Part shown: positions 1-64,000 of the stretch, piece after piece | Numbering within the stretch: position 1 is the first letter of the stretch | How the letters are laid out: each line of letters opens with the position of its first letter | Assembly: GCA_903929795.1 (NCBI GenBank) | Contig: CAIYWC010000178.1 | Span: 1 to 64,000, forward strand | Source of the DNA: an uncultured Myxococcales bacterium | GTDB lineage: Bacteria; Myxococcota_A; UBA9042 | Length of the DNA: 64,000 nt | Reading direction: 5' to 3' | Program-made: the position numbers and the translations under genes | The notes under the pieces: model-generated | Told to the model about the DNA's origin: nothing | Databases searched by the model: none | What the model saw: the letters and a program-made list of their open reading frames with translations, nothing else

Positions 1-174
1 GCACTTGCCGCGTAACGGTAGACCCGGCTGGCAAACGCTCTATACAGGATGGCGGCGCCTTGAGGACCTCGCCGAGGGAGCAAGGCTGGTGCTGCGATGA
101 GATGCGATCAATCCGTAGCCTCGAGGGCGGGCTTGCGGCGCGGCCCGCGGCCTGGCCCGCGGCCTCGCGTTCCG
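1..174. other. Left edge, no gene recognised
   Basis: No credible coding region lies in these bases. Short frames crossing them on the plus strand are antisense shadows of the leftward lipoprotein gene that ends at 175. Near 130-170 there is a GC-rich direct repeat (gcggcccgcggcctggcccgc), which may only reflect base composition. I see no tRNA, promoter or clear terminator. Confidence 0.5.
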
Positions 175-621
175 CTAGTCGTTCAACGCTCCATTTTCAA
201 TCCACATTCTTACCGCGGCGATGCTGCAATCCGGGTCGTACGGCGCCGTTGCATTGTACGGCATCAGCACACCTTGACTCGTCTGTGTCAGCTTCTCGTA
301 CAAGAAGCTCTGCTCCGGATGCCCGGGCACGACGAGCAGCTTGCCGTCCGCCTTGGCTTTGGGTTGAAATGCTGGCTGATTCACCAGCGACTTCCATGCG
401 TTGCCGGTCGACAGATCGAGGTTACCCTGCCAGGCGACCGCGCTGTCGTGGCAGCCGCTCAACGCGCAGGACTGACTGAAGTAGTTGGTTTCAATCGACT
501 TCAGGTGTGGCTCGACCGTGCAGGGCGCAGCATCCGCGCTGGTGTCCACACCCGTGTCCGCGTCCGGGCTCGCCTGCGTCGCGCACGCCGCGATGATCGC
601 CGCCAGCAACGCCCACGTCAC
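175..621 (-). CDS. Small lipoprotein with a CX4CH haem-type motif
   Basis: Predicted lipoprotein of 148 residues. The N terminus is a hydrophobic stretch ending in a lipobox (AIIAAC, Cys13), then a short Asp/Ala-rich linker. One CALSGCH motif (Cys52, Cys57, His58) has the CX4CH spacing known from some c-type cytochromes, and a later Leu-Met-Pro near residue 120 could give the distal Met ligand. Small exported proteins of this layout are common in Myxococcota and often carry cytochrome-like domains; covalent haem is inferred. I chose the GTG at 621 because it overlaps the TGA of the upstream PLP gene (GTGA), implying translational coupling, and it puts the signal peptide at the N terminus. An ATG at 663 would add 14 unrelated residues. 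Confidence 0.75.
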   Translation of the reverse strand: MTWALLAAIIAACATQASPDADTGVDTSADAAPCTVEPHLKSIETNYFSQSCALSGCHDSAVAWQGNLDLSTGNAWKSLVNQPAFQPKAKADGKLLVVPGHPEQSFLYEKLTQTSQGVLMPYNATAPYDPDCSIAAVRMWIENGALND

Positions 622-2012
622 GTGCCGAAAATCCCCAACGATTGCGCGCGCTCCGCCTGCCATTGCTCCACCTCGACCGCCGTGACGGCCTCATGATGCC
701 ACAGCGCCCAGTTCAGGCACGCACAAATATCGTCCGAATCCTCTTCGCCGACCGCAAACCGCACCAGCCGCTCAATGCCCTGGCGCTGCAGCTCGGCGGG
801 CGGCGTGAAGTATTCGGAAACGCTCTGGTGGTGGTTCACCTTGGTCGTCGGGCCGTCAAACGAGAGCGCGTACCGCACCGCGATCGTCATCGCCAGCACG
901 TCGCAGAAATGCCGCGTGCGCGCTTCATCGGCATCCGCGACCCGAAACGACAGCAGCGAGCCGGGCAGGGCATACGCCCGCGCGATCGCCGCCCGGTCCG
1001 GATGATTCGGCTGCGAGGGGTGGAACACGCCGTCGACAAGCGGGTGTTTCGCCAGAAAGTCGGCAATTTTCCTAGCGTTGGCGCATCGCGTGCGAAACGC
1101 GACCTCCGCCCGCGGCAGCCCGTCCAGAATCGCACCCGCGCGCCGCCAGTCCAAAATGCCGCCGCGAAACGCCTGGATATCCATGATTTGATTCATGAAT
1201 TCCGAGCGGTTGGACGCGATATAGCCCCACAAATCGCGATCCTGCCCGCCGAGCGACTTCGTCCCGCTGGCGAACACGAAGTCGATACCGCGCCGCGTCA
1301 GCAGCGGCTCTTTCACGCCCCACGGCGAGGCGATCGTCGCGTCGATCGCCAGCCGCACGTCGGGCGCATCCGCCTTGCGCCGCCGCAGAATCACCTCGCT
1401 CAGCGCGTCCGGATCCAGCGCCCGCATCAGCGGATTTGTGTAGGTCTCCGCCAGCACCAGCACCGTGTCGGGACGGATTGCCGCGTCCAACTCCGCCGCC
1501 TCCGCCTGGTCGATGACGGTCAGCGTACCGCCCAGCCGCTCCTGCGACCATTCGGCGTACTTGCGGGTTTTGTTGTAGATTTGCCGGGACACGACCACAT
1601 GCTTGCCGCGTTCCAGCACGCCGTCCATCAGCAGCGCCGCCGCCTGCGCGCCGCAGTCCGTCAGCACGACCGACGACGCAGCCTCCAGCTCCCGGACCTT
1701 GGCCAGCAGCTTGCGCGTGGGCTCCGTGCCGTAGCGGGCGTAGACCTGCGGCAGGTCCGACCAGCAGCCCTCGCCTTCGAACAAGAACGCGACCTTGCCT
1801 TCTTGCCAATCCGCCATGCGCTTGGAGCCCAGCAGGTCCAGCTGCACGGTTGGCCCGCCGTCCGGATGGAGATACGGCATTCCGGAAAGCCGCATCGCCG
1901 CGTCGATGGCCTGGTGCAGGGTGCGCGTGGCCTCGGCCATCTCCGCCAACTGCGGCGGCAGCGGCGGGGCGCTGTACGGATTCAGGTAGTCGGCAATCGC
2001 CATGGCCAGCAC
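618..2012 (-). CDS. Cys/Met metabolism PLP-dependent enzyme
   Basis: Fold-type I PLP enzyme of the cystathionine gamma-synthase / gamma-lyase / sulfhydrylase family, 464 residues. The family motif is visible: SGTKSLGGQDRD around residues 249-260 with Lys252 as the likely PLP lysine, and an upstream LAIDAT block (222-227) with the Asp that contacts the pyridine nitrogen. It has an N-terminal extension of about 60 residues before the usual core, so it is longer than typical 380-400 residue members. The family acts on C-S bonds of cysteine, methionine or homocysteine precursors; the substrate cannot be told. The start is GTG at 2012 with a GAGAAGG ribosome site ten bases upstream; ATG at 2003 is the alternative. 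The gene is coupled through a GTGA overlap to the haem-type lipoprotein. Confidence 0.85.
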   Translation of the reverse strand: MLAMAIADYLNPYSAPPLPPQLAEMAEATRTLHQAIDAAMRLSGMPYLHPDGGPTVQLDLLGSKRMADWQEGKVAFLFEGEGCWSDLPQVYARYGTEPTRKLLAKVRELEAASSVVLTDCGAQAAALLMDGVLERGKHVVVSRQIYNKTRKYAEWSQERLGGTLTVIDQAEAAELDAAIRPDTVLVLAETYTNPLMRALDPDALSEVILRRRKADAPDVRLAIDATIASPWGVKEPLLTRRGIDFVFASGTKSLGGQDRDLWGYIASNRSEFMNQIMDIQAFRGGILDWRRAGAILDGLPRAEVAFRTRCANARKIADFLAKHPLVDGVFHPSQPNHPDRAAIARAYALPGSLLSFRVADADEARTRHFCDVLAMTIAVRYALSFDGPTTKVNHHQSVSEYFTPPAELQRQGIERLVRFAVGEEDSDDICACLNWALWHHEAVTAVEVEQWQAERAQSLGIFGT

Positions 2013-2206
2013 GCTCGGCGCGCCTTCTCCCGGCGCGGGGCAAAGTGTAGCAGGGTTGCGCTCGAGCGGTTATCCACCCCGACCGAAGTGCGTGATCATC
2101 TGCACCCGAACCGCGCCGTCTCGCCTTAGGTGCACGCGCGCGGTCGGAGTCCGAAATGCCGGAGGTTTGTCCGCAAGATCTTGGTGTCGGACGTCGGTCA
2201 CCATGT

Positions 2207-2812
2207 CTAGATTTCGTCGTCGCGCGCCGTTTTCTTGAGCAGCGCACGGTAGATTTCTTCGCGGATCTCGCGGTTGATCCGCGGCCATGCCAGCACCAGC
2301 TTGGCAAACTCCACGGGCTTGAGCACCGCCCGCACTTCATTCTCGCGCGCCGTCTCGATCGCGCTCAGCTTGCTGCGCTCGGCGATCAGCTGCGCCGTCA
2401 GCCGCGTCACGTTCGCGTCGTCGGGCCTGGGCGCCTGCGTCGCCTTGAGCAGATCCTTGCGCGTCGTGTGTGCCTGCAGCCGTGTCTGTTCCAGCTGCTC
2501 TTCAAATTTCTCGGCAATTTCAGCGAGTTTTAGCATCGTCGCCGGATCGGGCTGGATCACTTCTGCCAGCTTGCGGCTGCGAATCGCCCGGATCTTCTCG
2601 CGCAGCTTGGTGCGCGCATCCGCGGCCGCCACAGCCGGATTCTTGGGCTGCTGGACGACTGCGCGCGGCGGTCGAGGCGGCACGTCGCGCGGGGCAGCGC
2701 GCAGCACGGGGCCCGTCTGCGCTGGAGCGGTCAGCGGTTGCGTGATTGGCCCCTGGGCCAGCGCAGGAAGTGGCGCCAGCAGCAGGAGCACGCGGGTCAG
2801 CAGGCGGGTCAT
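2207..2812 (-). CDS. Exported Spy/CpxP-like coiled-coil protein
   Basis: 201 residues with a clear signal peptide (MTRLLTRVLLLLAPLPALAQ), a Pro-rich linker, then a mostly helical charged region (about 65-195) rich in Glu, Arg, Lys and Leu. This is the build of the Spy/CpxP/periplasmic heavy-metal-sensor family of small chaperone-like proteins. It lies three bases downstream of the anti-sigma gene and is the third gene of an ECF sigma operon. Family members in such operons often sense or buffer envelope damage, and that role is inferred here. No metal site is evident. Confidence 0.7.
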   Translation of the reverse strand: MTRLLTRVLLLLAPLPALAQGPITQPLTAPAQTGPVLRAAPRDVPPRPPRAVVQQPKNPAVAAADARTKLREKIRAIRSRKLAEVIQPDPATMLKLAEIAEKFEEQLEQTRLQAHTTRKDLLKATQAPRPDDANVTRLTAQLIAERSKLSAIETARENEVRAVLKPVEFAKLVLAWPRINREIREEIYRALLKKTARDDEI

Positions 2813-2815
2813 CGG

Positions 2816-3424
2816 CTAGCCCTCCTCGCCCAATTGCGTCGCCAATTCCTGCACTTCGTCGTCGTTCAGGTCCTCCAGATCGTCGATCGGGTCGCCATCG
2901 CCCGACGCGGGATCGTCCTCGATCGACATCCTCGCCTGGAGCGCGTCCGTCCAGTGCGGCGCGGCCGTCACCTGTTGTGGCTGACCGGCGGGATCGGCCG
3001 ACATGTGCACCGCAAACACCGCGAGCACCGCCGCCGCGAGCGCGCCGCTCAGCGCCCAAAGCACCGTCCGCCACCGCCGCACCGGCAGCGCCACGACGTT
3101 CGACGCCTCCATCGCCGCGGTCATCTGCGGCGCATGGTCAATCGCGGCTTCGATGTTGGCGGCCATTGTCCGCCAGAATTCGGGATCGCGCCCGTCCACG
3201 CGATCGAGGGCCAGCGCCGCGTGCAGATCCGCCAGAACCTCGCGCAGTGACTGAGCTTCCGCCTCGCAGCGCGCGCACTGCGCAACGTGTCGCGTTACCA
3301 GCCGGGCTTCATCACCCTGCAAACCGCCATCCACCCACGCCGCCAGCAATTCCGCGACAGGCAGGCAGGCCGGTGGCAGCTCTTCGCCAGGTAGCGCCTT
3401 GACTTCGTTCCGATCCGTCGCCAT
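2816..3424 (-). CDS. Zinc-finger anti-sigma factor, single-pass membrane protein
   Basis: 202 residues. The N-terminal cytoplasmic domain carries the zinc anti-sigma signature: a Cys near residue 20 and H46-x3-C50-x2-C53 (HVAQCARC). One membrane segment follows at about 120-140 (VLWALSGALAAAVLAVFAVH), and the C-terminal tail of about 60 residues, very acidic at its end, would lie in the periplasm. It would hold the sigma factor encoded just upstream inactive at the membrane. I chose ATG 3424, which has a GAGGGCGG ribosome site directly upstream, over the GTG at 3442. It is second in the sigma / anti-sigma / Spy-like operon. Confidence 0.85.
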   Translation of the reverse strand: MATDRNEVKALPGEELPPACLPVAELLAAWVDGGLQGDEARLVTRHVAQCARCEAEAQSLREVLADLHAALALDRVDGRDPEFWRTMAANIEAAIDHAPQMTAAMEASNVVALPVRRWRTVLWALSGALAAAVLAVFAVHMSADPAGQPQQVTAAPHWTDALQARMSIEDDPASGDGDPIDDLEDLNDDEVQELATQLGEEG

Positions 3425-3469
3425 TCCGCCCTCGATCCGCACCCGCCCGGTCGCCCCGGGTTTGTGCGA

Positions 3470-4105
3470 CTAGTGTTCCGTCAGCAATGCACGCAATCGT
3501 TTGATCGCATGGTGAAAATTCGCTTTCGCGCTGTCCTCAGTCGACGCGACGACATCCGCCACCTCGCGAAACGACAGCTCCTGCTGCACGCGCAGCTCCA
3601 CCACGAGCCGCTGCTTCTTGGGCAGCTCCTCGACGGCGGCGCTCAGGCGCTCGTGCATCTCGGCCTCTGCCAGACGCACGAGCGCCGGCTGGTCCGGGCT
3701 CGCCGCGTGCTCGGGGATCGCAGCATCCGGCCGGCCTTGCGCGTCGCGCTTGTGATTGAGCGCCAGGTTCACGGCGATCCGGTAGAGCCACGTCCGCAGG
3801 CTCGCGTCGCCGCGAAACGTCGGCAGCCCTTGCCACGCGCGGATGAACGCGGCCTGGACGACGTCTTGCGCGTCCTGATCGTTCTTGACGTACCGCCACA
3901 CGACCGCGAACAGGGGCCGCTGGTGTTGGCCGACCCAAGCCGAAAACGCCACGCGATCGCCGGCGCGCAGCCGATCCAGCAGGTCCTGCTCGTTGGGCGC
4001 TGACGCACTGTGCGGCGGAGACGAACTCATGGCGATCCGTTGCAAGCGGATGGGCTCGCAGCGCGCCGCTGTGCCCCGTGACGATTGTGACCAAACCGCG
4101 TCCAT
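3470..4105 (-). CDS. ECF-type RNA polymerase sigma factor
   Basis: Sigma-70 family protein of the extracytoplasmic-function group. Region 2 is clear (DAQDVVQAAFIRAW, then SLRTWLYRIAVNLALNH), and region 4 follows after an acidic linker (LPKKQRLVVELR, then the helix-turn-helix around SFREVADVVASTEDSAKANF). It directs RNA polymerase to envelope-response promoters and is probably controlled by the anti-sigma encoded 45 bases downstream. The start is uncertain. ATG 4105 has a good ribosome site (GGGAGAA) and gives 211 residues. ATG 4030 gives 186, starts nearer the conserved domain, and avoids 25 residues of atypical codon use. A perfect inverted repeat lies upstream at 4121-4140. Confidence 0.9.
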   Translation of the reverse strand: MDAVWSQSSRGTAARCEPIRLQRIAMSSSPPHSASAPNEQDLLDRLRAGDRVAFSAWVGQHQRPLFAVVWRYVKNDQDAQDVVQAAFIRAWQGLPTFRGDASLRTWLYRIAVNLALNHKRDAQGRPDAAIPEHAASPDQPALVRLAEAEMHERLSAAVEELPKKQRLVVELRVQQELSFREVADVVASTEDSAKANFHHAIKRLRALLTEH

Positions 4106-4120
4106 GCGTCTTCTCCCGTA

Positions 4121-4140
4121 GCAATGGACACGGCCATTGC
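4121..4140. repeat. Inverted repeat upstream of the ECF sigma gene
   Basis: gcaatgg and ccattgc are perfect 7-base arms separated by six bases. The repeat sits 16 bases upstream of the first possible sigma start, in the 76-base gap before the divergently placed stop of the lipoprotein gene. It could be an operator or a short hairpin in the sigma mRNA leader. A TTTGACC-like element lies next to it on the minus strand. Confidence 0.6.
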
Positions 4141-4181
4141 CAAAAGGTCAAACGCGGTCGACGGGCGATGATTCACAGCGG

Positions 4182-5678
4182 CTACTTGGACGGGCACGCG
4201 ATCGTCAGCGGCGCGACACCGCCGACCGGCGGCCAGCCGTCCACGGCGCAATCGCCGTTCAAATCCACTGGCCGTTCGCGCACATCGGTCTGCGCGCAGG
4301 TCGTCGGCTTGCCGTTGGCGCCCACCACGACGTCGGACGGCCAGCTCAGCGTGCCGCAGCCGCCGCGATCGGGGGTCAGGGTATTTTGCTTGTCCTTGTT
4401 GCTCGTCTCGTCGGCAAACCAGTCGAAGCGGCTGACGCGGTGGTCACCGTTGACGTCTGCGAGCTCCAAAAGCCGTTGATTTCCTGGAAATTCCTCGCTC
4501 TCGGTCCAGCCCTGGCCGGGCGAGCCGTAGGTGAACTTGTAGGCGATGCGCACGCCCGCTGCGTTCCCGACAACGGCCCAATACGGCAAGGCAAGCGCGA
4601 TGGACCAGATGCCGTCGCCGGCGATGGAGTCGCCGTGCGTGCCGTCGTCGTACATGGGAACCTGATTGGGAACCCAATTGCCGAGCGCCTGAGTGGCTGC
4701 GTCGACGTCCGCGTCGCTCAGGCAAGGCGGCGCGGCGCCCTTGGAGCACACCCTGGAGTCCTTGTGGATGCCGCCGGTGACGAACACGACCTTGCCGGCG
4801 ACGTTGGACGCCCACAGGTACGGGTCGATGGCCTGGCAGTTGCCATCCTTGGCGCCCGGCTTGAGCGCCGTCATGAGGACGACCTGGATCTTGTCGCTGG
4901 CAAAACACGCGTCAAATGCAAAGGTTGCGCTTGCGTCGTCGAGCGCCGCCTGAAACGACGTCTCGCTGACCGTGCCGATGCCATCGCACGCCGGCGCGCG
5001 GCTATTTTGGCTGAGAAACGCCGGTCGCAGCGTCGGGCCAACGCCGCTGATGTCAAACGGCAATTCCGGCGCGGTGTCGGTCACCGTCACGTCCGCCGCC
5101 GCCAGCACGCACGCCACCGCGCTGGCCACCGTCAGCAGCTCCGGCTTGCCCGCCAACAGGTCTTTGTCCAGGGCAATCAGCGTCTTGGACAGCGCATCCG
5201 CTGAGGTCGCCGCCAGCGTCAGCCCCTGGCTCCGCAGCTTGCCCGCGATGAGCACGGCCAAGGTTGTCGAGGTCAGGTCCACCTGCGACGCGCCTGGCGA
5301 AAGATCCTGGACCTCGAACGTTCGCGCCGGCGCCAGCACCGTCGGCTGCGCAGCAAGTTGCGGTAACAACGCGAGAAACTGTTTGCGGCCCACGCGCGCC
5401 TGCAGCGCCGACGACTGCAGGCTCGTCCCACCGTCCAGGTCGATGTGGAACGCGCCGGTCGCGTCCGCGGCGCCTGCCAGCTTGTTCAACGGCTGACCAT
5501 CGCTGCCGAGGATCACGACCTCGGCGCCGGGCATCGTCACGCCTGCGATGGTCTGCGGCGCCGGAGCCGGCATGCGCGCGTGCGATTGGCTGGTCAGCAG
5601 GTCGACCAGCACGCCGTCGATGACGCAACCCGGGAGCCCGGTGGCGCAAAATACAATGAGCCAGAAGCGAACGGCCAT
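4182..5678 (-). CDS. Hypothetical lipoprotein with Ca-loop-like motifs
   Basis: 498 residues. The N terminus has a short signal ending in a lipobox (LPGC, Cys18). I recognise no full family. Visible parts are an N-terminal beta-rich segment (VTMPGAEVVILGSDGQPLNK), a run YDDGTHGDSIAGDGIWS near residue 350 that resembles a motif in secreted beta-sandwich domains, and late EF-hand-like loops (DVNGDHRVSRFD and DLNGDCAVDG) that may bind calcium like dockerin loops. Several cysteines suggest disulfides. It is divergent from the amidase gene and probably monocistronic. Its function is unknown. Confidence 0.75.
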   Translation of the reverse strand: MAVRFWLIVFCATGLPGCVIDGVLVDLLTSQSHARMPAPAPQTIAGVTMPGAEVVILGSDGQPLNKLAGAADATGAFHIDLDGGTSLQSSALQARVGRKQFLALLPQLAAQPTVLAPARTFEVQDLSPGASQVDLTSTTLAVLIAGKLRSQGLTLAATSADALSKTLIALDKDLLAGKPELLTVASAVACVLAAADVTVTDTAPELPFDISGVGPTLRPAFLSQNSRAPACDGIGTVSETSFQAALDDASATFAFDACFASDKIQVVLMTALKPGAKDGNCQAIDPYLWASNVAGKVVFVTGGIHKDSRVCSKGAAPPCLSDADVDAATQALGNWVPNQVPMYDDGTHGDSIAGDGIWSIALALPYWAVVGNAAGVRIAYKFTYGSPGQGWTESEEFPGNQRLLELADVNGDHRVSRFDWFADETSNKDKQNTLTPDRGGCGTLSWPSDVVVGANGKPTTCAQTDVRERPVDLNGDCAVDGWPPVGGVAPLTIACPSK

Positions 5679-5740
5679 GAAAACTCCCCCCGATTCGCCA
5701 GCCTAGCGCAACTTTCGCGGCGCGTCATGCCTCGTTGCGC

Positions 5741-5768
5741 TTGACACGTCGGCCCGCCGCGGTACCGT
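5741..5768 (+). promoter_or_regulatory. Possible sigma-70 promoter of the amidase gene
   Basis: TTGACA at 5741-5746 and TACCGT at 5763-5768 are separated by 16 bases. The -35 box matches consensus fully and the -10 box three of six. The predicted start would fall about three bases before the ATG, inside the GGAGG ribosome site, so either the mRNA is nearly leaderless or one of the two signals is coincidental. Confidence 0.35.
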
Positions 5769-5777
5769 CCGGAGGCG

Positions 5778-6584
5778 ATGCCGACGCTGCTGCCCATCCT
5801 CGCCTTGCTGCTCGTGACTGCCGCGCCGCCGCGGCCGGATCCGAGCGCCGCTCTATTTCCCAAGCCATTGCATTTTCAGCATATTCACCGGCTGGTGCTG
5901 GATCCTGGACACGGCGGCGACAACCTGGGTGCGCTGGGTGCCGCAGGTGTGCGCGAAAAGGCACTGACGTTGGAAATTGCCAAGCATGTCGCGGAGTTCA
6001 TCCGCCAGCACAGCGACGCCGAGGTCGTACTGACGCGGGAGGCGGACACGGCGATCGACCTGCGCCAGCGGCCGCGCAAGGCCAACGAGCTGCACGGCGA
6101 CGCGTTCATCAGCATCCACACAAACGCGCACGAAACGGGCGAAGCGACTGGAATGGAAGTGTTTTTTCTCGCCGCGGACAGCAGCGCGGAGGTTGTTCGC
6201 CAGCTCATCGAGCGCGAGGAAGGCATCGCGCCGGACCAGCCGACCGCGCTGCTGCCGTGGTCGGTGACGTCGATCGTCGCGGAGATGGACCACGCGCAGG
6301 CGCTGAATCGCTCGCAGGATTGGGCGGTGGCGCTGGCCGACGGACTGCAAAAAGTCCGGCCGCGCGCGCGGTTTCGCGGCGTGCGCCAGGCGCCGTTCGG
6401 CGTGCTGAAAGAGGCGCGGATGCCCGCGGTCGTGCTGGAAGTTGGCTACATCACGCAACTGGCCGAGGCGCGGACGCTGCTGGAAGACCGCACGCACACG
6501 CAATTCGCTGCGGCGATTCTGTTGGCAATGCAGGCACTTGACCGGCAGATGACCGTCCAGGATGCCGGCCGCAAGCCGCACTGA
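5778..6584 (+). CDS. N-acetylmuramoyl-L-alanine amidase (Amidase_3)
   Basis: Zinc amidase that cuts the bond between N-acetylmuramic acid and L-alanine in peptidoglycan. 268 residues with an N-terminal signal peptide (MPTLLPILALLLVTAAPP) for export to the periplasm. Zinc ligands are visible at His45 (LDPGHGG), Glu60 (REKALT) and His114 (FISIHTNA), and the catalytic Glu is likely Glu221 (VVLEVGY). There is no AMIN or LysM domain, so the enzyme is a bare catalytic domain. The ATG at 5778 has GGAGG three bases upstream. It ends tail-to-tail with the CoaB-like gene. In context it belongs with uppP and murJ to cell-wall turnover. Confidence 0.93.
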   Translation: MPTLLPILALLLVTAAPPRPDPSAALFPKPLHFQHIHRLVLDPGHGGDNLGALGAAGVREKALTLEIAKHVAEFIRQHSDAEVVLTREADTAIDLRQRPRKANELHGDAFISIHTNAHETGEATGMEVFFLAADSSAEVVRQLIEREEGIAPDQPTALLPWSVTSIVAEMDHAQALNRSQDWAVALADGLQKVRPRARFRGVRQAPFGVLKEARMPAVVLEVGYITQLAEARTLLEDRTHTQFAAAILLAMQALDRQMTVQDAGRKPH

Positions 6585-6614
6585 CGGCCGCGGGCAGCTT
6601 GGAAAGCGCCGCCG

Positions 6615-7373
6615 TCACTCCGCCAGCCAGGCCGCCACAATCGCCCGCGCGAGCGCGTGCAAGCCCGCGTGCCCACGCCCGCCCTCCAGCCGCGCGCGCA
6701 CCTGCCCGCCCGCGCCGACTAGCAGTCCGCGGCGCAGTCCTTGGCGCAAGTCCCGCATATCGTTGCAGAATACCAGATTCGCGTCGGTTCGCGCGATCTG
6801 CCGCTCCGCCGCCTCGCACAGCTGCGCCTCGGTCGCCGCGCTCAGCAGCTTGAAGCCCAGCAGGCGCGTCTGCGGCGCCGCCGGTTTCACGCCGTCGATC
6901 GCCTTGGCCGTCGCCGTCAACTCCAGCGTCAGGCTGGCCTGGCGCGAACTCAGCTTGCCAGCGGTCGGCAGCGGGGCAAAATCCGCCACGGCCATCGCGC
7001 ACGCCACCGCATCGGGCTGCAGCGTCTGGCACACGTCGCGCAGCGTCTGTGTCACCTGCTGGGCCGTCTGGATCGGGTACAGCGTCAAGCGGCCGGCGCG
7101 CATCGCCGCCAAGCGCGCGTCCGACTCCGCCAGCCAGCGCGCCGTCGCCGTTCCCAGCGCCGCGGCATCCAGCGCGGTCAGGTCCACTTCGAGCGTCGCA
7201 CGCCCCGGCAGCAGCGCCCCGGGACCGTGGATGTAGTGCACGCGGTGCCCCAGCTCCAGCAGCGCATCCGCCATCGCCGCCGGCAGCGCCCCGGTTGCCG
7301 CGTTGGAAATGAACCGCACGTCGTCGATGGGCTCGCGCGTACCGCCGGCTGTCAGGACGACCGTCAACGCCAT
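6615..7373 (-). CDS. Stand-alone phosphopantothenate-cysteine ligase-like protein (CoaB)
   Basis: 252 residues matching the C-terminal half (CoaB) of the Coa bifunctional enzyme, which joins cysteine to 4'-phosphopantothenate in coenzyme A synthesis. Visible motifs are the N-terminal TAGGTREPIDDVRFISN, then AVADFAP and GKLSS in the middle, and a GFKLL block near residue 175. The usual N-terminal CoaC decarboxylase domain (about 180 residues) is absent and the gene starts cleanly at the ligase domain, so this is either a split-gene CoaB or a paralogue. It lies three bases downstream of uppP, so the two are likely co-transcribed. Confidence 0.8.
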   Translation of the reverse strand: MALTVVLTAGGTREPIDDVRFISNAATGALPAAMADALLELGHRVHYIHGPGALLPGRATLEVDLTALDAAALGTATARWLAESDARLAAMRAGRLTLYPIQTAQQVTQTLRDVCQTLQPDAVACAMAVADFAPLPTAGKLSSRQASLTLELTATAKAIDGVKPAAPQTRLLGFKLLSAATEAQLCEAAERQIARTDANLVFCNDMRDLRQGLRRGLLVGAGGQVRARLEGGRGHAGLHALARAIVAAWLAE

Positions 7374-7376
7374 CGC

Positions 7377-8207
7377 CTAACCCCGCAGCGACAGCGCCAC
7401 CACCGCGAGGCCGAGCACGATGCGGTACACGCCCCACGGGCGCAGGCCAAACTTGGTCAGCAGCTGCATGAAGCCCGCAATCGCCGCCAGGCCGACGACA
7501 AACGAGGCGATGAGCCCGACCGTCATCGGCAGCAGGCCGATTTGCTGCAGCAGGATGTGCCGCTCCTTGATGAGCTCGTACGCCGTTGCCGCGCCAAGCA
7601 CCGGTAACGCCACGAGAAAGGAGAAATCCGCCGCCGCCCGCATCTCCAACCCGGCCGCCAGCCCGCCGAGGATTGTCGCCATCGACCGCGACGTGCCCGG
7701 AATCAGCGCCGCGCACTGCGCAAAGCCCACCGTCACCGCCTGCGGCAGCTGCAAGTCCGCGAGACCTTTGCCTTCTGACCGCCGCCGCGCCCAGCCTTCC
7801 GCACCGATCATCAGGATGCCGCCGACGATCAGCGCCGAGGCCACCGGAATCGGATGAAAGAGCTGCGCTTTGATGGCCTTGCCAAACAGCTTGCCGATCA
7901 CCGCGATGGGTACGAACGCGACAGCCATGGCGAAAAACAGGCGTGTCGACAGCTGCTTTTCGACCGGATCGGCCGAGGTCAGCCCGCGCAGGCGCTGCAG
8001 CAGAAGCGGCGCGTAGTACAGCACGCATGCCAGCCAGGCGCCGGCCTGGATGACGACCTCAAACGCGTCGACCGCGTCTTTCAGCGCGCCCGGCTGGTCA
8101 AAGCCCATCGCGTGGCTGACCAAAATCATGTGCCCTGTCGAGGAAACCGGAATGAACTCGGTCAGCCCCTCGACGATCCCCAGAATCAATGCGTGCATCA
8201 AGTCCAT
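7377..8207 (-). CDS. uppP: Undecaprenyl-diphosphatase UppP
   Basis: Integral membrane phosphatase that recycles undecaprenyl diphosphate to the monophosphate carrier used for peptidoglycan and other wall polymers. 276 residues. Both family signatures are visible: the N-terminal LGIVEGLTEFIPVSSTGH and the later PGTSRSMATILGG with the catalytic Arg/Ser cluster. Several membrane segments follow. The frame is open further upstream, but ATG 8207 gives the family-typical N terminus and length. It is followed after three bases by the CoaB-like gene and is divergent from murJ. Confidence 0.93.
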   Translation of the reverse strand: MDLMHALILGIVEGLTEFIPVSSTGHMILVSHAMGFDQPGALKDAVDAFEVVIQAGAWLACVLYYAPLLLQRLRGLTSADPVEKQLSTRLFFAMAVAFVPIAVIGKLFGKAIKAQLFHPIPVASALIVGGILMIGAEGWARRRSEGKGLADLQLPQAVTVGFAQCAALIPGTSRSMATILGGLAAGLEMRAAADFSFLVALPVLGAATAYELIKERHILLQQIGLLPMTVGLIASFVVGLAAIAGFMQLLTKFGLRPWGVYRIVLGLAVVALSLRG

Positions 8208-8214
8208 GGCCGAC

Positions 8215-8242
8215 GGTTTACCGCAATCGCCGCGAAGCGCAA
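8215..8242 (-). promoter_or_regulatory. Possible uppP promoter
   Basis: Read on the minus strand, TTGCGC (8242-8237) is followed after 16 bases by TAAACC (8220-8215). It sits in the 84-base gap between uppP and murJ. The match is partial, so this is only a candidate. Confidence 0.25.
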
Positions 8243-8291
8243 GGAACTGGTGCATCGCGCAACTGCGGCTATGCTGCCCGCGGAGGTGCGC

Positions 8292-9899
8292 GTGGCTGAC
8301 GATCTGGCTCTCCGAATCCGCGCCGTGACGCTGCTGCTCGCGATTTCCAGCCTGTTGTCGCGGGTGCTGGGCTATGGCCGCGACTGGCTGATCAACTACG
8401 AATTTGGCGCGACCGGCGCGACCGACGTCTACCAAGCATCGTTCACGCTGCCGGACATGATCAACTACCTGCTGGCCGGTGGCGCGCTTTCGGTGTCGCT
8501 TTTACCAAGGATGTCAGCGCTTTATGCCGCCGAGCGCGCGGGCACGGCTGGGCTGGATCGCGACGGCCTGAGCGACGCCAACCGCGTGTTTTCCATCGTG
8601 TTTACCGCGATGATCGCCGTCGCGTTGATCTGCGTGTTGCTGGGCGAACTGCTGGCCGAGCCGATCCTGCGCGCGTGGTTTGACGGGTTCAACGCCGCGC
8701 AGATCGCCCAGACCGTGCGGCTGACGCGCATTGTCCTGCCCGCGCAGCTGTTTTTCCTGTCGGGCGGGCTGATTCAGGCCAGCTTGCTGGCGCGACAGTC
8801 GTTTGGCGCGATGGCGCTGACGCCGCTGCTGTACAACCTCGGGATCATCGTCGGCGGGTTGATCGGCGCGCAATCTGGCAACATTGCAGGCTTTTCCTGG
8901 GGCGCGCTGGTCGGTGCAGGCGTAGGCGGTTTGCTGGTGCCGGCGCTGTCTGCGCGCAACAGCCTGAAATGGCGGCCGATCTGGCGGCCACGCGACCCGG
9001 AGATGAAGGCGTTCCTGTGGACGGCGCTGCCGCTCATGGTCGGTGTCAGCCTGACGACGGTGGACGAATGGCTCGGGCGCAAGTTCGGCTCGTCGTTGGC
9101 GCCGGGCTCGATCTCGTGGCTGAATGCGGCGCGCAAGGTCATGCTTGTGCCGATCGGCCTGCTGGGTCAGGCGGCGGGCCAAGCGACCGGCACGTACATC
9201 GCGCGGCTGCACGCGGACGGCGCGCGCGCGGAGCTGTCGCAGGTGCTGGGCAAATCGCTGGCGGCGGTGCTGGGCCTGTCGCTGGTGCTGTCGGTGCTGC
9301 TGGTTGTGCTCCCGGTGCCGATCGTCGGAATCTTGTTTGAATACGGCAAGTTTGGCGAGCATGACACGCTGGCTGCCGCGTCTGCCTTGGTGCCGCTGAG
9401 CGTCGGAATTGCGGCCTGGGGCGGGCAGGCGATGCTGGCGCGGGCGTTCTACGCGACCGGCGACACGTGGCGGCCGATGATCGCGAGTACAATCGTGACG
9501 TTGGCGATGCTGCCGGTGTATTCGGCGTCAACGCGCTGGGGCATCGCTGGGCTGGGCGCGTCGGCGACGATCGGCATGACCGCGCAAGCGCTCGCACTGC
9601 TGGTGCTGGCTCGCAAACGCCTGGGTCTGGACGTGCGGACGCTCCTGTCGGGCCTCGCCCGCGCGCTGGCGGTGGCGGTGGCGGCGGGTGTGGCGGTCGC
9701 GGGTGTCGATCACCTGCTGGTGAACGCCCAGGCGCCCTGGCTGGCGGCGCCGCGCGCGCGGCACTGGGCGCAAGCGGTGGTGGGTGGGATGGTCTGGCTC
9801 GCCGTGCTGCTGGTGGTCGGCGCGCTGGTGGACATGCCGGGCCTGCCGCGCCGGCTGCAGCCGATCGCAGCGCGTTTGCGCCCTTGGAAGGGCCGATGA
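8292..9899 (+). CDS. murJ: Lipid II flippase MurJ
   Basis: MOP-superfamily membrane protein that flips lipid II across the inner membrane for peptidoglycan synthesis. About 535 residues with roughly 14 hydrophobic segments. Early residues show the family pattern SSLLSRVLGYGRDWLI and a later LLAGGALSVSLLPRM. I place the start at GTG 8292, five bases after GGAGG (8282-8286); ATG 8271 would add seven residues. The much longer open frame upstream is antisense to uppP and not coding. The divergent pairing with uppP puts lipid II flipping and lipid carrier recycling under one intergenic region. Confidence 0.9.
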   Translation: MADDLALRIRAVTLLLAISSLLSRVLGYGRDWLINYEFGATGATDVYQASFTLPDMINYLLAGGALSVSLLPRMSALYAAERAGTAGLDRDGLSDANRVFSIVFTAMIAVALICVLLGELLAEPILRAWFDGFNAAQIAQTVRLTRIVLPAQLFFLSGGLIQASLLARQSFGAMALTPLLYNLGIIVGGLIGAQSGNIAGFSWGALVGAGVGGLLVPALSARNSLKWRPIWRPRDPEMKAFLWTALPLMVGVSLTTVDEWLGRKFGSSLAPGSISWLNAARKVMLVPIGLLGQAAGQATGTYIARLHADGARAELSQVLGKSLAAVLGLSLVLSVLLVVLPVPIVGILFEYGKFGEHDTLAAASALVPLSVGIAAWGGQAMLARAFYATGDTWRPMIASTIVTLAMLPVYSASTRWGIAGLGASATIGMTAQALALLVLARKRLGLDVRTLLSGLARALAVAVAAGVAVAGVDHLLVNAQAPWLAAPRARHWAQAVVGGMVWLAVLLVVGALVDMPGLPRRLQPIAARLRPWKGR

Positions 9900-10128
9900 A
9901 TCCCACACACGCCGACCGAAGATCGAGATCAAATGTCCGTCAGCCGCGGCGTGTCACCAGTGGTCCCCGCTCGCGGTCACGGTCCGAAATGCATCAAGTC
10001 CAACCAGGAGAGTTTGGTGTTGCGGATGGGTCGGCATGTTTGGTGAAAAATCTGGCTCTTGCGGCCAGACGCAGAGTTGGCTACCTTGGCAAACGGCGCG
10101 GAGCGCAAATTCCAGCGGGGTGGTGGCG

Positions 10129-11523
10129 ATGGTTACTGAAAATTTCTTGACATTCAATGGTTTGCTGCGAATCGCCGCCGCCGCGTGTGCGGGCGTTGCG
10201 CTCTCCGCGTGCGGGAGCCCGGATGTCTGCTCGACCCAGGACGGCGTGACCCTCTGTGGAACTTTTGGCACGCGCGGCTACGTCGCGAACGTCCAGAGTC
10301 AAGGCATTTCCTGGCCGCCAATCGCCGTCTCCGATGGTCGGTTGCTGGTCGCTGGGCACACCAATCTTATTGAAATTGCTCCAGATGGTCGCGTCGCAAC
10401 CTTGGTTCAGGCGCCGGGCACTGTCGCGGTTCCGTCGTCGGATAGTTCGGGCGTCTACGTCATTTCTGGCAAGGACGGCGGCACGGCGCTCCAGGCGTAC
10501 GACCCCACCACGCGGACGCTGCGCTGGACCGCACAGCTCAACGGTTCGCCGGTCGGCACGCCCGCGGCGATTGCCGGCGCCAACGTGTTCGTCGCCACCA
10601 ACGACGGCGGCAGCGGCGCGACGATCTGGCGCGTGAACGCGAGCGACGGCAGCTCCACCACGCTGCATGACGGCGCCTCGCCCGCGGTGATCGCCGCCGA
10701 CGGCACGGTGCGCTACCTCAGCACGCCGACGGGACGCGATTCGCTCGCTCAGGTGCCCATGTTCAGCACACTCGTCGCGGAAGACGCCGCCGGCAAAGCG
10801 CTTTGGCGCCACGACGAGGCCGCCGGGATCGTCGATCTCTCTCCGGGCAGCAACGGCGAAACGTACATCGTCACCGGCACCGCCAGCGGCCAGGACAGCC
10901 ACGTCCTGCGACGCGTGAACAGCGACGGCACCGTCGCTTGGACGTTTCGCCCCACTTGCGGCGATTGCACCGTTGCCGCCGCGCCGACTGTCGGGACCGG
11001 CACAGTCTATTTCCCGGTCTGGGAGACGCGCCAGAGCCAGGCCATCGACCCGCTCTACGCCATCGACGCCACGACCGGCTTGCAGCAGTGGACTTTCGAC
11101 GGATTCGACAACGTCAACGTCTCGATTTCCGGCGCGAAAATCCTGATTCCAGGTGGCCAGGATCCGACGACGACGACGACGACGCGGCATCATCCCGCGG
11201 GCCGGCCGGTCATCGCGCAAGACGGCACGTTGTATGTCGCCGCCGACGGCGCTGTGGTGGCGTTGAACAAGGACGGTCAGCTGCTCGGCTTTGCCCAATA
11301 CGATGCGGCCGCGGGTGAGGTTGTGAGCAACGACTTCCTGACCTTGGGCCACTGGCTCAACGCCGGCGTTCGGCCGTCGCCCGTGCTGGGCCCCGACGGC
11401 ACGCTCTACGTTGCGGATGGCCAGAATGTGCGCTCGTTCAAGACCGGCCGGCCGGCATCGCATTCGGCGTGGATCGCGCCGTATGGCGGCCCGACGAACG
11501 ACGGTCGCGCGCCGGGCATGTGA
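10129..11523 (+). CDS. PQQ-like beta-propeller lipoprotein
   Basis: 464 residues. The signal peptide ends in a lipobox (LSAC). The mature protein is built from repeated beta-strand units with patterns such as ALQAYDPTTRTLRW, LYAIDATTGLQQW and DGTLYVAADGAVVALN, typical of PQQ-like or BamB-like propellers. No PQQ-binding or catalytic site is recognisable, so it may be a scaffold or binding protein at the outer membrane. Six identical ACG codons (11167-11184) encode a Thr run in a loop. ATG 10129 follows a GGGG-rich stretch and gives the lipoprotein signal; the long frame upstream overlaps murJ and is rejected. It is followed two bases later by another lipoprotein gene. Confidence 0.8.
   Translation: MVTENFLTFNGLLRIAAAACAGVALSACGSPDVCSTQDGVTLCGTFGTRGYVANVQSQGISWPPIAVSDGRLLVAGHTNLIEIAPDGRVATLVQAPGTVAVPSSDSSGVYVISGKDGGTALQAYDPTTRTLRWTAQLNGSPVGTPAAIAGANVFVATNDGGSGATIWRVNASDGSSTTLHDGASPAVIAADGTVRYLSTPTGRDSLAQVPMFSTLVAEDAAGKALWRHDEAAGIVDLSPGSNGETYIVTGTASGQDSHVLRRVNSDGTVAWTFRPTCGDCTVAAAPTVGTGTVYFPVWETRQSQAIDPLYAIDATTGLQQWTFDGFDNVNVSISGAKILIPGGQDPTTTTTTRHHPAGRPVIAQDGTLYVAADGAVVALNKDGQLLGFAQYDAAAGEVVSNDFLTLGHWLNAGVRPSPVLGPDGTLYVADGQNVRSFKTGRPASHSAWIAPYGGPTNDGRAPGM
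11167..11184 (+). repeat. (ACG)6 triplet repeat inside the propeller lipoprotein
   Basis: Six tandem acg codons encode Thr x6. The unit is three bases, so slippage would change the number of threonines without shifting frame. Confidence 0.8.
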
Positions 11524-11525
11524 CC

Positions 11526-12290
11526 ATGTCGCCCAGCATGGCCCGCGCCTTGGCGTGGAGGGCCGCGCCGGTGCTGCTGTCCGCATGTGCGACGGTGGCG
11601 CCCAGCCCAACGCGGGTCATCGAGATCGACACCCCGCAATTTTCCGGCGTGCACTACCCGGTGCCCGACGCGCTGCCAACGCTGGCGCAGCCGCCGCCGT
11701 CTCCGCCCGATGATCCGCGCCTGGCATCCGCCGCGGCCTTGCCGCCATTGCCGGTTGACGCCGAGACCGCCCCGCCGCAGCTGCGCAACGCGGCCGTACG
11801 CGACCGCGAGACCGACATGCTGACCCACGCCTACCTGCGCTGGATCGAGCAAGTGTATCGCATCGTGCGGCAGCTCAGCGCGGGCGGTGCGATGGCTGAA
11901 CCGCTGGCGCTGCGGCGCTGGCACGCGGATTCGCTGGGCGAAATGGGGAAGATGACGGAAAGCGCGGCGGCACTGGAAGGCGCGTTCGTCGACCTCGCGC
12001 AAGAGCTGGGCGTGGATCTGGGCGGCTCGACCCAGGAGCCGGGCCGCGCGGGCCGGGTCCGCCTGCTGTTTCGCCTGACCGCATGCGTGCGGCGCGATTT
12101 GGCCGAGCGGACCCGCGATGGCCTGGACTATCTGGACGCGCGGCGCCGGGGTATCGACGACGGACAGTTGCGCGCCGAGCTGATGGCGTCGCCGGCGCGC
12201 ATCGACAAGCAGACCGACGACCTGATCCGGCAGACTTCTGCGAGCTTGCAGTGCGCGCAGCTGGCCGGTCGCGCGCTGGGAGGGCCGTAG
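11526..12290 (+). CDS. Hypothetical lipoprotein
   Basis: 254 residues starting at ATG 11526, two bases after the stop of the propeller lipoprotein, so co-translated. The N terminus is a signal with a lipobox (LLSAC). A Pro-rich segment (about 35-85) precedes a helical C-terminal half rich in Arg, Glu, Ala and Leu, with one Cys pair possible (LTACVRR and SLQCAQL). I recognise no family. mutM begins six bases downstream, so the three genes may share a transcript. Confidence 0.65.
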   Translation: MSPSMARALAWRAAPVLLSACATVAPSPTRVIEIDTPQFSGVHYPVPDALPTLAQPPPSPPDDPRLASAAALPPLPVDAETAPPQLRNAAVRDRETDMLTHAYLRWIEQVYRIVRQLSAGGAMAEPLALRRWHADSLGEMGKMTESAAALEGAFVDLAQELGVDLGGSTQEPGRAGRVRLLFRLTACVRRDLAERTRDGLDYLDARRRGIDDGQLRAELMASPARIDKQTDDLIRQTSASLQCAQLAGRALGGP

Positions 12291-12296
12291 TGCGCG

Positions 12297-13136
12297 ATGC
12301 CTGAACTGCCTGAAGTCGAGACCGTCCGCCGCCATTTGCAGCAGGCGTTGCCCGAGCGCCGCGTCGCTGAAGTGGCGCTGCGGCGCGCGGATTTGCGCTA
12401 TCCGATCCCGGTCGACGCGGTGCACGCTCTGGTCGGCGCGACGTTCACGGCGGTGCGGCGGCGCGCAAAGTACCTGCTGGCCGACTTGGTCGCGCCCGGG
12501 CAGCCCGACCGCGTGCTGCTGGTGCACTTGGGAATGTCCGGTCGGCTGTTTGTCGACCCGCTGGCACCGGAAGACTGGCGCAAGCACGAGCACTGGCGGC
12601 TGCGGCTGGCGCCGGACCTCTGGCTGCGCTACGTCGATGCGCGGCGGTTCGGCGCGCTGGATGTGCTGGAAAAGTCAGAAGAATCGACTCACTCGCTGCT
12701 CGAAACGCTGGGGCCGGAGCCGCTGGAGCCCGCGTTCACGGCGGCGCACCTAATGGACGCGTGCGCGCGGCGGCAGGTGGCGCTGAAGCTGGTGCTGATG
12801 GACCAGAAAAACGTTGTGGGAATCGGCAATATCTACGCCAGCGAGGCGCTGTGGCGGGCGCGGCTGCATCCGCTGCGGCCGGCGGCGTCGCTGCAGCTGG
12901 CGGAGGCGCAGGCGCTGGTGGCGGCGAGCCGGGCGGTGCTGACAGAAGCGATCGCGGCGGGCGGTTCCACGCTGCGGGATTTTGTCGGCGGCGATGAAGC
13001 GCCGGGCTACTTCCAGCAGCGCCTGGACGTCTACGGGCGCGACGGTGAACAGTGTCACGGCTGCGGGTCGCCGGTTCAGCACTGCGTCCTGGGCAACCGC
13101 GCGACCTTTTTCTGCCCCGTCTGCCAGCCAGCGTAA
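12297..13136 (+). CDS. mutM: Formamidopyrimidine-DNA glycosylase
   Basis: Fpg/MutM base-excision repair enzyme that removes oxidised purines such as 8-oxoguanine and nicks the abasic site. 279 residues, the normal length. The N terminus is MPELPEVETV, with catalytic Pro2 (after Met removal) and Glu3, and the conserved Lys58 (RRRAKYLL). The helix-two-turn-helix segment MDQKNVVGIGNIYASEALW is intact. The C-terminal zinc finger has Cys253, Cys256, Cys273 and Cys276. An NEI-type enzyme is less likely given the PELPEVE start and this zinc finger. It acts in the cytoplasm on DNA. Confidence 0.95.
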   Translation: MPELPEVETVRRHLQQALPERRVAEVALRRADLRYPIPVDAVHALVGATFTAVRRRAKYLLADLVAPGQPDRVLLVHLGMSGRLFVDPLAPEDWRKHEHWRLRLAPDLWLRYVDARRFGALDVLEKSEESTHSLLETLGPEPLEPAFTAAHLMDACARRQVALKLVLMDQKNVVGIGNIYASEALWRARLHPLRPAASLQLAEAQALVAASRAVLTEAIAAGGSTLRDFVGGDEAPGYFQQRLDVYGRDGEQCHGCGSPVQHCVLGNRATFFCPVCQPA

Positions 13137-13139
13137 CCG

Positions 13140-13430
13140 CTACGGCGCCTGGAGCGGCTGTGTCGCCTTGCGGGCCTTCTCCTGCAGCGCCTTGGCGCCC
13201 GTCTCGGCCGCTTCCAGGCTCTCCGTACCCGCCGTTTTCGCCGCTTCCAGGGCCTTGGCCGGCGAAATCACGCCCGTCAAATACCCCGCCGCCGTGACCG
13301 CGACAATGAGGCACAGCAGCGCCATCACCAGATGTTTGGTCGCCTTGTACAGCAGCCACGCCAGCACGATGGCCAAGGCGAACACCGCCAGATTTCCCGG
13401 CGTCAGCTTGTCCAAGTGCATGTAACGCAT
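13140..13430 (-). CDS. Small membrane protein downstream of pgi
   Basis: 96 residues. Two hydrophobic segments (about 12-28 and 33-55) are followed by an Ala/Glu/Lys-rich helical tail that would be soluble. ATG 13430 lies three bases after the pgi stop, so the two are probably translated together. I recognise no family. The tail could pair as a coiled coil. It ends three bases from the convergent mutM stop. Confidence 0.65.
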   Translation of the reverse strand: MRYMHLDKLTPGNLAVFALAIVLAWLLYKATKHLVMALLCLIVAVTAAGYLTGVISPAKALEAAKTAGTESLEAAETGAKALQEKARKATQPLQAP

Positions 13431-13433
13431 TGG

Positions 13434-15023
13434 CTATCTCCCCAGCTCCAGGCGCACGCGGATGACCGGCTTGCCGCGCGCCTTGAGCACCGCGATATCG
13501 CCATCCGCCTGCGCGCGCACGAGCGTCGCGAAGCCAAACGGCTGGCCGGGAATCGCAATGTCAGGCACCGCGCTCTCCAACCGCTTGAAATCATCGATGA
13601 ACAGGAATGTGCCGCGCTTGGGCCCGCCCTTGTGAAACTGGCCGGTCGAGTGCAGGTAGCGCGGGCCGATCTGCACAACCACCGCCGCCGCGGTCCGCTC
13701 CTGCAGCGCTTGGCGCAGCTTCTCCAGCCGCTGCAGGTTCGCGCCGTTGCCCGGCAGCCACGCCAGCATCGCCAGGTAGTCGTCGGTCTGCAGCGCCGCC
13801 AGCTCGTCCGCCAGCGCGTCCGGAATCGCCGCCAGCGACTTGACCGCGAACGCGCGATCCGCCGCTACGGGCTGCAGCGTGCCGTCCAGCAGCCCCGCCG
13901 TCGCCGCTTTGGCCGCCGACACATCCGGCTCGTCAAATGGGTTGATGCCCAGCAGCAGGCCGCAAAACGCCGTCGCGGCTTCCCAGCGCACAACTTCCGT
14001 CCATAAATCAGCGACTTCCGGCAGCACGAACGCCTGACTCGGCACGTCCGCGTCCACCGCGCGCGTCAGGAAATCCTGATCCGGCGCGGCGAACGTGGTC
14101 AGCCCGACCACGATCGCGTGCTCGAGCTTCTGCGCCAGCGCGTCGCCGCTCTCAGGCACTTCGCCCGTCATCGGCAGCAGCCCCACACCATGCTTGCCGG
14201 TCGACTCCGCGACAAGCTGCTCAATCCATGCACCAAAGCCCTGCACGTCCGGGCCCAGCGCCAGCCGCAGCTGCCAGCGTCCGACGTCGTGCGCCGCCGC
14301 CAGGAACGCGCCCAACTGCGCGCCGGGATTGGCCAAAAGGTCCTCGTCGTGGCAGCTCTCCAGCACGTCGGCCATGCGGTCCAGCGCGTCGTGCAGCACA
14401 ACGCCCGCCAGCGCCGCCGGCACCAGGCCAAACAGCGTTCCCGCCGAGAAACGTCCGCCGATATCGGGCGGATTCAGGAACGTGTCGCGAAAGCCTTCCG
14501 CCTTGGCCAGCGCTTCCAGGCTGGAACCAGGATCCGTGATCGCCAGGAAGTCCGCGCCATCTTTCCAGATCTGCCGCAACGCGCGGTAGGTGCTGATGGT
14601 CTCGATTGTCCCGCCCGACTTCGTGGCGATGACAAAGAGCGGCTTGCCGGCGTGACCCCAAGCGATCACCTCGGCCACCGCCTCCGGGTGCGTCGAATCG
14701 ATGATGCGCACAGGCAGCCCGCGCTTGCCTTTCAAGTGCTTGCCCAGCACCTCCGGCCACAGCGACGACCCGCCCATGCCCACGACCAGCACGCGATCGT
14801 AGCTCAGCCGCGCCGTCACGCGCGCCAGCACCGCCAGCCGCTCCACCTGCGTCCGCATCGCGTCGATGTGGAACAGCCAGCCCAGGCGCTCGCGAATCGT
14901 CTTTTGCACCGCGCTATCCGCGGAAAACAGCGCCGCGTCGCGCTGCCACAGCCGCGCCACCGCGTGATCGCGCTGCAGCCGCTGCAGGTGCTCGTTCATC
15001 CGGAGTTCAAGTGCGTTCGCCAT
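13434..15023 (-). CDS. pgi: Phosphoglucose isomerase, transaldolase-fusion type
   Basis: 529-residue SIS-fold isomerase interconverting glucose 6-phosphate and fructose 6-phosphate. It resembles the isomerase half of bifunctional transaldolase / phosphoglucose isomerase proteins rather than the classical enzyme: GMGGSSLWPEVL and TKSGGTIET in the N-terminal half, and a C-terminal LHSTGQFHKGGPKRGTFLF carrying the catalytic His/Lys. There is no transaldolase domain on it or beside it. ATG 15023 is preceded by GAGGTGAGG; the longer open frame is antisense to the methyltransferase. It supplies or drains the glucose 6-phosphate also used by the inositol-phosphate synthase in this window. Confidence 0.88.
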   Translation of the reverse strand: MANALELRMNEHLQRLQRDHAVARLWQRDAALFSADSAVQKTIRERLGWLFHIDAMRTQVERLAVLARVTARLSYDRVLVVGMGGSSLWPEVLGKHLKGKRGLPVRIIDSTHPEAVAEVIAWGHAGKPLFVIATKSGGTIETISTYRALRQIWKDGADFLAITDPGSSLEALAKAEGFRDTFLNPPDIGGRFSAGTLFGLVPAALAGVVLHDALDRMADVLESCHDEDLLANPGAQLGAFLAAAHDVGRWQLRLALGPDVQGFGAWIEQLVAESTGKHGVGLLPMTGEVPESGDALAQKLEHAIVVGLTTFAAPDQDFLTRAVDADVPSQAFVLPEVADLWTEVVRWEAATAFCGLLLGINPFDEPDVSAAKAATAGLLDGTLQPVAADRAFAVKSLAAIPDALADELAALQTDDYLAMLAWLPGNGANLQRLEKLRQALQERTAAAVVVQIGPRYLHSTGQFHKGGPKRGTFLFIDDFKRLESAVPDIAIPGQPFGFATLVRAQADGDIAVLKARGKPVIRVRLELGR

Positions 15024-15048
15024 GGACCTCACCTCACGTTGGGCCGCC

Positions 15049-15077
15049 ATGGTAGGTGGCGCGAGGTGCGCCGGCAA
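15049..15077 (-). promoter_or_regulatory. Likely sigma-70 promoter of pgi
   Basis: On the minus strand TTGCCG (15077-15072) is followed after 17 bases by TACCAT (15054-15049). Spacing is ideal, and the -10 box lies 26 bases upstream of the ATG with a GAGGTGAGG ribosome site between. Confidence 0.45.
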
Positions 15078-15116
15078 GGCTTGCGTCGGCGGGGGCATTG
15101 CAGCGAGGATGCGGCC

Positions 15117-16265
15117 ATGCACGTGCTCGCAACCGCCGCTTTGGGAACTGTGGACCTGGTCGAACAGGAATGCCGCCAACTGGGCCTTGACGTGCTGGGC
15201 CACGACAAGGACGGGGTGCACCTGGACCTCGGCTGGCCGGGCGTCGCGACGGCGTTGGTGCATCTGCGTATGGCGACTCGGCTTTTGCTGCGGCTGGGCG
15301 AGTTCGCGGCGCACAACGCGGAATCGCTGTACGAAGGCTCGCGGCGGTTGCCGTGGCTCGATTGGCTGGATCCGCAGGCGACGTTTGCGATTTTCGCCTC
15401 GGGTGACCTCGTGCCGTCGCAAAACGGCGGGCAGGGGCTGGAGCACCACATTTTTGTCTCGCAAAAGGTCAAGGACGCGCTGTGCGACGTGCTGCGGTCG
15501 CGCTATGGGTGGCGGCCGAACGTGAACGCGGACGACCCGGACGTGCGCATCAGCGTGCGCGGGCGGCGCGGGCGGTGGAGCGTGTGGCTGGACCTGTCGG
15601 GGCCGCCGCTGCACGAGCGCGGGCTGCGCATGCGCCAGCTGGCGGCGCCGCTCAAGGAGACGCTGGCCGCGACGGTGGCGACGCTTGCCGGGTGGCAGCC
15701 GGGCCAGCCGCTGCGGGATCCCTTTTGCGGGTCGGGGACGCTGACGATTGAGGCGGTGAATCTGGGGCTGGGCATCGCGCCGGGCTGCACGCGCTGGTTT
15801 GGCGTGGAGCGGTGGCCGTTGCACGGGCAGGCGGCGCAGCGCGAGCTGGACATGGTCCGCGGCGCGGCGGTGGAGCACGCCCAGCGGGTGTTGCGGCAAA
15901 AAAACGATTTGGATATCGAGGCTTCCGACACGGACCCGCGCGCGCTCCAGGCTGTGCGCGAAAATCTGCGGGCGGCGGGGCTGGACGGCGTCGTGCGCGT
16001 CGTGCACCGCCAGGCGCAAGCGCTACCGCCTGTACAAGGCGGCGTCATCATTGGCAATCCGCCCTACGGGATCCGGCTGAACGACGCGGATGTGCTGGCG
16101 CTGTACCGGGAGATCGGCGAACGCTGGCAGGCGTGTCAGGACGCGACTGTGGCGATCCTGTGCGGAAACGTTGATTTCGTTGCGAATTTTGGCTGGCCCG
16201 TGGCAAGCGCCCGCGAGCTGCGCAACGGGCCCATCGAGGTCGGGCTGTTCAAGTACCACCGCTGA
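15117..16265 (+). CDS. RlmL-like rRNA guanine-N2 methyltransferase
   Basis: 382-residue SAM-dependent methyltransferase with an N-terminal THUMP-like RNA-binding region (about 1-160) and a C-terminal Rossmann methyltransferase domain. Motif I is DPFCGSGTLTIEA and motif IV is NPPYGIRL, the N6/N2-type catalytic loop seen in RlmL/YcbY and related UPF0020 proteins. By family it likely makes m2G in 23S rRNA; a tRNA target (Trm14-like) is possible. It lacks the second (RlmK) half found in E. coli. ATG 15117 follows GCGAGGAT. Its TGA and the stop of the convergent gene together form TGATCA. Confidence 0.85.
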   Translation: MHVLATAALGTVDLVEQECRQLGLDVLGHDKDGVHLDLGWPGVATALVHLRMATRLLLRLGEFAAHNAESLYEGSRRLPWLDWLDPQATFAIFASGDLVPSQNGGQGLEHHIFVSQKVKDALCDVLRSRYGWRPNVNADDPDVRISVRGRRGRWSVWLDLSGPPLHERGLRMRQLAAPLKETLAATVATLAGWQPGQPLRDPFCGSGTLTIEAVNLGLGIAPGCTRWFGVERWPLHGQAAQRELDMVRGAAVEHAQRVLRQKNDLDIEASDTDPRALQAVRENLRAAGLDGVVRVVHRQAQALPPVQGGVIIGNPPYGIRLNDADVLALYREIGERWQACQDATVAILCGNVDFVANFGWPVASARELRNGPIEVGLFKYHR

Positions 16266-17681
16266 TCATTTGCCGAGCAGCGGCACCTGCAGCTCAACCA
16301 GCATTTCATCGGCCCGCCCGGTGAAGTTCCCGGAAATATACCTCACCATCGTCGGCCCGGGCCCTGTGTGGTGGCCGGCCGTGTGCACTTCCCCAATGAA
16401 TTTCACCAGCTGATCGGGCATGTCATTCAAGTTGCTGCGCACGATCTTGCGCGCGATCACCGGCTCGGCGGGGATCTCCTTGGTCTCAAATTTCTCGCCC
16501 AACACGGCGAGCGCGTGCGGCGGCAAGGCGAGCCAAAAGGCCATGCCCGCGCTGAGGTTGGGAACGTGATCGGCGGGCGCAAACGCCTCATACGGCGTCA
16601 AAATCAGATTGTTCTCGCCGGGCTTTATCTTATCCACGACCCGCTTCGCGTCTTCGGGCTTGGCGCGCGTCGTGTGCGAGACCTCGATGACCGTCATCGC
16701 GGGCCGCGTTCCCAGACTCAGCGGCTCTGTGCCGGTCAGTTCGGGCAGCTTGATGAGCGTCTTGTCCTTGCTCGGCTTCACGTCGATGACCCGCGCCGCA
16801 GCCTGCCACCCAGGCGCCGTCGGCTCGCGCTTCGCGGCCCCCTTGTCGTCGCTCGGTGGGGCCAGCCGGACAATCCACCAGCTCCTGGGCGTTGCCCATG
16901 CGTTGTCCGCGCGTTCGCGCTCGAGGTTCACATTTATCAGACCCCAGTGCAGGCTGCTCACCATGCCGCTATCGCGGCTGACAAAAGCCCGCATTTGCCC
17001 GTGCTCCGCCGGTGCGGGCAGATCCAGTTGCACGATGTCCTTGGTGTCCTTCACGCCTTCCATCGGAATCGTCAGTCCTTTCAGGCGGTACGGCACGGCA
17101 CCGAGTATCCCCATATACAGCGCATGCACGAATTCCGACTGGTCGCCTTCGCATTCGACGACGATCCGCCCTTGCCGGAAGTGGCAGACATCGCGCACCA
17201 AAAACCACTCCAGTTCGTCCAGCGGCTCCCTCATGAACAAGGACCCGTCCGCGTCGGTTCGGATCTCCAAGGACATCGCCCGGAGCGGCATCGAAAGCAG
17301 CACGCGCCAATTCGCCGCCAGCAGCGTCTTTTCCAGCACTTCGCCGCCCGTCGCCTTCACGGATTCGTCCAGCAGTTTCTGCACCTGCGACGGGTTGTCG
17401 ACCAGCCCGTAGAAGGCGCGCGGCTCGCGCAGCGGCGGCATCTCGCCGGTCTCCGTCGGATTGATGGGCAGGTTCTTGCCGGGATCCTCCGGCGCTTCGG
17501 GTGCGGCCGGTGGCGTTCGCAAGGGCGGAAGGGCCGTCTTCGAGACGGGCTTGGGCGCCGTCTTCGTTGGCGTCTCCGGTGTCGGCTGCGGCGCTGGCTT
17601 GGTGCTCCACAAGACCGCGGCCAGCACACCAAGGGCAGCAACGACAGCGAGCAAGATGGTTTGGTTCGATTTCATGGGCAT
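16266..17681 (-). CDS. Membrane-anchored protein with a GyrI-like C terminus
   Basis: 471 residues. One hydrophobic segment (about 8-25) acts as anchor or uncleaved signal, then a Pro/Thr/Lys-rich linker to about residue 80 and a long soluble, presumably periplasmic part. The last 75 residues (IPAEPVIARKIV, then HHTGPGPTMVRYIS, then ELQVPL) recall the effector-binding GyrI-like fold; I hold this as inference from pattern only. Two closely spaced ATGs (17681 and 17675) are possible starts, both served by GAGG. It lies 106 bases downstream of the lipoprotein gene and is oriented with it. The true function is unknown. Confidence 0.7.
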   Translation of the reverse strand: MPMKSNQTILLAVVAALGVLAAVLWSTKPAPQPTPETPTKTAPKPVSKTALPPLRTPPAAPEAPEDPGKNLPINPTETGEMPPLREPRAFYGLVDNPSQVQKLLDESVKATGGEVLEKTLLAANWRVLLSMPLRAMSLEIRTDADGSLFMREPLDELEWFLVRDVCHFRQGRIVVECEGDQSEFVHALYMGILGAVPYRLKGLTIPMEGVKDTKDIVQLDLPAPAEHGQMRAFVSRDSGMVSSLHWGLINVNLERERADNAWATPRSWWIVRLAPPSDDKGAAKREPTAPGWQAAARVIDVKPSKDKTLIKLPELTGTEPLSLGTRPAMTVIEVSHTTRAKPEDAKRVVDKIKPGENNLILTPYEAFAPADHVPNLSAGMAFWLALPPHALAVLGEKFETKEIPAEPVIARKIVRSNLNDMPDQLVKFIGEVHTAGHHTGPGPTMVRYISGNFTGRADEMLVELQVPLLGK

Positions 17682-17787
17682 CGGCCTCGCCCAATGTGGG
17701 CGTCAAGGCGCATGATGACGCGCTCCAGCGTCGTGCGCAAGGAATACAACACGCCCAGCCGTGGCCAGATTCCCCGCATTCTACTGC

Positions 17788-18765
17788 TCAGCGCGGCGGG
17801 CAGCGGACGATGCGCAGGTCATCTTCCAGCCACAGCGTCGGCTTTTGCCACGCGCGGCCATTGGGTGTTTGCGTCGCCTGTAGCCAGGTCACGATGCACG
17901 CGCCCTTGGCTGGGCGCCACAACGCCGCCAGCCGCCGCTCGCGCCGCACCGCGTGGCCGTCCAGCATCCGCACGGCCCACTTCGCGTCGATGGCCCGGAC
18001 CATCTGCAGCGCGCCACGTTGGCCCGGCATTGGCCCTTCGTCCGCCAACTGCGCGACCAGCGGCGTGATTTCCCTGACGAACGCCGTGTCCGTCACGTCG
18101 CCGGGCAGCTGCCACGCCGCCCGCCCTTGGCGAATCGCCCGGCGCAGGTCGCGGCGCGCCGCAAAACCTTCGTGGAACAGCTCGCCCAGGATTGGCAGCC
18201 CGAGCTGCTTGGCGAACGGCTGCAGCCACGCCGTTCGCTGCGCCATGTCGGATTCCAACCGCTGGAAAATCAATAGCGTTTGCCAGGCGACTCGGCCTTG
18301 GCGCTCGTAGCGCTTGGCCGCGTCTCGCAGGTTCTCCGGAAAGCGCACGGCGCGCTTGGCCGCCACCAGATATTGCGCCTCGACGATGTCGTGTGCCCGC
18401 GCCGCCAGCCCGCACGGCACCGCCAGTCCGGCCTCGTCGCTTGCGTCCAGCAGCTCGGGCGTCGCCTCCCGACAGGCCGCCAGTAGCGTTGTCAGCGTGG
18501 TCAACTGCGCGGAAAAACTGGCAATATCCGGCACCAGCGCCGCGGGCTTGTCGTCCGCTGCGTCCCACTCTGCCAGCCGGGTCAGCTGCGGCGCCAGGCG
18601 CAGCGCTTCGGCCTGCAGGAATTCCTTTTGCGCGGACCGCTTGCGCGCCGCCAGCTCTGCGGGCGTCTGCTGCGGCGGCGCCTCGACGACCGGCGGCAGC
18701 GGTGTTGGCACCACGACCGGCGCACCGCAGGCTGTCAGCACAAGCAGCACAAGCCAGCGCGTCAT
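17788..18765 (-). CDS. Hypothetical lipoprotein coupled to the GH99-like gene
   Basis: 325 residues starting at ATG 18765, whose ATGA overlaps the stop of the upstream glycosidase gene. The signal ends in a lipobox (VLTAC), followed by a Pro/Val-rich linker and a long helical region rich in Arg, Ala, Leu and Gln. Four cysteines in the mature part could form disulfides. I recognise no family. The tight coupling suggests it works with the glycosidase, for example as its surface partner. Confidence 0.7.
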   Translation of the reverse strand: MTRWLVLLVLTACGAPVVVPTPLPPVVEAPPQQTPAELAARKRSAQKEFLQAEALRLAPQLTRLAEWDAADDKPAALVPDIASFSAQLTTLTTLLAACREATPELLDASDEAGLAVPCGLAARAHDIVEAQYLVAAKRAVRFPENLRDAAKRYERQGRVAWQTLLIFQRLESDMAQRTAWLQPFAKQLGLPILGELFHEGFAARRDLRRAIRQGRAAWQLPGDVTDTAFVREITPLVAQLADEGPMPGQRGALQMVRAIDAKWAVRMLDGHAVRRERRLAALWRPAKGACIVTWLQATQTPNGRAWQKPTLWLEDDLRIVRCPPR

Positions 18766-20147
18766 TTGCGCCACCGATCTGCGAGCTTGCGCGTCAACTC
18801 AATGTATTGTTTGCCATATTCCGCGGACGGCTCAATGTCGCTGCCCTCGTGCCACTCGTTCCAGCTGGTAATGACGACCCAGTCCGCGAGCTTGGCCGCC
18901 GCCCACATCGACGCGTAAAACTGGCCGTCCAGCCGCTGATCCACGCGCCCGGGCGAGCGGATGTGCGTGTCGTCATAGCCCGGGGCGACCGACGCCACCA
19001 GCAGCTTGTCGTTCAGCCGCGCCGTCCGCTGCAGGTTCACCAGCTGTTCGCGCTGCTGGTCCGGCACATCCAGCGCCATGTACCAGCCGGCGCCGTCCAG
19101 CAGCGAAAACGTCTTGGGTTCCAGCGCGTCGCCGATCGTGAACACGTGCGTGCCGTTCAGCGCCTCGCGCACGCCGTCGTGGCCCAGCGCGTACAGGATC
19201 CGGCCGTACAGGAAAACCGCGGGTTTGCCCTCCACGCGCAGGAACGACGGATGACCCTCGGCCAGCGCCTCGACCTCCAGCAGCTGCTTGTGCAACTCCT
19301 GCGGCGTCGGGGCGACTTCCAGATACAGGCTCACGGCAAAACGCTTGGCATCCGCCTGCTTGAGCAGCTCGGCCAGCACCTTGCGGTCCCACGGCGTCCA
19401 CCAGGACAGGATGAACCCGTCGATGCCCGCCTCCTGCGCCCAGGCGATCTGCTGGCGCACAATCTTCGGATCTGCGGAGTCGTACCAACCCAGCTGCGGC
19501 GTGTTCGTCGACGCGTGGTCGGGCACGTTCGGATTCCAGTGCAGCCACTCTTTGGCCAGACCATCAGGCCGGCCATACCAGCCGTAGTGATAGGCCAACA
19601 CCATCGGCTCAAAAGCCTTGCGCGGCAACGGCGCCGCCGTCAGCAGCTTGTCCGCCCGCAGCGGCACCGTGAATTCCTCGGGCCCGCGCGCCGCCGGCTT
19701 CGCCGCCTCGGCAGGGTTTGCCGCGATCTTCTGGTTTCGCTTCAGTTTTTTCGGCTGCACTGTCGCCGCTGTCTCCGGCCAGACCTGGCTCAACACCACG
19801 CGTCCTGCCGCCCGCAGCACCAGCCGCGTCTCACCCGGACAGCCGCGCGTCAGCTTGACCGCCAGCGGCGCATCCGTCGTCGTGACCAGCAGGTCCGCGT
19901 GCAGCGTCAGCGGCGTCGTATCCCATGGCTGCTTGCGGACGTGCAGCGGCTTGGCGTTGGACTGCATCGCGCCGTTCACGCTCTCCACCGCGCTCTTCAC
20001 GACGCGGAAATCCAAGCCCGGAAACGTCAACTCCACGTCGTCGGATGTCGTGTGCAGCTCCAGCGCGAGCGGCTGCACGGTCTGCGCGACCGCCAGCGAC
20101 GGCGCGAGCAGCGAAAGCAGGGCCAAGGCGAGGCGGCGAACGGTCAA
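18762..20147 (-). CDS. Secreted GH99-like glycoside hydrolase
   Basis: 461 residues with a signal peptide (VRRLALALLSLLAPSLAVAQ region). After a beta-rich N-terminal segment (about 25-170), a TIM-barrel-like domain shows hallmarks of the GH99 / WbsX-like group: YHYGWYGRP, WYDSADPKIVRQQI, GIDGFILSWWTPWD, and at the end SWNEWHEGSDIEPS with the putative catalytic Glu. Relatives include endo-alpha-mannosidase-like enzymes and O-antigen-associated proteins, so the substrate could be a mannan or other surface glycan. The start is TTG at 20147, supported by GGAG six bases upstream and by the signal peptide that follows directly. It is coupled by ATGA to a lipoprotein. Confidence 0.82.
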   Translation of the reverse strand: MTVRRLALALLSLLAPSLAVAQTVQPLALELHTTSDDVELTFPGLDFRVVKSAVESVNGAMQSNAKPLHVRKQPWDTTPLTLHADLLVTTTDAPLAVKLTRGCPGETRLVLRAAGRVVLSQVWPETAATVQPKKLKRNQKIAANPAEAAKPAARGPEEFTVPLRADKLLTAAPLPRKAFEPMVLAYHYGWYGRPDGLAKEWLHWNPNVPDHASTNTPQLGWYDSADPKIVRQQIAWAQEAGIDGFILSWWTPWDRKVLAELLKQADAKRFAVSLYLEVAPTPQELHKQLLEVEALAEGHPSFLRVEGKPAVFLYGRILYALGHDGVREALNGTHVFTIGDALEPKTFSLLDGAGWYMALDVPDQQREQLVNLQRTARLNDKLLVASVAPGYDDTHIRSPGRVDQRLDGQFYASMWAAAKLADWVVITSWNEWHEGSDIEPSAEYGKQYIELTRKLADRWRK

Positions 20148-20307
20148 GCGGGGCTCCGGAATTCACGCGGGCTGCTGCCGGACTTTGCGCCGCGGGCGGC
20201 GAGGCGTCAACGGCCAAGCGCGGCGCGGCGTCGCAAGCCACGGATTCGAGACCGGCTGCTGGCGCAGGCTGCGTCCGAAGTTGGCAATTTCATACAAAGA
20301 AACGCGC

Positions 20308-20336
20308 TTGACGCACCCGCCTAGCTCCGCCACACT
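20308..20336 (+). promoter_or_regulatory. Possible promoter of the TolB-like lipoprotein gene
   Basis: TTGACG (20308-20313), a 17-base spacer and CACACT (20331-20336) lie 58 bases before the ATG, in the 246-base divergent gap with the GH99-like gene. The -35 box matches five of six. Confidence 0.35.
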
Positions 20337-20393
20337 GGCGGTGGTCGGCCGGGCGAAGACGCGTCCTCGCTGCGACGCCGGGGGCAGCTCGCG

Positions 20394-22628
20394 ATGGTCA
20401 AGGATTCGCAGTTTCAACGCTGGATCGGCGGTTTGCTTGCGCTGGGCGCGCTGGCCGCGTGCAGCGATGTGAAGGCGGTGGCGCCTGGCTCGAACGGTGC
20501 GGATATCGCCGCGGGTGCGGACGTCGCGTTCACTTTTGCCGGCAAGGACGTCGCGGTCGCTGCGGATTCCGCGGCCGGTGCCGACGTCGCGGACGTCCAC
20601 GACGCGCCCGACAGCGCGGCGCCCGCCGATGTCCCGGTTGTCGATGTCGCGCCCGATGCCGCGGACGCGGAGGCCGCGGACGCCCAGGCCGACGTCCCGC
20701 CGCTCGCCGATGTGGCTGTGGATGTCCCGGCGCTTGCCGACGTTGCGGCCGATGCCGCCGAACCGGATGTCCCGCCGCCCGACGTGCCAGCGCCCGACGT
20801 GCCGCCGCCGCCGCTGCTGGGCTGCATCCAGCCGTCGCAACCCGCGGGCGGCTTTGTCGATCTGGCGATCGGTCCCACGCCCGCGCAGCTCGTCGGTCTC
20901 TGGGGAGCGCAGCCCACGCTGCAGTTCACCGTTCAGGGCGTTGCCGCCGGCGGCAGCACCGCGCCGTTAACCGGCGCCACTTGGGACGTCGATCCGCCCG
21001 CGGCCGGCAGCATCGACGCCACCGGGCTCTTCACCGCGTCCGGCAGCTTTGGCGGGACAGCGACGGTCTCCGCGCACTTCCAGACGCTGTGCAAGTCCGC
21101 TTCGCTGCAAATGAAAGTCCAGTGGGTGGACACGACGAGCGAGCCGAGCCCGGGCATCGGCGCCGTGCTCGCCAACACGCCTGCGACGGATGCGCCGACC
21201 GGCATCAGCCTGCTCTATCCGCCGCCCAACACCATGGCGCCCATGGATTTTTCGCCGATCACCGCGCAGTGGACCTACGCCGCGGCGCAAAATGCCAACG
21301 CGTTTGTCCTGCGATTTGACAGCGATGCCGCGCAGATCGACGTCGTTGGCGGCGCAAAATGGCAAGTCAGCGGTGGCTACGCGGTGACGATTCCGACGAC
21401 GGCGTGGCAGAAGCTCTTCCAGTTCTCGGCCGTCAAGTCCTGGAATTTGCGGGTGATCGCCGCGACGACCAGCGGCAAGGTTGTGACTGGCACGCCGATC
21501 CAGACGCCTGCGCAAGCGTTTGGCGTCGCGCTACAAAAGGCCGGCGGCGCGATTTACTACTGGAACACGTCGCTGCTCGGCGTGCGCGTTTTGGAGCCCG
21601 GCAAGCCCGCGGCGTCCATTCCGACGCCCGGCGGCTTCTGCGCCGGCTGCCACAGCATCAGCCCGGACGGCTCGACAATCGCGGTCAGCTTCATGATGGG
21701 CGCGACAGGCAGCAGCATGTCCATGGGCTTGTTCACCGCCAAAAGCGGCCTGAATCCGCCGTGGTTGAACGCGACGGCCAAGACCAAGCTCGCGTCGTCG
21801 TTCACCATCGCCGCGGCGTTTTCCAAGGCGTACTTCAACGCGACGGACAAGCGGCTGGTCGTGCCATCGGCGCCGCTGCTGTTCGCGACGAACCTGTTCT
21901 CCATCGACTTGTTGAAAGGCACCGAGACGCAGCTCGTGACCGGCGGCGACCTGGGCCAGCAGGCGTTTCCCACGTGGTCACCGGACGGCAGCACGGTGGT
22001 GTACGCCAGCGCCGCCAACGTCGGCCAGGGCTTTGCCGCAAGCGAACCGACGATGCTCTACAGCGTGCCGTACAACAACGGCAATGGCGGCAAGGCCACG
22101 GCGCTCGCCGGCGTCAACGACCCCGGCGTCTATCATTTTTACCCCGCGTTTACCGTCGACAGCCAGTGGGTCGCGTACAACCGCGCCACGCAGCCCGCCA
22201 CGCTCTGCCCGCAAAATGCCGGTGGCACGACCAACCCCAACGGCGGCCCGGGCAACGCGGACAGCGGCACCTACGACAACTGCCAGGCGGACTTGTGGAT
22301 GGTCCAGGCCAGCGGCGGCACGCCCATTCGCTTGGACAACGCCAACGGCCAGGCATCTGCCGGTTTGACCAACTCCTGGCCGACGTTTGCCACCGTCGGC
22401 ACGTTGGGCCCCGGCGGCTACTACTGGATGGCGTTTTCCTCGCGCCGGGACTATGGATTCTTGCACACGGGCGCGCCGGCCAGCCCGCAGATTTGGATCG
22501 CCGCGATCGACCCCGTCGCGCTCGCGCAGGGCAAGGATGGCAGCTTCGCGGCGCTCTGGTTGCCGGGCCAGGACATCAGCGCCGGCTGCCACATCGCGCG
22601 CTGGGCGGACACGCCGCGCGATTTGTAG
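20394..22628 (+). CDS. TolB-like propeller lipoprotein with a CxxCH motif
   Basis: 744 residues. A signal with lipobox (GALAAC, Cys23) is followed by about 110 residues of low-complexity Ala/Asp/Val/Pro sequence, a spacer that would hold the domain away from the membrane. A bacterial-Ig-like segment (about 190-240) precedes a region ending in GGFCAGCHSISPDG. CAGCH fits the CxxCH motif for covalent haem c, and the SPDG motifs belong to a TolB/WD-like propeller (later WSPDGSTVVYAS). One haem motif inside a propeller hints at a redox or surface-sensing role, but haem attachment is unproven. ATG 20394 gives the lipoprotein signal. Confidence 0.78.
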   Translation: MVKDSQFQRWIGGLLALGALAACSDVKAVAPGSNGADIAAGADVAFTFAGKDVAVAADSAAGADVADVHDAPDSAAPADVPVVDVAPDAADAEAADAQADVPPLADVAVDVPALADVAADAAEPDVPPPDVPAPDVPPPPLLGCIQPSQPAGGFVDLAIGPTPAQLVGLWGAQPTLQFTVQGVAAGGSTAPLTGATWDVDPPAAGSIDATGLFTASGSFGGTATVSAHFQTLCKSASLQMKVQWVDTTSEPSPGIGAVLANTPATDAPTGISLLYPPPNTMAPMDFSPITAQWTYAAAQNANAFVLRFDSDAAQIDVVGGAKWQVSGGYAVTIPTTAWQKLFQFSAVKSWNLRVIAATTSGKVVTGTPIQTPAQAFGVALQKAGGAIYYWNTSLLGVRVLEPGKPAASIPTPGGFCAGCHSISPDGSTIAVSFMMGATGSSMSMGLFTAKSGLNPPWLNATAKTKLASSFTIAAAFSKAYFNATDKRLVVPSAPLLFATNLFSIDLLKGTETQLVTGGDLGQQAFPTWSPDGSTVVYASAANVGQGFAASEPTMLYSVPYNNGNGGKATALAGVNDPGVYHFYPAFTVDSQWVAYNRATQPATLCPQNAGGTTNPNGGPGNADSGTYDNCQADLWMVQASGGTPIRLDNANGQASAGLTNSWPTFATVGTLGPGGYYWMAFSSRRDYGFLHTGAPASPQIWIAAIDPVALAQGKDGSFAALWLPGQDISAGCHIARWADTPRDL

Positions 22629-22643
22629 GCGAACCACGCCGGC

Positions 22644-24377
22644 TTAGCCTTCCAGCAGCACGTCTGCGAGCGTCACCGGTACCAGCTCCGCCAGGCCAAA
22701 CCGCTCCGCGTAATACCGCAGCACGTTGCGCGGGCAGGCGATCGCGAGCGCACACGCATCCGCGCGCGGGCAGGGCACCACGGGCGCCACGCGCGTGTCC
22801 TGCGCGCCCAAGCCGTCCGCGGAATGGTGGTACTTGTCGTCCCGGTACGCGCCCGCTGGCTGGTGGCTGCTCGTCTCGACGGACAGCCAATCCCGCACCC
22901 GCGCGCCGTGGTTGCGCATCGCCGGCAGCAGCACGCATGGCGGCAAGCCCGCGACTTCCGGGCGGAATCGATGCTTCGCCCACGCGTCCGCCAGCATCGC
23001 CGCCAGCTCGGTGAACGGCACGGCTTCGGTGAAATAGCGGTCGTCGCGGCTCTCTGACGTCGGAAACGGCAGATGCAGGGCCAGCGGCACGCGCCAGGCG
23101 CGGCAGAGCGACTGCATCGGCACCAGCTCGTGGAGGTTCTGGCGCGTCAGCACGGACGTCACCGACACCGATTGCGGCCCGCGATCCGCCTGCAGGCCGG
23201 CGATCGCCGCGTGGATCTGGGCAAAAGCCCCCGGCTTGGCCACGTACGCGTCGTGGGCCTGCGCTGAACCCGCGTACAGCGGCACGAAGAACCGCGTCTC
23301 GATCGGCAGCGCGCGCAGCACTGCGCCGCGAAAGTGCGCGTCGGCCAGCCGCGTGCAGGGCGACCAGACTTCGGCTTTCTGAAAGCCCAGCTCCACCGCG
23401 TACGCCATCACGTCCAGGATGCGCGAGAACGCCAGCGGGTCGTAGCCGTTGAACCGCACCGTCGCCGCACCCGATTGCCGTGCCTGCCGCAGCTCCTGGC
23501 AGAGCTGGGAAAAGCGCAGCGATCCGCCATCTTGCGGCGGCAGGGCCGCCAGCGCCGAGCAAAACGCACAGCTCTGGCCGCAATCCGCCGGAATCGCCAG
23601 GTTCACCGCCCGGCCGGCGATGTCCGCGACCTGCTCCGGCGCCGGCAGCGCAGCCACGTCCTCCGCCAGCGTCGGGAACGTCACCGTCAGCCCGTCGTGA
23701 TCGCGCAGCTGCAGGGCAAAACAGAGCAGCGTCAGCAGCGCCGTGCCATCGTGGCCCGGTTCGTTGCCCAGCGTCAGGTGCTCGATGTCAAAATGTGCAG
23801 TGGTCGCCAGCACTTGCCGGTTCGCGCGCTGGCCCACAAGCAGCACCAGCCGCCGACTGTCCTTGTGGCGCAGCTCCACCGCCAGCGTCAGCGCCTCGGT
23901 CTGGCGCAGTTGCGACGCCGGAAACACGTCGTGCATCTGCCAATCGCCCGGCAGCAGCGCGCCCGGCTGCCACTCCGGGCCCAGCATGTCCAGAACCAGT
24001 TGCCGGGAAAACCGCACTTGCCGCGGCGTCGCGTCGCGCCCCAGCGCCTCAGCCAGCGTCAGGTCCGGCTGCTGCGCCACGCGCGCGTCAATCCCCGCCG
24101 CGATCCCCCGCACCAGCGCGGACGCCTCCTGCTGCCGCTGCGGCGGCGCCGCCTCCAGCCGACCGCGCACCGACAGCGCCGTCGCCGTCAGGCCGCGCGT
24201 CGCCGGTCGCTCAGCGGTGGCTTTTTGCAGGTCCAAATCGAAGCTGACGTTGTCGTCGGGCGCCTCAAAACGCACGCTCAGCCGGTCATCCGCGGTCATC
24301 TGCAGCTTCTTGCACAGCCACGCGCCCGCGCGCACGGGCACCAGCGCGCTCGAGGTCAGTGGCAGCAGGTCAGGCAT
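22644..24377 (-). CDS. Radical SAM protein with a large novel N-terminal domain
   Basis: 577 residues. The radical SAM cluster motif is Cys266-x3-Cys270-x2-Cys273 (PADCGQSCAFCSAL), with an aromatic residue before the last Cys as usual. Downstream lies VRFNGYDPLAF where many members have a GGEP-like motif. About 260 residues precede the core and I recognise no family there. The C-terminal end has a Cys cluster (PCPRADACALAIACPRN, about 540-556), which might bind an auxiliary FeS cluster. The substrate is unknown. ATG 24377 has GGGAG nine bases upstream. It lies 15 bases after an M49-like peptidase gene, with which it is probably co-transcribed. Confidence 0.82.
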   Translation of the reverse strand: MPDLLPLTSSALVPVRAGAWLCKKLQMTADDRLSVRFEAPDDNVSFDLDLQKATAERPATRGLTATALSVRGRLEAAPPQRQQEASALVRGIAAGIDARVAQQPDLTLAEALGRDATPRQVRFSRQLVLDMLGPEWQPGALLPGDWQMHDVFPASQLRQTEALTLAVELRHKDSRRLVLLVGQRANRQVLATTAHFDIEHLTLGNEPGHDGTALLTLLCFALQLRDHDGLTVTFPTLAEDVAALPAPEQVADIAGRAVNLAIPADCGQSCAFCSALAALPPQDGGSLRFSQLCQELRQARQSGAATVRFNGYDPLAFSRILDVMAYAVELGFQKAEVWSPCTRLADAHFRGAVLRALPIETRFFVPLYAGSAQAHDAYVAKPGAFAQIHAAIAGLQADRGPQSVSVTSVLTRQNLHELVPMQSLCRAWRVPLALHLPFPTSESRDDRYFTEAVPFTELAAMLADAWAKHRFRPEVAGLPPCVLLPAMRNHGARVRDWLSVETSSHQPAGAYRDDKYHHSADGLGAQDTRVAPVVPCPRADACALAIACPRNVLRYYAERFGLAELVPVTLADVLLEG

Positions 24378-24392
24378 CGGCGCGGCTCCCGG

Positions 24393-26477
24393 TCAGAGCT
24401 GCACAGCGTACACGAAAGCCGCCTTGGGCACGCGCAGCCAACGATCGCGAATGACGCCGCGCAACGTCGCGAAGTCCGTGCCGTCCTTGACGTAGGGCTC
24501 CAACAGCTGCTCCGCCGCCGGCTTGTCGCCGCGTGCCTTGATCTGCGCCACGCGCGTCATCAGCGTCAGGACGGCGTGCGCCACGCGCTCCCGGTGCAGC
24601 GAAAAGCAGCCTTTATCCATGCCGTTGGCCGCCAGCTGGTCCGCATGCCAGGTCAGCGCCCGGGCGTCGTACAGCGCGCCGACTTGCACCGCCGAGAGCT
24701 GGCTGTACGGCTTGGGCTTGCCGTTCGGCGTCGTCATGCCCTGCGCGATGTGGCCCATCGCCCACGCCACGCCCGCCGCCTGGCCCGCGTCGCGCTTGTC
24801 CGCCGCGAGCTTGCCCTGATCCACAAGCCAATCCGCCAGATACAGCGCGCTCGTCTCCGCCTTCAGCTCCTCCAGCGTTGCCGCCAGCGGACCGCCAAAA
24901 ATCTCGTCGTCGACCTTGCCGGCCACCCGGTATTCGTGCGCCGGTCCCAGATTGTGCCCCGCCTCGTGCAGCACCGTCGTCATGATCAGCGACTCCGGGT
25001 CGGTCGGCACCAGCGCCGCGCTGTCCTTGCAAAACAGCGACTCCACCTGCGTGCGAAACGCCGCCTGGCTGTCCAAATCCGTGTAAAGATTGGCCATTGC
25101 CACCGTCCGCCCGCGCGACTCGTTCGCCACCGGGCCCCAGTTGGGCAGACTCTGGCCGACGGTCGCCCCCAGCGCCGAGCGCGAATCGCCCGCGTTCAGC
25201 ACGATGTCGATGAAATTCGGCAAGTGAAAGCTGGTCTTGCCCGACTTGTACGGCGGGCCCGCGAGCACCGCGATCGCGTGCTCCAGCTGCGCCTTGATCG
25301 GCTCCAGCATGCGCTGCCAGGCCACCGCGTCCTCGTTCACGCGGGCGAAACTGACGTGGAATCCAGCCTTGCGCGCGCACGGCTCGTGGTAGGTCTCATC
25401 CGCGCCGATGCGCACGTACCACTTGGATTTGCCTTCCATTTTTGCCCACGCCTCGTCCGCGGCAAACCAGGAGCCATCGGCAAACGCCTGAGCCGCCGCG
25501 CGCAGGTATGCCACAAGCGCCGGCTCCGCGACCGTCTTGTCGGCCGCGAGCGCATCCGCCGCCGCCGTCAGCTCCTGGCCCACCGCGGTCATCTCCGCCG
25601 GCCATGCCTTTTCGAAGGGCACCTCCACCAGCTTGTCCGATTCGCCGCGCACGACCGTAAACGGCCCCAGCAATTCCGAGGCGTTGGGTAGCTTGTCCAG
25701 CTTGGCGCAGAATTCCTTGTCGCGCTGCAGCTCCGCCGGATACACACCGGAGACCTTCTTGGGCCGCCCCGGCAGCGCGTTGCAATCCGGATCCTGTTCG
25801 GTCTTGGGCGCTTCACACCACGGCCCCTGGTTGCGGTGAAACAGCGCGCGGCTCGGCCGGTGTCCCGGCAGGCCCTTGGCCAGCTCCGCCGTCCCGGATT
25901 GCAGGGCAAACAGCGCCTCCACAAGCTCCGCGGCCTTGAGCATGTGCGCCACGAACGCGCGTTCTCCGGCTGGCAGCGCCGTCAGGTCGTGCCAAATCAG
26001 CGTCGGTCGGCCCTGCCGCAGCTCCGCCAGCACCTGCGCGCGCCGCGCCGACTCGGCTGGCTGTGGCAGCGCGCCGTCCGTGCCATTGACGCGCTGCAGC
26101 AGGCCGTACGCCTCGGCGAACTGCGGCGTCAAGTGGTGGTCTTGGAGCCAATCCGCCGCCAGCCCAGGCCAGGTCGCGGCCAGTTCGTCGGCGTCCAACT
26201 CCTTGTTTTGATTTGCATCCACGCGCCAGTACAGCGGCAGATCCTGCTCCGCGGCGAGGCGGTTGAAATCCGCCCGCGACAGCGCCTTGAAGTCCGTCGC
26301 AGTCGGCCCCAGCGCAAGCTCCGTCGCCGTGTCCGGCGCAGCCAGCGCAGTCGGCGTCGGCGCGGCAGGAGGCAGCACGGCCGTTGCCGCTGGCGGCGCA
26401 ACCGGCTCCGGAGCCGGCGTCTTCTGACAAGCCGCGAGCGCAAGCCCGGCAAAACAAACGGCGACGATGCGGTTCAT
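24393..26477 (-). CDS. M49-like zinc metallopeptidase lipoprotein
   Basis: 694 residues. A signal with lipobox (LALAAC) and a Pro/Ala linker precede the catalytic part. An HExxH motif (HEAGH, His504 to His508) is followed about 30 residues later by TLEELKAETSALY (Glu536/537), the spacing and sequence of the dipeptidyl-peptidase III (M49) zinc site, though that family usually has HExxGH. The length also fits M49. Near residue 90 an EF-hand-like loop DANQNKELDADE is present. Unlike cytosolic DPP III it would be anchored outside the inner membrane. ATG 26477 is the only start giving the signal. The radical SAM gene follows after 15 bases. Confidence 0.78.
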   Translation of the reverse strand: MNRIVAVCFAGLALAACQKTPAPEPVAPPAATAVLPPAAPTPTALAAPDTATELALGPTATDFKALSRADFNRLAAEQDLPLYWRVDANQNKELDADELAATWPGLAADWLQDHHLTPQFAEAYGLLQRVNGTDGALPQPAESARRAQVLAELRQGRPTLIWHDLTALPAGERAFVAHMLKAAELVEALFALQSGTAELAKGLPGHRPSRALFHRNQGPWCEAPKTEQDPDCNALPGRPKKVSGVYPAELQRDKEFCAKLDKLPNASELLGPFTVVRGESDKLVEVPFEKAWPAEMTAVGQELTAAADALAADKTVAEPALVAYLRAAAQAFADGSWFAADEAWAKMEGKSKWYVRIGADETYHEPCARKAGFHVSFARVNEDAVAWQRMLEPIKAQLEHAIAVLAGPPYKSGKTSFHLPNFIDIVLNAGDSRSALGATVGQSLPNWGPVANESRGRTVAMANLYTDLDSQAAFRTQVESLFCKDSAALVPTDPESLIMTTVLHEAGHNLGPAHEYRVAGKVDDEIFGGPLAATLEELKAETSALYLADWLVDQGKLAADKRDAGQAAGVAWAMGHIAQGMTTPNGKPKPYSQLSAVQVGALYDARALTWHADQLAANGMDKGCFSLHRERVAHAVLTLMTRVAQIKARGDKPAAEQLLEPYVKDGTDFATLRGVIRDRWLRVPKAAFVYAVQL

Positions 26478-26536
26478 GGCGATCCTGGCGTCAGCTGGCG
26501 ACGCGGCCCGAGCGTAGGCGGCCACGTCACCGGCCG

Positions 26537-27391
26537 TCAATGGCGCATGTCCCACGCGACAAGCCAGTCCGTCCCGGTGCGCACAAACCCCAGCGTCTCC
26601 AGCCGCCGCTGCATGTCCGGCATGTGCGCGCCACCGTAGAAAATTCCCAAGCGTTTTACGCCCTTGCGGAGCTCGGCCTGCAGCGCCGCGATCGCCGCTT
26701 CGTTGCGCCGGGCGATCAGCGCGTCACTCCCGGCGCTGGCCTGCGTCAGGTCGCCCATCTCCGCCAGCTCGCGTGCCAGCACCCGTTTCAGCGCCAGGTT
26801 GCGATCGCTGCCGGGAGCCACCGCGCCAAACAGTTCCAGGCCGCCAAAACGCATCGAGCCGTCCGCGTTGGTCGATCGCGCCGCGTCCGTCAGCGCCCAG
26901 CGCAGCAGCATGCCCAGCGTGTCCGTCCAGTGGCTCTTCAGGTGCGCCATCAGCTCGTCCGGGCCCAGGTCCGCGTGGACGAAATTCGCCCGTTTGTAGT
27001 CGATTTCCTCCAGCTGAAACGCCAGCCCCAGCTTGTCGCGCAGCCAGATTTGCAGGGCGGACAGGCCGCTGTCGCTGCGCACGCCGGTCCGCGCATACCG
27101 CTGGCCATCCGCGGCGACGAGCTCGAACAGCAGCCGCGGATAGCCGTCCAGCCGCCGCTGCAGCTGGCGGTAGTACGCCACGTCCGCAATGTGAATCGCC
27201 GCGACGAGGTCGACCTGCACGTTGCCGCGCCTGAAGTGACCAATTGCGGTGTCCAGGTGGTCCTTGCCGGGCGGCTGGCTGACGTAGCGCATGTACGGCA
27301 GCGGCTCCGCCGGCAGGGCCGCGTGCGCCAAACGCGGCAGCGCGAACAGGAGCGGCAGGAGCCAAGCGATCGGCAAAGGGCGAAGCTGCAT
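26537..27391 (-). CDS. TraB/GumN-like exported protein
   Basis: 284 residues from ATG 27391, with a signal peptide (IAWLLPLLFALPRLAHA). The TraB/GumN signatures are visible: VAAIHIADVAYY with the conserved His, FELV shortly after, and near the C terminus IFYGGAHMPDM. The family (also called TIKI/TraB/PrgY) is thought to include membrane-associated metalloproteases or peptide-blocking factors; the activity here is unknown. It is divergent from the lipoprotein gene at 27491. Confidence 0.82.
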   Translation of the reverse strand: MQLRPLPIAWLLPLLFALPRLAHAALPAEPLPYMRYVSQPPGKDHLDTAIGHFRRGNVQVDLVAAIHIADVAYYRQLQRRLDGYPRLLFELVAADGQRYARTGVRSDSGLSALQIWLRDKLGLAFQLEEIDYKRANFVHADLGPDELMAHLKSHWTDTLGMLLRWALTDAARSTNADGSMRFGGLELFGAVAPGSDRNLALKRVLARELAEMGDLTQASAGSDALIARRNEAAIAALQAELRKGVKRLGIFYGGAHMPDMQRRLETLGFVRTGTDWLVAWDMRH

Positions 27392-27490
27392 GCCGGCCAC
27401 GATAGCACGGGCGCTGGCCGCTTGCATCCGCGCCCGCGGCCGCCCAAGCTATCGCACTGTCAGCGGCCACGGCAGCTGATACGGGAGTCC

Positions 27491-28615
27491 ATGGCCAACT
27501 TTGCGCGCTTGTTGGTGATTCTCGCGCTATTGCCGGCGTGTCGGCAATCGCCTGCGCCCGCGCCACCGGCCTTGCCACCGCCTGCGCCTGCGCCGGCGCC
27601 CGAGGTCGTCGCGCCGCCGCCGCCCGCTGCCGTGGTCGCCGTCGCCGTGCCACCGCTGCCGCTGCCGCTGGATGAACGGCTGACCGCGCAGATCGGCCAA
27701 GGCCACGCCGTGCTGCTGGATTTGCGCGAAGACGGGGTATGGGCGAAGTCCCTGGACGGCGCGCGCAAGGAGCAGCTCGCAGCGACGGCGGCGACCTGGC
27801 TGTGGCCGGACGCCCAGACGCGCGTGCTCTGGTTGTGGCGCGAAGCGGATGGCGCGCTGCAGGCGCTGGACTTGGCGGTGCCGCTGCCGCAGCCGGTGAC
27901 GGTAGCGACGGGCGTGCCGGTCGGCCTGGCCTGGCTGTGGCCCAAGCGCGCGATGGTCGGGCCGGACGACGCGCGGCTGCGGCTGTCGCTGGACCCGCGC
28001 GACGTCGGTTTTCAGTTCGGTCTGCCGCCGGAACCGGGGCGGTGGGAGGCGCCGCGGCGCTGGCGGACGTGCGGGCGCGGCAAGGCCAAGCGGCTGGAGC
28101 CGCAATGTCCGGTGCTCGCGCCGGGTGCGGAAGCGCTGCTGCGGTCGTGGGCTGGGCGAATCAGCGCGGAGACGCGCCTCGCGGGACTCGGGCGTGCGGG
28201 CGCGCAACCGATTGGATGTACGCCACAAAGCTGTGGCGTGGCCCACACGCTCGGCGCCACGCACTGGTGGCTGGTGCCGGCCGCGGTGTGGAGCGACTGT
28301 TGCCGGCGCGGCCACCAACTGTACGACGCGCGCACGCACCGGTTTTTGCGGCTCGGCGCGGGCAAGCTGGTGGCGAACCCGAGCGGCGATCGCCGCGACA
28401 CTGTGGAATCCCTCTGGCTGTGCCCGTTGGGCGACGCGATCGTCACCGAATCCGGCGTGGTGCCGCTGGAGCCACCGGGCGCGCTGCGCTTTGGCGACGC
28501 CGATGCGTGTTTGGGCGGCCAGCCGCTGCGCACGCCCAGCCTGCCGTGCCCCCAAGGCGATCAGTGCGAGGACGACCCGGCCAACGCCGCGACCGACGAG
28601 GCCCGGCCGCGGTAG
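27491..28615 (+). CDS. Hypothetical lipoprotein
   Basis: 374 residues. The signal ends in a lipobox (ALLPAC) followed by a long Pro/Ala/Val linker (about 20-60). The mature part has repeated short beta-like segments rich in Trp and Leu (ATWLWPDAQTRVLWLWR), perhaps a degenerate propeller, and about ten cysteines in the C-terminal half (GCTPQSCG, SDCCRRG, LPCPQGDQCEDD) that suggest disulfides. I recognise no family. ATG 27491 was chosen because the frame upstream is antisense to the TraB-like gene. It converges with the NTPase gene. Confidence 0.7.
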   Translation: MANFARLLVILALLPACRQSPAPAPPALPPPAPAPAPEVVAPPPPAAVVAVAVPPLPLPLDERLTAQIGQGHAVLLDLREDGVWAKSLDGARKEQLAATAATWLWPDAQTRVLWLWREADGALQALDLAVPLPQPVTVATGVPVGLAWLWPKRAMVGPDDARLRLSLDPRDVGFQFGLPPEPGRWEAPRRWRTCGRGKAKRLEPQCPVLAPGAEALLRSWAGRISAETRLAGLGRAGAQPIGCTPQSCGVAHTLGATHWWLVPAAVWSDCCRRGHQLYDARTHRFLRLGAGKLVANPSGDRRDTVESLWLCPLGDAIVTESGVVPLEPPGALRFGDADACLGGQPLRTPSLPCPQGDQCEDDPANAATDEARPR

Positions 28616-28634
28616 CCAGCGAAAGGCCCAAAGC

Positions 28635-30137
28635 TTACTTGGCCTGGAGGCCGGCGAAGACGCCGTGTTCGCACGCACCCTGGGCGCGCTCCTGGGCGAT
28701 GGCGAAGAACGCCGCGTCGCGGGTGCCGACGGGCACGGCTTGGTCGACAAAGCCGATGATGTCGTCGGGCGCAATCCCGCGGCTGCAAATGGCCGCGACG
28801 ATCGGGTTCAGGCAGCGGCGGCCATCGGGCAGCGACGCGACCATCGCCGCGATTTCAAGGGACGCCATCTCGCCGGTCGCCGACGTCAGCAGCGCACAAT
28901 CGGTCTGGCCCTTCACCAGCCAGCGCGCCAGCAGCAGGTCCATCAGCGTGCGATTCGCCAGCGCCGCCACGCCGCTCGCCTCGCCTTTGCGGACCACCGG
29001 CGACTGCATCAGCCGCCGACACGCGCCACCCGCTTCACCGCCACCCGGCGCCGCCACACCTTCACAGCGGTTGACCGACAGCCGCAGATCGGGCTCACGC
29101 TTGTCGATCACGCCCTGCGCCGCGATGCGGTCGAGCCAGCTCAGCGCGCCGTCTGTCGTGCTCGTGATGCCGTGCAGCCGGTGCGCCAACCACGTCGCGT
29201 AGAGCTCGGAACGCACTGGATCCATGGCCAAATCGTCCAGTCCAGCGGCTTCGCCCGCCGCCGCGCGCGCGTCTTCGGCGAGATCGGCCATCGTCTCCGC
29301 ATCGCGGTGGGTCGACATGTGCACGTACCGGCACGTCGCACCGCCGCGTTTGCGGTCCAGCTTGTGCGCCGCCAGCCACGCCTGCGCGGCCTGCAGCGCC
29401 GTCGGGTCGGGAAAACGCCGCACCAGCACCGCGTCCGCCTCCGCACACGTCATGTCCGGCAGGGCCAGCACCAGCTCCGGCGCTTTCGTGGGCTTGGCGT
29501 CGACCATCCCGGGCCGCTCAAACCGCACGATTTGCTCACTGAATTCCGCCTTTTCCAGCCAGTCCAGCTCGGCGTCCATCCGGCGCCGCTCGCTCACCGT
29601 CAGCTCGTCGGTGCCATCCAGCAGCAGCAGCCACGGCGTGTCGCCGAGCGCGTCGCGCAGCTGCCCGGCCGGATCCTCGCCCGCGCGCACGCCCAACTGC
29701 CCCAGCAGCACGCCCGCGATGGCCGGCTGGGACGCGGTCGCCAGCTCCAGCTTGGCGCGCAGATCCAGGCCCACATCCACGCGAAAGGTCAGCCGCTGGC
29801 CGCATGTCAGCGCTTCCAGACTCCAGGCCAGCTTGCTTTTGCCCGAACCGCCGCGCGCGATTACCCACGTTTGCGCGCCCGGCTTGGCGGTCAGCAGGTG
29901 GTCGGCGGCCTGCTGTTCCGTCCACGGCGTCTGCGCCGGATCGTCGGCCCGCCGCAGGGCAATCGGCTGGAAGCTGCCATCGGCCAGGCCCGCCGCCCGC
30001 GCGTGCGTCGCGGTCCGACAGCGCTCGGCCATCGGCTCGGGCAACTTGCGCTTGACCGCCGTCGACGCGCCTGAGCAAGCGACCGCGGTCAGAGCCAGTA
30101 GGGAAATGGCGACAAAAATGTGGAGTGGATTGCGCAT
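28635..30137 (-). CDS. P-loop NTPase with a lipoprotein-like N terminus
   Basis: 500 residues. The N terminus (MRNPLHIFVAISLLALTAVAC) looks like a lipoprotein signal or a single membrane anchor. The soluble part has a Walker A motif ARGGSGKS (94-101) and a strong Walker B WLLLLDGTDE (169-178), the LLLLDGxDE form seen in NACHT/STAND NTPases. The C-terminal half is helical with scattered Cys. An ATP- or GTP-binding protein outside the cytoplasm would be odd. Basic residues just after the hydrophobic segment (VKRK) also allow an N-out, C-in topology with the NTPase in the cytoplasm. Function is unknown; a sensor or defence-like role is speculation. It is divergent from the aldehyde dehydrogenase. 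Confidence 0.75.
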   Translation of the reverse strand: MRNPLHIFVAISLLALTAVACSGASTAVKRKLPEPMAERCRTATHARAAGLADGSFQPIALRRADDPAQTPWTEQQAADHLLTAKPGAQTWVIARGGSGKSKLAWSLEALTCGQRLTFRVDVGLDLRAKLELATASQPAIAGVLLGQLGVRAGEDPAGQLRDALGDTPWLLLLDGTDELTVSERRRMDAELDWLEKAEFSEQIVRFERPGMVDAKPTKAPELVLALPDMTCAEADAVLVRRFPDPTALQAAQAWLAAHKLDRKRGGATCRYVHMSTHRDAETMADLAEDARAAAGEAAGLDDLAMDPVRSELYATWLAHRLHGITSTTDGALSWLDRIAAQGVIDKREPDLRLSVNRCEGVAAPGGGEAGGACRRLMQSPVVRKGEASGVAALANRTLMDLLLARWLVKGQTDCALLTSATGEMASLEIAAMVASLPDGRRCLNPIVAAICSRGIAPDDIIGFVDQAVPVGTRDAAFFAIAQERAQGACEHGVFAGLQAK

Positions 30138-30212
30138 GGCGAAAGGCTACCAACGCGCAGGCATTTTGTGCAAGCCGGGCGGCCGCACGCGCGCGTTCGT
30201 GGACGGCAGGCG

Positions 30213-30241
30213 TTGCGGCGCCGGCGGTTCTCCCCTATCGT
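30213..30241 (+). promoter_or_regulatory. Likely promoter of the aldehyde dehydrogenase gene
   Basis: TTGCGG (30213-30218), a 17-base spacer and TATCGT (30236-30241) lie 27 bases upstream of ATG 30269, with an AGGA ribosome site between. Spacing is ideal and both hexamers match four of six. Confidence 0.45.
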
Positions 30242-30268
30242 TGCGCCGGGCGGGCCAACGAGGAACTC

Positions 30269-31870
30269 ATGAGTCAAGAGCTGCGTGTCGTGCAAACCAA
30301 GCGTGAAACCAAGGCGCCAACGGCGCTTCGGCCCCGGCCAATCGAGCGGGTTTGCCCCATCGATCTGCGGCCGCTGGCGCCGGTGCCGAGCGCGACGGCG
30401 GCGGAAGTGGCGCAGGCGGTGGCCAGGTCCCGCGTGGCGCAGGACAACTGGCGGCGGCTGGCGTTTGCGGACCGCGCGGCGGCGATGAAGCGCGCGGCAA
30501 AAGCGCTGCTGGCGCGCAGGTTTGAGGCGATCGACCTGGTGCGCGATGAGATGGGCAAGCTGGAGATCGAGGGCCTGTTCAACGAGAGCCTGGGGCCTAT
30601 CGACTTTCTGAACGGCTGGATCGGCGTGGTCAAGGCGCAGGGTCAGCGCGAGACGATCTCATTGAATCCACTGGCTTTTCCTGGAAAGTCGGCGCACATC
30701 GACTTGGTGCCGCGCGGCGTGATCGGCGTCATCGCGCCGTGGAATTTCCCGATCGCCGGGCTGTACCGCGCGCTGTTCCCGGCGCTGCTGACCGGAAACG
30801 GGGTTGTGGTAAAACCGTCTGAATTCACGCCGCTTTCCAGTCAATGGCTGGCGGATGTTTTGGCGAGTGAGCTGCCCGATGGGCTCATCCAGGTCGTTCA
30901 GGGCGACGGTGCGGTCGGTCAGGCGCTGCTGGGCGCGGGGATCGACGCCTGCGTGTTCACCGGCTCGCCGCGCGCGGGCCATGCCGTCAGCCTGCGCTGC
31001 GCCGAATTGGGTATCCCGTCCAGCCTGGAGATGGGCGGCAAGGATGCGGCGATTGTGCTTGCAGATTGCGAACTTGACCGCACGCTCGCCGGCGTGACGC
31101 ACTGGGCGCTGAGCAATGTCGGCCAGTCCTGCGGTGCGCTGGAAATCGCCTACGTGGAGGCGCACATCGCCGACGAATTCGTCGCGCGGCTCGGACAGAC
31201 GTGGCCTAAACTGCGCATGGGGCCTGAGGATTATGCGGACATCGGGCCGATCGCCAACCGCCGGCAGTTCGACATCGTCCGCGCGCACGTTGCGGACGCG
31301 GTGGCCAAGGGCGCGACGCTTGTGTGCGGCGGCCAGCCGACCGGCAAAGGCCTGTTTTTCCAGCCGACTGTGCTCGACCACTGCACCGACGCGATGGACG
31401 TCGTGCGCGAGGAGACTTTTGGCCCGGTGCTGGCGGTGGTGCGCGTGGAGGGTGCCGCGGACGCGATTCGCCGCATCAACCGGGCGAAATACGGCTTGGG
31501 CGCGTCGATTTGGACCACCGACTACGCCCGCGCCGAGCGTTTGGCGGAGCGGCTGGACGTCGGCGTCGTGGACGTGAACAACCACTCGTTCACCGGCGCC
31601 ATCGCGCCTTTGCCGTGGAGCGGCACGCGCGAAAGCGGCTTCGGCGTTGCGAACAGCCACCACGCGCTCGGCACGTACGTGCGCCCGCGCGCGCTGGTCA
31701 TCGACCGCAACACCGCGCCGGAGCCGTTCTGGATGCCGTTTGACCGCACGCTGTGGCAGATGGGCCAGGCGCTGAGCGAGGCGCAGCTTTTTGACGTCCG
31801 CAACGCGTGGAAGCTGCCGTTTCTGATGCAGAAACGCGTGGCAACGATCCGCAAGTTCTTCGGCAAATAG
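30269..31870 (+). CDS. Aldehyde dehydrogenase family protein
   Basis: 533-residue NAD(P)-dependent aldehyde dehydrogenase, oxidising an aldehyde to a carboxylate. The cofactor and active-site motifs are present: APWNFPIAG, LEMGGKD with general-base Glu254, NVGQSCGA with nucleophile Cys288, and EETFGPVLAV. A C-terminal tail of about 60 residues extends past the usual end. The substrate is not evident. It ends three bases from the convergent GMC oxidoreductase gene, and together they could carry an alcohol through the aldehyde to the acid. ATG 30269 follows AGGA. Confidence 0.92.
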   Translation: MSQELRVVQTKRETKAPTALRPRPIERVCPIDLRPLAPVPSATAAEVAQAVARSRVAQDNWRRLAFADRAAAMKRAAKALLARRFEAIDLVRDEMGKLEIEGLFNESLGPIDFLNGWIGVVKAQGQRETISLNPLAFPGKSAHIDLVPRGVIGVIAPWNFPIAGLYRALFPALLTGNGVVVKPSEFTPLSSQWLADVLASELPDGLIQVVQGDGAVGQALLGAGIDACVFTGSPRAGHAVSLRCAELGIPSSLEMGGKDAAIVLADCELDRTLAGVTHWALSNVGQSCGALEIAYVEAHIADEFVARLGQTWPKLRMGPEDYADIGPIANRRQFDIVRAHVADAVAKGATLVCGGQPTGKGLFFQPTVLDHCTDAMDVVREETFGPVLAVVRVEGAADAIRRINRAKYGLGASIWTTDYARAERLAERLDVGVVDVNNHSFTGAIAPLPWSGTRESGFGVANSHHALGTYVRPRALVIDRNTAPEPFWMPFDRTLWQMGQALSEAQLFDVRNAWKLPFLMQKRVATIRKFFGK

Positions 31871-31873
31871 CCG

Positions 31874-33787
31874 CTATTCCAGCGCCGCGGCGATGCCTTC
31901 CGCCGCGCGCGACGCCATCGCCATGATTGTCAGCTGCGGGTTCACGCCCAGCGGACCCGGCACGGTGCTGCCGTCGACGATGTACAGCCCCGGCACGTCG
32001 TGGCACTGGTGGTTCAGGTCCACAACGCTCGTGCGCGGGTCCTTGCCCATCTGGCACGTGCCCAGCGGGTGGTAGCTCAGCAGCCCGACGTCGCTGGCCG
32101 CCGGCGTCGTCTTGGCGTACTTGGCGATGTCGCTCGCCGCGACCTCCGGCGTCGAGGGTCGCGACGGGTAAAAGCGCTTGGCACCCGCGGCCTTGAGCAG
32201 CTCCATGCCGGCCACGACGCCTTTGTGCAGCAGCGCGCTGTCCGCCGCGGTGACGTTGTAGGTGATCGCCGGCTGGCCGCCGATACCGCGCCAGACGCGG
32301 CCGTTGCGGCTCTGATCGGCGATCAGAATCCCCAGCGTCGCCATCTGTGCCTGCCGCGCCAACACGTCCATCAGGCGATTGCCCAGCAGCTGCACCGTCA
32401 CCGCGACCGTGTTGGCGTCCGGCATCGCGCTGGTGATCAGGATGCCGTCGCGCAGGTATTCGTCGCAGCCGTAGGACTGCGGGATGTGTTGCGCGCCGTT
32501 GATGTCCTCGCTCATCAGCGCTGACAAGCCCGTGGACGGGTGCAGCGTCAGGTTGCGCCCGACCTGGTCGCTGGAATTCGCCAAGCCCTGGTTCAGCAGC
32601 AGCATGGGCGTCGGCACCGCGCCGCCGGCCAAAACGACAATCTTGCCGCGGACCTGCAAGCTGCGGCCGTTGGCCGAGACACCGGCGACGCCGACCGCGC
32701 GGCCTTGTTCGGTCAGGATGCGTTCGGCGCGCAGGCCGGTGACGCAGAGCGCGCTGGCTTCCAGCGCCATGGGCACGTAGGAGACGTTCATGCTGCGACG
32801 GGCGTCGGTTCGGCAGCCGAAGTCGCAAAACCCTTGACCTTCACAGCCTTTGACGTTGCGCCGGATGGCGAAATGGCTCCAGCCCAGCGCGTCGCAGCCG
32901 CGGGCGACGGCCTTGGCAATGGGCCCGGACGTCGGCTGTGTGGCGGGCGCGACGTCGATGGTGCGCTCCACGCGCTCGAAGTGTCGGCGCATCGTCTCGC
33001 TGGCAAAGACGTCCGTGCCGAGCTCCTCGCACCAGCGGTCCGACACCCAGTCCGGCGTGCGAAAACAGGTGCCGCCGTTTACCGCGGTGGAGCCGCCGAC
33101 CAACCGGCCGATGTAGACCGGCATCGCGGCGTTGCCCAGCGCGATCGCGCCGCGGTAGAAGCGCTGGTGTGCGTCGACGGAGCTGCCGGTGAAGGCGTCG
33201 CGGCGGTAGTGCTCGCCCTCTTCCACGAACACGACGGCGTGGCCGCGCTCCGCCAGCTCCTTGCCCACGACCGCGCCGCCTGCGCCGGTGCCGACCACGA
33301 CGACGTCGCATTCCAGCGTCTGCGGCCCCGTCCAGTCGTTGGCGCGCACGACCTGCTGCAGCCAGCGTGGCTGATCCATGTGCTTGACGACATTGCGTTT
33401 TCCGCCCATCGCCGCGTACACATCCGGCCGGTCAAAATGCGCCAGCTTGTAGATGAGCGACGCGACCGTCAGCGGCAGCCGCAGCACGGGATCCTGCTGC
33501 CAAACGCTGAGCAGGTGCTGCTGCTGCGGCACCGTCAGGTCCTGGAACGCCTTGCCCGTGCGCAGGCGCGCGGCCTGGTCCAACGTCCGGTGCAGCAGCG
33601 CCCACGGCTTGGCGAGCTGCGGGGCAAAGTCGCGCACCAGCGTGTTGGCGAGGTGGACCGCGGTCTCATCCGCGCCGGGAATCGTCGCGCTGCCGGGGAT
33701 CATGGCCTCCACGAGCGCCAAGGCGGCGCGCAGGTCGGACGGGCTCAGGCGATCGGCGGCGTTTTGGCTGGCTGGGTTCGCAAGCAT
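31874..33787 (-). CDS. GMC-family FAD oxidoreductase
   Basis: 637 residues. An N-terminal helical segment (about 10-110), of the kind seen in long-chain alcohol oxidases and gluconate-dehydrogenase small subunits, precedes the FAD domain with GTGAGG (166-171) and VVFVEEGEHY. The cysteines in GCEGQGFCDFGC around residue 310 are typical of this subgroup. Near the end are the GMC active-site His in SYHPLGTCQMG and the C-terminal FAD motif VDGSTVPGPLG. It oxidises a hydroxyl to a carbonyl; alcohols, sugars or cyclitols are possible. ATG 33787 has AGGA upstream. It lies 83 bases after the RND gene in the leftward inositol-phosphate locus. Confidence 0.9.
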   Translation of the reverse strand: MLANPASQNAADRLSPSDLRAALALVEAMIPGSATIPGADETAVHLANTLVRDFAPQLAKPWALLHRTLDQAARLRTGKAFQDLTVPQQQHLLSVWQQDPVLRLPLTVASLIYKLAHFDRPDVYAAMGGKRNVVKHMDQPRWLQQVVRANDWTGPQTLECDVVVVGTGAGGAVVGKELAERGHAVVFVEEGEHYRRDAFTGSSVDAHQRFYRGAIALGNAAMPVYIGRLVGGSTAVNGGTCFRTPDWVSDRWCEELGTDVFASETMRRHFERVERTIDVAPATQPTSGPIAKAVARGCDALGWSHFAIRRNVKGCEGQGFCDFGCRTDARRSMNVSYVPMALEASALCVTGLRAERILTEQGRAVGVAGVSANGRSLQVRGKIVVLAGGAVPTPMLLLNQGLANSSDQVGRNLTLHPSTGLSALMSEDINGAQHIPQSYGCDEYLRDGILITSAMPDANTVAVTVQLLGNRLMDVLARQAQMATLGILIADQSRNGRVWRGIGGQPAITYNVTAADSALLHKGVVAGMELLKAAGAKRFYPSRPSTPEVAASDIAKYAKTTPAASDVGLLSYHPLGTCQMGKDPRTSVVDLNHQCHDVPGLYIVDGSTVPGPLGVNPQLTIMAMASRAAEGIAAALE

Positions 33788-33870
33788 CGGGTTTCCTGGC
33801 GCGCAAGGCGCACGCGCTGGGCGGATGTGGCATGCGCCGCGGATGAGGTCAAGATCGGTTCACGCAAGCC

Positions 33871-36360
33871 TCAGGCCGCCGCGGACTTCCGGCCGCGCCA
33901 GCGCGACAGCAGCAGCAACGCCGCCGGCAGCACGACGACCGCGGTGGTCAGGCAGGCCACTTCGCCCATGACCGCGACCGTGCCAAACAGGAACAGCGCC
34001 TGATTCTTGGCCAAAAGCAGCGAGGAGTAGCCGATAATCGTCGTCATCGAGCACAGCGCCACTGCGCCGCCGGTCGATTGCACCGCGCCCGTCACGTCGC
34101 GCCGGCCATCCTGGACATAGCGCGCCATGACGTTCACGGCATAGTCGACACCGATGCCAAACGTGATCGGCAAGGCGATGAAGTTGGTGAAATTGAGCTT
34201 GACGCCAAAGCCCAGGGCGGCACCGCACAGCCACAGCACGCCGAGCAGCAGCGACGCAATCACTTGCAACGACGTGGAGATCGCCCGCACGGTCAGCAGG
34301 ACCACCAGGATCACGCCTGCGAGCGACACCGCGCTCGCCAGCGGGGCGTCGTGGCCGATCGACGACAGGATATCGCCGGACAGCGGGATGGAACCGGCGA
34401 CGCGGCCGGGGTGATCCGGCGCCGCTTCGTTGGCAACGGCGCGCAGCTCCTCGACAAAAAGGTCAATACCCTCGGCTTTCCACAGGCGATCCGTCGCCGC
34501 GGGGTAGACAAGCACTGTCCGGCCCATCTGGCCATCCTTCTCGCGCAGTCCAGTCACCGCCGGACGCGGTAAATCCTGTGGCCTCAATGGCTTGAGTGTG
34601 TCGTCGCCCAGCAGGCGATCCAGATCCTTCAACTGTTCCGGTGCGATGTGCGCCCGCACGCGCGGCGTCAGGAGCGCACGCGTCGCCGCCAGTTCCGCCA
34701 CCTTGGCCTCCTGGCCCTGCGGCAGCACGTCGTCCGCCGTCACCACCCGGCCCACCAGCGGCCCCAGCTTGCCGTGGTCGATCCGCGCGCGCACCAGCTG
34801 GGCGGCCTTCTCCGCCTGCGCCTGGGTGTCAAACAGCATCACGGTCGGCGTCAGGTAGTGCCCCAACATCGTGTCCATCTTGTTGCCCCAGAACCCCGCG
34901 CCGTTGGTCCACGTGTCGTAGCGTCGCAACTTGTTGAAATTTGTCTCAATTTGGCTGGCGTCGAAATGCCGAACCGGGCCGAATGCCAAGACAGCGCCCA
35001 CCGCCGCCAGCAAGACGACCACGGGCGCACCGCGCTGCACCAGCGCGACGACGCGGCGCATCAGGAACCCGTGGCGCTGCGCCTCGGTCGGCGCAATCGC
35101 CTTGCCGTCGTCCAGCCACTTCAGCAGCGGCGGCATCAGCACAAACGCGGTCAGCCAGGCCATCACCATGCCCAAACCGCCGATGACGCCAAACTGGCGA
35201 AAGCCGCGAAATTCCGTAATCATCAGGGAGGCATACGCCACGCCCGCCGCCAGCGCCGCCGCCAGCGTGCCCGTGCGCGCGCCCCACACGCCCGCGACAA
35301 GCGCGTCTTCCACGCTCAGGCCGCGCATCCGCTCCTCGCGGTAGCGCGCCAGTAGCACCAGCCCGACGTTGATGCCGTTGCCAACGATAATCGAGCCCAA
35401 AAACGCGGTGTTGGAGTTCAGCTCGGTCACGTTCGCCGGCGGCAAGGACGCCAGGCCAAACGCGTACACCGTCGCGATGAGCAGCGGCGGCAGGAGCACC
35501 ACGACCGCGCGCCACCAGCGGTAATACAGCAAAATCACGCCGATCACCGCAATCATCACCAGAATCGAGGACACGGACAGGTCGGATTCCAGCGCGTCCA
35601 TCTCCTCGACGTTGATCGCCACGTCCGAGGCGTAGCCAATCTTCAGCGACGGTGCGTACTTGGCCGGCGACAGCGCCGCGGCATCGGCTTGCACGGCGGC
35701 CAAAAGCGCACGCGCTGACGCCGCCCCGGTGGAAAAGTCGCCCGCCTCCACGAACATCAGCGCCGTCTTCATCTTCTCGCTGGCGAACGCGGAGCCCGTC
35801 GCCTCGCCGCGCTTGGCCTCGTATTTCTTCTGAATTGCCGAAAAATCGACCGACGGCGCCTTCTCGTCCTCGTCCAGCAGCGCGTCAAAGCCTTTTTCCG
35901 CCTCCCACTCCTTGCGCGCCGCGATGCGCTTGTGGATGTCCTGCAGGTCGGGCAAATCGACGTACAGCGCCGCGTTGTGCTCCAGGAACGCGCGGATGTC
36001 GCGATCGTCCGCCCGCACGTCTTTCACCAGTTTTCCCGGGTACTTGCGAATGCGCGCCGCCAGATCCTGCAAGAACCGCTGCGCCGCCGGCAGCTCCTTG
36101 ACGTCGTCGACCTCCGCCACCACGCCCAGGAACTGCAGGCCCGGGCTGCGCTCGCGCATCTCGCCCAGCGCCTTGACGCTCGGCGCGTCGCGCGGCAGCA
36201 GCTCCTCGATCTCGCTGCGCAGGTGCAGGTACATGCTGGCTGTGCGCCAAGTCGCCGGAATGGCCAGTAAAAGTGCGACGATCCAGATGACGCGCGCGTG
36301 CCGCAGCAGCCAATGGATGTAGGCGCGGACCTGCGGAGACGGTTGCTGGGTGGTATTCAT
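33871..36360 (-). CDS. RND-superfamily exporter (MMPL/HpnN-like)
   Basis: 829 residues in the two-repeat RND layout: one membrane helix (about 25-45), a large periplasmic loop (about 45-250), five helices, a second loop and five final helices. Motifs such as ISVLVMIAVIGVILLYY, IVGNGINVGLVLLARYREER, FGIGVDYAVNVMARY and CSMTTIIGYSSLL match the MMPL/HpnN family, which moves lipids such as hopanoids or mycolate precursors using proton flow. It begins with an ATGA overlap to the upstream membrane-protein gene, so both are expressed together with the aminotransferase and ino1. A lipid or lipid-like product is the likely cargo (inference). Confidence 0.9.
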   Translation of the reverse strand: MNTTQQPSPQVRAYIHWLLRHARVIWIVALLLAIPATWRTASMYLHLRSEIEELLPRDAPSVKALGEMRERSPGLQFLGVVAEVDDVKELPAAQRFLQDLAARIRKYPGKLVKDVRADDRDIRAFLEHNAALYVDLPDLQDIHKRIAARKEWEAEKGFDALLDEDEKAPSVDFSAIQKKYEAKRGEATGSAFASEKMKTALMFVEAGDFSTGAASARALLAAVQADAAALSPAKYAPSLKIGYASDVAINVEEMDALESDLSVSSILVMIAVIGVILLYYRWWRAVVVLLPPLLIATVYAFGLASLPPANVTELNSNTAFLGSIIVGNGINVGLVLLARYREERMRGLSVEDALVAGVWGARTGTLAAALAAGVAYASLMITEFRGFRQFGVIGGLGMVMAWLTAFVLMPPLLKWLDDGKAIAPTEAQRHGFLMRRVVALVQRGAPVVVLLAAVGAVLAFGPVRHFDASQIETNFNKLRRYDTWTNGAGFWGNKMDTMLGHYLTPTVMLFDTQAQAEKAAQLVRARIDHGKLGPLVGRVVTADDVLPQGQEAKVAELAATRALLTPRVRAHIAPEQLKDLDRLLGDDTLKPLRPQDLPRPAVTGLREKDGQMGRTVLVYPAATDRLWKAEGIDLFVEELRAVANEAAPDHPGRVAGSIPLSGDILSSIGHDAPLASAVSLAGVILVVLLTVRAISTSLQVIASLLLGVLWLCGAALGFGVKLNFTNFIALPITFGIGVDYAVNVMARYVQDGRRDVTGAVQSTGGAVALCSMTTIIGYSSLLLAKNQALFLFGTVAVMGEVACLTTAVVVLPAALLLLSRWRGRKSAAA

Positions 36361-37322
36361 GCGGACTCCGTGCGCGAGAGGAAGCGACCGGCGGCGAAGC
36401 CGATGAGCAAACCGCCCGCCGCGACCGTGAGTTGGACAGCGCGCATGACGAGCGCGACGGCGAGGGCACGCGCCGGATTCGCAGCAAAACCAAGAACATG
36501 GGCAAACGCGCGATAGGAGCCTTCCGTGGCGCCCAGCTGGCCTGGGATCGCGTCGCCCACGGCTGCTCCGACCAGGTGGATCGCCTGCGCCGCGAACGCG
36601 TTGGTGACGCCGAGACTGCCGCCAACTGCGACGACGACCAGGCCGTATTGCAGCGCCTGAAGCACGCGGGCGAGGGTGCAGAGGCCGATCGCGGGCAGCG
36701 TTTGGCCGACGGCCCAGACCGCGGGATCGCTGCCGTCAAGCGGTGGCAGAAAGCGCGCGAGGCGTTTGCGCAGCCACGCGCCCACGCGCGGTTGGCTGGC
36801 GAGCACAAAGACGGCCGTCGCCAGCGCGCCACAAGCCACGCCGTTCGCGGTGAGCGCCAACAGCAGCATCGTCGGCCTCTGCGGCGCGGCGAAAAGGACG
36901 GCGATACCGATCGCGGATATCACGGCGTTTCCTACCAGCGCGCACGCCTGCAAGCGGGCACAGGCACGCGTCGCGCGGGCGATCCCGACGGTGGCCCCTA
37001 GCGACCCGGCGCGGACCGCCTCTCCCGTCAAGCGCCCGGCAGGCAAGAGGATGCAGGCCCCATAGGCGAGACCCGTCGCGCGCACCCAGCCTGCCGCCGG
37101 CACTTGCGCGCCGATCGGGCCAAGCAGGCCGCGGACTGCAACGGCGTCGAGGACAGCCATCAGCGCTTCCAGCCCGACGATCGCCGGCAGCCAGCGCTCG
37201 GAGTCCCGGAGCGCCTGCCACACCGCCGCAGGGCCCGCCTGCACAACCAGCCACACCACGAGCGCCAGTCCCGCGGCCAGCAGCACGACTGGCAAGACGC
37301 GGGACCGCAGCGTTGTCGTCAT
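36357..37322 (-). CDS. AglD/UPF0104-like multi-pass membrane protein
   Basis: 321 residues with about eight membrane segments. The layout and runs such as AYGACILLPAGRLTGEAVRA and GAAVGDAIPGQLGATEGSYR match the UPF0104 / lysylphosphatidylglycerol-synthase membrane domain group, several of whose members flip or handle lipid-linked substrates. The catalytic aminoacyl-transferase domain of MprF is absent. ATG 37322 overlaps the DegT stop (ATGA) and its own stop overlaps the RND start, so it sits in the middle of a tightly coupled operon. It may flip the product that the RND protein exports. Confidence 0.8.
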   Translation of the reverse strand: MTTTLRSRVLPVVLLAAGLALVVWLVVQAGPAAVWQALRDSERWLPAIVGLEALMAVLDAVAVRGLLGPIGAQVPAAGWVRATGLAYGACILLPAGRLTGEAVRAGSLGATVGIARATRACARLQACALVGNAVISAIGIAVLFAAPQRPTMLLLALTANGVACGALATAVFVLASQPRVGAWLRKRLARFLPPLDGSDPAVWAVGQTLPAIGLCTLARVLQALQYGLVVVAVGGSLGVTNAFAAQAIHLVGAAVGDAIPGQLGATEGSYRAFAHVLGFAANPARALAVALVMRAVQLTVAAGGLLIGFAAGRFLSRTESA

Positions 37323-38653
37323 TCCTGGCTCGCAGCCCAATTGGCCAGACGGGCGCGGGCGGCCCAGACGCGGGCAAAAGCGACCGCGTACGCATCTACC
37401 GTCGCCGCCGGCTGGGCAATCATCGGGCAAGTCTGCGAAAACAGCAGGAGCGAATGGTCGAGCAGCCGCTGCGTCGCGGTGAAGTGCGCAGGCGCGTACT
37501 GCGCGGCAAAATCCGTCGTTGGGTCTGCCGTCCACGGAAAGCCGTGGCCGTAGCCCACGCGCTCCTGGAACACCGGATGGCTCGGCAGCGGCTGGTTCTG
37601 CCACAGCACGACCTCACAGCCTTCCGCCCGCAGCGCGCGCGCCAGGGCGTCGCGAAACACCTTCGGCTGCGCGTCCACACCCGCCGCGGCCAGGTCGAAC
37701 CGCACGCGGAACTTGTGGTGCACCGTCGTCGCGCCCGGCGGCACCACCGGCGGCAGCACGCCCGGCAGCCGCGCCAACGCCACCGTCAGCCGCGCGGCAT
37801 TTTCCTGGCACAGCCGCGTGCGCTCCGGCAGGTTCACCAGCGACGCACGGGCCACCGCCGCCGCCAGCTCATTGCCGCGGTACATCCAGCCAATGCGCCC
37901 GGATGCCAGCGGTTTGCTGCCGTCCAGCGGCCGATCGGCATCGAATTCCAGGCGATCCGGCAGCGTCAGGTTCTGGCCGAAGCTGCGGATGCTATTGGCG
38001 GCCTCGGCGATCGCATCGTCGTTTGTGACGAGCACGCCGCCTTCGCCGATGCCGAGGTTCTTGCTCGACTGCAGCGAAAACGCGCCGGCCGTGCCCAGCG
38101 CGCCCACCGGCTTGCCCTGCCACGTCGCGCCGTGCGCCTGCGCCGCGTCCTCGATGACAAGCAGCTTGTGCGTCTGCGCCAGCGCCAGGATCGGCCCCAG
38201 CGCCAGCGAACAGCCGTGCACGTGCACGGGCATGACCGCGCGCGTGCGCGGCGTCAGCACCCGCGCGATCGTCTCGGCGGTCACCAGACCTGTCGCCTCG
38301 TCGACATCGGCGAAGATCGGGATCGCGCCTGCATGGACGACCGCCAGCGGCGTCGCGACAAAGCTGTAGGCCGGTACGATGACGTGATCGCCCTCGCCGA
38401 TGCCCGCCGCCACAAGCGCCAAGTGCAGCGCGCTTGTGCCCGAGTGGGTCAGCAGCGCGTACTTGGCGCCGGCAAACGCTGCGAATTCACGCTCGAAAGC
38501 TGCGGATTCCGGCGCGCTGGCACCGGACAGCACGCCGCGCGCCAGCACGCGATCGACGGCAGCGCGCACGCCAGCGTCGACCACGGGCCAGTGGACATGC
38601 GCATCGGCGGCGAGCGTCGGCGCGCCACCCAGGAACGCAGGACTCGACGCCAT
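37319..38653 (-). CDS. DegT/DnrJ/EryC1-family PLP aminotransferase
   Basis: 444 residues. It has the fold-type I aminotransferase pattern with LLVIEDAAQAHGATWQG (Asp169 contacting PLP) and FSLQSSKNLGIGEGG with the PLP Lys198. The family transaminates keto sugars (NDP-linked) and keto cyclitols. The FS-x-Q-x-SK-x-L-x-x-GEGG run and the AHGATW block recall, from memory, the branch that includes scyllo-inosose aminotransferases and AHBA synthases more than the nucleotide-sugar branch. Being five bases downstream of inositol-phosphate synthase makes an inositol-derived substrate attractive. ATG 38653 is the start. Its stop overlaps the next gene by ATGA. Confidence 0.9.
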   Translation of the reverse strand: MASSPAFLGGAPTLAADAHVHWPVVDAGVRAAVDRVLARGVLSGASAPESAAFEREFAAFAGAKYALLTHSGTSALHLALVAAGIGEGDHVIVPAYSFVATPLAVVHAGAIPIFADVDEATGLVTAETIARVLTPRTRAVMPVHVHGCSLALGPILALAQTHKLLVIEDAAQAHGATWQGKPVGALGTAGAFSLQSSKNLGIGEGGVLVTNDDAIAEAANSIRSFGQNLTLPDRLEFDADRPLDGSKPLASGRIGWMYRGNELAAAVARASLVNLPERTRLCQENAARLTVALARLPGVLPPVVPPGATTVHHKFRVRFDLAAAGVDAQPKVFRDALARALRAEGCEVVLWQNQPLPSHPVFQERVGYGHGFPWTADPTTDFAAQYAPAHFTATQRLLDHSLLLFSQTCPMIAQPAATVDAYAVAFARVWAARARLANWAASQE

Positions 38654-38658
38654 GGCTG

Positions 38659-39870
38659 CTACCCCGCAATTTTGCCCGTCTTGCGCGCCCACGCGTACAA
38701 TAGCGCTTCTTGCTTGAACAAATCGTGCTCTGGCGTCTCGCCCGGGCCGTGGAACGGCGACTTGAAGAACAGCGACAGCTGGCGCTGGATGCCGAAATTG
38801 CCGGCGCGCTTGGCCACCGTCAGCAGCCGCACGATGTCGATGCACAGCGGCGCCGCGAGCGCGGAGTCCTGGCACAGGAAATCGACCTTGATCTGCATCG
38901 GGATGCCGAGAAAGCCCTGGATGTCGATGTTATCCCACGCCTCCTTGGAGTCGCCGCGCGGCTTGTAGTAGTGGATGTGCACCGCGTGGTTTTCCACCTT
39001 GTAGCCGACGATCGAGTCGAGCACCGAGGCCTTGGACATCACTTTGGTCTTGTTGGACTCCGGGTTGTTCAGGATCAGGCCGTCATTGTTGCCGAGGATG
39101 TTCGTTGAGAACCAGCCCTCGACATGCAGCCGGCGGACGCGGAACATCGGCGCCAGCGCGGTCTTGAGCAGCGTCTGACCGGTTTTGCCGTCCATGCCGG
39201 CGAACGGCGTCTTGGTCACGTCCGCGAGCTCCGCCAGCGCGGGCACGTTGATCAGCGTCGGCGTAAAATTGCAGTACGGAATCCCAAGCTTGCACGCGGT
39301 GTAGAAATAGCGCATCGCCGGCGTGATGGTCGCGTCGTTCGCGTCCAACGCCGCGTCGAACGCCTTGAGCGACGCGTGGGTCGGGCCGGCTTGCAGCCAG
39401 GACTCGGTCGACGCGAGGTTGACCATGACGATCGCCGACAGGTTGTGCTGCTTGCGGAAGTCTTCAAGATTCTTGGTCAAAACCGCGATTTCCTCGCGGT
39501 ACGTCTTCACCGTCACAATGTTGTCGCCTTCGACGTTCGCCGCGAACTTCTTGGCGAATACCGCCGGCCAGGGCTTGATGGCCTCCAGCTCCTTGCGGAT
39601 CGGCTCCAGCTCGGATTTCGGCAGCACTTTGTGCTCCATCGCGCCGTCGAACACGTTGGCGAACCGCACGTCCCAGCCGGCAAACACGAGGTCTTCCAGC
39701 GGCGTGATGTCCAGCAGCGACGGCAGCGAGTCCGCCAGCTGTTCTTTGCCCGGTTCCGTGACCATGCCGAGACGCGGCGCAAGGCCTTTCACCATCATTT
39801 CCACACCGGCGATCATGGTCGATGCGACTGCGCCGTTGACGCCGATTACCGCTACTCCAACTTTACTCAT
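38659..39870 (-). CDS. ino1: Myo-inositol-1-phosphate synthase
   Basis: 403-residue NAD-dependent cyclase that converts glucose 6-phosphate to 1D-myo-inositol 3-phosphate. Family motifs: VGVAVIGVNGAVAST for NAD at the N terminus, FAGMDGKTGQTLLKTAL around the catalytic Lys residues, and GWFSTNILGNNDG, then YKVENHAVHIHYYKPRGDS. The length suits the short bacterial/archaeal form. ATG 39870 has AGGA upstream. Upstream by 68 bases is the GH3-type gene and downstream by five bases the aminotransferase, so inositol phosphate is probably the entry point of the pathway encoded here. Confidence 0.95.
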   Translation of the reverse strand: MSKVGVAVIGVNGAVASTMIAGVEMMVKGLAPRLGMVTEPGKEQLADSLPSLLDITPLEDLVFAGWDVRFANVFDGAMEHKVLPKSELEPIRKELEAIKPWPAVFAKKFAANVEGDNIVTVKTYREEIAVLTKNLEDFRKQHNLSAIVMVNLASTESWLQAGPTHASLKAFDAALDANDATITPAMRYFYTACKLGIPYCNFTPTLINVPALAELADVTKTPFAGMDGKTGQTLLKTALAPMFRVRRLHVEGWFSTNILGNNDGLILNNPESNKTKVMSKASVLDSIVGYKVENHAVHIHYYKPRGDSKEAWDNIDIQGFLGIPMQIKVDFLCQDSALAAPLCIDIVRLLTVAKRAGNFGIQRQLSLFFKSPFHGPGETPEHDLFKQEALLYAWARKTGKIAG

Positions 39871-39887
39871 CTGGTCCGTCCTGGTTG

Positions 39888-39909
39888 AAAAAAAAGAGTG
39901 GGGAAACTC
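39888..39909 (-). terminator. Weak hairpin with T8 run between GH3 and ino1 genes
   Basis: On the minus strand a four-base stem (GAGT/ACTC, loop of six) is followed directly by eight T bases. This is notable in such GC-rich DNA. The stem is short, so it may be an attenuator that lowers ino1 read-through rather than a true terminator. Confidence 0.3.
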
Positions 39910-39938
39910 ACCGAAGTCACGCTGATTCTGGGATCGCG

Positions 39939-41552
39939 CTACTCCACACGAACAAAGGGCGCAAGCTTGGCCCTGCGGGATTCGTCCAAGATTCGCGGGA
40001 ACTTGCCTTGGACATTGCCACGCGTGACCGTGTCCAAGAACTGCTTGGCGCCGCCTGCTTTGAGTGCGACGACGCGCGGCGCCAGGATGGCGACGTCGCC
40101 CGTGCGGTGCTCACGGTACACGCGGTTCACCTGAGACAGGCCTTCGTCAAAAGCTGCCGCGAAATCACTGAGATTTTCGGGCTCAGCGGCCTCGTCAAAC
40201 TCGGCGTAAAGCACGTAGCGGGACTTGCCGCCACCTTGGGTCCCGACGTCGGCCGCCGCGCCGAAATCGATGGTGCGGCACGGGTATTTGTCGATGGCGA
40301 ACGCGACGGCGCGCTCGATTTCCACGTGCGTCGTCAGCTCCTGGGTCACGGACAGACAGCCCTGCGTGCGGCCCATGAATTCGACGCGATGCGGCTTGAC
40401 GCTTGTGAACCGCACGATGTCGCCCAGCTCGTAGGCGAAAAGTCCGGAAGTCGTTGTCACGACAATCGAATACGGCGTGTCGACCTGCACTTGCCACAGC
40501 GGCAGGCGCGTCGGATTGGCGGTGCCGCGCTCGTCCAGCGGCACGAACTCGAAGAACGTCCCGCGGTGCGGCAGCATCAACATGCCGGGATTGCCGGAGA
40601 AATCGGTCGCGGCGTAGATGCCGCCCTCGGTCGCGTTGTACGTGTCGACCAGCGTGAAGTTGTCGCCGCCCATGAGGCGCCGCAGCAACGGCAAGTACGG
40701 CGCCGCCGACACGCCGCCGCCGATCATCACGCGCAGGTTCGGCCAGATCTCGGCGATCGTCGTGGCCGTGCGCCCGCGCTCCGCAGCCACGCGCAGGACG
40801 GTCTCCAAAAGCACCGGAAACCAGCAGGTTGTACCCGACAGGGCGCCGACGTCGTGGTCCAGATACGCCTCGGCGATCATCCGCATCTTCACGTTGTAGT
40901 CGCTGATCGTCATCATCTCGCCGCGCGGCAAGTAGATCGGCTTCGCGAACGCGGGCAGCTCGGTGACCATCAGCGCCGGATTCGAGGTGATCAGCACCGG
41001 TCCGTCGGGCTTCATCGTTGTCGGCGGCAGCAGCGCCAACGTGTAATGACTGAGGAATTTCGCCTCGTTCGCGTGCACCAGGTAGCGCATCACGATGTCG
41101 GCGCCCGCGCGGCGCGTGTGGCCAACCTGCCGCCGACCCAGCGGCAGGAACTTCGGGCGGCCTTCTTGCGAGCTGCCCGACGAATTGCCAAAATGGCGAA
41201 TGAATTCAGGAACCAACAAGCCGCGCTCTCCCTTGCGCATCCGCTCGATGTACGGTGAAAACGTGTCGTAGTCGCCGACCGGCACGCGCCGGGCAAAGTC
41301 GGCGTAGCTGCGAATCGTCGCGAAATTGTGCTGGCGGCCGAATTCCGTGTCCGCGGCGTGCGTCACGATGTCGAGCAACGCCTTCTGCTGCACCTGCTCC
41401 ACGTTCGCCGCGGCTTGGTCCCAGCGCCGCACGGTCAGCCGCGCGGCCTGCAACATCGCCCAACCCGCCACCGCCGGATAGACCGGCCGACGCAGCGCCG
41501 GCACGCCGGTTGTCGTCAGGGATTGCGCCAAATTCGCAGCTTCCATCGTCAC
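39939..41552 (-). CDS. GH3-type acyl-acid-amido synthetase
   Basis: 537-residue protein of the GH3 (auxin-responsive) branch of the ANL adenylating superfamily, which activates a carboxylic acid with ATP and couples it to an amine or amino acid. The three family motifs are visible: NSSGSSQEGRPK (123-134) for phosphate binding, YNATEGG (305-311), and YELGDIVRF (374-382). Bacterial GH3 relatives are found in amide- and acyl-coupling pathways. Here it sits upstream of ino1 and an aminotransferase, so it could amidate an amino-cyclitol or another amine made by the operon (inference). Start GTG 41552 with GAGG upstream; ATG 41546 is the alternative. Confidence 0.88.
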   Translation of the reverse strand: MTMEAANLAQSLTTTGVPALRRPVYPAVAGWAMLQAARLTVRRWDQAAANVEQVQQKALLDIVTHAADTEFGRQHNFATIRSYADFARRVPVGDYDTFSPYIERMRKGERGLLVPEFIRHFGNSSGSSQEGRPKFLPLGRRQVGHTRRAGADIVMRYLVHANEAKFLSHYTLALLPPTTMKPDGPVLITSNPALMVTELPAFAKPIYLPRGEMMTISDYNVKMRMIAEAYLDHDVGALSGTTCWFPVLLETVLRVAAERGRTATTIAEIWPNLRVMIGGGVSAAPYLPLLRRLMGGDNFTLVDTYNATEGGIYAATDFSGNPGMLMLPHRGTFFEFVPLDERGTANPTRLPLWQVQVDTPYSIVVTTTSGLFAYELGDIVRFTSVKPHRVEFMGRTQGCLSVTQELTTHVEIERAVAFAIDKYPCRTIDFGAAADVGTQGGGKSRYVLYAEFDEAAEPENLSDFAAAFDEGLSQVNRVYREHRTGDVAILAPRVVALKAGGAKQFLDTVTRGNVQGKFPRILDESRRAKLAPFVRVE

Positions 41553-41668
41553 AATGGGTCGCCTCAGGAGGGTGGTTCGACTCCGTCGCGGGCCGGCTCG
41601 TCCAGCCGCGGCGGGCGGATGATAGAGGAACGAGCCTGCGGGCGCCAGCCGACCAAGGCAAAGACAGC

Positions 41669-41714
41669 AAAAAAACGCCCACGATGCGGAAACGGTGCGC
41701 CGAACGGTGTCGTT
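41669..41714 (-). terminator. Possible terminator after the DUF4833-like gene
   Basis: Just past the stop, the minus strand has imperfect dyad symmetry (CGCAC to GTGGGCG) followed by seven T bases. The hairpin is not clean, but the T run is rare in this DNA. The GH3 promoter region probably follows. Confidence 0.25.
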
Positions 41715-42263
41715 TCAGTTCGTCAGCCGCTCCGAAAGTATGGCGCCAGTGTGCGGATTCCGTGCGTGAATTTCGACGTATTCGACCGTGTGGATCGCGG
41801 TGCGAAGTTTTGCAAAGGCGCTCGTCACCTCCGCGTCCGCGACGCCGGCGACCAGGGAACGCGCGACCGTGGCGCATCGGCCGCCCTGGGTTCGGGAGAT
41901 CACGATCACGATTGGGCGCGGCAGTCGCTTGAGTTTGACGCGGTATTCGCCTGGCACGGCTGTCGGCCCTTGATCGGTGACACCATAGGCCGTGTACTCC
42001 CACCAGCCCAGCGCGTGCGTGCGCACCGGCGGCGCGTCCTCGAATTCGCGCCAGTACGGAAAAAATGCCTCCTCGCCGACCGGCCGACACGCCGCGTCGA
42101 GGCGGAGGCCATAATCCACCCGATTGTGATCATCGCTCTTGTCGATGAAAAAGACGGTCGCCACGTCATGGGTGCCGAATTCCGGCTTGTCGGCAAACGC
42201 GCTGAGCGCGAAGAGCCAAAGCGGCAGCGGGTACAGGAGGCGGCGAAAAAACAGCTGCGACAC
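41715..42263 (-). CDS. Exported DUF4833-like protein
   Basis: About 182 residues from GTG 42263, giving a signal peptide (FFRRLLYPLPLWLFALSAFA). The mature part has VATVFFIDKSDDHNRVDYGLRL and a Trp/Tyr-rich stretch GWWEYTAYG, which I recognise as the pattern of the DUF4833 family; the match is from memory. The family function is unknown. An ATG at 42311 or 42386 would place residues before the signal. It lies upstream of and in line with the GH3 gene (162 bases), and is divergent from the inositol-monophosphatase-type gene. Confidence 0.65.
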   Translation of the reverse strand: MSQLFFRRLLYPLPLWLFALSAFADKPEFGTHDVATVFFIDKSDDHNRVDYGLRLDAACRPVGEEAFFPYWREFEDAPPVRTHALGWWEYTAYGVTDQGPTAVPGEYRVKLKRLPRPIVIVISRTQGGRCATVARSLVAGVADAEVTSAFAKLRTAIHTVEYVEIHARNPHTGAILSERLTN

Positions 42264-42428
42264 TGGGTTCGTTCCCCGATTCCGAAGGTGGCCCCCGGGC
42301 ACCTGCACCATAGCGGCATCGCGCGGTTTGGTGAAGAGGCTGGGCGCGCGCTGCCGCCGATCGCTTGCACCCGCGCGCGCGTGCACCTAACGTGGCGCCT
42401 GCCCGCGCGGTCGGGTCGGGAGCGACGG

Positions 42429-43304
42429 ATGTCAGTGCGAATCGGCAAGGAACTGCAGGATGACGGACAAAGGTTTGCCCAGGAGCTCGCGTCGCGGCTG
42501 AAGATCGCGCTGCGGGCGGCCGAGCAGGCGGGCGCGGTGCTGATGCGGCACTACGGCAAGCTGGAGCGCATCGAGGAGAAGTCGCCGGTGGACCTGGTGA
42601 CGGTGGCGGATCGCGAGTCGGAGGCGACGGTCCTGTCTGAGCTGCGTTCCGCGTTCCCGCACGACGCGCTGTTGGCCGAAGAGACCGACGGCCGCGATGG
42701 CGCGCAGGCGATGCGCGCGCGGGTGCCGCAGCTGCCCTGGTGCTGGGTGGTGGATCCGCTGGATGGCACGACGAATTTCGCCCACACGCATCCGAATTTC
42801 AACGTGTCGATCGGCCTGCTGCATTTCGGCAAGCCGGTGCTGGGCGTTGTGCTGGCGCCGGCGCGGCGCGAGCTCTTTGTCGGCGGCGAAGGCGTACCGG
42901 CGACGTGCAACGGCCAGCCGATTCACGTTTCCCGGGTGACGGGAATGGACAAAGCGCTTGTCGCGACGGGCTTTCCGTATGACCGGCGCGAGCGGCTGCC
43001 GCAGATTTTGGCGTGGCTCGGCCGCGCGCTGGAGCGGGCGCATTGCGTGCGGCGCGGTGGCGCGGCGGCGCTGGATCTGTGCGACGTCGCGGCGGGGCGG
43101 CTGGACGCCTACTACGAGCCGGGACTGCAGCCGTGGGACGTGGCGGGCGGCGCGGCGATCCTGCGTGCGGCGGGCGGTCAGCTGTCGGATTTTGACGGCA
43201 CGCCGGTGGACCTGTTTGCTTGCCGGACGCTGGCGTCCAATGGGTTGATTCACGGCGAGCTGGTCGATTTGATCAACGGTCACGGCGCGCCGGCATGGCG
43301 TTGA
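42429..43304 (+). CDS. Inositol-monophosphatase-family phosphatase
   Basis: 291-residue Mg-dependent phosphatase of the IMPase/SuhB family. Metal-site motifs are intact: LLAEETDG with Glu84/85, WVVDPLDGTTNFAH with Asp109 and Asp112, and QPWDVAGGAAILRAAGG near the C terminus. It would release free myo-inositol from inositol phosphate, though family members can also act on fructose 1,6-bisphosphate, PAP or histidinol phosphate. The link with ino1 three kilobases away is strong context for inositol. ATG 42429 is the start that leaves an N-terminal helix before the core. It is divergent from the DUF4833-like gene. Confidence 0.9.
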   Translation: MSVRIGKELQDDGQRFAQELASRLKIALRAAEQAGAVLMRHYGKLERIEEKSPVDLVTVADRESEATVLSELRSAFPHDALLAEETDGRDGAQAMRARVPQLPWCWVVDPLDGTTNFAHTHPNFNVSIGLLHFGKPVLGVVLAPARRELFVGGEGVPATCNGQPIHVSRVTGMDKALVATGFPYDRRERLPQILAWLGRALERAHCVRRGGAAALDLCDVAAGRLDAYYEPGLQPWDVAGGAAILRAAGGQLSDFDGTPVDLFACRTLASNGLIHGELVDLINGHGAPAWR

Positions 43305-43315
43305 TAAAACATATT

Positions 43316-43333
43316 GAAATCAATCGATTTTTC
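43316..43333. terminator. AT-rich dyad between convergent genes
   Basis: AAATC-aatc-GATTT forms a five-base stem followed by T bases, in a short AT-rich island (43301-43340) between two convergent stops. It could serve as a weak bidirectional terminator. Confidence 0.35.
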
Positions 43334-43344
43334 AGGAAACGGCA

Positions 43345-44370
43345 TCAGCCGCAGACGGTCGGATCCAGCAACGTGCAGGTTCCGGTCGTCGCGCCGGGCG
43401 GGGTGACGCAGCGCGCCGGCGTCAGGCAGCCCGGGCCGTTGACGGTGTCGCAGGGCTTGCCTTCCAGCGCGTCGGGGACGCAGGTGCCCGTGTTCGCGCC
43501 AGCGGGGATGATGCATTGGCCGCCGCCGAGGCAGATCGTGTAGCTGGAGCCGGTCGTGCCGACACCGGCCGTGAAGCCGCACGCGCCGCTGGTGGCGGTC
43601 AGGTACTTGACGCACGACCCTGCCGTGGCTTTGGGGACAAAGCTGCAATAGAGCCCCTGGACTTCGTCGCACTGTGGCCCGGTGGTGCGATCGCACGCGG
43701 CGCCGACGGTTTCTGCGCCGGCCATGCACGCGCCCGCGGTGGCCGTCGCGCTCACCGCGCCGACGCACGTCAGGCCGATTTGGCACTCGCTCGTGGCGGA
43801 GCACTTGTCGCCGACGGCGCCGAACGTCTGGCAGACCGCGCCGGCTTTGAGGCAAGTCTGGCCGTCGGCGCATTGGCTGCTCGCGCAGGATTGGCCGGGC
43901 GTGGTGGGCGCGGCGCAAGTGCCACACGCCGCGCCGGGGGCGAACGCGCAAAACGCGCTGGCGCATTGCCCCGAGTACGCGCACGCGCTGCCGGCGGCGC
44001 GCGTCCCGGCTGGCGGTTGGCACGCGGCGATGGTGTTTTGCACAAAATCCGCGCACGTCGCGCTGGCATAGGCGGCGGCGCACGCTTCTTCGTTGGCGGG
44101 CGTGCGGCCCGTGTCCGGCGCGCCCAGCGAACTCAGGCAGTTTGCCTTGACGCGGCTGACGCACAGGGCGCTGCTGCCGTAGCGCAGCGCGACGCCGTTC
44201 ACGTGGCACGCGTCCAGCTTTTGGCATTGGGCCTGGGCGGCGTCGGCGCAGGCTTGGTCGGCGCTGATGCCGCTGCCGCTATCCAGCGCGTCGTCGACGG
44301 TGCTGCCGGTGCTCGCCGTGCTGCTGCCGCAGCCGAGGCAAAAGAGGAACGCGAACGTGGCGATGCGCAT
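43345..44370 (-). CDS. Cysteine-rich lipoprotein
   Basis: 341 residues from ATG 44370, with a signal and lipobox (FLFCLGC). The mature protein holds more than 30 cysteines in short loops such as CAYSGQCASAFC, CASSQCADGQTC and CSATSECQIGLTC, the Dickkopf-like / knottin-like spacing common in Myxococcota surface proteins, which probably form many disulfides. I recognise no catalytic site. A start at 44481 would give an unrelated N-terminal tail and is rejected. It lies 49 bases downstream of the P-type ATPase gene and converges with the phosphatase gene. Confidence 0.8.
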   Translation of the reverse strand: MRIATFAFLFCLGCGSSTASTGSTVDDALDSGSGISADQACADAAQAQCQKLDACHVNGVALRYGSSALCVSRVKANCLSSLGAPDTGRTPANEEACAAAYASATCADFVQNTIAACQPPAGTRAAGSACAYSGQCASAFCAFAPGAACGTCAAPTTPGQSCASSQCADGQTCLKAGAVCQTFGAVGDKCSATSECQIGLTCVGAVSATATAGACMAGAETVGAACDRTTGPQCDEVQGLYCSFVPKATAGSCVKYLTATSGACGFTAGVGTTGSSYTICLGGGQCIIPAGANTGTCVPDALEGKPCDTVNGPGCLTPARCVTPPGATTGTCTLLDPTVCG

Positions 44371-44419
44371 GGGTCTGTCTCCGGTTGCTGGGCGGCCGCG
44401 CCGCCGTGTGGACCACAGG

Positions 44420-46846
44420 CTACAGCCCCTCCCCGCGCGGCGCAACTTCTTGTAACTTGCGGTTTTTCCGTCGCGCGACAAGCTTGGCGAGCTCCAGGCC
44501 AGTCACCGGCAGCAGGCTGACGGCCAGCGCCAGCGCCCCGTCACTCCAGGACAGCTCGCCAATCTGAAACAGTGTCTGCGTCGCCGGAATCCGCAGGATC
44601 GCCAGCTGCGCGAGCGCCGACGCAAGCACGACCCCGAGCAGCGTCAGGTTGCCGAAAGCGCCGACCTCCCAAAACAGCAGCGTCGCGCTTCGCGAGGCGA
44701 ATGCCCGAAACAGCTCGGCAAAAACAATGACTGAAAACGCCAAGTTGCGCGCCTCGGTCAGGTTGCGGTCGCGCAGCGCCCAGACAAAAATGCCCAGCGT
44801 CGCCGCGGTCTGCAGCGCGCCCGTCAGCGCGATCGTCCGCCACTCGGCGCGCCCGAGGATCGGCTCGTCAGGCCGGCGCGGCGGCTGGCGCATGACCGCC
44901 GGATCCGCCGGGTCCAGCACCAGCGCGAGCGCCGGCAGGCCATCCGTCACCAGGTTGATCCACAGCAGATGGAGCGGCAGCAGCGGCAGCGGCAGGCCGA
45001 ACAGCGACGCCAACAGCATGATCGCCAGCTCGCCAGCGTTGCCGGACAACAGGTACACCAGCGCCTTGCGGATGTTGTCAAAAATGCCGCGCCCCTCGCG
45101 GATGGCCTCGACAATGCTGGCGAAATTGTCGTCGGTCAGCACCATGGCGGCGGCTTCGCGCGTGACTTCCGTGCCGGTCTTGCCCATGCAGATGCCGATG
45201 TGGGCTTCGCGCAGCGCGGGCGCGTCGTTTACGCCGTCGCCGGTCATCGCGACAATCGCGCCGCTAGCCTTCAACTCATTGATAATACGCAATTTGTCGC
45301 TCGGGGTCGCGCGCGCGTGGACCCATGCTGTCGCTTCCTCGCCCGGCCCGACGATGCCCATTTCGCGGGCGATCGCCTCGGCGGTTCTGGGGTGGTCGCC
45401 GGTGATCATGACCGTGCGGATGCCCGCCGCACGCGCTGCCGCCACCGCCGCGATCGCTTCCGGACGCGGCGGATCCGCGAGGCCGATCAGGCCGACCAGC
45501 TGCAGGTTTGCCTCCACCGTGTCCCGACCCGTCGCCACCGCCAGCACGCGCAGCCCGCGCCCGGCCATCTGCGCGTGGATTTCCGCCGCGCCTTCCGCGC
45601 CGCGCGTGCACTGCGCGAGTACGACCTCCGCCGCGCCCTTGACGTACAGCACGCCGTCCGCCCGCAGCACCGACATGCACTTGCGCTCCGCGTCGAATGG
45701 ATTCACCGCCACCCGCGCGTTCTGCTGCTCGATTGCCGCCCGCTGCACGCCGCGCGCCGCCGCCGCCCGCAGGATCGCCAGCTCCGTTGTGTCGCCGATG
45801 CCGCCCCGTTCGTCCGCCGACAGCTCCGCGTCGCAGTTCGCCGCCGCCGCCGCCAGCAGCCGGTCGTGGTCCGGGCCCCACAGCTCGCGGACTGTCATCC
45901 GGCCGGTCGTCAACGTGCCCGTCTTGTCGGTGCAAATCACCGTCGCGCAGCCCAGCGTCTCCACGGCCGGCAGCCGGCGCACCAGCACGTGGCGCGACAC
46001 CATCCGCTGCACGCCCACCGCGAGCGCGATCGTCACAATCGCCGGCAGCCCTTCCGGCACCGCGGCCACCGCCAGCGACACCGCCGACAGGAATACCGCG
46101 AACAGTCCCAGCCCGTGCAGCAGGCCCAAAATCGCCACCAGCACGACGATGCCCAGACAGGCCACCAGCAGCGTTTGGCTGACTTTGGCCAAGCGTTTTT
46201 GCAGCGGCGTTTCGCCCGACTCCGCGGTCGCCAGCAGGTCGGCGATCTTGCCCAGCTCGGTCGCCGCACCCGTCGCGACGATTTCCGCCGTCCCCGTGCC
46301 GTCGGCGATGTGCGTGCCCATGAAGACGGCGTCGTGGCGCTCCGCCAGCGGCGCATCGGGCGGCGTCGGCGTGGCCGACTTCGCGCTAGGCTCGCTCTCG
46401 CCTGTGAGCGCGGCCTCATCGGCGGCCAGGCGATGCGCCGTCAGCACCCTGGCGTCCGCCGCCACGATGTCGCCCGCCTCCAGCAGCAGCAGGTCGCCCA
46501 CGACAACGTCGACGGCCGGTACTGCCTGCGGATGGCCGTCACGCAGCACGCGCGCCCGCGGTGCCGTCAGCGTCCGCAGCGCGAGGACCGCCCGATCCGC
46601 GCGGAATTCCTGGGCAAAACCAACGAGCGCGTTGAGCACGACGATCGTGCCGATGGCGATCGCGTCCGCCAGTTCGCCCAGTGCGGCCGATATGACGCAT
46701 GCGCCAGCTAGCAACCAGATGATTGGGCTGGCAAATTGTCCACGCAGCATCCGCCAGGGCGAAGCTGGCGCTGCGCGCTGCAGCGCGTTGGGACCCTGTG
46801 CGGCACGTCGTTGCGTGGCCTGCTCGGTCGTCAGCCCGCCGTGCAT
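44420..46846 (-). CDS. P-type cation ATPase, Ca2+-like (type II)
   Basis: 808-residue P-type ATPase. The actuator motif TGES (148-151) is present, as is PEGLP (264-268) in the M4 helix, the phosphorylated Asp307 in CTDKTGTLT, and TGDGVNDAPALREAHIG in the hinge. PEGLP and the overall layout fit type II ATPases (PacL/SERCA-like Ca2+ pumps, or possibly Mn2+ or Na+). It exports a cation from the cytoplasm using ATP. ATG 46846 is preceded by GAGGTGA. Ten membrane segments are expected; I did not place all of them. Confidence 0.9.
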   Translation of the reverse strand: MHGGLTTEQATQRRAAQGPNALQRAAPASPWRMLRGQFASPIIWLLAGACVISAALGELADAIAIGTIVVLNALVGFAQEFRADRAVLALRTLTAPRARVLRDGHPQAVPAVDVVVGDLLLLEAGDIVAADARVLTAHRLAADEAALTGESEPSAKSATPTPPDAPLAERHDAVFMGTHIADGTGTAEIVATGAATELGKIADLLATAESGETPLQKRLAKVSQTLLVACLGIVVLVAILGLLHGLGLFAVFLSAVSLAVAAVPEGLPAIVTIALAVGVQRMVSRHVLVRRLPAVETLGCATVICTDKTGTLTTGRMTVRELWGPDHDRLLAAAAANCDAELSADERGGIGDTTELAILRAAAARGVQRAAIEQQNARVAVNPFDAERKCMSVLRADGVLYVKGAAEVVLAQCTRGAEGAAEIHAQMAGRGLRVLAVATGRDTVEANLQLVGLIGLADPPRPEAIAAVAAARAAGIRTVMITGDHPRTAEAIAREMGIVGPGEEATAWVHARATPSDKLRIINELKASGAIVAMTGDGVNDAPALREAHIGICMGKTGTEVTREAAAMVLTDDNFASIVEAIREGRGIFDNIRKALVYLLSGNAGELAIMLLASLFGLPLPLLPLHLLWINLVTDGLPALALVLDPADPAVMRQPPRRPDEPILGRAEWRTIALTGALQTAATLGIFVWALRDRNLTEARNLAFSVIVFAELFRAFASRSATLLFWEVGAFGNLTLLGVVLASALAQLAILRIPATQTLFQIGELSWSDGALALAVSLLPVTGLELAKLVARRKNRKLQEVAPRGEGL

Positions 46847-46979
46847 CTTCACCTCAGCGCGCCGGCACGAAACATGCTGACGGATTGTGGACATCTGACA
46901 CTCTGAGGCAGGCCCGCCGCCTCTTGGACCGTGCCCGCCCGGCAAACGCACGCACAAGGTAGCTGCTTTGGCCGGCCCG

Positions 46980-48611
46980 TCACGGGGCAAATGCATAGAG
47001 CCGGTCGTTGGCGGCGACGAACACGCGGCTGCCGACGACGATCGGCGTCTGGAAATATTGCACCGCGGTCATGGCGTCACTGGGCTTGCCGCCGGCGAAA
47101 ATCTCGTCGCCCGTTGCGGCGTTGTAGGCGATCAGCCGGTTGCTGCTGATGGCCCAGACGATCGCGTCCGTGCCGCTGTTGCTGGACACCGACGTGATGG
47201 GCGAGGCGAGGTCGGTCTCGACGGCACACCACGCGGTGCTGACGGTGGGCGGCGCGCTGGCAGCGATTTGCAACGCGACGAGGTTGCCCTTGCGCCCGCC
47301 GGGACACGCGACGCCGGTGCCGCTGTTGGCGATGCGAAAGGCGAGGAACGTGCCGGCGGCGGTGTGCCAGGTCGTGGGCGCGGCGTTGATCTCGTTGGTG
47401 GCGACGACCTGGCTGAGCAATTCGTGGCCGATGCCGCCCAAGTTGCTGCGGTCGAGCAGATAGACCTTGCGGTCCTTGCCCATGGCGGCGATCAGGCTGG
47501 CGGGCGTGGCGCCGGGGACGTCGACCAGCAGCGCGGCGGCGCCTCCGAGGTCGAGATCGGCTTGGTCGAGGTGCAACCAGTCGGCGGGTGTGAAAAAGTC
47601 TGCGTCGGCGCCGGAGAAGACCGGGCCGCGGGAGAAGCGCAGGACCGCCTCGCCGCCGGACCAGCTGGTGACGCCTGCGGTGTTGCCGCTGGTGGCGAAG
47701 ATGCTGGCGCCGTCGGACGACACGCCGTTGGGCGCCCAGATGCCGCCGAGCAGGCCCGGGGTGGCCCAGCCGCTGACGGTTTGCGCGTGGCTGACGTCGA
47801 TCCCGACGACCCAGCCGCGGTAGTTGCCACAGTCGCCGTCGTGGCCGCCAAACGGCACGTAGAGGATGCCGTCCTGGAGCAGCAAAGCGCCGCGCTGGTT
47901 CTGCGCCTTGGAGACAAACGGCGCGGGCAGGGCGGTCGCGAGCGCGGTTTCCACATCCACGGGCCAGCCCGGCAGCACGCTGCCATCGTCCACCGAGAGC
48001 GCAAACACCTTGTGGCGCTTGGTCTTTCCGCCATCCGGCGTCGTCATTGCGTCCAGAAAGATGCGCCGCGACGCCAGGTCCGCGAACGGCGTGCCCGTGA
48101 CCCCGAGCGGGTCGATGTTGCCGCAGCCCGGGTCCAGCTTGAGGGCAGCCAGCGGCACCGGCGCACCGAGCGCGGGTGTCTGCCACACCGGCGTGCCCGT
48201 CGCGGCGTCCAGCGCGTAGACCACGTTCTGCTCGGTCGCGACGACCAGCACTTCCTTGCCGCCCGGCCCGCCGGCCAAATACAGCGGCTGGGCGTAGGTC
48301 GGCCCCGCAACGGGCGCGATAAAAGTTGTGTCCAGGTGCAGGGTTGCCACGCTCGCCACCGTCAGCTGCGGCGCGACGTACAGACCGTCGCGGCTGGCAT
48401 GTGCGTGGTGCTGCACGACGGACGCGCCAGATGCGGGTGCGACATCCAGCGTCGCGTCGCCGGCCGTGTCCATGGCGATTGTGTCGGCCGGCGGGGCGGT
48501 ATCGGCCACGTCTGCCGGTGTCGCCGGCGTGCCTGCATCCGGCGCGCCACAGGCCGCCAAGGCGGCGCTCCACAGGACTGCACGCAAACGCCATGTGCCG
48601 CAAACCGCCAT
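46980..48611 (-). CDS. PQQ-like propeller lipoprotein
   Basis: 543 residues from ATG 48611. A signal with lipobox (ALAAC) and an Asp/Ala/Pro-rich linker lead to a beta-propeller with PQQ-like repeats: VVYALDAATGTPVWQTP, HKVFALSVDDGS and LIAYNAATGDEIFAGG. The cysteine pair VACPGGRK and TAWCAVE may be linked. There is no obvious quinone site, and function is unknown. It resembles the propeller lipoprotein at 10129-11523 in build but is clearly different in sequence. Confidence 0.8.
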   Translation of the reverse strand: MAVCGTWRLRAVLWSAALAACGAPDAGTPATPADVADTAPPADTIAMDTAGDATLDVAPASGASVVQHHAHASRDGLYVAPQLTVASVATLHLDTTFIAPVAGPTYAQPLYLAGGPGGKEVLVVATEQNVVYALDAATGTPVWQTPALGAPVPLAALKLDPGCGNIDPLGVTGTPFADLASRRIFLDAMTTPDGGKTKRHKVFALSVDDGSVLPGWPVDVETALATALPAPFVSKAQNQRGALLLQDGILYVPFGGHDGDCGNYRGWVVGIDVSHAQTVSGWATPGLLGGIWAPNGVSSDGASIFATSGNTAGVTSWSGGEAVLRFSRGPVFSGADADFFTPADWLHLDQADLDLGGAAALLVDVPGATPASLIAAMGKDRKVYLLDRSNLGGIGHELLSQVVATNEINAAPTTWHTAAGTFLAFRIANSGTGVACPGGRKGNLVALQIAASAPPTVSTAWCAVETDLASPITSVSSNSGTDAIVWAISSNRLIAYNAATGDEIFAGGKPSDAMTAVQYFQTPIVVGSRVFVAANDRLYAFAP

Positions 48612-48784
48612 GCCCCACCTCCGGGCTGAGGATGCAGCAGCCGCGGCCGGTTGTCCCGCGGAAAATGGCCGAGCCGCCCCGGCGGGCGCCTGTGTGACAA
48701 TTTGCGCGGGCGCGCGGCAGAAGTCGCCGGGATGCGAACACCTTGGCCCACCCGACACAGGGAGGGCTGCCGCGAAGAGGCCGG

Positions 48785-50446
48785 CTATTTTCCAACCGTC
48801 ACAATGCCATTGGGCCACGAGCCTGCCTGGACCGTCGGATTCTTCAGCAACGTCAGTGCGCCGGTGGTTTGGTCAATCGAGAACTGGGCGACGGTCGTGG
48901 AGCCCCAGCCACTGTTCCCGCATGTTGCGTAGGCAAATTTGCCCGAGGATTCAATGGCGATCCGCACGGCTGCCGCGCCACCTGCTGAGAGCGTCGGCGT
49001 AGCCATGGCCGTGAGCGCGCCGGTCGTCTGGTCAATCGTGAACTGCGCGATGACGGCGTCCGGCGCCGCTTCGTTGACGAGGATCGACGCGTAGGCAAAC
49101 CGGCCTGTTGGGTCGACCGCGATGGAAACCGCACCGACGGCGCCGGTAGCGATCGGGACCGTCGGCGGGACCATGGGCGTGAGCGCCCCGGTCGACTGAT
49201 CGATGGCGTACTGCGACAGGAATCCGTCGCCGTAGTTGGTCACGTACGCTGCCTTGCCCTTCGGTTCGACGACGACGGTGTAGGCGTTGTGCCCGGAGGC
49301 GACCGTCGGCGGGGTCATCAGCGCGAGCGTGCCGGCGGTTTGGTCGATCGCATACTGGGAGACGGTGTTGCCATCCGCGTCCGCGACGTAGGCCCACTTG
49401 CCCGTCGGGTGGATGGCGATGGAATCAGGCGAAGCAGGCGTCGTGACCGCAAGCGGGGTCAGCGGCGAGAGCACGCCGTCCGCGCCGATCGCGTACTGGT
49501 TGACCGTGAGCTTCTCGATGTTTGCGACGTACGCCCACTTGCCGGTCGGATGCACCGCGATGCTGAACGGGTAATACAGGACACCTGCGCCGGTCCCCAT
49601 GAGCACCGTCGGCGTGGCCATGGCCGTGAGCGCACCGTTTGCGCCGATGGTGAACTGCGAAACCGTGTTGGCCGAGACGTTGGACACGTAAATGTACTTG
49701 CCAGACGGGTCGGCGGCGATGAGCTGGGAATTGGCGCCGCCGGTGGCGACGGTCGGCGTGAACATGGCCGTCAGCGCGCCGTTTGGCCCGATTGTGTACT
49801 GGGAAATGTTGCCCGCAGAGCCTGAATTCTGATTGACGACATACGCATAGCCGCCCGCCCAAAGCGCGTACAGCGTGACGTTGTTCGCCGGCATCTCAAA
49901 CGTCGTCCCGGGCGCGTACGCCACGCCGGATCCGTCCGCCTTGGTTTGCCAGCCGACAAAAGTATAGCCGTCATAGGTCAGGCCACCGGCACCGGCGGGC
50001 AGCGTGACCTTCTGCGTTTGCACGTAACTGCCTGAATCAACTGGGACGTTTCCAGTCGCGCCGTTGCCGTCGTAGGTGACGGTGTAGCCGCCGCTGCCGT
50101 TGGGCGTCCATCGGGCATACAGCGTCACGTTGGATGTCGCGATGGTGTAGACCTGTCCTTGCAAATAGCTCGTGCCGGTCCCGTCGGCTTGCGTGTTCCA
50201 ACTGGCGAATACATATCCTGTTTTGACCAAGCCGCCGGTATTTCCGAGCACCGTCGCCGTCTGCCCTTGCGTGTAGTGCGTGGCGTCGACCGGCACGCTG
50301 CCGCCGGTGTTGCCGTTGCCGTCGTACGTGACGCTGTAGCCGTCTGCGGGCGTGGTGCCCGGGCCCGCGCCGCCGCTGGTGCAACCGGCGATGCACGCGA
50401 GCCCTACGAGAAATGCCAGGAACCAGGACCGTCGATGCGCTTTCAT
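48785..50446 (-). CDS. InlB-B-repeat plus YVTN-type propeller lipoprotein
   Basis: 553 residues from ATG 50446, preceded by GAGGAG eight bases upstream. The signal has a lipobox (IAGC). Two InlB B-repeat (Flg_new) units follow: VTYDGNGNTGGSVPVD to TLYARW and VTYDGNGATGNVPVD to TLYALW. The rest is a seven-bladed-type propeller with repeats like IAVHPTGKWAYVAN and VSQYAIDQTAGTLALM, the YVTN/6-phosphogluconolactonase-like pattern. The combination suggests a cell-surface adhesion or scaffold protein; lactonase activity is not supported. Codon use is typical of the window. Confidence 0.85.
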   Translation of the reverse strand: MKAHRRSWFLAFLVGLACIAGCTSGGAGPGTTPADGYSVTYDGNGNTGGSVPVDATHYTQGQTATVLGNTGGLVKTGYVFASWNTQADGTGTSYLQGQVYTIATSNVTLYARWTPNGSGGYTVTYDGNGATGNVPVDSGSYVQTQKVTLPAGAGGLTYDGYTFVGWQTKADGSGVAYAPGTTFEMPANNVTLYALWAGGYAYVVNQNSGSAGNISQYTIGPNGALTAMFTPTVATGGANSQLIAADPSGKYIYVSNVSANTVSQFTIGANGALTAMATPTVLMGTGAGVLYYPFSIAVHPTGKWAYVANIEKLTVNQYAIGADGVLSPLTPLAVTTPASPDSIAIHPTGKWAYVADADGNTVSQYAIDQTAGTLALMTPPTVASGHNAYTVVVEPKGKAAYVTNYGDGFLSQYAIDQSTGALTPMVPPTVPIATGAVGAVSIAVDPTGRFAYASILVNEAAPDAVIAQFTIDQTTGALTAMATPTLSAGGAAAVRIAIESSGKFAYATCGNSGWGSTTVAQFSIDQTTGALTLLKNPTVQAGSWPNGIVTVGK

Positions 50447-50467
50447 GTCGTGTCTCCTCTGACTGCT

Positions 50468-50481
50468 CGGCTCTTGAGCCG
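50468..50481 (-). repeat. Dyad just upstream of the propeller gene ribosome site
   Basis: cggctc / gagccg arms are separated by two bases. On the mRNA of the leftward gene this could form a tight hairpin ending about eight bases before GAGGAG, so it may affect translation, or it may be an operator. Confidence 0.5.
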
Positions 50482-50768
50482 TTATCCAGGAAAACCACAC
50501 CGACTGCCGCAGACAAAAAACCACCTCTCGGCCGTCTTGCAAAAGAGGCCTACGGGCGTCGATTTGGGCTTGTTCATTGCGCTTCCTGGTTACATCAAGC
50601 CTCTGAGCGGCCGCCGATGCAGCGACGCCGCGCCTGACTCCCTTCGCGCCGGAGCACGGCGATCGCCAATCGGCGAAAGCGCAGCAACTTCAGCGGATTC
50701 CACACGCTCACCGCCGCAGCCATCCTCCGGCCCGCGGTCTTGTGTCGCACGTAAGCGCGCCCAGGCCT

Positions 50769-50803
50769 CGCCGTCAAGCCGACAAACGGGACGCTTGACG
50801 GCG
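50769..50803. repeat. Perfect 11-base inverted repeat
   Basis: cgccgtcaagc (50769-50779) and gcttgacggcg (50793-50803) are exact reverse complements with a 13-base loop. No T run follows on either side. It could be a strong RNA hairpin, a protein-binding site, or a GC-type terminator. Confidence 0.75.
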
Positions 50804-50946
50804 GTGCCGGAGCGGTCAAACTCGCCGACGCGCGCGGCTGTGGAAACGGCGCTGCCGCTGGAGGCTCGATGTGCGCGAAATTCTTGGCAACGGTGCCGGA
50901 TCCCCGGCGTCCGCAAAGGCTCATGCGGCCTTCGGGCGGTGTGGCG

Positions 50947-51483
50947 ATGCGCGCGGTTCTGGCGACCGTCGGCGCGTCCCTGGCCCTCTTGTCGGCGTCG
51001 ACCGCGTGGGCTCAGGCGGCGCCGCGGCGGATCGACTTGCCGACCGCGTGGCAGCGCAGTGACGTCGTCGTGGTTGCGCAAGTGCTGGATCGGACGGAAG
51101 TGACCGAGCTGACGGTGCGCGCCGCCAATGGCCGTCCCGTGGCGCCGTTCCGGCGGCTGGTGCGGCTGTACCAGCGGCTCGAAGTCCTGCGCGGGAGCGC
51201 GCCCGCGCTGCTGCGCGTGGACGAGGCACAGTGGCGCGCGCGCTGGCAGGCGGCCAAGCGCTGTGGCGGGCAGACGGCGTGCCTGGCGCCGGTGCCGGAC
51301 CGCTACATCGGCCAAGTGCATCGGGAGCCGGTTCCGGGCGATCGCGTGCTGCTGTTCTTGCGCAAGACGCGCGACGGCTTGGAATGGACGGCGGATTTCG
51401 CGGTGGACAAAGCGGAGCGGGCCGACGAAGTCCGGCGCCTGCGCGTGCGGCCGAGCGCGCAACCTCCCGGAGGCGCGCGATGA
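50947..51483 (+). CDS. Small secreted protein coupled to the muramidase
   Basis: 178 residues from ATG 50947 with a signal peptide (ATVGASLALLSASTAWAQA). The mature part is Arg-rich with one likely disulfide pair (RCGGQTACL). No family is recognised. The stop overlaps the ATG of the GH25 muramidase (ATGA), so the two are made together. An inhibitor, chaperone or delivery partner of the muramidase is possible but unsupported beyond context. An in-frame GTG at 50941 is an alternative start. Confidence 0.7.
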   Translation: MRAVLATVGASLALLSASTAWAQAAPRRIDLPTAWQRSDVVVVAQVLDRTEVTELTVRAANGRPVAPFRRLVRLYQRLEVLRGSAPALLRVDEAQWRARWQAAKRCGGQTACLAPVPDRYIGQVHREPVPGDRVLLFLRKTRDGLEWTADFAVDKAERADEVRRLRVRPSAQPPGGAR

Positions 51484-53906
51484 GAAAGGCCTTTTCTCTC
51501 AACTGCTTGTGGCTTGCGTTGCTGTGCGCCGCGCCGGCTTTGGCCAAGGTCTGCCCCAAAGGCACAACGACGCTCGGCATCGACGTTTCCTATTACCAGG
51601 GCGCCATCAACTGGAGCAGCGTCGCGGCGACCGGCCAGAAATTCGTCATCGCGCGGGTCAGCGACGGCGTGAACACGCCCGACAGCATGTTTGACACGTA
51701 CTGGCCGGCGATGAAAAAGGCCGGCTTCGTCGTCGGCGCGTACCAGTTCTTCCGGCCGGCACAGGACGTCATCGCCCAGGCGGATTTGCTGCTGAGCAAG
51801 ATGGGCCCGATGCAGGCCGGGATGCTGCCGCCGACGCTGGACGTGGAAGCGAGCGGCGGCTTGACGCCCGCGCAGGTGGAAACGGCGATCGCGCAGTGGG
51901 TCAGCTACGTCAAGGGCAAGCTCGGCGTGACGCCCATCATCTACACCGGCGCGTGGTTCTGGGACCCGTCCGTCGTCAGCACCGCGCAGTCCGCCATGCC
52001 GCTGTGGGCCAGCAACTACTGCAGCAACTGCTGCGCGACAATCCCCGCGGCGTGGACCGACTGGGTGATCTGGCAGTTCTCCGATTCCGGCACCGCCGCC
52101 AATTCCGGCATCGCCGGCTGCGACCTGGACGAATGGAACGGCGACCTCGCCTCGCTCCAGGCTTTCGCCAGCGGCGGCGCGCCCGCATGCGTCACCGTCT
52201 ACGACACCAGCGCGACCGCCAAGGCCATCACGACCAACGCCGCGTATTCCGGCACGTCCTGCGCCGTCGGCGACACCGACTATTTTTCGTTCTCCGGCTG
52301 CGGCAGCTTCAACGCCACGGTCGTGGCCGACAGCAGCAGCTTCGACTGCTCGTGCGCGATCCTGGACAGCAGCGGCGCGGAGCTGACCCAAGGCGGCGCA
52401 GAAGGCTACCTTCGCAACGACGCCTACAACGGCAGCGCCGGCTGCGCATGCTCGGTCAGCCAGGCGTCCGGCGCGTATTTCCTCAAGATTTACGCAAACT
52501 CTGCCGGTGCGTACCTGCTGGACAAGACGCTGCCCGGCGCCTGCAGCTGCGTACCCGCCACGTGCGGCGACTTCCCCGGCGCGTGCGGCGCCAGCCTGGA
52601 CAACGGCTGCGGCGGCACTTTGAACTGCGCAAGCAACTGCGGCACCGGCCAGTCGTGCCAAGCCGGCGTATGCCAAGCGAAATGCGTCGCCAGCCAGTGC
52701 AGTGACCTCGGCAAGACCTGCGGCAACTGGAGCGACGGCTGCGGCGGCACCGCGCAATGCGGCACCTGCGGCAGCGGCTTGGCGTGCGTGAACGGCGCGT
52801 GCCAGGGCGTCGGCAACAGCTGCGACCCGTGCCCCAACCACGACGAATGCGCGCTCGGGCTCGATTGCCGCTGGTGGGACAGCGCCGGGACCATCACGTT
52901 TTGCGCCGCGCCGTGCTCCGGCGGCTGCCCGACCGGCACGCACTGCAGCGCGGCCGGCGTCTGGTGCATCCCCAACACAAGCAACGGCTGCAACGGCAAC
53001 GCCATCTGGCAGGTCGACACGTGCGGCAACGAGGTCGCGCTGGTCAGCAGCTGCAGCGGCGGCCAGAGCTGCTCGGGCGGCGCGTGCACAAGCAGCTGCA
53101 GCAACCTGTGCCCCAGCTCCGGCAGCAAGCAGTGCAGCGGCAACGGCGTGCAGACCTGCGGCGACAGCAACGGCGACGGCTGCCTGGAGTGGTCCGTCGT
53201 CCAGGCGTGCGGCAGCGGCAGCGCGTGCCAAGCCGGCGCGTGTGTCTCCAGCGCGGTGTGCGGCGATGGCAAGTGCGAAGGCGCCGAGTCCAGCCTGACG
53301 TGCCCCGCCGACTGCGGCCCGCCGCCCAACGCGTGCGGCAACGGCAAGTGCGAAGCCAGCGAGACCTGCGCGTCGTGCGCCGCGGACTGTGCGTGCCCCG
53401 CCGGCCTGAAATGCGCGGGCACCGTCTGCCAATTCGCCGCGACCTGCGGCAACGGCAGCTGCGAAACCGGCGAGACCATGGCCAGCTGCTGCGCGGACTG
53501 CGGCTGCCCGACCGGCCAAACGTGCACGGCCGGCAGCTGCAAGGCGCCCGGCTTCTGCGGCGACGGCAGCTGCGGCAGCGGCGAGACCAGCAGCACCTGC
53601 TGCGCGGACTGCGGCTGCCCCGGCGGTCAGAGCTGCGTCGCCGGCAAGTGCTCCAGTTCCAGCGCGCCGGATGCGGGCAGCACCGCCGACGCCAGCGCGA
53701 CCCCGGACACGCACCCCGGCGGCGACGTCAGCCTTGTCACCGGCAAGGGCGACGCCGCAGCGGGCGCGATCGGCGGCGCGCCGGTCAGTCAGAGCAGCAG
53801 TTGCACCGCCGGCAGCTCCCGGGCCAGCGGGCTGGGCTGGTGGGCGATCCTCGCCAGCGCGGGCCTTGTGCTGCGCCGGCGCCGCCGGTACACGGTGCCG
53901 GGCTGA
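51480..53906 (+). CDS. GH25 muramidase with Cys-rich repeats and MYXO-CTERM tail
   Basis: 808-residue exported protein. A signal peptide is followed by a GH25 (Chalaropsis-type) lysozyme domain at about 30-240: TLGIDVSYYQGAINW with Asp35, and LPPTLDVEASGG with Asp121 and Glu123 of the DxE catalytic motif. A beta-like region (about 245-360) leads to roughly 370 residues of Cys-rich repeats, ending in units such as CGNGSCETGETMASCCADCG. The C terminus has Cys775, a hydrophobic helix (GWWAILASAGLVL) and RRRRR, the MYXO-CTERM sorting layout that anchors proteins at the surface. It probably cuts peptidoglycan of prey or self. ATG 51480 has GGAGG and overlaps the upstream stop. Confidence 0.88.
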   Translation: MRKAFSLNCLWLALLCAAPALAKVCPKGTTTLGIDVSYYQGAINWSSVAATGQKFVIARVSDGVNTPDSMFDTYWPAMKKAGFVVGAYQFFRPAQDVIAQADLLLSKMGPMQAGMLPPTLDVEASGGLTPAQVETAIAQWVSYVKGKLGVTPIIYTGAWFWDPSVVSTAQSAMPLWASNYCSNCCATIPAAWTDWVIWQFSDSGTAANSGIAGCDLDEWNGDLASLQAFASGGAPACVTVYDTSATAKAITTNAAYSGTSCAVGDTDYFSFSGCGSFNATVVADSSSFDCSCAILDSSGAELTQGGAEGYLRNDAYNGSAGCACSVSQASGAYFLKIYANSAGAYLLDKTLPGACSCVPATCGDFPGACGASLDNGCGGTLNCASNCGTGQSCQAGVCQAKCVASQCSDLGKTCGNWSDGCGGTAQCGTCGSGLACVNGACQGVGNSCDPCPNHDECALGLDCRWWDSAGTITFCAAPCSGGCPTGTHCSAAGVWCIPNTSNGCNGNAIWQVDTCGNEVALVSSCSGGQSCSGGACTSSCSNLCPSSGSKQCSGNGVQTCGDSNGDGCLEWSVVQACGSGSACQAGACVSSAVCGDGKCEGAESSLTCPADCGPPPNACGNGKCEASETCASCAADCACPAGLKCAGTVCQFAATCGNGSCETGETMASCCADCGCPTGQTCTAGSCKAPGFCGDGSCGSGETSSTCCADCGCPGGQSCVAGKCSSSSAPDAGSTADASATPDTHPGGDVSLVTGKGDAAAGAIGGAPVSQSSSCTAGSSRASGLGWWAILASAGLVLRRRRRYTVPG

Positions 53907-53939
53907 CGCGTCCGACCGGTGCCGCTTGGCCGCGTGCGA

Positions 53940-54548
53940 TCAGCGCGCGTCGTTTCCCGGTCGCCCCGGTAGGCCCGCACCCGCCGCCGCCCAGTCTGCC
54001 GGGTAGGTCACGTAGAAAACGCGCGTCCGGCTGGGCGTGCCAAACACGATGCGGCTGCCCTTGGGCAGGTAAAACACGTCGCCCGCGCGGCCTTCCAGCA
54101 CGCGGCCGTCCGTGTGGATGTGCAGCACGCCTTCCAGCACCAGGTCGACCTCGTCGTAGTCCAGCGCCCACGCAAAAGAGTCCTTGCGGTGCCAGCTCAT
54201 GACGCCGGCCGTCATCGGCGAACCGTCGCGCGCCGTGATGACGTCCGTCAGGCCGATGTCGCGATCCGGTCCCGCGCCGTCAAAGCGGCCCAGGCGCACC
54301 GATCCGCCCCGCACGAGCACGATTCCGGACGGATCCACCTCGCGCGCGCAGGCGCCCAGATCTGGCGCGCGCGTCTCGGGCAGCGGCGGATCCGGCGGCG
54401 CATCCAGCTCGATCGCCACGCCCAGCTGCGCGGCAGCCGTCCAGGCCGCCGGCGTCACCAGCGTCTGGCCGCGCGGCGCTTCCAAACGGTTTTGCCCGGC
54501 CGCATGGGCTTGCTCCACGTGGTCCGCGGAAATGACGCGCTTCATCAT
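53940..54548 (-). CDS. EutQ-like cupin protein
   Basis: 202 residues. The N terminus (MKRVISADHVEQAHAAGQ, then ITP-like LVTPAAWTAAAQLGV) and the C-terminal cupin with LVLEGVLHIHTDGRVLEG and AGDVFYLPKGS resemble EutQ of the ethanolamine-utilisation system, for which acetate-kinase activity has been described. No other eut or microcompartment gene is in the window, so it is an orphan and its substrate is unclear. The ATGs at 54548 and 54545 share a GGAGG site. It lies 154 bases downstream of the receiver gene and converges with the muramidase gene. Confidence 0.78.
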   Translation of the reverse strand: MMKRVISADHVEQAHAAGQNRLEAPRGQTLVTPAAWTAAAQLGVAIELDAPPDPPLPETRAPDLGACAREVDPSGIVLVRGGSVRLGRFDGAGPDRDIGLTDVITARDGSPMTAGVMSWHRKDSFAWALDYDEVDLVLEGVLHIHTDGRVLEGRAGDVFYLPKGSRIVFGTPSRTRVFYVTYPADWAAAGAGLPGRPGNDAR

Positions 54549-54702
54549 GGCCTCCGTCGCTGCGTGTGTGCCCGCTGGCCGAAGCGCGAGATCGGGCGTC
54601 CGGCATTCGCCTCGTGCCTCCAGAGGCGCACGCCTGAGGCCCGATCTCCGGAGGCAGCAGAGTTTGCTGCATGCGTTTGGCGTCCGACATCGCTCCGCAT
54701 GT

Positions 54703-55077
54703 TCAGCGAATCCCCGCCAGCCGTGCCACGTCCGCGCACAGCGTCATCGGGTCAAACGGCTTGGCAATCACGCCCGCGGCGCCCAGCGCTCTGAGTTGCG
54801 CCACGTCCTCCGGCCGGGTCCTGCCCGTCACGAAAATCACCGGCGTCTGCGCGTGGCCCGGCACCTGCCGCAGCGCCCGCAGCACGTCCGGGCCATGCAT
54901 GTCCGGCAGCTGGAAATCCAGCAGCACCACGTCAAAATGCCCCGCCGCCGCCAGCGCCAGCGCGTCCGCGCCGGTGTCCGCCACCAGCACCTCGTGATCC
55001 GCGCCGAGTTCCAGCGTCGTTTGGCCAATCAGCTGGATGTCCGGCTCGTCGTCCACCAGCAAAATCCGTGCCGCCAT
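54703..55077 (-). CDS. CheY-like single-domain response regulator
   Basis: 124-residue receiver domain. The acid pocket is Asp9 and Asp10 with phosphoacceptor Asp54 (VVLLDFQLPDM), Thr84 and Lys106 (IAKPFDP). There is no output domain, so it would pass the signal to a protein partner or act as the end receiver of the phosphorelay encoded upstream. ATG 55077 has GGGAGGA. It lies 12 bases after the Hpt gene, last in the signalling operon. Confidence 0.92.
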   Translation of the reverse strand: MAARILLVDDEPDIQLIGQTTLELGADHEVLVADTGADALALAAAGHFDVVLLDFQLPDMHGPDVLRALRQVPGHAQTPVIFVTGRTRPEDVAQLRALGAAGVIAKPFDPMTLCADVARLAGIR

Positions 55078-55089
55078 GGCGTCCTCCCG

Positions 55090-55452
55090 TCAGCTGCGGC
55101 TGTCCAGCCAGGCTTGCAGCGTCGCCACCGCGCTGGCAATTTCTGCGACGGCCAGCGGCGCCAGGGCCGCCACCTTTGCCGTTTCGCCGTCCGTCACCGC
55201 GTGCTCCATCTGCTCCGCCAGCGCCTGGACCCGCCGCGCGCCGACATTGCCCGCCGCCGACCGCAGATTGTGCGCCAGACGCCCGCAGGTTGGCCAGTCG
55301 CTCGCCGCCGCCGCCGCCGCCAGCTCAGCGCCGCGCGTCGGTCCGATGCTCAGGAACAGCCCGGCGATCGCCCGCGCCAACTGGGGACCGCCAATCGCCA
55401 GCAGCTTGCCGAGCGGCACGTCGTCGAACACCTCGCCCGTCAGCGTCGTCAT
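55090..55452 (-). CDS. Stand-alone Hpt phosphotransfer protein
   Basis: 120 residues, all helical. LAHNLRSAAGNVGA holds the phosphorylatable His61 in an HxLR/K context typical of histidine phosphotransfer domains. It would shuttle phosphate between two receivers. Its ATG overlaps the stop of the kinase-receiver fusion (ATGA), and the CheY-like gene follows after 12 bases, so the donor and acceptor receivers are its direct neighbours. Confidence 0.9.
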   Translation of the reverse strand: MTTLTGEVFDDVPLGKLLAIGGPQLARAIAGLFLSIGPTRGAELAAAAAASDWPTCGRLAHNLRSAAGNVGARRVQALAEQMEHAVTDGETAKVAALAPLAVAEIASAVATLQAWLDSRS

Positions 55453-56927
55453 GCCTCACCCGCCGGCACTCGGAATGGCTCCAAGACTTCTGGCAGCTTG
55501 TAGAGCTCCATCGCCTTGTTGACGTACGCCGCGCCGGTCCGCTCCGCCTGCTCGCGCACCGCCTGGGACGCCACCGTGGTGCACACCACCCGGCCGCCGC
55601 GAAAATTCAGCCGATCCAGCGCCGCCAGCATGTCAAACGCATTGCCGCCGGGCATCAACAGGTCTGTCACAACCACGCGCGGATGACCGCGCTCGTCGAG
55701 CCAACGCACCGCCGCGTCTACGGAATCCACGGTCCAGCAGGGCCAGCCGACCGCCTGCACCACCGACCGCACCAGGAACTGCATGGCCGCGTCGTCGTCG
55801 ACAATCAGCACGCCATCGCTGACCGGCGGCTCCTCGAGCATCGGCGGCGGTGGCGGGCGCTCCAGCTCCTCGCGCGTGTAGACCGGCCGGTTGGTCGGCA
55901 CGGTGACCTCCGCCATGAGCTGCCTGGCGTGTGCGTCTGAACCGCCAATCAGGTGCAGCGCCCACGCTTCCGAAGCCGCCGGTTGCACCGTCAGCCAGCG
56001 CTCCATCGCGGCCTCCGCCGAAGCGGGCCGCCAAGCCGGATCCTTCGCCAGCAGGTCCAAAATGAACGCATCCAGCTCTGCCGGGATCCAGCCGCCACCC
56101 GGGGCCGCTGCGGGCGGTCGCGGCAGGGCAAACGCGTGCTGGCGCATCAGGTCAACGATGTCCGGCGAATGAAACGGCGCGTCGCCCGTCGCCAGCCAGT
56201 ACAGCAGCACCCCGAGGCTGTACAGGTCGCTCCGCCCGTCCGTGGGAGCCTGCGTCAGTTGCTCCGGGCTCATCCAGCCCGGCGTGCCGATCACCGTCTG
56301 CTTGGCCGTCTCCAGCTGCGTGCCGCCGATGCTGGCAATGCCGAAATCCAGCAACTGCACGTCTCCCAGGCCCGCCCGGCGCCGATTCTGCACCAGCATG
56401 ATGTTCTCCGGCTTCAGGTCCTGATGCACGACGCCCAGCTCGTGGGCGGCCGCCAGCGCTTCCAGCACCTGAGTCACCACCAGCTGGATCTCCGACCAGT
56501 CCAGCTGCCGTTCGTCCATCACCGCGTGCAGCGACCGGCCTTGCAGCAGCGGCAGGACCAGAAAGTGCCCGGCGTCCGGATCGACGCCAAAATCGGTGAC
56601 CGCGATGACGTTTGGATGGCGAATTTGGGCAATGCAATCCACCTCTTGGCGAAAGCGCTTCACCGCCACCGCGTCGACTTCATGCGCCGCGTGCAGGACC
56701 TTGATGGCGACCATGCGGCCAATGTTGTGGTCTTCGGCGCGGTACACGGCGCCAAAACCACCGCGGCCCAGCAGTTCCAACAATTCGTAGCGACCCGCGA
56801 CGAACTGGCCGATCGCCAACGTCGCCGCGGCCGCGCTCAGCACCTCAGCCTGGCGATCGCGCTCCGTGATGAGCTCGTTGGCCAGTGCGGCATCTACCGG
56901 CTGAAGCTGGGGCTGCGGCTGGCTCAT
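55449..56927 (-). CDS. Ser/Thr protein kinase fused to a receiver domain
   Basis: 492 residues. An N-terminal Hanks-type kinase domain (about 45-310) has GRGGFGAVY (54-62), VAIK with Lys76, HQDLKPEN (His168, Asp170, Lys172), DFG (194-196) and SPEQ (220-223). The catalytic loop is HQD rather than HRD, so it is a non-RD kinase. A Pro-rich linker (about 350-368) joins a receiver domain (about 372-490) with Asp377/378, phosphoacceptor Asp422 and Lys471. It has no membrane segment. Phosphorylation of the receiver by the neighbouring histidine kinase could control the kinase (inference). It starts three bases after the histidine kinase stop. Confidence 0.93.
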   Translation of the reverse strand: MSQPQPQLQPVDAALANELITERDRQAEVLSAAAATLAIGQFVAGRYELLELLGRGGFGAVYRAEDHNIGRMVAIKVLHAAHEVDAVAVKRFRQEVDCIAQIRHPNVIAVTDFGVDPDAGHFLVLPLLQGRSLHAVMDERQLDWSEIQLVVTQVLEALAAAHELGVVHQDLKPENIMLVQNRRRAGLGDVQLLDFGIASIGGTQLETAKQTVIGTPGWMSPEQLTQAPTDGRSDLYSLGVLLYWLATGDAPFHSPDIVDLMRQHAFALPRPPAAAPGGGWIPAELDAFILDLLAKDPAWRPASAEAAMERWLTVQPAASEAWALHLIGGSDAHARQLMAEVTVPTNRPVYTREELERPPPPPMLEEPPVSDGVLIVDDDAAMQFLVRSVVQAVGWPCWTVDSVDAAVRWLDERGHPRVVVTDLLMPGGNAFDMLAALDRLNFRGGRVVCTTVASQAVREQAERTGAAYVNKAMELYKLPEVLEPFRVPAGEA

Positions 56928-56930
56928 GGC

Positions 56931-58970
56931 TCAGGACCCTCCGGTTGGCGGCGACTGCAGGGGCAGATCAAACCACATTTCCGTGCCCACGCCCAACTCC
57001 GTGTCGAAACCCACCGTGCCGCCGTGCAATTCCACCAACTGCTTTGAGATGGCCAGACCCAGCCCGGTGCCCTTGGGACGCTTGCCGGTGCCCCTGGCTT
57101 GGGCAAACCGGCCAAAAAGCCGCGCCCGCAGCTCCTCGGGAATTCCCGGCCCGCGATCGCGCACGCCCACACGCACGCGCTCGCCCGCTGGCGTGATGGT
57201 CAGCGTGACGGTCGCGCCATCTGGCGAGAATTTCACGGCGTTGGAAGCAAAATTGATGACAACCTGGATGATCCGGTCCGCGTCGATGTCCATCTGCGTC
57301 GGCGCGCCGTGCACCTCCAGCGCGACGTTGTGCTGGTCGGCAAAGCCCTTCACGCCGGCCACCGCCTCTTCCACCACGTGCAGCAAGTCCGCCGGCGCGC
57401 GCCGCAGCGCCATCTGCCCCGCGTCCATCTTCTGCAGGTCCAGCACGTCGTCCACCAGCCGGCCCAGCCGCTCCGTGTTCGTTTGTGCGACAGTCACCAG
57501 CTTGACGACCTTGTCTGGCAGTTGCCCCAGCAGCCCGCCGGTCAGCAGGCCCAGCGATCCGCGAATCGACGTCATCGGCGTTCGCAACTCGTGGCTGACC
57601 ATGGCCAGGAATTCGCCTTTCATTTCCGTCATTCGCTTCTGCTCCTGGGCTTGGCGCAGCGCTTGCGCGGTCTCGGCGCGCCACTCCAGCGTCCACGCCG
57701 CGGTCAGCACCGCCAACACGGCGAGCACCGGCGTCACCGGCAGCAGCGCGTGCGCCAGCGTCGCCGCCAGACCCAGCAGCGCCAGCCACAGCAGCAGCGC
57801 CGCCAGCGCCGCCAGCACCAGCCGGGGCACGGACCGCAGCCGGGACATGCCCCCCAGCGCCAGCCCGAGCGCCAGCAGCAGCGCCGCCAGGATCGCCGGC
57901 CAGCGCGCCCAGCCATCGCTCTGGGTCACGCGGCCGGCCAGCAGCGCCTCCATCGCCTGCAGGTGCAGTTCATAGCCCGGCACCAGCGTGCCCAGCGGCG
58001 TGGTCACCAGATCGCCCGCGCCCAGGGACGCCATGCCGACCAGCACCACGCGCCCCGCCAGCGCCGCATCCAGCGCGCGCGGCGACGTCGCCGGATTGAG
58101 CAGGTCCGCCAGCCGCAGGCGCGGCACGGTCGCCAGGTTGGCGTAAGTCAGCCGCGGCTGGCCGCCGTCCCGGGCCAGGATCGAGGCCAACGGCGTCGGC
58201 GACCCGAGCCCTGCCGCCTGCAGCGCCGCCACCGCGAGGCTCGGCGCCGCGTGGTCCAGCATCCCCACCGCCAGCGGATAGCGCCGAATCACACCGTCCG
58301 CGTCCGGCCAGACGTTCAGCGTGCCACAGCCGGCCGCGACCGCCTGCAGCGCCGGAATCGCGGCGACGGCTTCATTGCCACCGTGCGCCAGTTGACCCGG
58401 GCGCACCGCAGCATCCAGCGGTTGGACGCATGCCGGCGGCACGCGCCCCGGCGCCGGCTTGGGCGTTTGCACGACCGCGGCGCCAAACACGACCGGCAGT
58501 GCTGACGCCGCTGCCACCAAGCTGCGATCGCCGTCTTCCGCCGCCTTCGCGCGCAATTTCGCCAGCAGCGGTGCCGCGCCTGGCCCGGTCAGCGCCGCGT
58601 CCTCAGCGTCGTCCAAGAGGTTGCGCGCCAGATCCGCCTCCGCTTGCGCTTCCGGGCGGTCAAAAAGCACGTCGAACGCCACGGCCTTGGGGTTGTGCTG
58701 CGCCAGCACCTGCAGCACGTGCGCCCAGACGATCCGCGGCAGCGGCAGGCGCAGGTCCAGCGCTTCCAGGCTCGGATCGTCGATGATGAGGAACGCCAGC
58801 TTTCCCGACGGCGTGAAATCGGCCAGCAGGCTGCGGGTCAGCTGGTCGTGCACGAGGTCGTCCAGCCGCGACAACGTCGGCCACGCGCCGAGCACCACCG
58901 CCAGCAGCGCCGCCAGCCCGGTGGCCCGGCGAATCCGCAGCGGCAAGGCGGACCACGGGCGCAGCGTCAC
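56931..58970 (-). CDS. CHASE2-domain sensor histidine kinase
   Basis: 679 residues. A first membrane helix (about 18-35), a large extracytoplasmic CHASE2 domain (about 40-330), then three membrane helices (about 350-430) lead to HisKA with SHELRTPMTSIRGS (phospho-His460) and a HATPase domain with N box NFASNAVKFS, G1 DRGPGIPEE and G2 GTGLGLAISK. There is no attached receiver. GTG 58970 overlaps the FecR gene stop (GTGA), so I chose it over the further start at 59051. CHASE2 sensors are often encoded beside FecR-domain proteins, as here. Confidence 0.93.
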   Translation of the reverse strand: MTLRPWSALPLRIRRATGLAALLAVVLGAWPTLSRLDDLVHDQLTRSLLADFTPSGKLAFLIIDDPSLEALDLRLPLPRIVWAHVLQVLAQHNPKAVAFDVLFDRPEAQAEADLARNLLDDAEDAALTGPGAAPLLAKLRAKAAEDGDRSLVAAASALPVVFGAAVVQTPKPAPGRVPPACVQPLDAAVRPGQLAHGGNEAVAAIPALQAVAAGCGTLNVWPDADGVIRRYPLAVGMLDHAAPSLAVAALQAAGLGSPTPLASILARDGGQPRLTYANLATVPRLRLADLLNPATSPRALDAALAGRVVLVGMASLGAGDLVTTPLGTLVPGYELHLQAMEALLAGRVTQSDGWARWPAILAALLLALGLALGGMSRLRSVPRLVLAALAALLLWLALLGLAATLAHALLPVTPVLAVLAVLTAAWTLEWRAETAQALRQAQEQKRMTEMKGEFLAMVSHELRTPMTSIRGSLGLLTGGLLGQLPDKVVKLVTVAQTNTERLGRLVDDVLDLQKMDAGQMALRRAPADLLHVVEEAVAGVKGFADQHNVALEVHGAPTQMDIDADRIIQVVINFASNAVKFSPDGATVTLTITPAGERVRVGVRDRGPGIPEELRARLFGRFAQARGTGKRPKGTGLGLAISKQLVELHGGTVGFDTELGVGTEMWFDLPLQSPPTGGS

Positions 58971-60142
58971 GGCTGCGCGCTCAGCTGAAATGCGTAGACC
59001 TTCGACGTCATGCCGGTAAAGCCGGCGCTGTCCACGGCGGCGACGCGCCAAAACCAGCGGCGGCTGGCGTCGAGGCCCGTGATGGGCCAGCGGGCGTCAT
59101 TGCAGCGAATTTGCTGGGTTTGCGTGGAAAACTCGGCGTCGCGTGCGACCTCCAACCGGTAGGTCGCGGCGCCGGGCACTGCTCGCCATGTCAACTGTGT
59201 CCCCGGTGCGACGCTGCCGTGCGTCGGCTCCTCCACCGTCGCGGCCGGGAGCAGCTTGCGCGCCGGTTCGGGCAGCCCGCTCTCGTCGACCTGCGAGCCT
59301 TGACCCGCGGCCACGTCCACCTTGCCTTTGGGCGCGCCGAGTTCGACCTTGCCCTGCAGCGTTTCCACCCGCGTAACGCTCCCGTCGGTCGTCGCCACCC
59401 GAAAGCGCGTCCCGCGCACGCCTGCCACGGCGGTCCGCGTCACGATGTCAAACACCGAGCCCAGACCTTCGTGCGCCGCTTCGGGCTGGACCTCGCCGCG
59501 CAGCAGCTCGATGCGCGCCACGCGCTTGGACTCCGCGTTCAGGTACAGCGCGCCCAAGCGCACCGCCGTCGCCGGGCCGAGCCAGACACAGCTGCCATCG
59601 GCCAACAGCAGCCGCGCGCCACCGCCCGCGGGCGTGCGCACGACCTTGCCCGCCAGCAGCATCTGCCCCACTTGCGCCGGTTGACCTTCCGCATCGCTGT
59701 CCGCCACCTGTACCGCGCCGGTCAGGCCAACCACGCTCGCCACCGGCCGCGGCGCACGCCGAGCCGTCCGCAGGAGCGCGATGCCCGGTGATTCCCCCGC
59801 ACGCAGCGCAACCGAGACAGCGGACACCCGCTCCTGGGCCACGCCGCGCGCCACCAGCGCGTCCCGGACCGCGTTGCCCAGCTTGGCCGACTGGCCTGCC
59901 AGCCGCGCCGCATCGGGCTGCTTGACGCTGACAATCAGCGAGCGCAGGTCCTTGTCCGCCGCCAGCGCCTCAGCCAGGACCTTCAGGCACGGCCCCGCGG
60001 CTTGCAGCCCGGCTTCATCCACCGGCAGCGGCGGCTCGACACGCACCGCGCCTTCGTCGATCGCCACCTGGCAAGTTGGGCTGGCCCACGCCGGCAGCGC
60101 GAGCAGCAAGATGGCTTGGCAATGCAAGAAAATGCGCATCAT
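58967..60142 (-). CDS. Exported FecR-domain protein
   Basis: 391 residues. A signal peptide (LHCQAILLLALPAWA) is followed by an N-terminal region of about 110 residues and the FecR core with TRTAVAGVRGTRFRVAT, the family hallmark. A C-terminal beta-sandwich (about 290-390, with TQLTWRAVPGAATYRLEVA) resembles a fibronectin III domain. FecR proteins are periplasmic modulators of sensory partners, so it may bind the CHASE2 domain. ATGs 60142 and 60139 follow AAGGAGG. The upstream OmpA-like stop overlaps its start, and its stop overlaps the histidine kinase start. Confidence 0.88.
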   Translation of the reverse strand: MMRIFLHCQAILLLALPAWASPTCQVAIDEGAVRVEPPLPVDEAGLQAAGPCLKVLAEALAADKDLRSLIVSVKQPDAARLAGQSAKLGNAVRDALVARGVAQERVSAVSVALRAGESPGIALLRTARRAPRPVASVVGLTGAVQVADSDAEGQPAQVGQMLLAGKVVRTPAGGGARLLLADGSCVWLGPATAVRLGALYLNAESKRVARIELLRGEVQPEAAHEGLGSVFDIVTRTAVAGVRGTRFRVATTDGSVTRVETLQGKVELGAPKGKVDVAAGQGSQVDESGLPEPARKLLPAATVEEPTHGSVAPGTQLTWRAVPGAATYRLEVARDAEFSTQTQQIRCNDARWPITGLDASRRWFWRVAAVDSAGFTGMTSKVYAFQLSAQP

Positions 60143-61581
60143 CGGCGGCCTCCTTGGCCGCTCGGCGCGGCATCGTCCAGCAGCAAATGGAACTCGACGC
60201 GGCGGTTCTTGCCACGTCCCGCCGCGGTCACGTTGTCGGCGACCGGCTGGCTCGGTCCGTAGCCCTTGGCCTCGAGACGCGGCGGCGCCACGCCTTTGGC
60301 CAGCAGCCACGCGCGCACGGCGTCGGCGCGGCGCTGGGACAGCTCGGTGTTCTTTTGCGCGTCGCCCTTGTCGTCGGTGTGACCTTCAATCCGCAGCCGC
60401 ACGGAGGGATTGTCCTGCAGCACCTTCACGACCGCCAGCAATACCTTATTGGATTGCTTGAGGATCAGGTCCTGGTTGGGCGCAAACGTGATGCCTTCGA
60501 TGCGGCCAGTGAACTTGGCGACGGTCGCCGGGACTTCATCCGGGCAGCCGTCGCTGTCCTCAAAACCATTGACAGTTTCGGCGACCAGCGGGCACTTGTC
60601 GGCGCTGTCGGGGATGCCATCCTGGTCGTTGTCTGGGTCCGGGCAGCCGTCGCCATCGGCAAAGCCGTCCTTGTCTTCCGCGGCGTTGGGGCACAGGTCT
60701 TCGTCGCCGATGAAGCCGTCGCCATCGGGGTCGGAGCGCGCTTCCGGCGGTGGCAGCGCCAGGGCGGGTCTGGCTCCCGCGGCAGCGTTGGCCGGTGTGG
60801 CGGCGGGAGGTGCTTCGACGGCATCGGCTTCGGGGCAGCCATCGGCGTCGCGGATGCCATTTTTTGTCTCCGGCTCCCACGGGCACACGTCAACGTCATC
60901 GGGAATGCCATCGCCATCGGCGTCAGGCGGTCCGGCAGGGGCGGCGGTGTCGACGACGACCACGGCGGCATCGGCCGGCGCGTGGCCGAAGGGGCGCCAC
61001 GTCAGCGCCAATTGACCTTCAACTTCCACGGTGTAGCGGCCGTTACCGTCGTGGATCGCTGGCAGAAAAATGCTGCGCACGTCCGCGCGCGCGCCCCACG
61101 CGTGGCTGAATTCGTATTCGACGCCGATGCCGACGTGGCTGACGGTGTCCTGGTCGACGAAGATGGCACTGCCGGCGGAGGGATTGGCGAGGCTGCTGCC
61201 GACGCCGGCAAGGAAAAACGGTTGCCAATCGCTGAGATCCCACCAGAGCACGCCGCTGGCGCGGATGCCGGACGCGAGCACGGCAATCCCGTCGTCGCGG
61301 CCCTTGGTCGGCAGCAGTACGCCCTCCGCTTCCACGCCGAGCCAGGGCAAAAATCGCCAGCCGATGCGCGCCAAGGGCCCAAAACCATTCACCATCGAGT
61401 GGCCGGTCCAGTACTGGCCCAGCTCATCGCGCGCTGTCCACTCGTGAAATACGCCGCCAAGGCCGAGCTGCAGCCCGCGGCGATCCACGGCCTCCGCGTC
61501 CGCGGCATGGGCGACTCGCGTGGACCCAATCTGGGAGAGCAGCGTGATCGCGCAGACCGTGAAAAGCGTTGATTTGCGCAA
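60139..61581 (-). CDS. OmpA-like protein with thrombospondin type 3 repeats
   Basis: 480-residue outer membrane protein. A signal peptide (to about residue 26) is followed by a membrane beta-barrel region (about 35-205), then three acidic calcium-binding repeats of thrombospondin type 3 style (DADGDGIPDDVDVCPWEPE, DPDGDGFIGDEDLCP, DNDQDGIPDSADKCP), and a C-terminal OmpA peptidoglycan-binding domain (IEGHTDDKGDAQKNTELSQRR). It links the outer membrane to the wall. The start is TTG 61581 with GAGG eight bases upstream; no better start lies near. It heads the signalling operon and its stop overlaps the FecR start by ATGA. Confidence 0.9.
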   Translation of the reverse strand: MRKSTLFTVCAITLLSQIGSTRVAHAADAEAVDRRGLQLGLGGVFHEWTARDELGQYWTGHSMVNGFGPLARIGWRFLPWLGVEAEGVLLPTKGRDDGIAVLASGIRASGVLWWDLSDWQPFFLAGVGSSLANPSAGSAIFVDQDTVSHVGIGVEYEFSHAWGARADVRSIFLPAIHDGNGRYTVEVEGQLALTWRPFGHAPADAAVVVVDTAAPAGPPDADGDGIPDDVDVCPWEPETKNGIRDADGCPEADAVEAPPAATPANAAAGARPALALPPPEARSDPDGDGFIGDEDLCPNAAEDKDGFADGDGCPDPDNDQDGIPDSADKCPLVAETVNGFEDSDGCPDEVPATVAKFTGRIEGITFAPNQDLILKQSNKVLLAVVKVLQDNPSVRLRIEGHTDDKGDAQKNTELSQRRADAVRAWLLAKGVAPPRLEAKGYGPSQPVADNVTAAGRGKNRRVEFHLLLDDAAPSGQGGRR

Positions 61582-61782
61582 GGGAAAGACCTCAGGACAG
61601 GCGATCGGCGCGTTCCGGTGGGGATCGCAGCGTAAGGATTGGCAGCGCCGGACGCAAGTGCTGCCGCGCGGGCAGGACGGTCAACCGCTCGATTACATTG
61701 GCAAACAAGTCGGCAATGGTCTGCTTGTCGGCTCCGGTCTTTTGGCAATGTCGACGACGCGGTCAACGCGATGGCGCGCCGC

Positions 61783-64000
61783 TCACGAGCACGTGGTGCC
61801 GCTGCACGTCTTGCCCGCGCCGCACGCGGCCCCGGTGGCCAAGGGCGCGTGCGTGCAGCCATCGGTCGCGGTGCAGCTGTCGGCCGTGCAGGGGTTGCCG
61901 TCATCGCAGCTGGTTGGCGCCGCGTCAAAACACGCGCCAGAGGCTGGACAGCTGAGGTTGCCCCAGCGGTCCGTGCGGATGATCAGCACATCTGACGCGC
62001 CCCATTGCACGCCGCGATAGCCCACCGCGATGGCGCCGCCGTCGACCAACTGCTTGGCCGCGGACAGCCCGCTGGGGCCGACCTGAAACTCGGTCTGCTG
62101 CCACGCGACATTGGCGTTCTCATCAAAGCGCCCGAGCCACGCGATCGTGTCGGTCCCGCTGGCGTTTGAGCCGGAAAGTAGCACGCCACTGGAGTCCGCA
62201 ACGCCGATGGTGAGCGCGTCGCCCGCAGCGCTGTCGAGATGCTGCGTCGACAGCACCTTGCCAGCGGCGTCGACCTTGACGAGCAACGGACCGTAGTAGT
62301 TGGCGCTGTCGCAGGTTCCGACGAGGAAATAGCCGCCGGACGGGATCGCACACGCGGTCGAGAGGTCGACCAGTTGCGTCGCGGCGAGGTTCAAGTACGT
62401 CACATTGCTGCCGGTCGGATTGACGATCGCGGCCCAGACGTCGGAAATGTTGCCGGTGCCTGCGACGAACGCGCTGCCGTCGCTGGCGGCGGTGATAGCC
62501 ATGACTGTGTCGCCGCCGAGGGCGAGTTTCACCGACCACAGGGACGTGCCGTCGGCGCCGACGCGCAGCACATTGGGCACTCCGGAACTCGAATCGGATG
62601 CGAGGTACCCTCCCGAGGCGACTGCAGCGACGCCGTCGAAGTAGTACCAACCGCCGGCGTTGTAGCTCTTGTCCCACAACGTGGTGCCGGTGGCGTCGAG
62701 CGCGACCATCCGCGTGCCGACGTTGTCGCCGAGGTTATCCGAGACGTTGATCGCAACAACGATTTGCGCCGCGCCGGCTGTCGCAAGCACCGAGATCGGC
62801 ACGTCGTCGTCGGCCGAGTCGATGACCACCGTCCACATCTTGACGCTGGTTGCCGCGTAGCGGGTCACGTCGACCGCTTGGCCTTTGCCCGTTGGCGAGG
62901 GCTTGGTCGCCGCGACGACAAAGCCGCCGTCGTCGATCGCCGCGACGTCGTATGCCGCCTCCGTGCCGCTGCCGCCCCAAGTGGTGACGCCGATCTTGGG
63001 TTTGCCCGTGCAGCTGCCGTTGGCGCAGAAGTCCGCGTAGGTGCAAGAGGTGCCGTCGTCGCATGTCCCGGCGACGGCCGTGTGCTGGCAGCCTTTGACG
63101 GTGTCGCACGCGTCCGACGTGCAGACGTTCGCGTCATCGCAGGTCACGGGTGTGCCGGGCGCGCAGGCCTCGCCGATGCAGGTGTCGCCGGCGGTGCAGG
63201 GGTTGCCGTCACTGCAGCTCAGCGCGGCAGCGGTGTACTGGCAGCCCGCCTTGGCGTCGCACGTGTCGACGGTGCACGGGTTGCCGTCGTCGCAATTGGC
63301 TTGGACGTTGCCCGGCTGGCAAACGCCGATGGCGCAAACATCGCCGACGCTGCACGCGTTGCCGTCGCTGCACACCGCCGCGTTGTCGGCAAACACGCAG
63401 CTGGACTTGCTGTTGCACGTGTCCGTGGTGCACGGGTTGGCGTCGTCGCAAACGGTCGCGGCACCGGGCGTGCAGACGGCGTTCAAGCACGCGTCGCCGA
63501 CCGTGCAGGCGTTGCCGTCGCTGCACGTGGCTGCGCTCGCGAGGTGGACGCAACCGCTCTTGGGGTCGCAGCTGTCGTCGGTGCACGGGTTGCTGTCGGC
63601 GCATCCGAGCGGACCGCTGGCGCCGCACGCGCCGCCGGCGCACAGGTCGCCAATCGTGCACGCGTTGCCATCCGAGCACGCCCCGCCGTCCGCAGGTGTC
63701 GCGATGCAGCCCTTGGTCGGCGCGCAGGTGTCGGTTGTGCAGTCGTTGCCATCGTCGCAGGCGAGCGCTCCGCCGCCCGAGCAACTGCCGCTCTTGCAGA
63801 CTTCCCCGACCGTGCACTTGTTGCCGTCGTCACACACCGCGGTGCTGCTCTCATGGCTGCAGCCCGACGCGGGATCGCAGCTGTCGACGGTGCACTGGTT
63901 GCCGTCGTCGCAGCCCAGGACGGCGCCGCTTGCACACAGGCCTTCCACGCACGCGTCGCCGACCGTGCACGCGTTCGCGTCGTCGCAGGTGGCGGCGTTG
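61783..64000 (-). CDS. Cysteine-rich propeller protein (5' end outside window)
   Basis: At least 738 residues; the frame is open to the right edge, so the start is missing. The N-terminal visible part has about a dozen repeats of CDDGN-x-CT-x-D-x-C-x4-GC type (for example CDDGNQCTVDSCDPASGC), each about 40 residues with six cysteines. A central part (about 320-620 of the seen sequence) has propeller-like strands (WGGSGTEAAYDVAAIDDGGF, TVMAITAASDGSAFVAG). One more Cys unit closes the protein (CDDGNPCTADSCTATDGCTH). Such architectures are typical exported surface proteins in Myxococcota. The function is unknown. It ends 200 bases upstream of the OmpA-like gene. Confidence 0.85.
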   Translation of the reverse strand, partial: NAATCDDANACTVGDACVEGLCASGAVLGCDDGNQCTVDSCDPASGCSHESSTAVCDDGNKCTVGEVCKSGSCSGGGALACDDGNDCTTDTCAPTKGCIATPADGGACSDGNACTIGDLCAGGACGASGPLGCADSNPCTDDSCDPKSGCVHLASAATCSDGNACTVGDACLNAVCTPGAATVCDDANPCTTDTCNSKSSCVFADNAAVCSDGNACSVGDVCAIGVCQPGNVQANCDDGNPCTVDTCDAKAGCQYTAAALSCSDGNPCTAGDTCIGEACAPGTPVTCDDANVCTSDACDTVKGCQHTAVAGTCDDGTSCTYADFCANGSCTGKPKIGVTTWGGSGTEAAYDVAAIDDGGFVVAATKPSPTGKGQAVDVTRYAATSVKMWTVVIDSADDDVPISVLATAGAAQIVVAINVSDNLGDNVGTRMVALDATGTTLWDKSYNAGGWYYFDGVAAVASGGYLASDSSSGVPNVLRVGADGTSLWSVKLALGGDTVMAITAASDGSAFVAGTGNISDVWAAIVNPTGSNVTYLNLAATQLVDLSTACAIPSGGYFLVGTCDSANYYGPLLVKVDAAGKVLSTQHLDSAAGDALTIGVADSSGVLLSGSNASGTDTIAWLGRFDENANVAWQQTEFQVGPSGLSAAKQLVDGGAIAVGYRGVQWGASDVLIIRTDRWGNLSCPASGACFDAAPTSCDDGNPCTADSCTATDGCTHAPLATGAACGAGKTCSGTTCS
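63010..64000 (-). repeat. Tandem cysteine-rich coding repeats
   Basis: About a dozen diverged units, each about 75-130 bases and alternating two forms (CDDGN-x-CT-x-D-x-C and CSDGNACT-x-G-x-x-C). The DNA repeats gttgccgtcgtcgca-like segments, so recombination between units could change copy number in frame. Confidence 0.8.

Follow-up and report, generated by a model that had tools for sequence, protein, structure and literature searches.

A predicted envelope lipoprotein family of Myxococcota carrying an NLR-like NACHT module

The locus and the P0001 N terminus

The window considered here, i.e. the whole stretch of 64,000 nucleotides that was analysed (contig CAIYWC010000178.1, from an uncultured Myxococcales bacterium), contains on its reverse strand (-) an open reading frame of 500 aa, P0001 (28635..30137), that ORF calling and alignment point to as a lipoprotein NACHT NTPase; all features given below for this protein lie on the same (-) strand. 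On one side of P0001 lies a convergent ORF of lipoprotein-like type, and on the other an aldehyde dehydrogenase gene in divergent orientation. The likely start of the convergent ORF (26384-28615), MANFARLLVILALLPAC, is itself a lipobox, and no Pfam family was found in the part of this ORF that was scanned. Beyond it lies a putative lipoprotein (24393-26555) that matches peptidase family M49 below threshold, and whose proximity to P0001 orthologues is confined to the genus. Elsewhere in the window, the ORF at 48788-49999 includes a stretch, YDGYTFVGWQTKADGSGVAYAPGTTFEMPANNVTLYALW, that resembles repeats of bacterial surface proteins.

The N terminus of P0001 reads MRNPLHIFVAISLLALTAVA followed by CSG. 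Its first 20 residues form a predicted Sec signal peptide (30078..30137), with a hydrophobic segment and a lipobox (LTAVA, then Cys and Ser) found both in the same-genus orthologues and family-wide, and Cys21 (30075..30077), followed by Ser at position +2, is predicted to be lipidated and to begin the mature protein. An in-frame TAG stands three codons 5' of the ATG at 30137, which excludes a longer N terminus and makes this ATG the natural start, hydrophobic segment included. The five same-genus orthologues begin with MRN (four) or MIN (the fifth) and keep the ACSGA box, and the signal segment is retained by all aligned family members. The initial annotation had described a hydrophobic stretch ending in a Cys, and had named a start codon downstream of this stretch as the finding that would overturn its reading: the stretch and its Cys are borne out, and a downstream start is disfavoured by the conservation of both the start and the segment.

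Export and anchoring

The main alignment comprises 72 members from 24 genomes, and the lipobox Cys occupies the same column in 71 of them; the only member that lacks it (L027) has a leader of the signal-peptidase-I type (LLLLPAGQAGAG). A loose lipobox rule also matches 33 of 187 neighbouring non-family ORFs (18%), so that no individual match is given weight here, and the argument rests on the conservation of the column across the alignment. The residue following the Cys is G or S in 66/72 members and Asp in none. Under the +2 rule established in E. coli, such residues point to the outer membrane, and the family is probably anchored there, on its periplasmic or its surface side. The lipoprotein signal peptidase LspA is encoded in the genome of P0001. 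Twin-arginine export was also considered, and a twin-arginine RR occurs in just 7/72 n-regions. In two other sequences, L133 (G004:C262) and the fragment L129 (G272:C313), a membrane helix replaces the lipobox, which suggests another mode of anchoring.

Nucleotide-binding motifs

The two motifs picked out by the initial annotation, a Walker A (ARGGSGKS, aa 94-101, 29835..29858) and a NACHT-style Walker B (LLLLDGTDE, aa 170-178, 29604..29630), are confirmed by the alignment: G97, G99 and K100 of the former and D174 of the latter are invariant (72/72), E178 is found in 71/72 members, and D177, which belongs to the acidic cluster DGxDE, in 58/72. A sensor-1-like Arg208-Pro209 (29511..29516) occupies the position of the NACHT 'SRP' motif, with the Arg in 72/72 members and the Pro in 70/72. 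The conservation of the Walker A Lys, Walker B Asp, sensor Arg and E178 argues that nucleotide binding has been kept; a P0001-type protein is thus likely to bind a nucleotide, and hydrolysis is probably also kept in the family. Known NLRs hold ADP through a His of their winged-helix domain (WHD). No His column was found among those conserved in more than 60% of the 72 aligned members, and this ADP-contacting residue may be absent from the family, as judged from the alignment columns.

Some divergent paralogues depart from this pattern. In L131 (G012:C67) the Walker A Lys is replaced by Thr and the C terminus is truncated, and in both L131 and L130 (G007:C49) D177 is replaced by His; these two are possible pseudo-NTPases that retain much of the Cys set described below.

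Fold and domain matches

Single-sequence searches with P0001 gave no match in Pfam, NCBIfam, PADLOC or the PDB sequences, and searching the PDB sequences with a profile returned weak generic P-loop matches only (ArsA, a plant NLR and others). The comparison with NACHT profiles suggested by the initial annotation had a divided outcome: P0001 alone does not match Pfam NACHT (PF05729), whereas 17 of 37 family members do so weakly (best E 2.1e-7), the scores displayed singly for two members lying below the cut-off of 26.7 bits.

The structural comparison supports the NACHT-like identity that had been proposed. AlphaFold2, run on mature P0001 with 35 homologues, returned a model with a mean pLDDT of 90.1 and a pTM of 0.89, whose first matches in the PDB using Foldseek were NOD2 (E 7.5e-11), NLRC4 and NLRP3; each of the best 28 matches was either an NLR entry or a chain of the mouse cytoplasmic lattice, a structure that includes NLRPs. 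In comparison with NLRP3 NACHT constructs about 473 residues long, the TM-score is close to 0.6 (e.g. 0.61/0.62 for 8zem), and the sequences structurally aligned to NLRs are about 10-14% identical. Both model and matches agree, at the level of the whole module, with the succession NBD-HD1-WHD-HD2, and the modelled protein very probably has a NACHT fold. As this module covers most of the 480-aa mature chain, no space is left for a fused effector or repeat sensor, and P0001 does not show the tripartite architecture of NLRs, in which an N-terminal effector or adaptor and a C-terminal repeat sensor flank the NACHT module.

Conserved cysteines and predicted disulfides

Besides the lipobox Cys, ten Cys columns are conserved. 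Seven of them are invariant (72/72). One of these is Cys112 (29802..29804), which the AlphaFold2 model places at the end of the helix following the P-loop; Cys40 (30018..30020), Cys358 (29064..29066), Cys373 (29019..29021), Cys414 (28896..28898), Cys442 (28812..28814) and Cys489 (28671..28673) complete this set. Cys231 (29445..29447) and Cys269 (29331..29333), which are predicted to form a disulfide with each other, are each present in 71/72 members, as is Cys451 (28785..28787), the exception in this last case still having ten Cys, one of them at another position, perhaps owing to a shift in the alignment. Exactly ten Cys are counted in the mature protein of 64 of the 72 members, eleven in seven and eight in one, even though members outside the group of P0001 are only 22-30% identical to it.

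The member with eight Cys (L069) lacks C231 and C269, and exactly the same two residues are missing from L130 and L133, two further divergent members outside the set of 72. The joint loss of this pair in three lineages matches the prediction of a C231-C269 disulfide. Binding of Zn or Fe-S by the conserved Cys is disfavoured by this paired loss and by the absence of any CxxC among them. Enzymes of the VKOR family are disulfide-forming oxidases in many bacteria, and one is encoded in the genome of P0001. We infer that about five disulfides would stabilise the protein in an oxidising compartment. Such a Cys set fits poorly with a reducing one; together with the family-wide lipobox, it supports the earlier proposal of an NTPase outside the cytoplasm, and an extracytoplasmic location of P0001-type proteins can be predicted from these conserved features with high confidence.

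Family distribution and genomic context

Family members were found in 24 genomes among a set of 53 relatives. The genome of P0001 itself (6.35 Mb, 236 contigs) encodes five, and with a 37-row profile 2-6 copies were detected in each of the 22 genomes examined of the family-level group to which it belongs (f1). Among 284 genomes of the phylum, full members occur outside f1 solely in G026 (f6) and G051 (f5), both of the same class, and G272 (f30) contains two fragments. In the remaining classes of the phylum, weak matches were limited to the NTPase region and were set aside as ordinary NACHT proteins. A pattern-based scan of about 85,000 species genomes, run with a closer set of members than the 37-row alignment and less sensitive than a profile search, returned 34 loci. 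All are in metagenome-assembled genomes (MAGs) whose titles give Myxococcales, Deltaproteobacteria or Proteobacteria, apart from one that bears the name Klebsiella pneumoniae. The member in this MAG (L115, CAMDBH010000012.1) is on a contig that agrees in length and match position with one of G005, a genome of f1, and the MAG has probably been mislabelled.

The tree of the 72 members resolves several ancient paralogue groups, among which that of P0001 (14 rows) is separate with full support. Tandem pairs of family members are seen in several genomes (L125, L134, L136, L138).

Only in the same genus does P0001 stay linked to the lipoprotein-like gene and to the next genes beyond it, and a search of the relatives' neighbourhoods for a conserved operon partner of the P0001 group found none beyond it. 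Another paralogue group (that of L002) is accompanied in several genera by cysH (PAPS reductase), AHSA1-like and ThiF/rhodanese genes, which is read as ordinary synteny, and one paralogue group adjoins a large protein with HEAT repeats and a cyclic-nucleotide-binding domain (L113, L118 and L119, domains taken from L118). No match to the family was found in 50,697 phage records, 72,556 plasmid records or viral contigs, and the PADLOC defence models gave none for P0001 and two stray single-member matches among 37 members. The family genes thus look like core chromosomal genes, and not like passengers of defence islands.

Proposed mechanism and alternative explanations

Inference from conservation and the model gives good support to export and fold; what could a NACHT module do in the envelope? 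The best reading, held with a little more than even confidence, is that of an envelope lipoprotein whose nucleotide switch acts outside the cytoplasm. After Sec export, cleavage at Cys21 and attachment of a lipid anchor, the protein would adopt the fold of an NLR-like NACHT module, held by about five disulfides and retaining the residues for nucleotide binding and hydrolysis. A nucleotide would then be bound outside the cytoplasm and, as in other STAND proteins, its state would set conformation or assembly. Such a switch or oligomeriser could answer extracytoplasmic nucleotides, for example ATP released from lysing neighbours, and relay the signal by contact with other envelope proteins. Each part of this reading has its own strength: the chances that a P0001-type protein is switched by a nucleotide at all seem evenly balanced, and the suggestion that extracellular ATP or ADP is the physiological ligand is a tentative one. 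Several points count against a switch: ATP is scarce outside the cytoplasm, no conserved operon partner was found as a signal relay, the alignment showed no conserved column for the His with which NLRs hold ADP, and the motifs are degraded in some divergent paralogues. On the other hand, NLR modules hold ADP/ATP tightly, so that low extracytoplasmic levels or bursts of lysis could suffice.

Among the alternatives, an extracytoplasmic enzyme that binds or scavenges environmental nucleotides or phosphate compounds for nutrition, with no switch involved, would be equally compatible with the evidence on localisation; the catalytic-type residues are invariant, and the titles of the records name lake and groundwater samples. 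This explanation is nevertheless unlikely, as the fold is that of a multi-domain NACHT switch module and not of a nucleotidase, P-loop ATPases of this kind turn over slowly, and no linkage to transporter or phosphatase genes appears in the neighbourhoods examined.

A nucleotide-driven chaperone, disaggregase or assembly factor of the envelope, comparable to the Torsin AAA+ ATPases of the ER lumen, would agree with the clade-wide, multi-copy and apparently vertical inheritance of the family, and with the housekeeping surroundings (cysH, thiF) of one paralogue group. The top structural matches are nonetheless to NACHT proteins and not to Torsin or Clp, and a steady supply of energy outside the cytoplasm is hard to see, which makes this role improbable.

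Known bacterial NACHT proteins defend against phages (PMC12169576), and the NACHT domain of a Thiohalocapsa protein has been predicted to be periplasmic (PMC10907252), both of which could favour a sensor related to bNACHT that detects phages or predators at the cell surface. This is hardly probable given the near-blank PADLOC result, the location of the copies in the core genome outside mobile contexts, and the absence of a fused effector domain.

The least credible alternative, raised by the initial annotation and not upheld here, is an uncleaved reverse signal anchor, N-out and held by the VKRK that shortly follows the hydrophobic segment of P0001, with a NACHT domain using cytoplasmic ATP as NACHT proteins normally do: VKRK is found in only 2/5 same-genus orthologues (APRK, GPRK or APRP in the others), which leaves a cytoplasmic domain without conserved topological support, one member bears a signal-peptidase-I-type leader, and the column Cys (71/72) and the ten near-invariant Cys with their paired loss are at odds with a reducing cytoplasm.

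Comparison with known systems

Animal inflammasome receptors and bacterial anti-phage proteins both use a NACHT ATPase as their switch, which is assumed to require cytoplasmic ATP. If the envelope lipoprotein, with its ATPase residues kept, is indeed exported, lipid-anchored and disulfide-bonded, either a NACHT switch can run on extracytoplasmic nucleotide, or the module does something different from ATP switching; in this respect, the family bears on the question of whether bacteria sense extracellular ATP. That NLR-like NACHT switches serve as receptors of extracellular ATP/ADP, for instance as a surface sensor of damage or lysis in aquatic Myxococcota, is rather doubtful; if true, it would turn round the situation of characterised NLRs, which work inside the cell.

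Torsin offers a parallel as a P-loop ATPase of an oxidising, non-cytosolic compartment; it belongs to a different fold class and works in the ER lumen, which has its own ATP supply. A search of open-access papers turned up no family of lipoprotein NACHT proteins with conserved disulfides. An extracytoplasmic NACHT domain does have a precedent, as a prediction: the second target of DGR 3 in Thiohalocapsa PB-PSB1 has a NACHT domain that is joined to a hypermutated C-type lectin domain and was predicted, in this one genome, to be periplasmic, and the portion of the report consulted describes neither a lipoprotein nor conserved disulfides (PMC10907252). Among bacterial proteins, the P0001 family shares the NACHT NTPase with bNACHT, whose known members are directed against phages, detect them intracellularly and in some cases carry nuclease effectors (PMC12169576); unlike them, it is predicted to be exported and rich in disulfides, and is core, clade-wide and unrecognised by PADLOC. 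With the NACHT of animal NLRs such as NOD2, NLRC4 and NLRP3 it shares the fold over most of the mature chain, the Walker A, the DGxDE Walker B and the sensor Arg-Pro, but in contrast to these receptors it is predicted to be an exported lipoprotein with ten near-invariant Cys, has no CARD/PYD or LRR, and showed no conserved His column in the alignment. Taken together, fold and motifs make the family NACHT, its architecture sets it apart from NLRs, and its predicted location is unusual.
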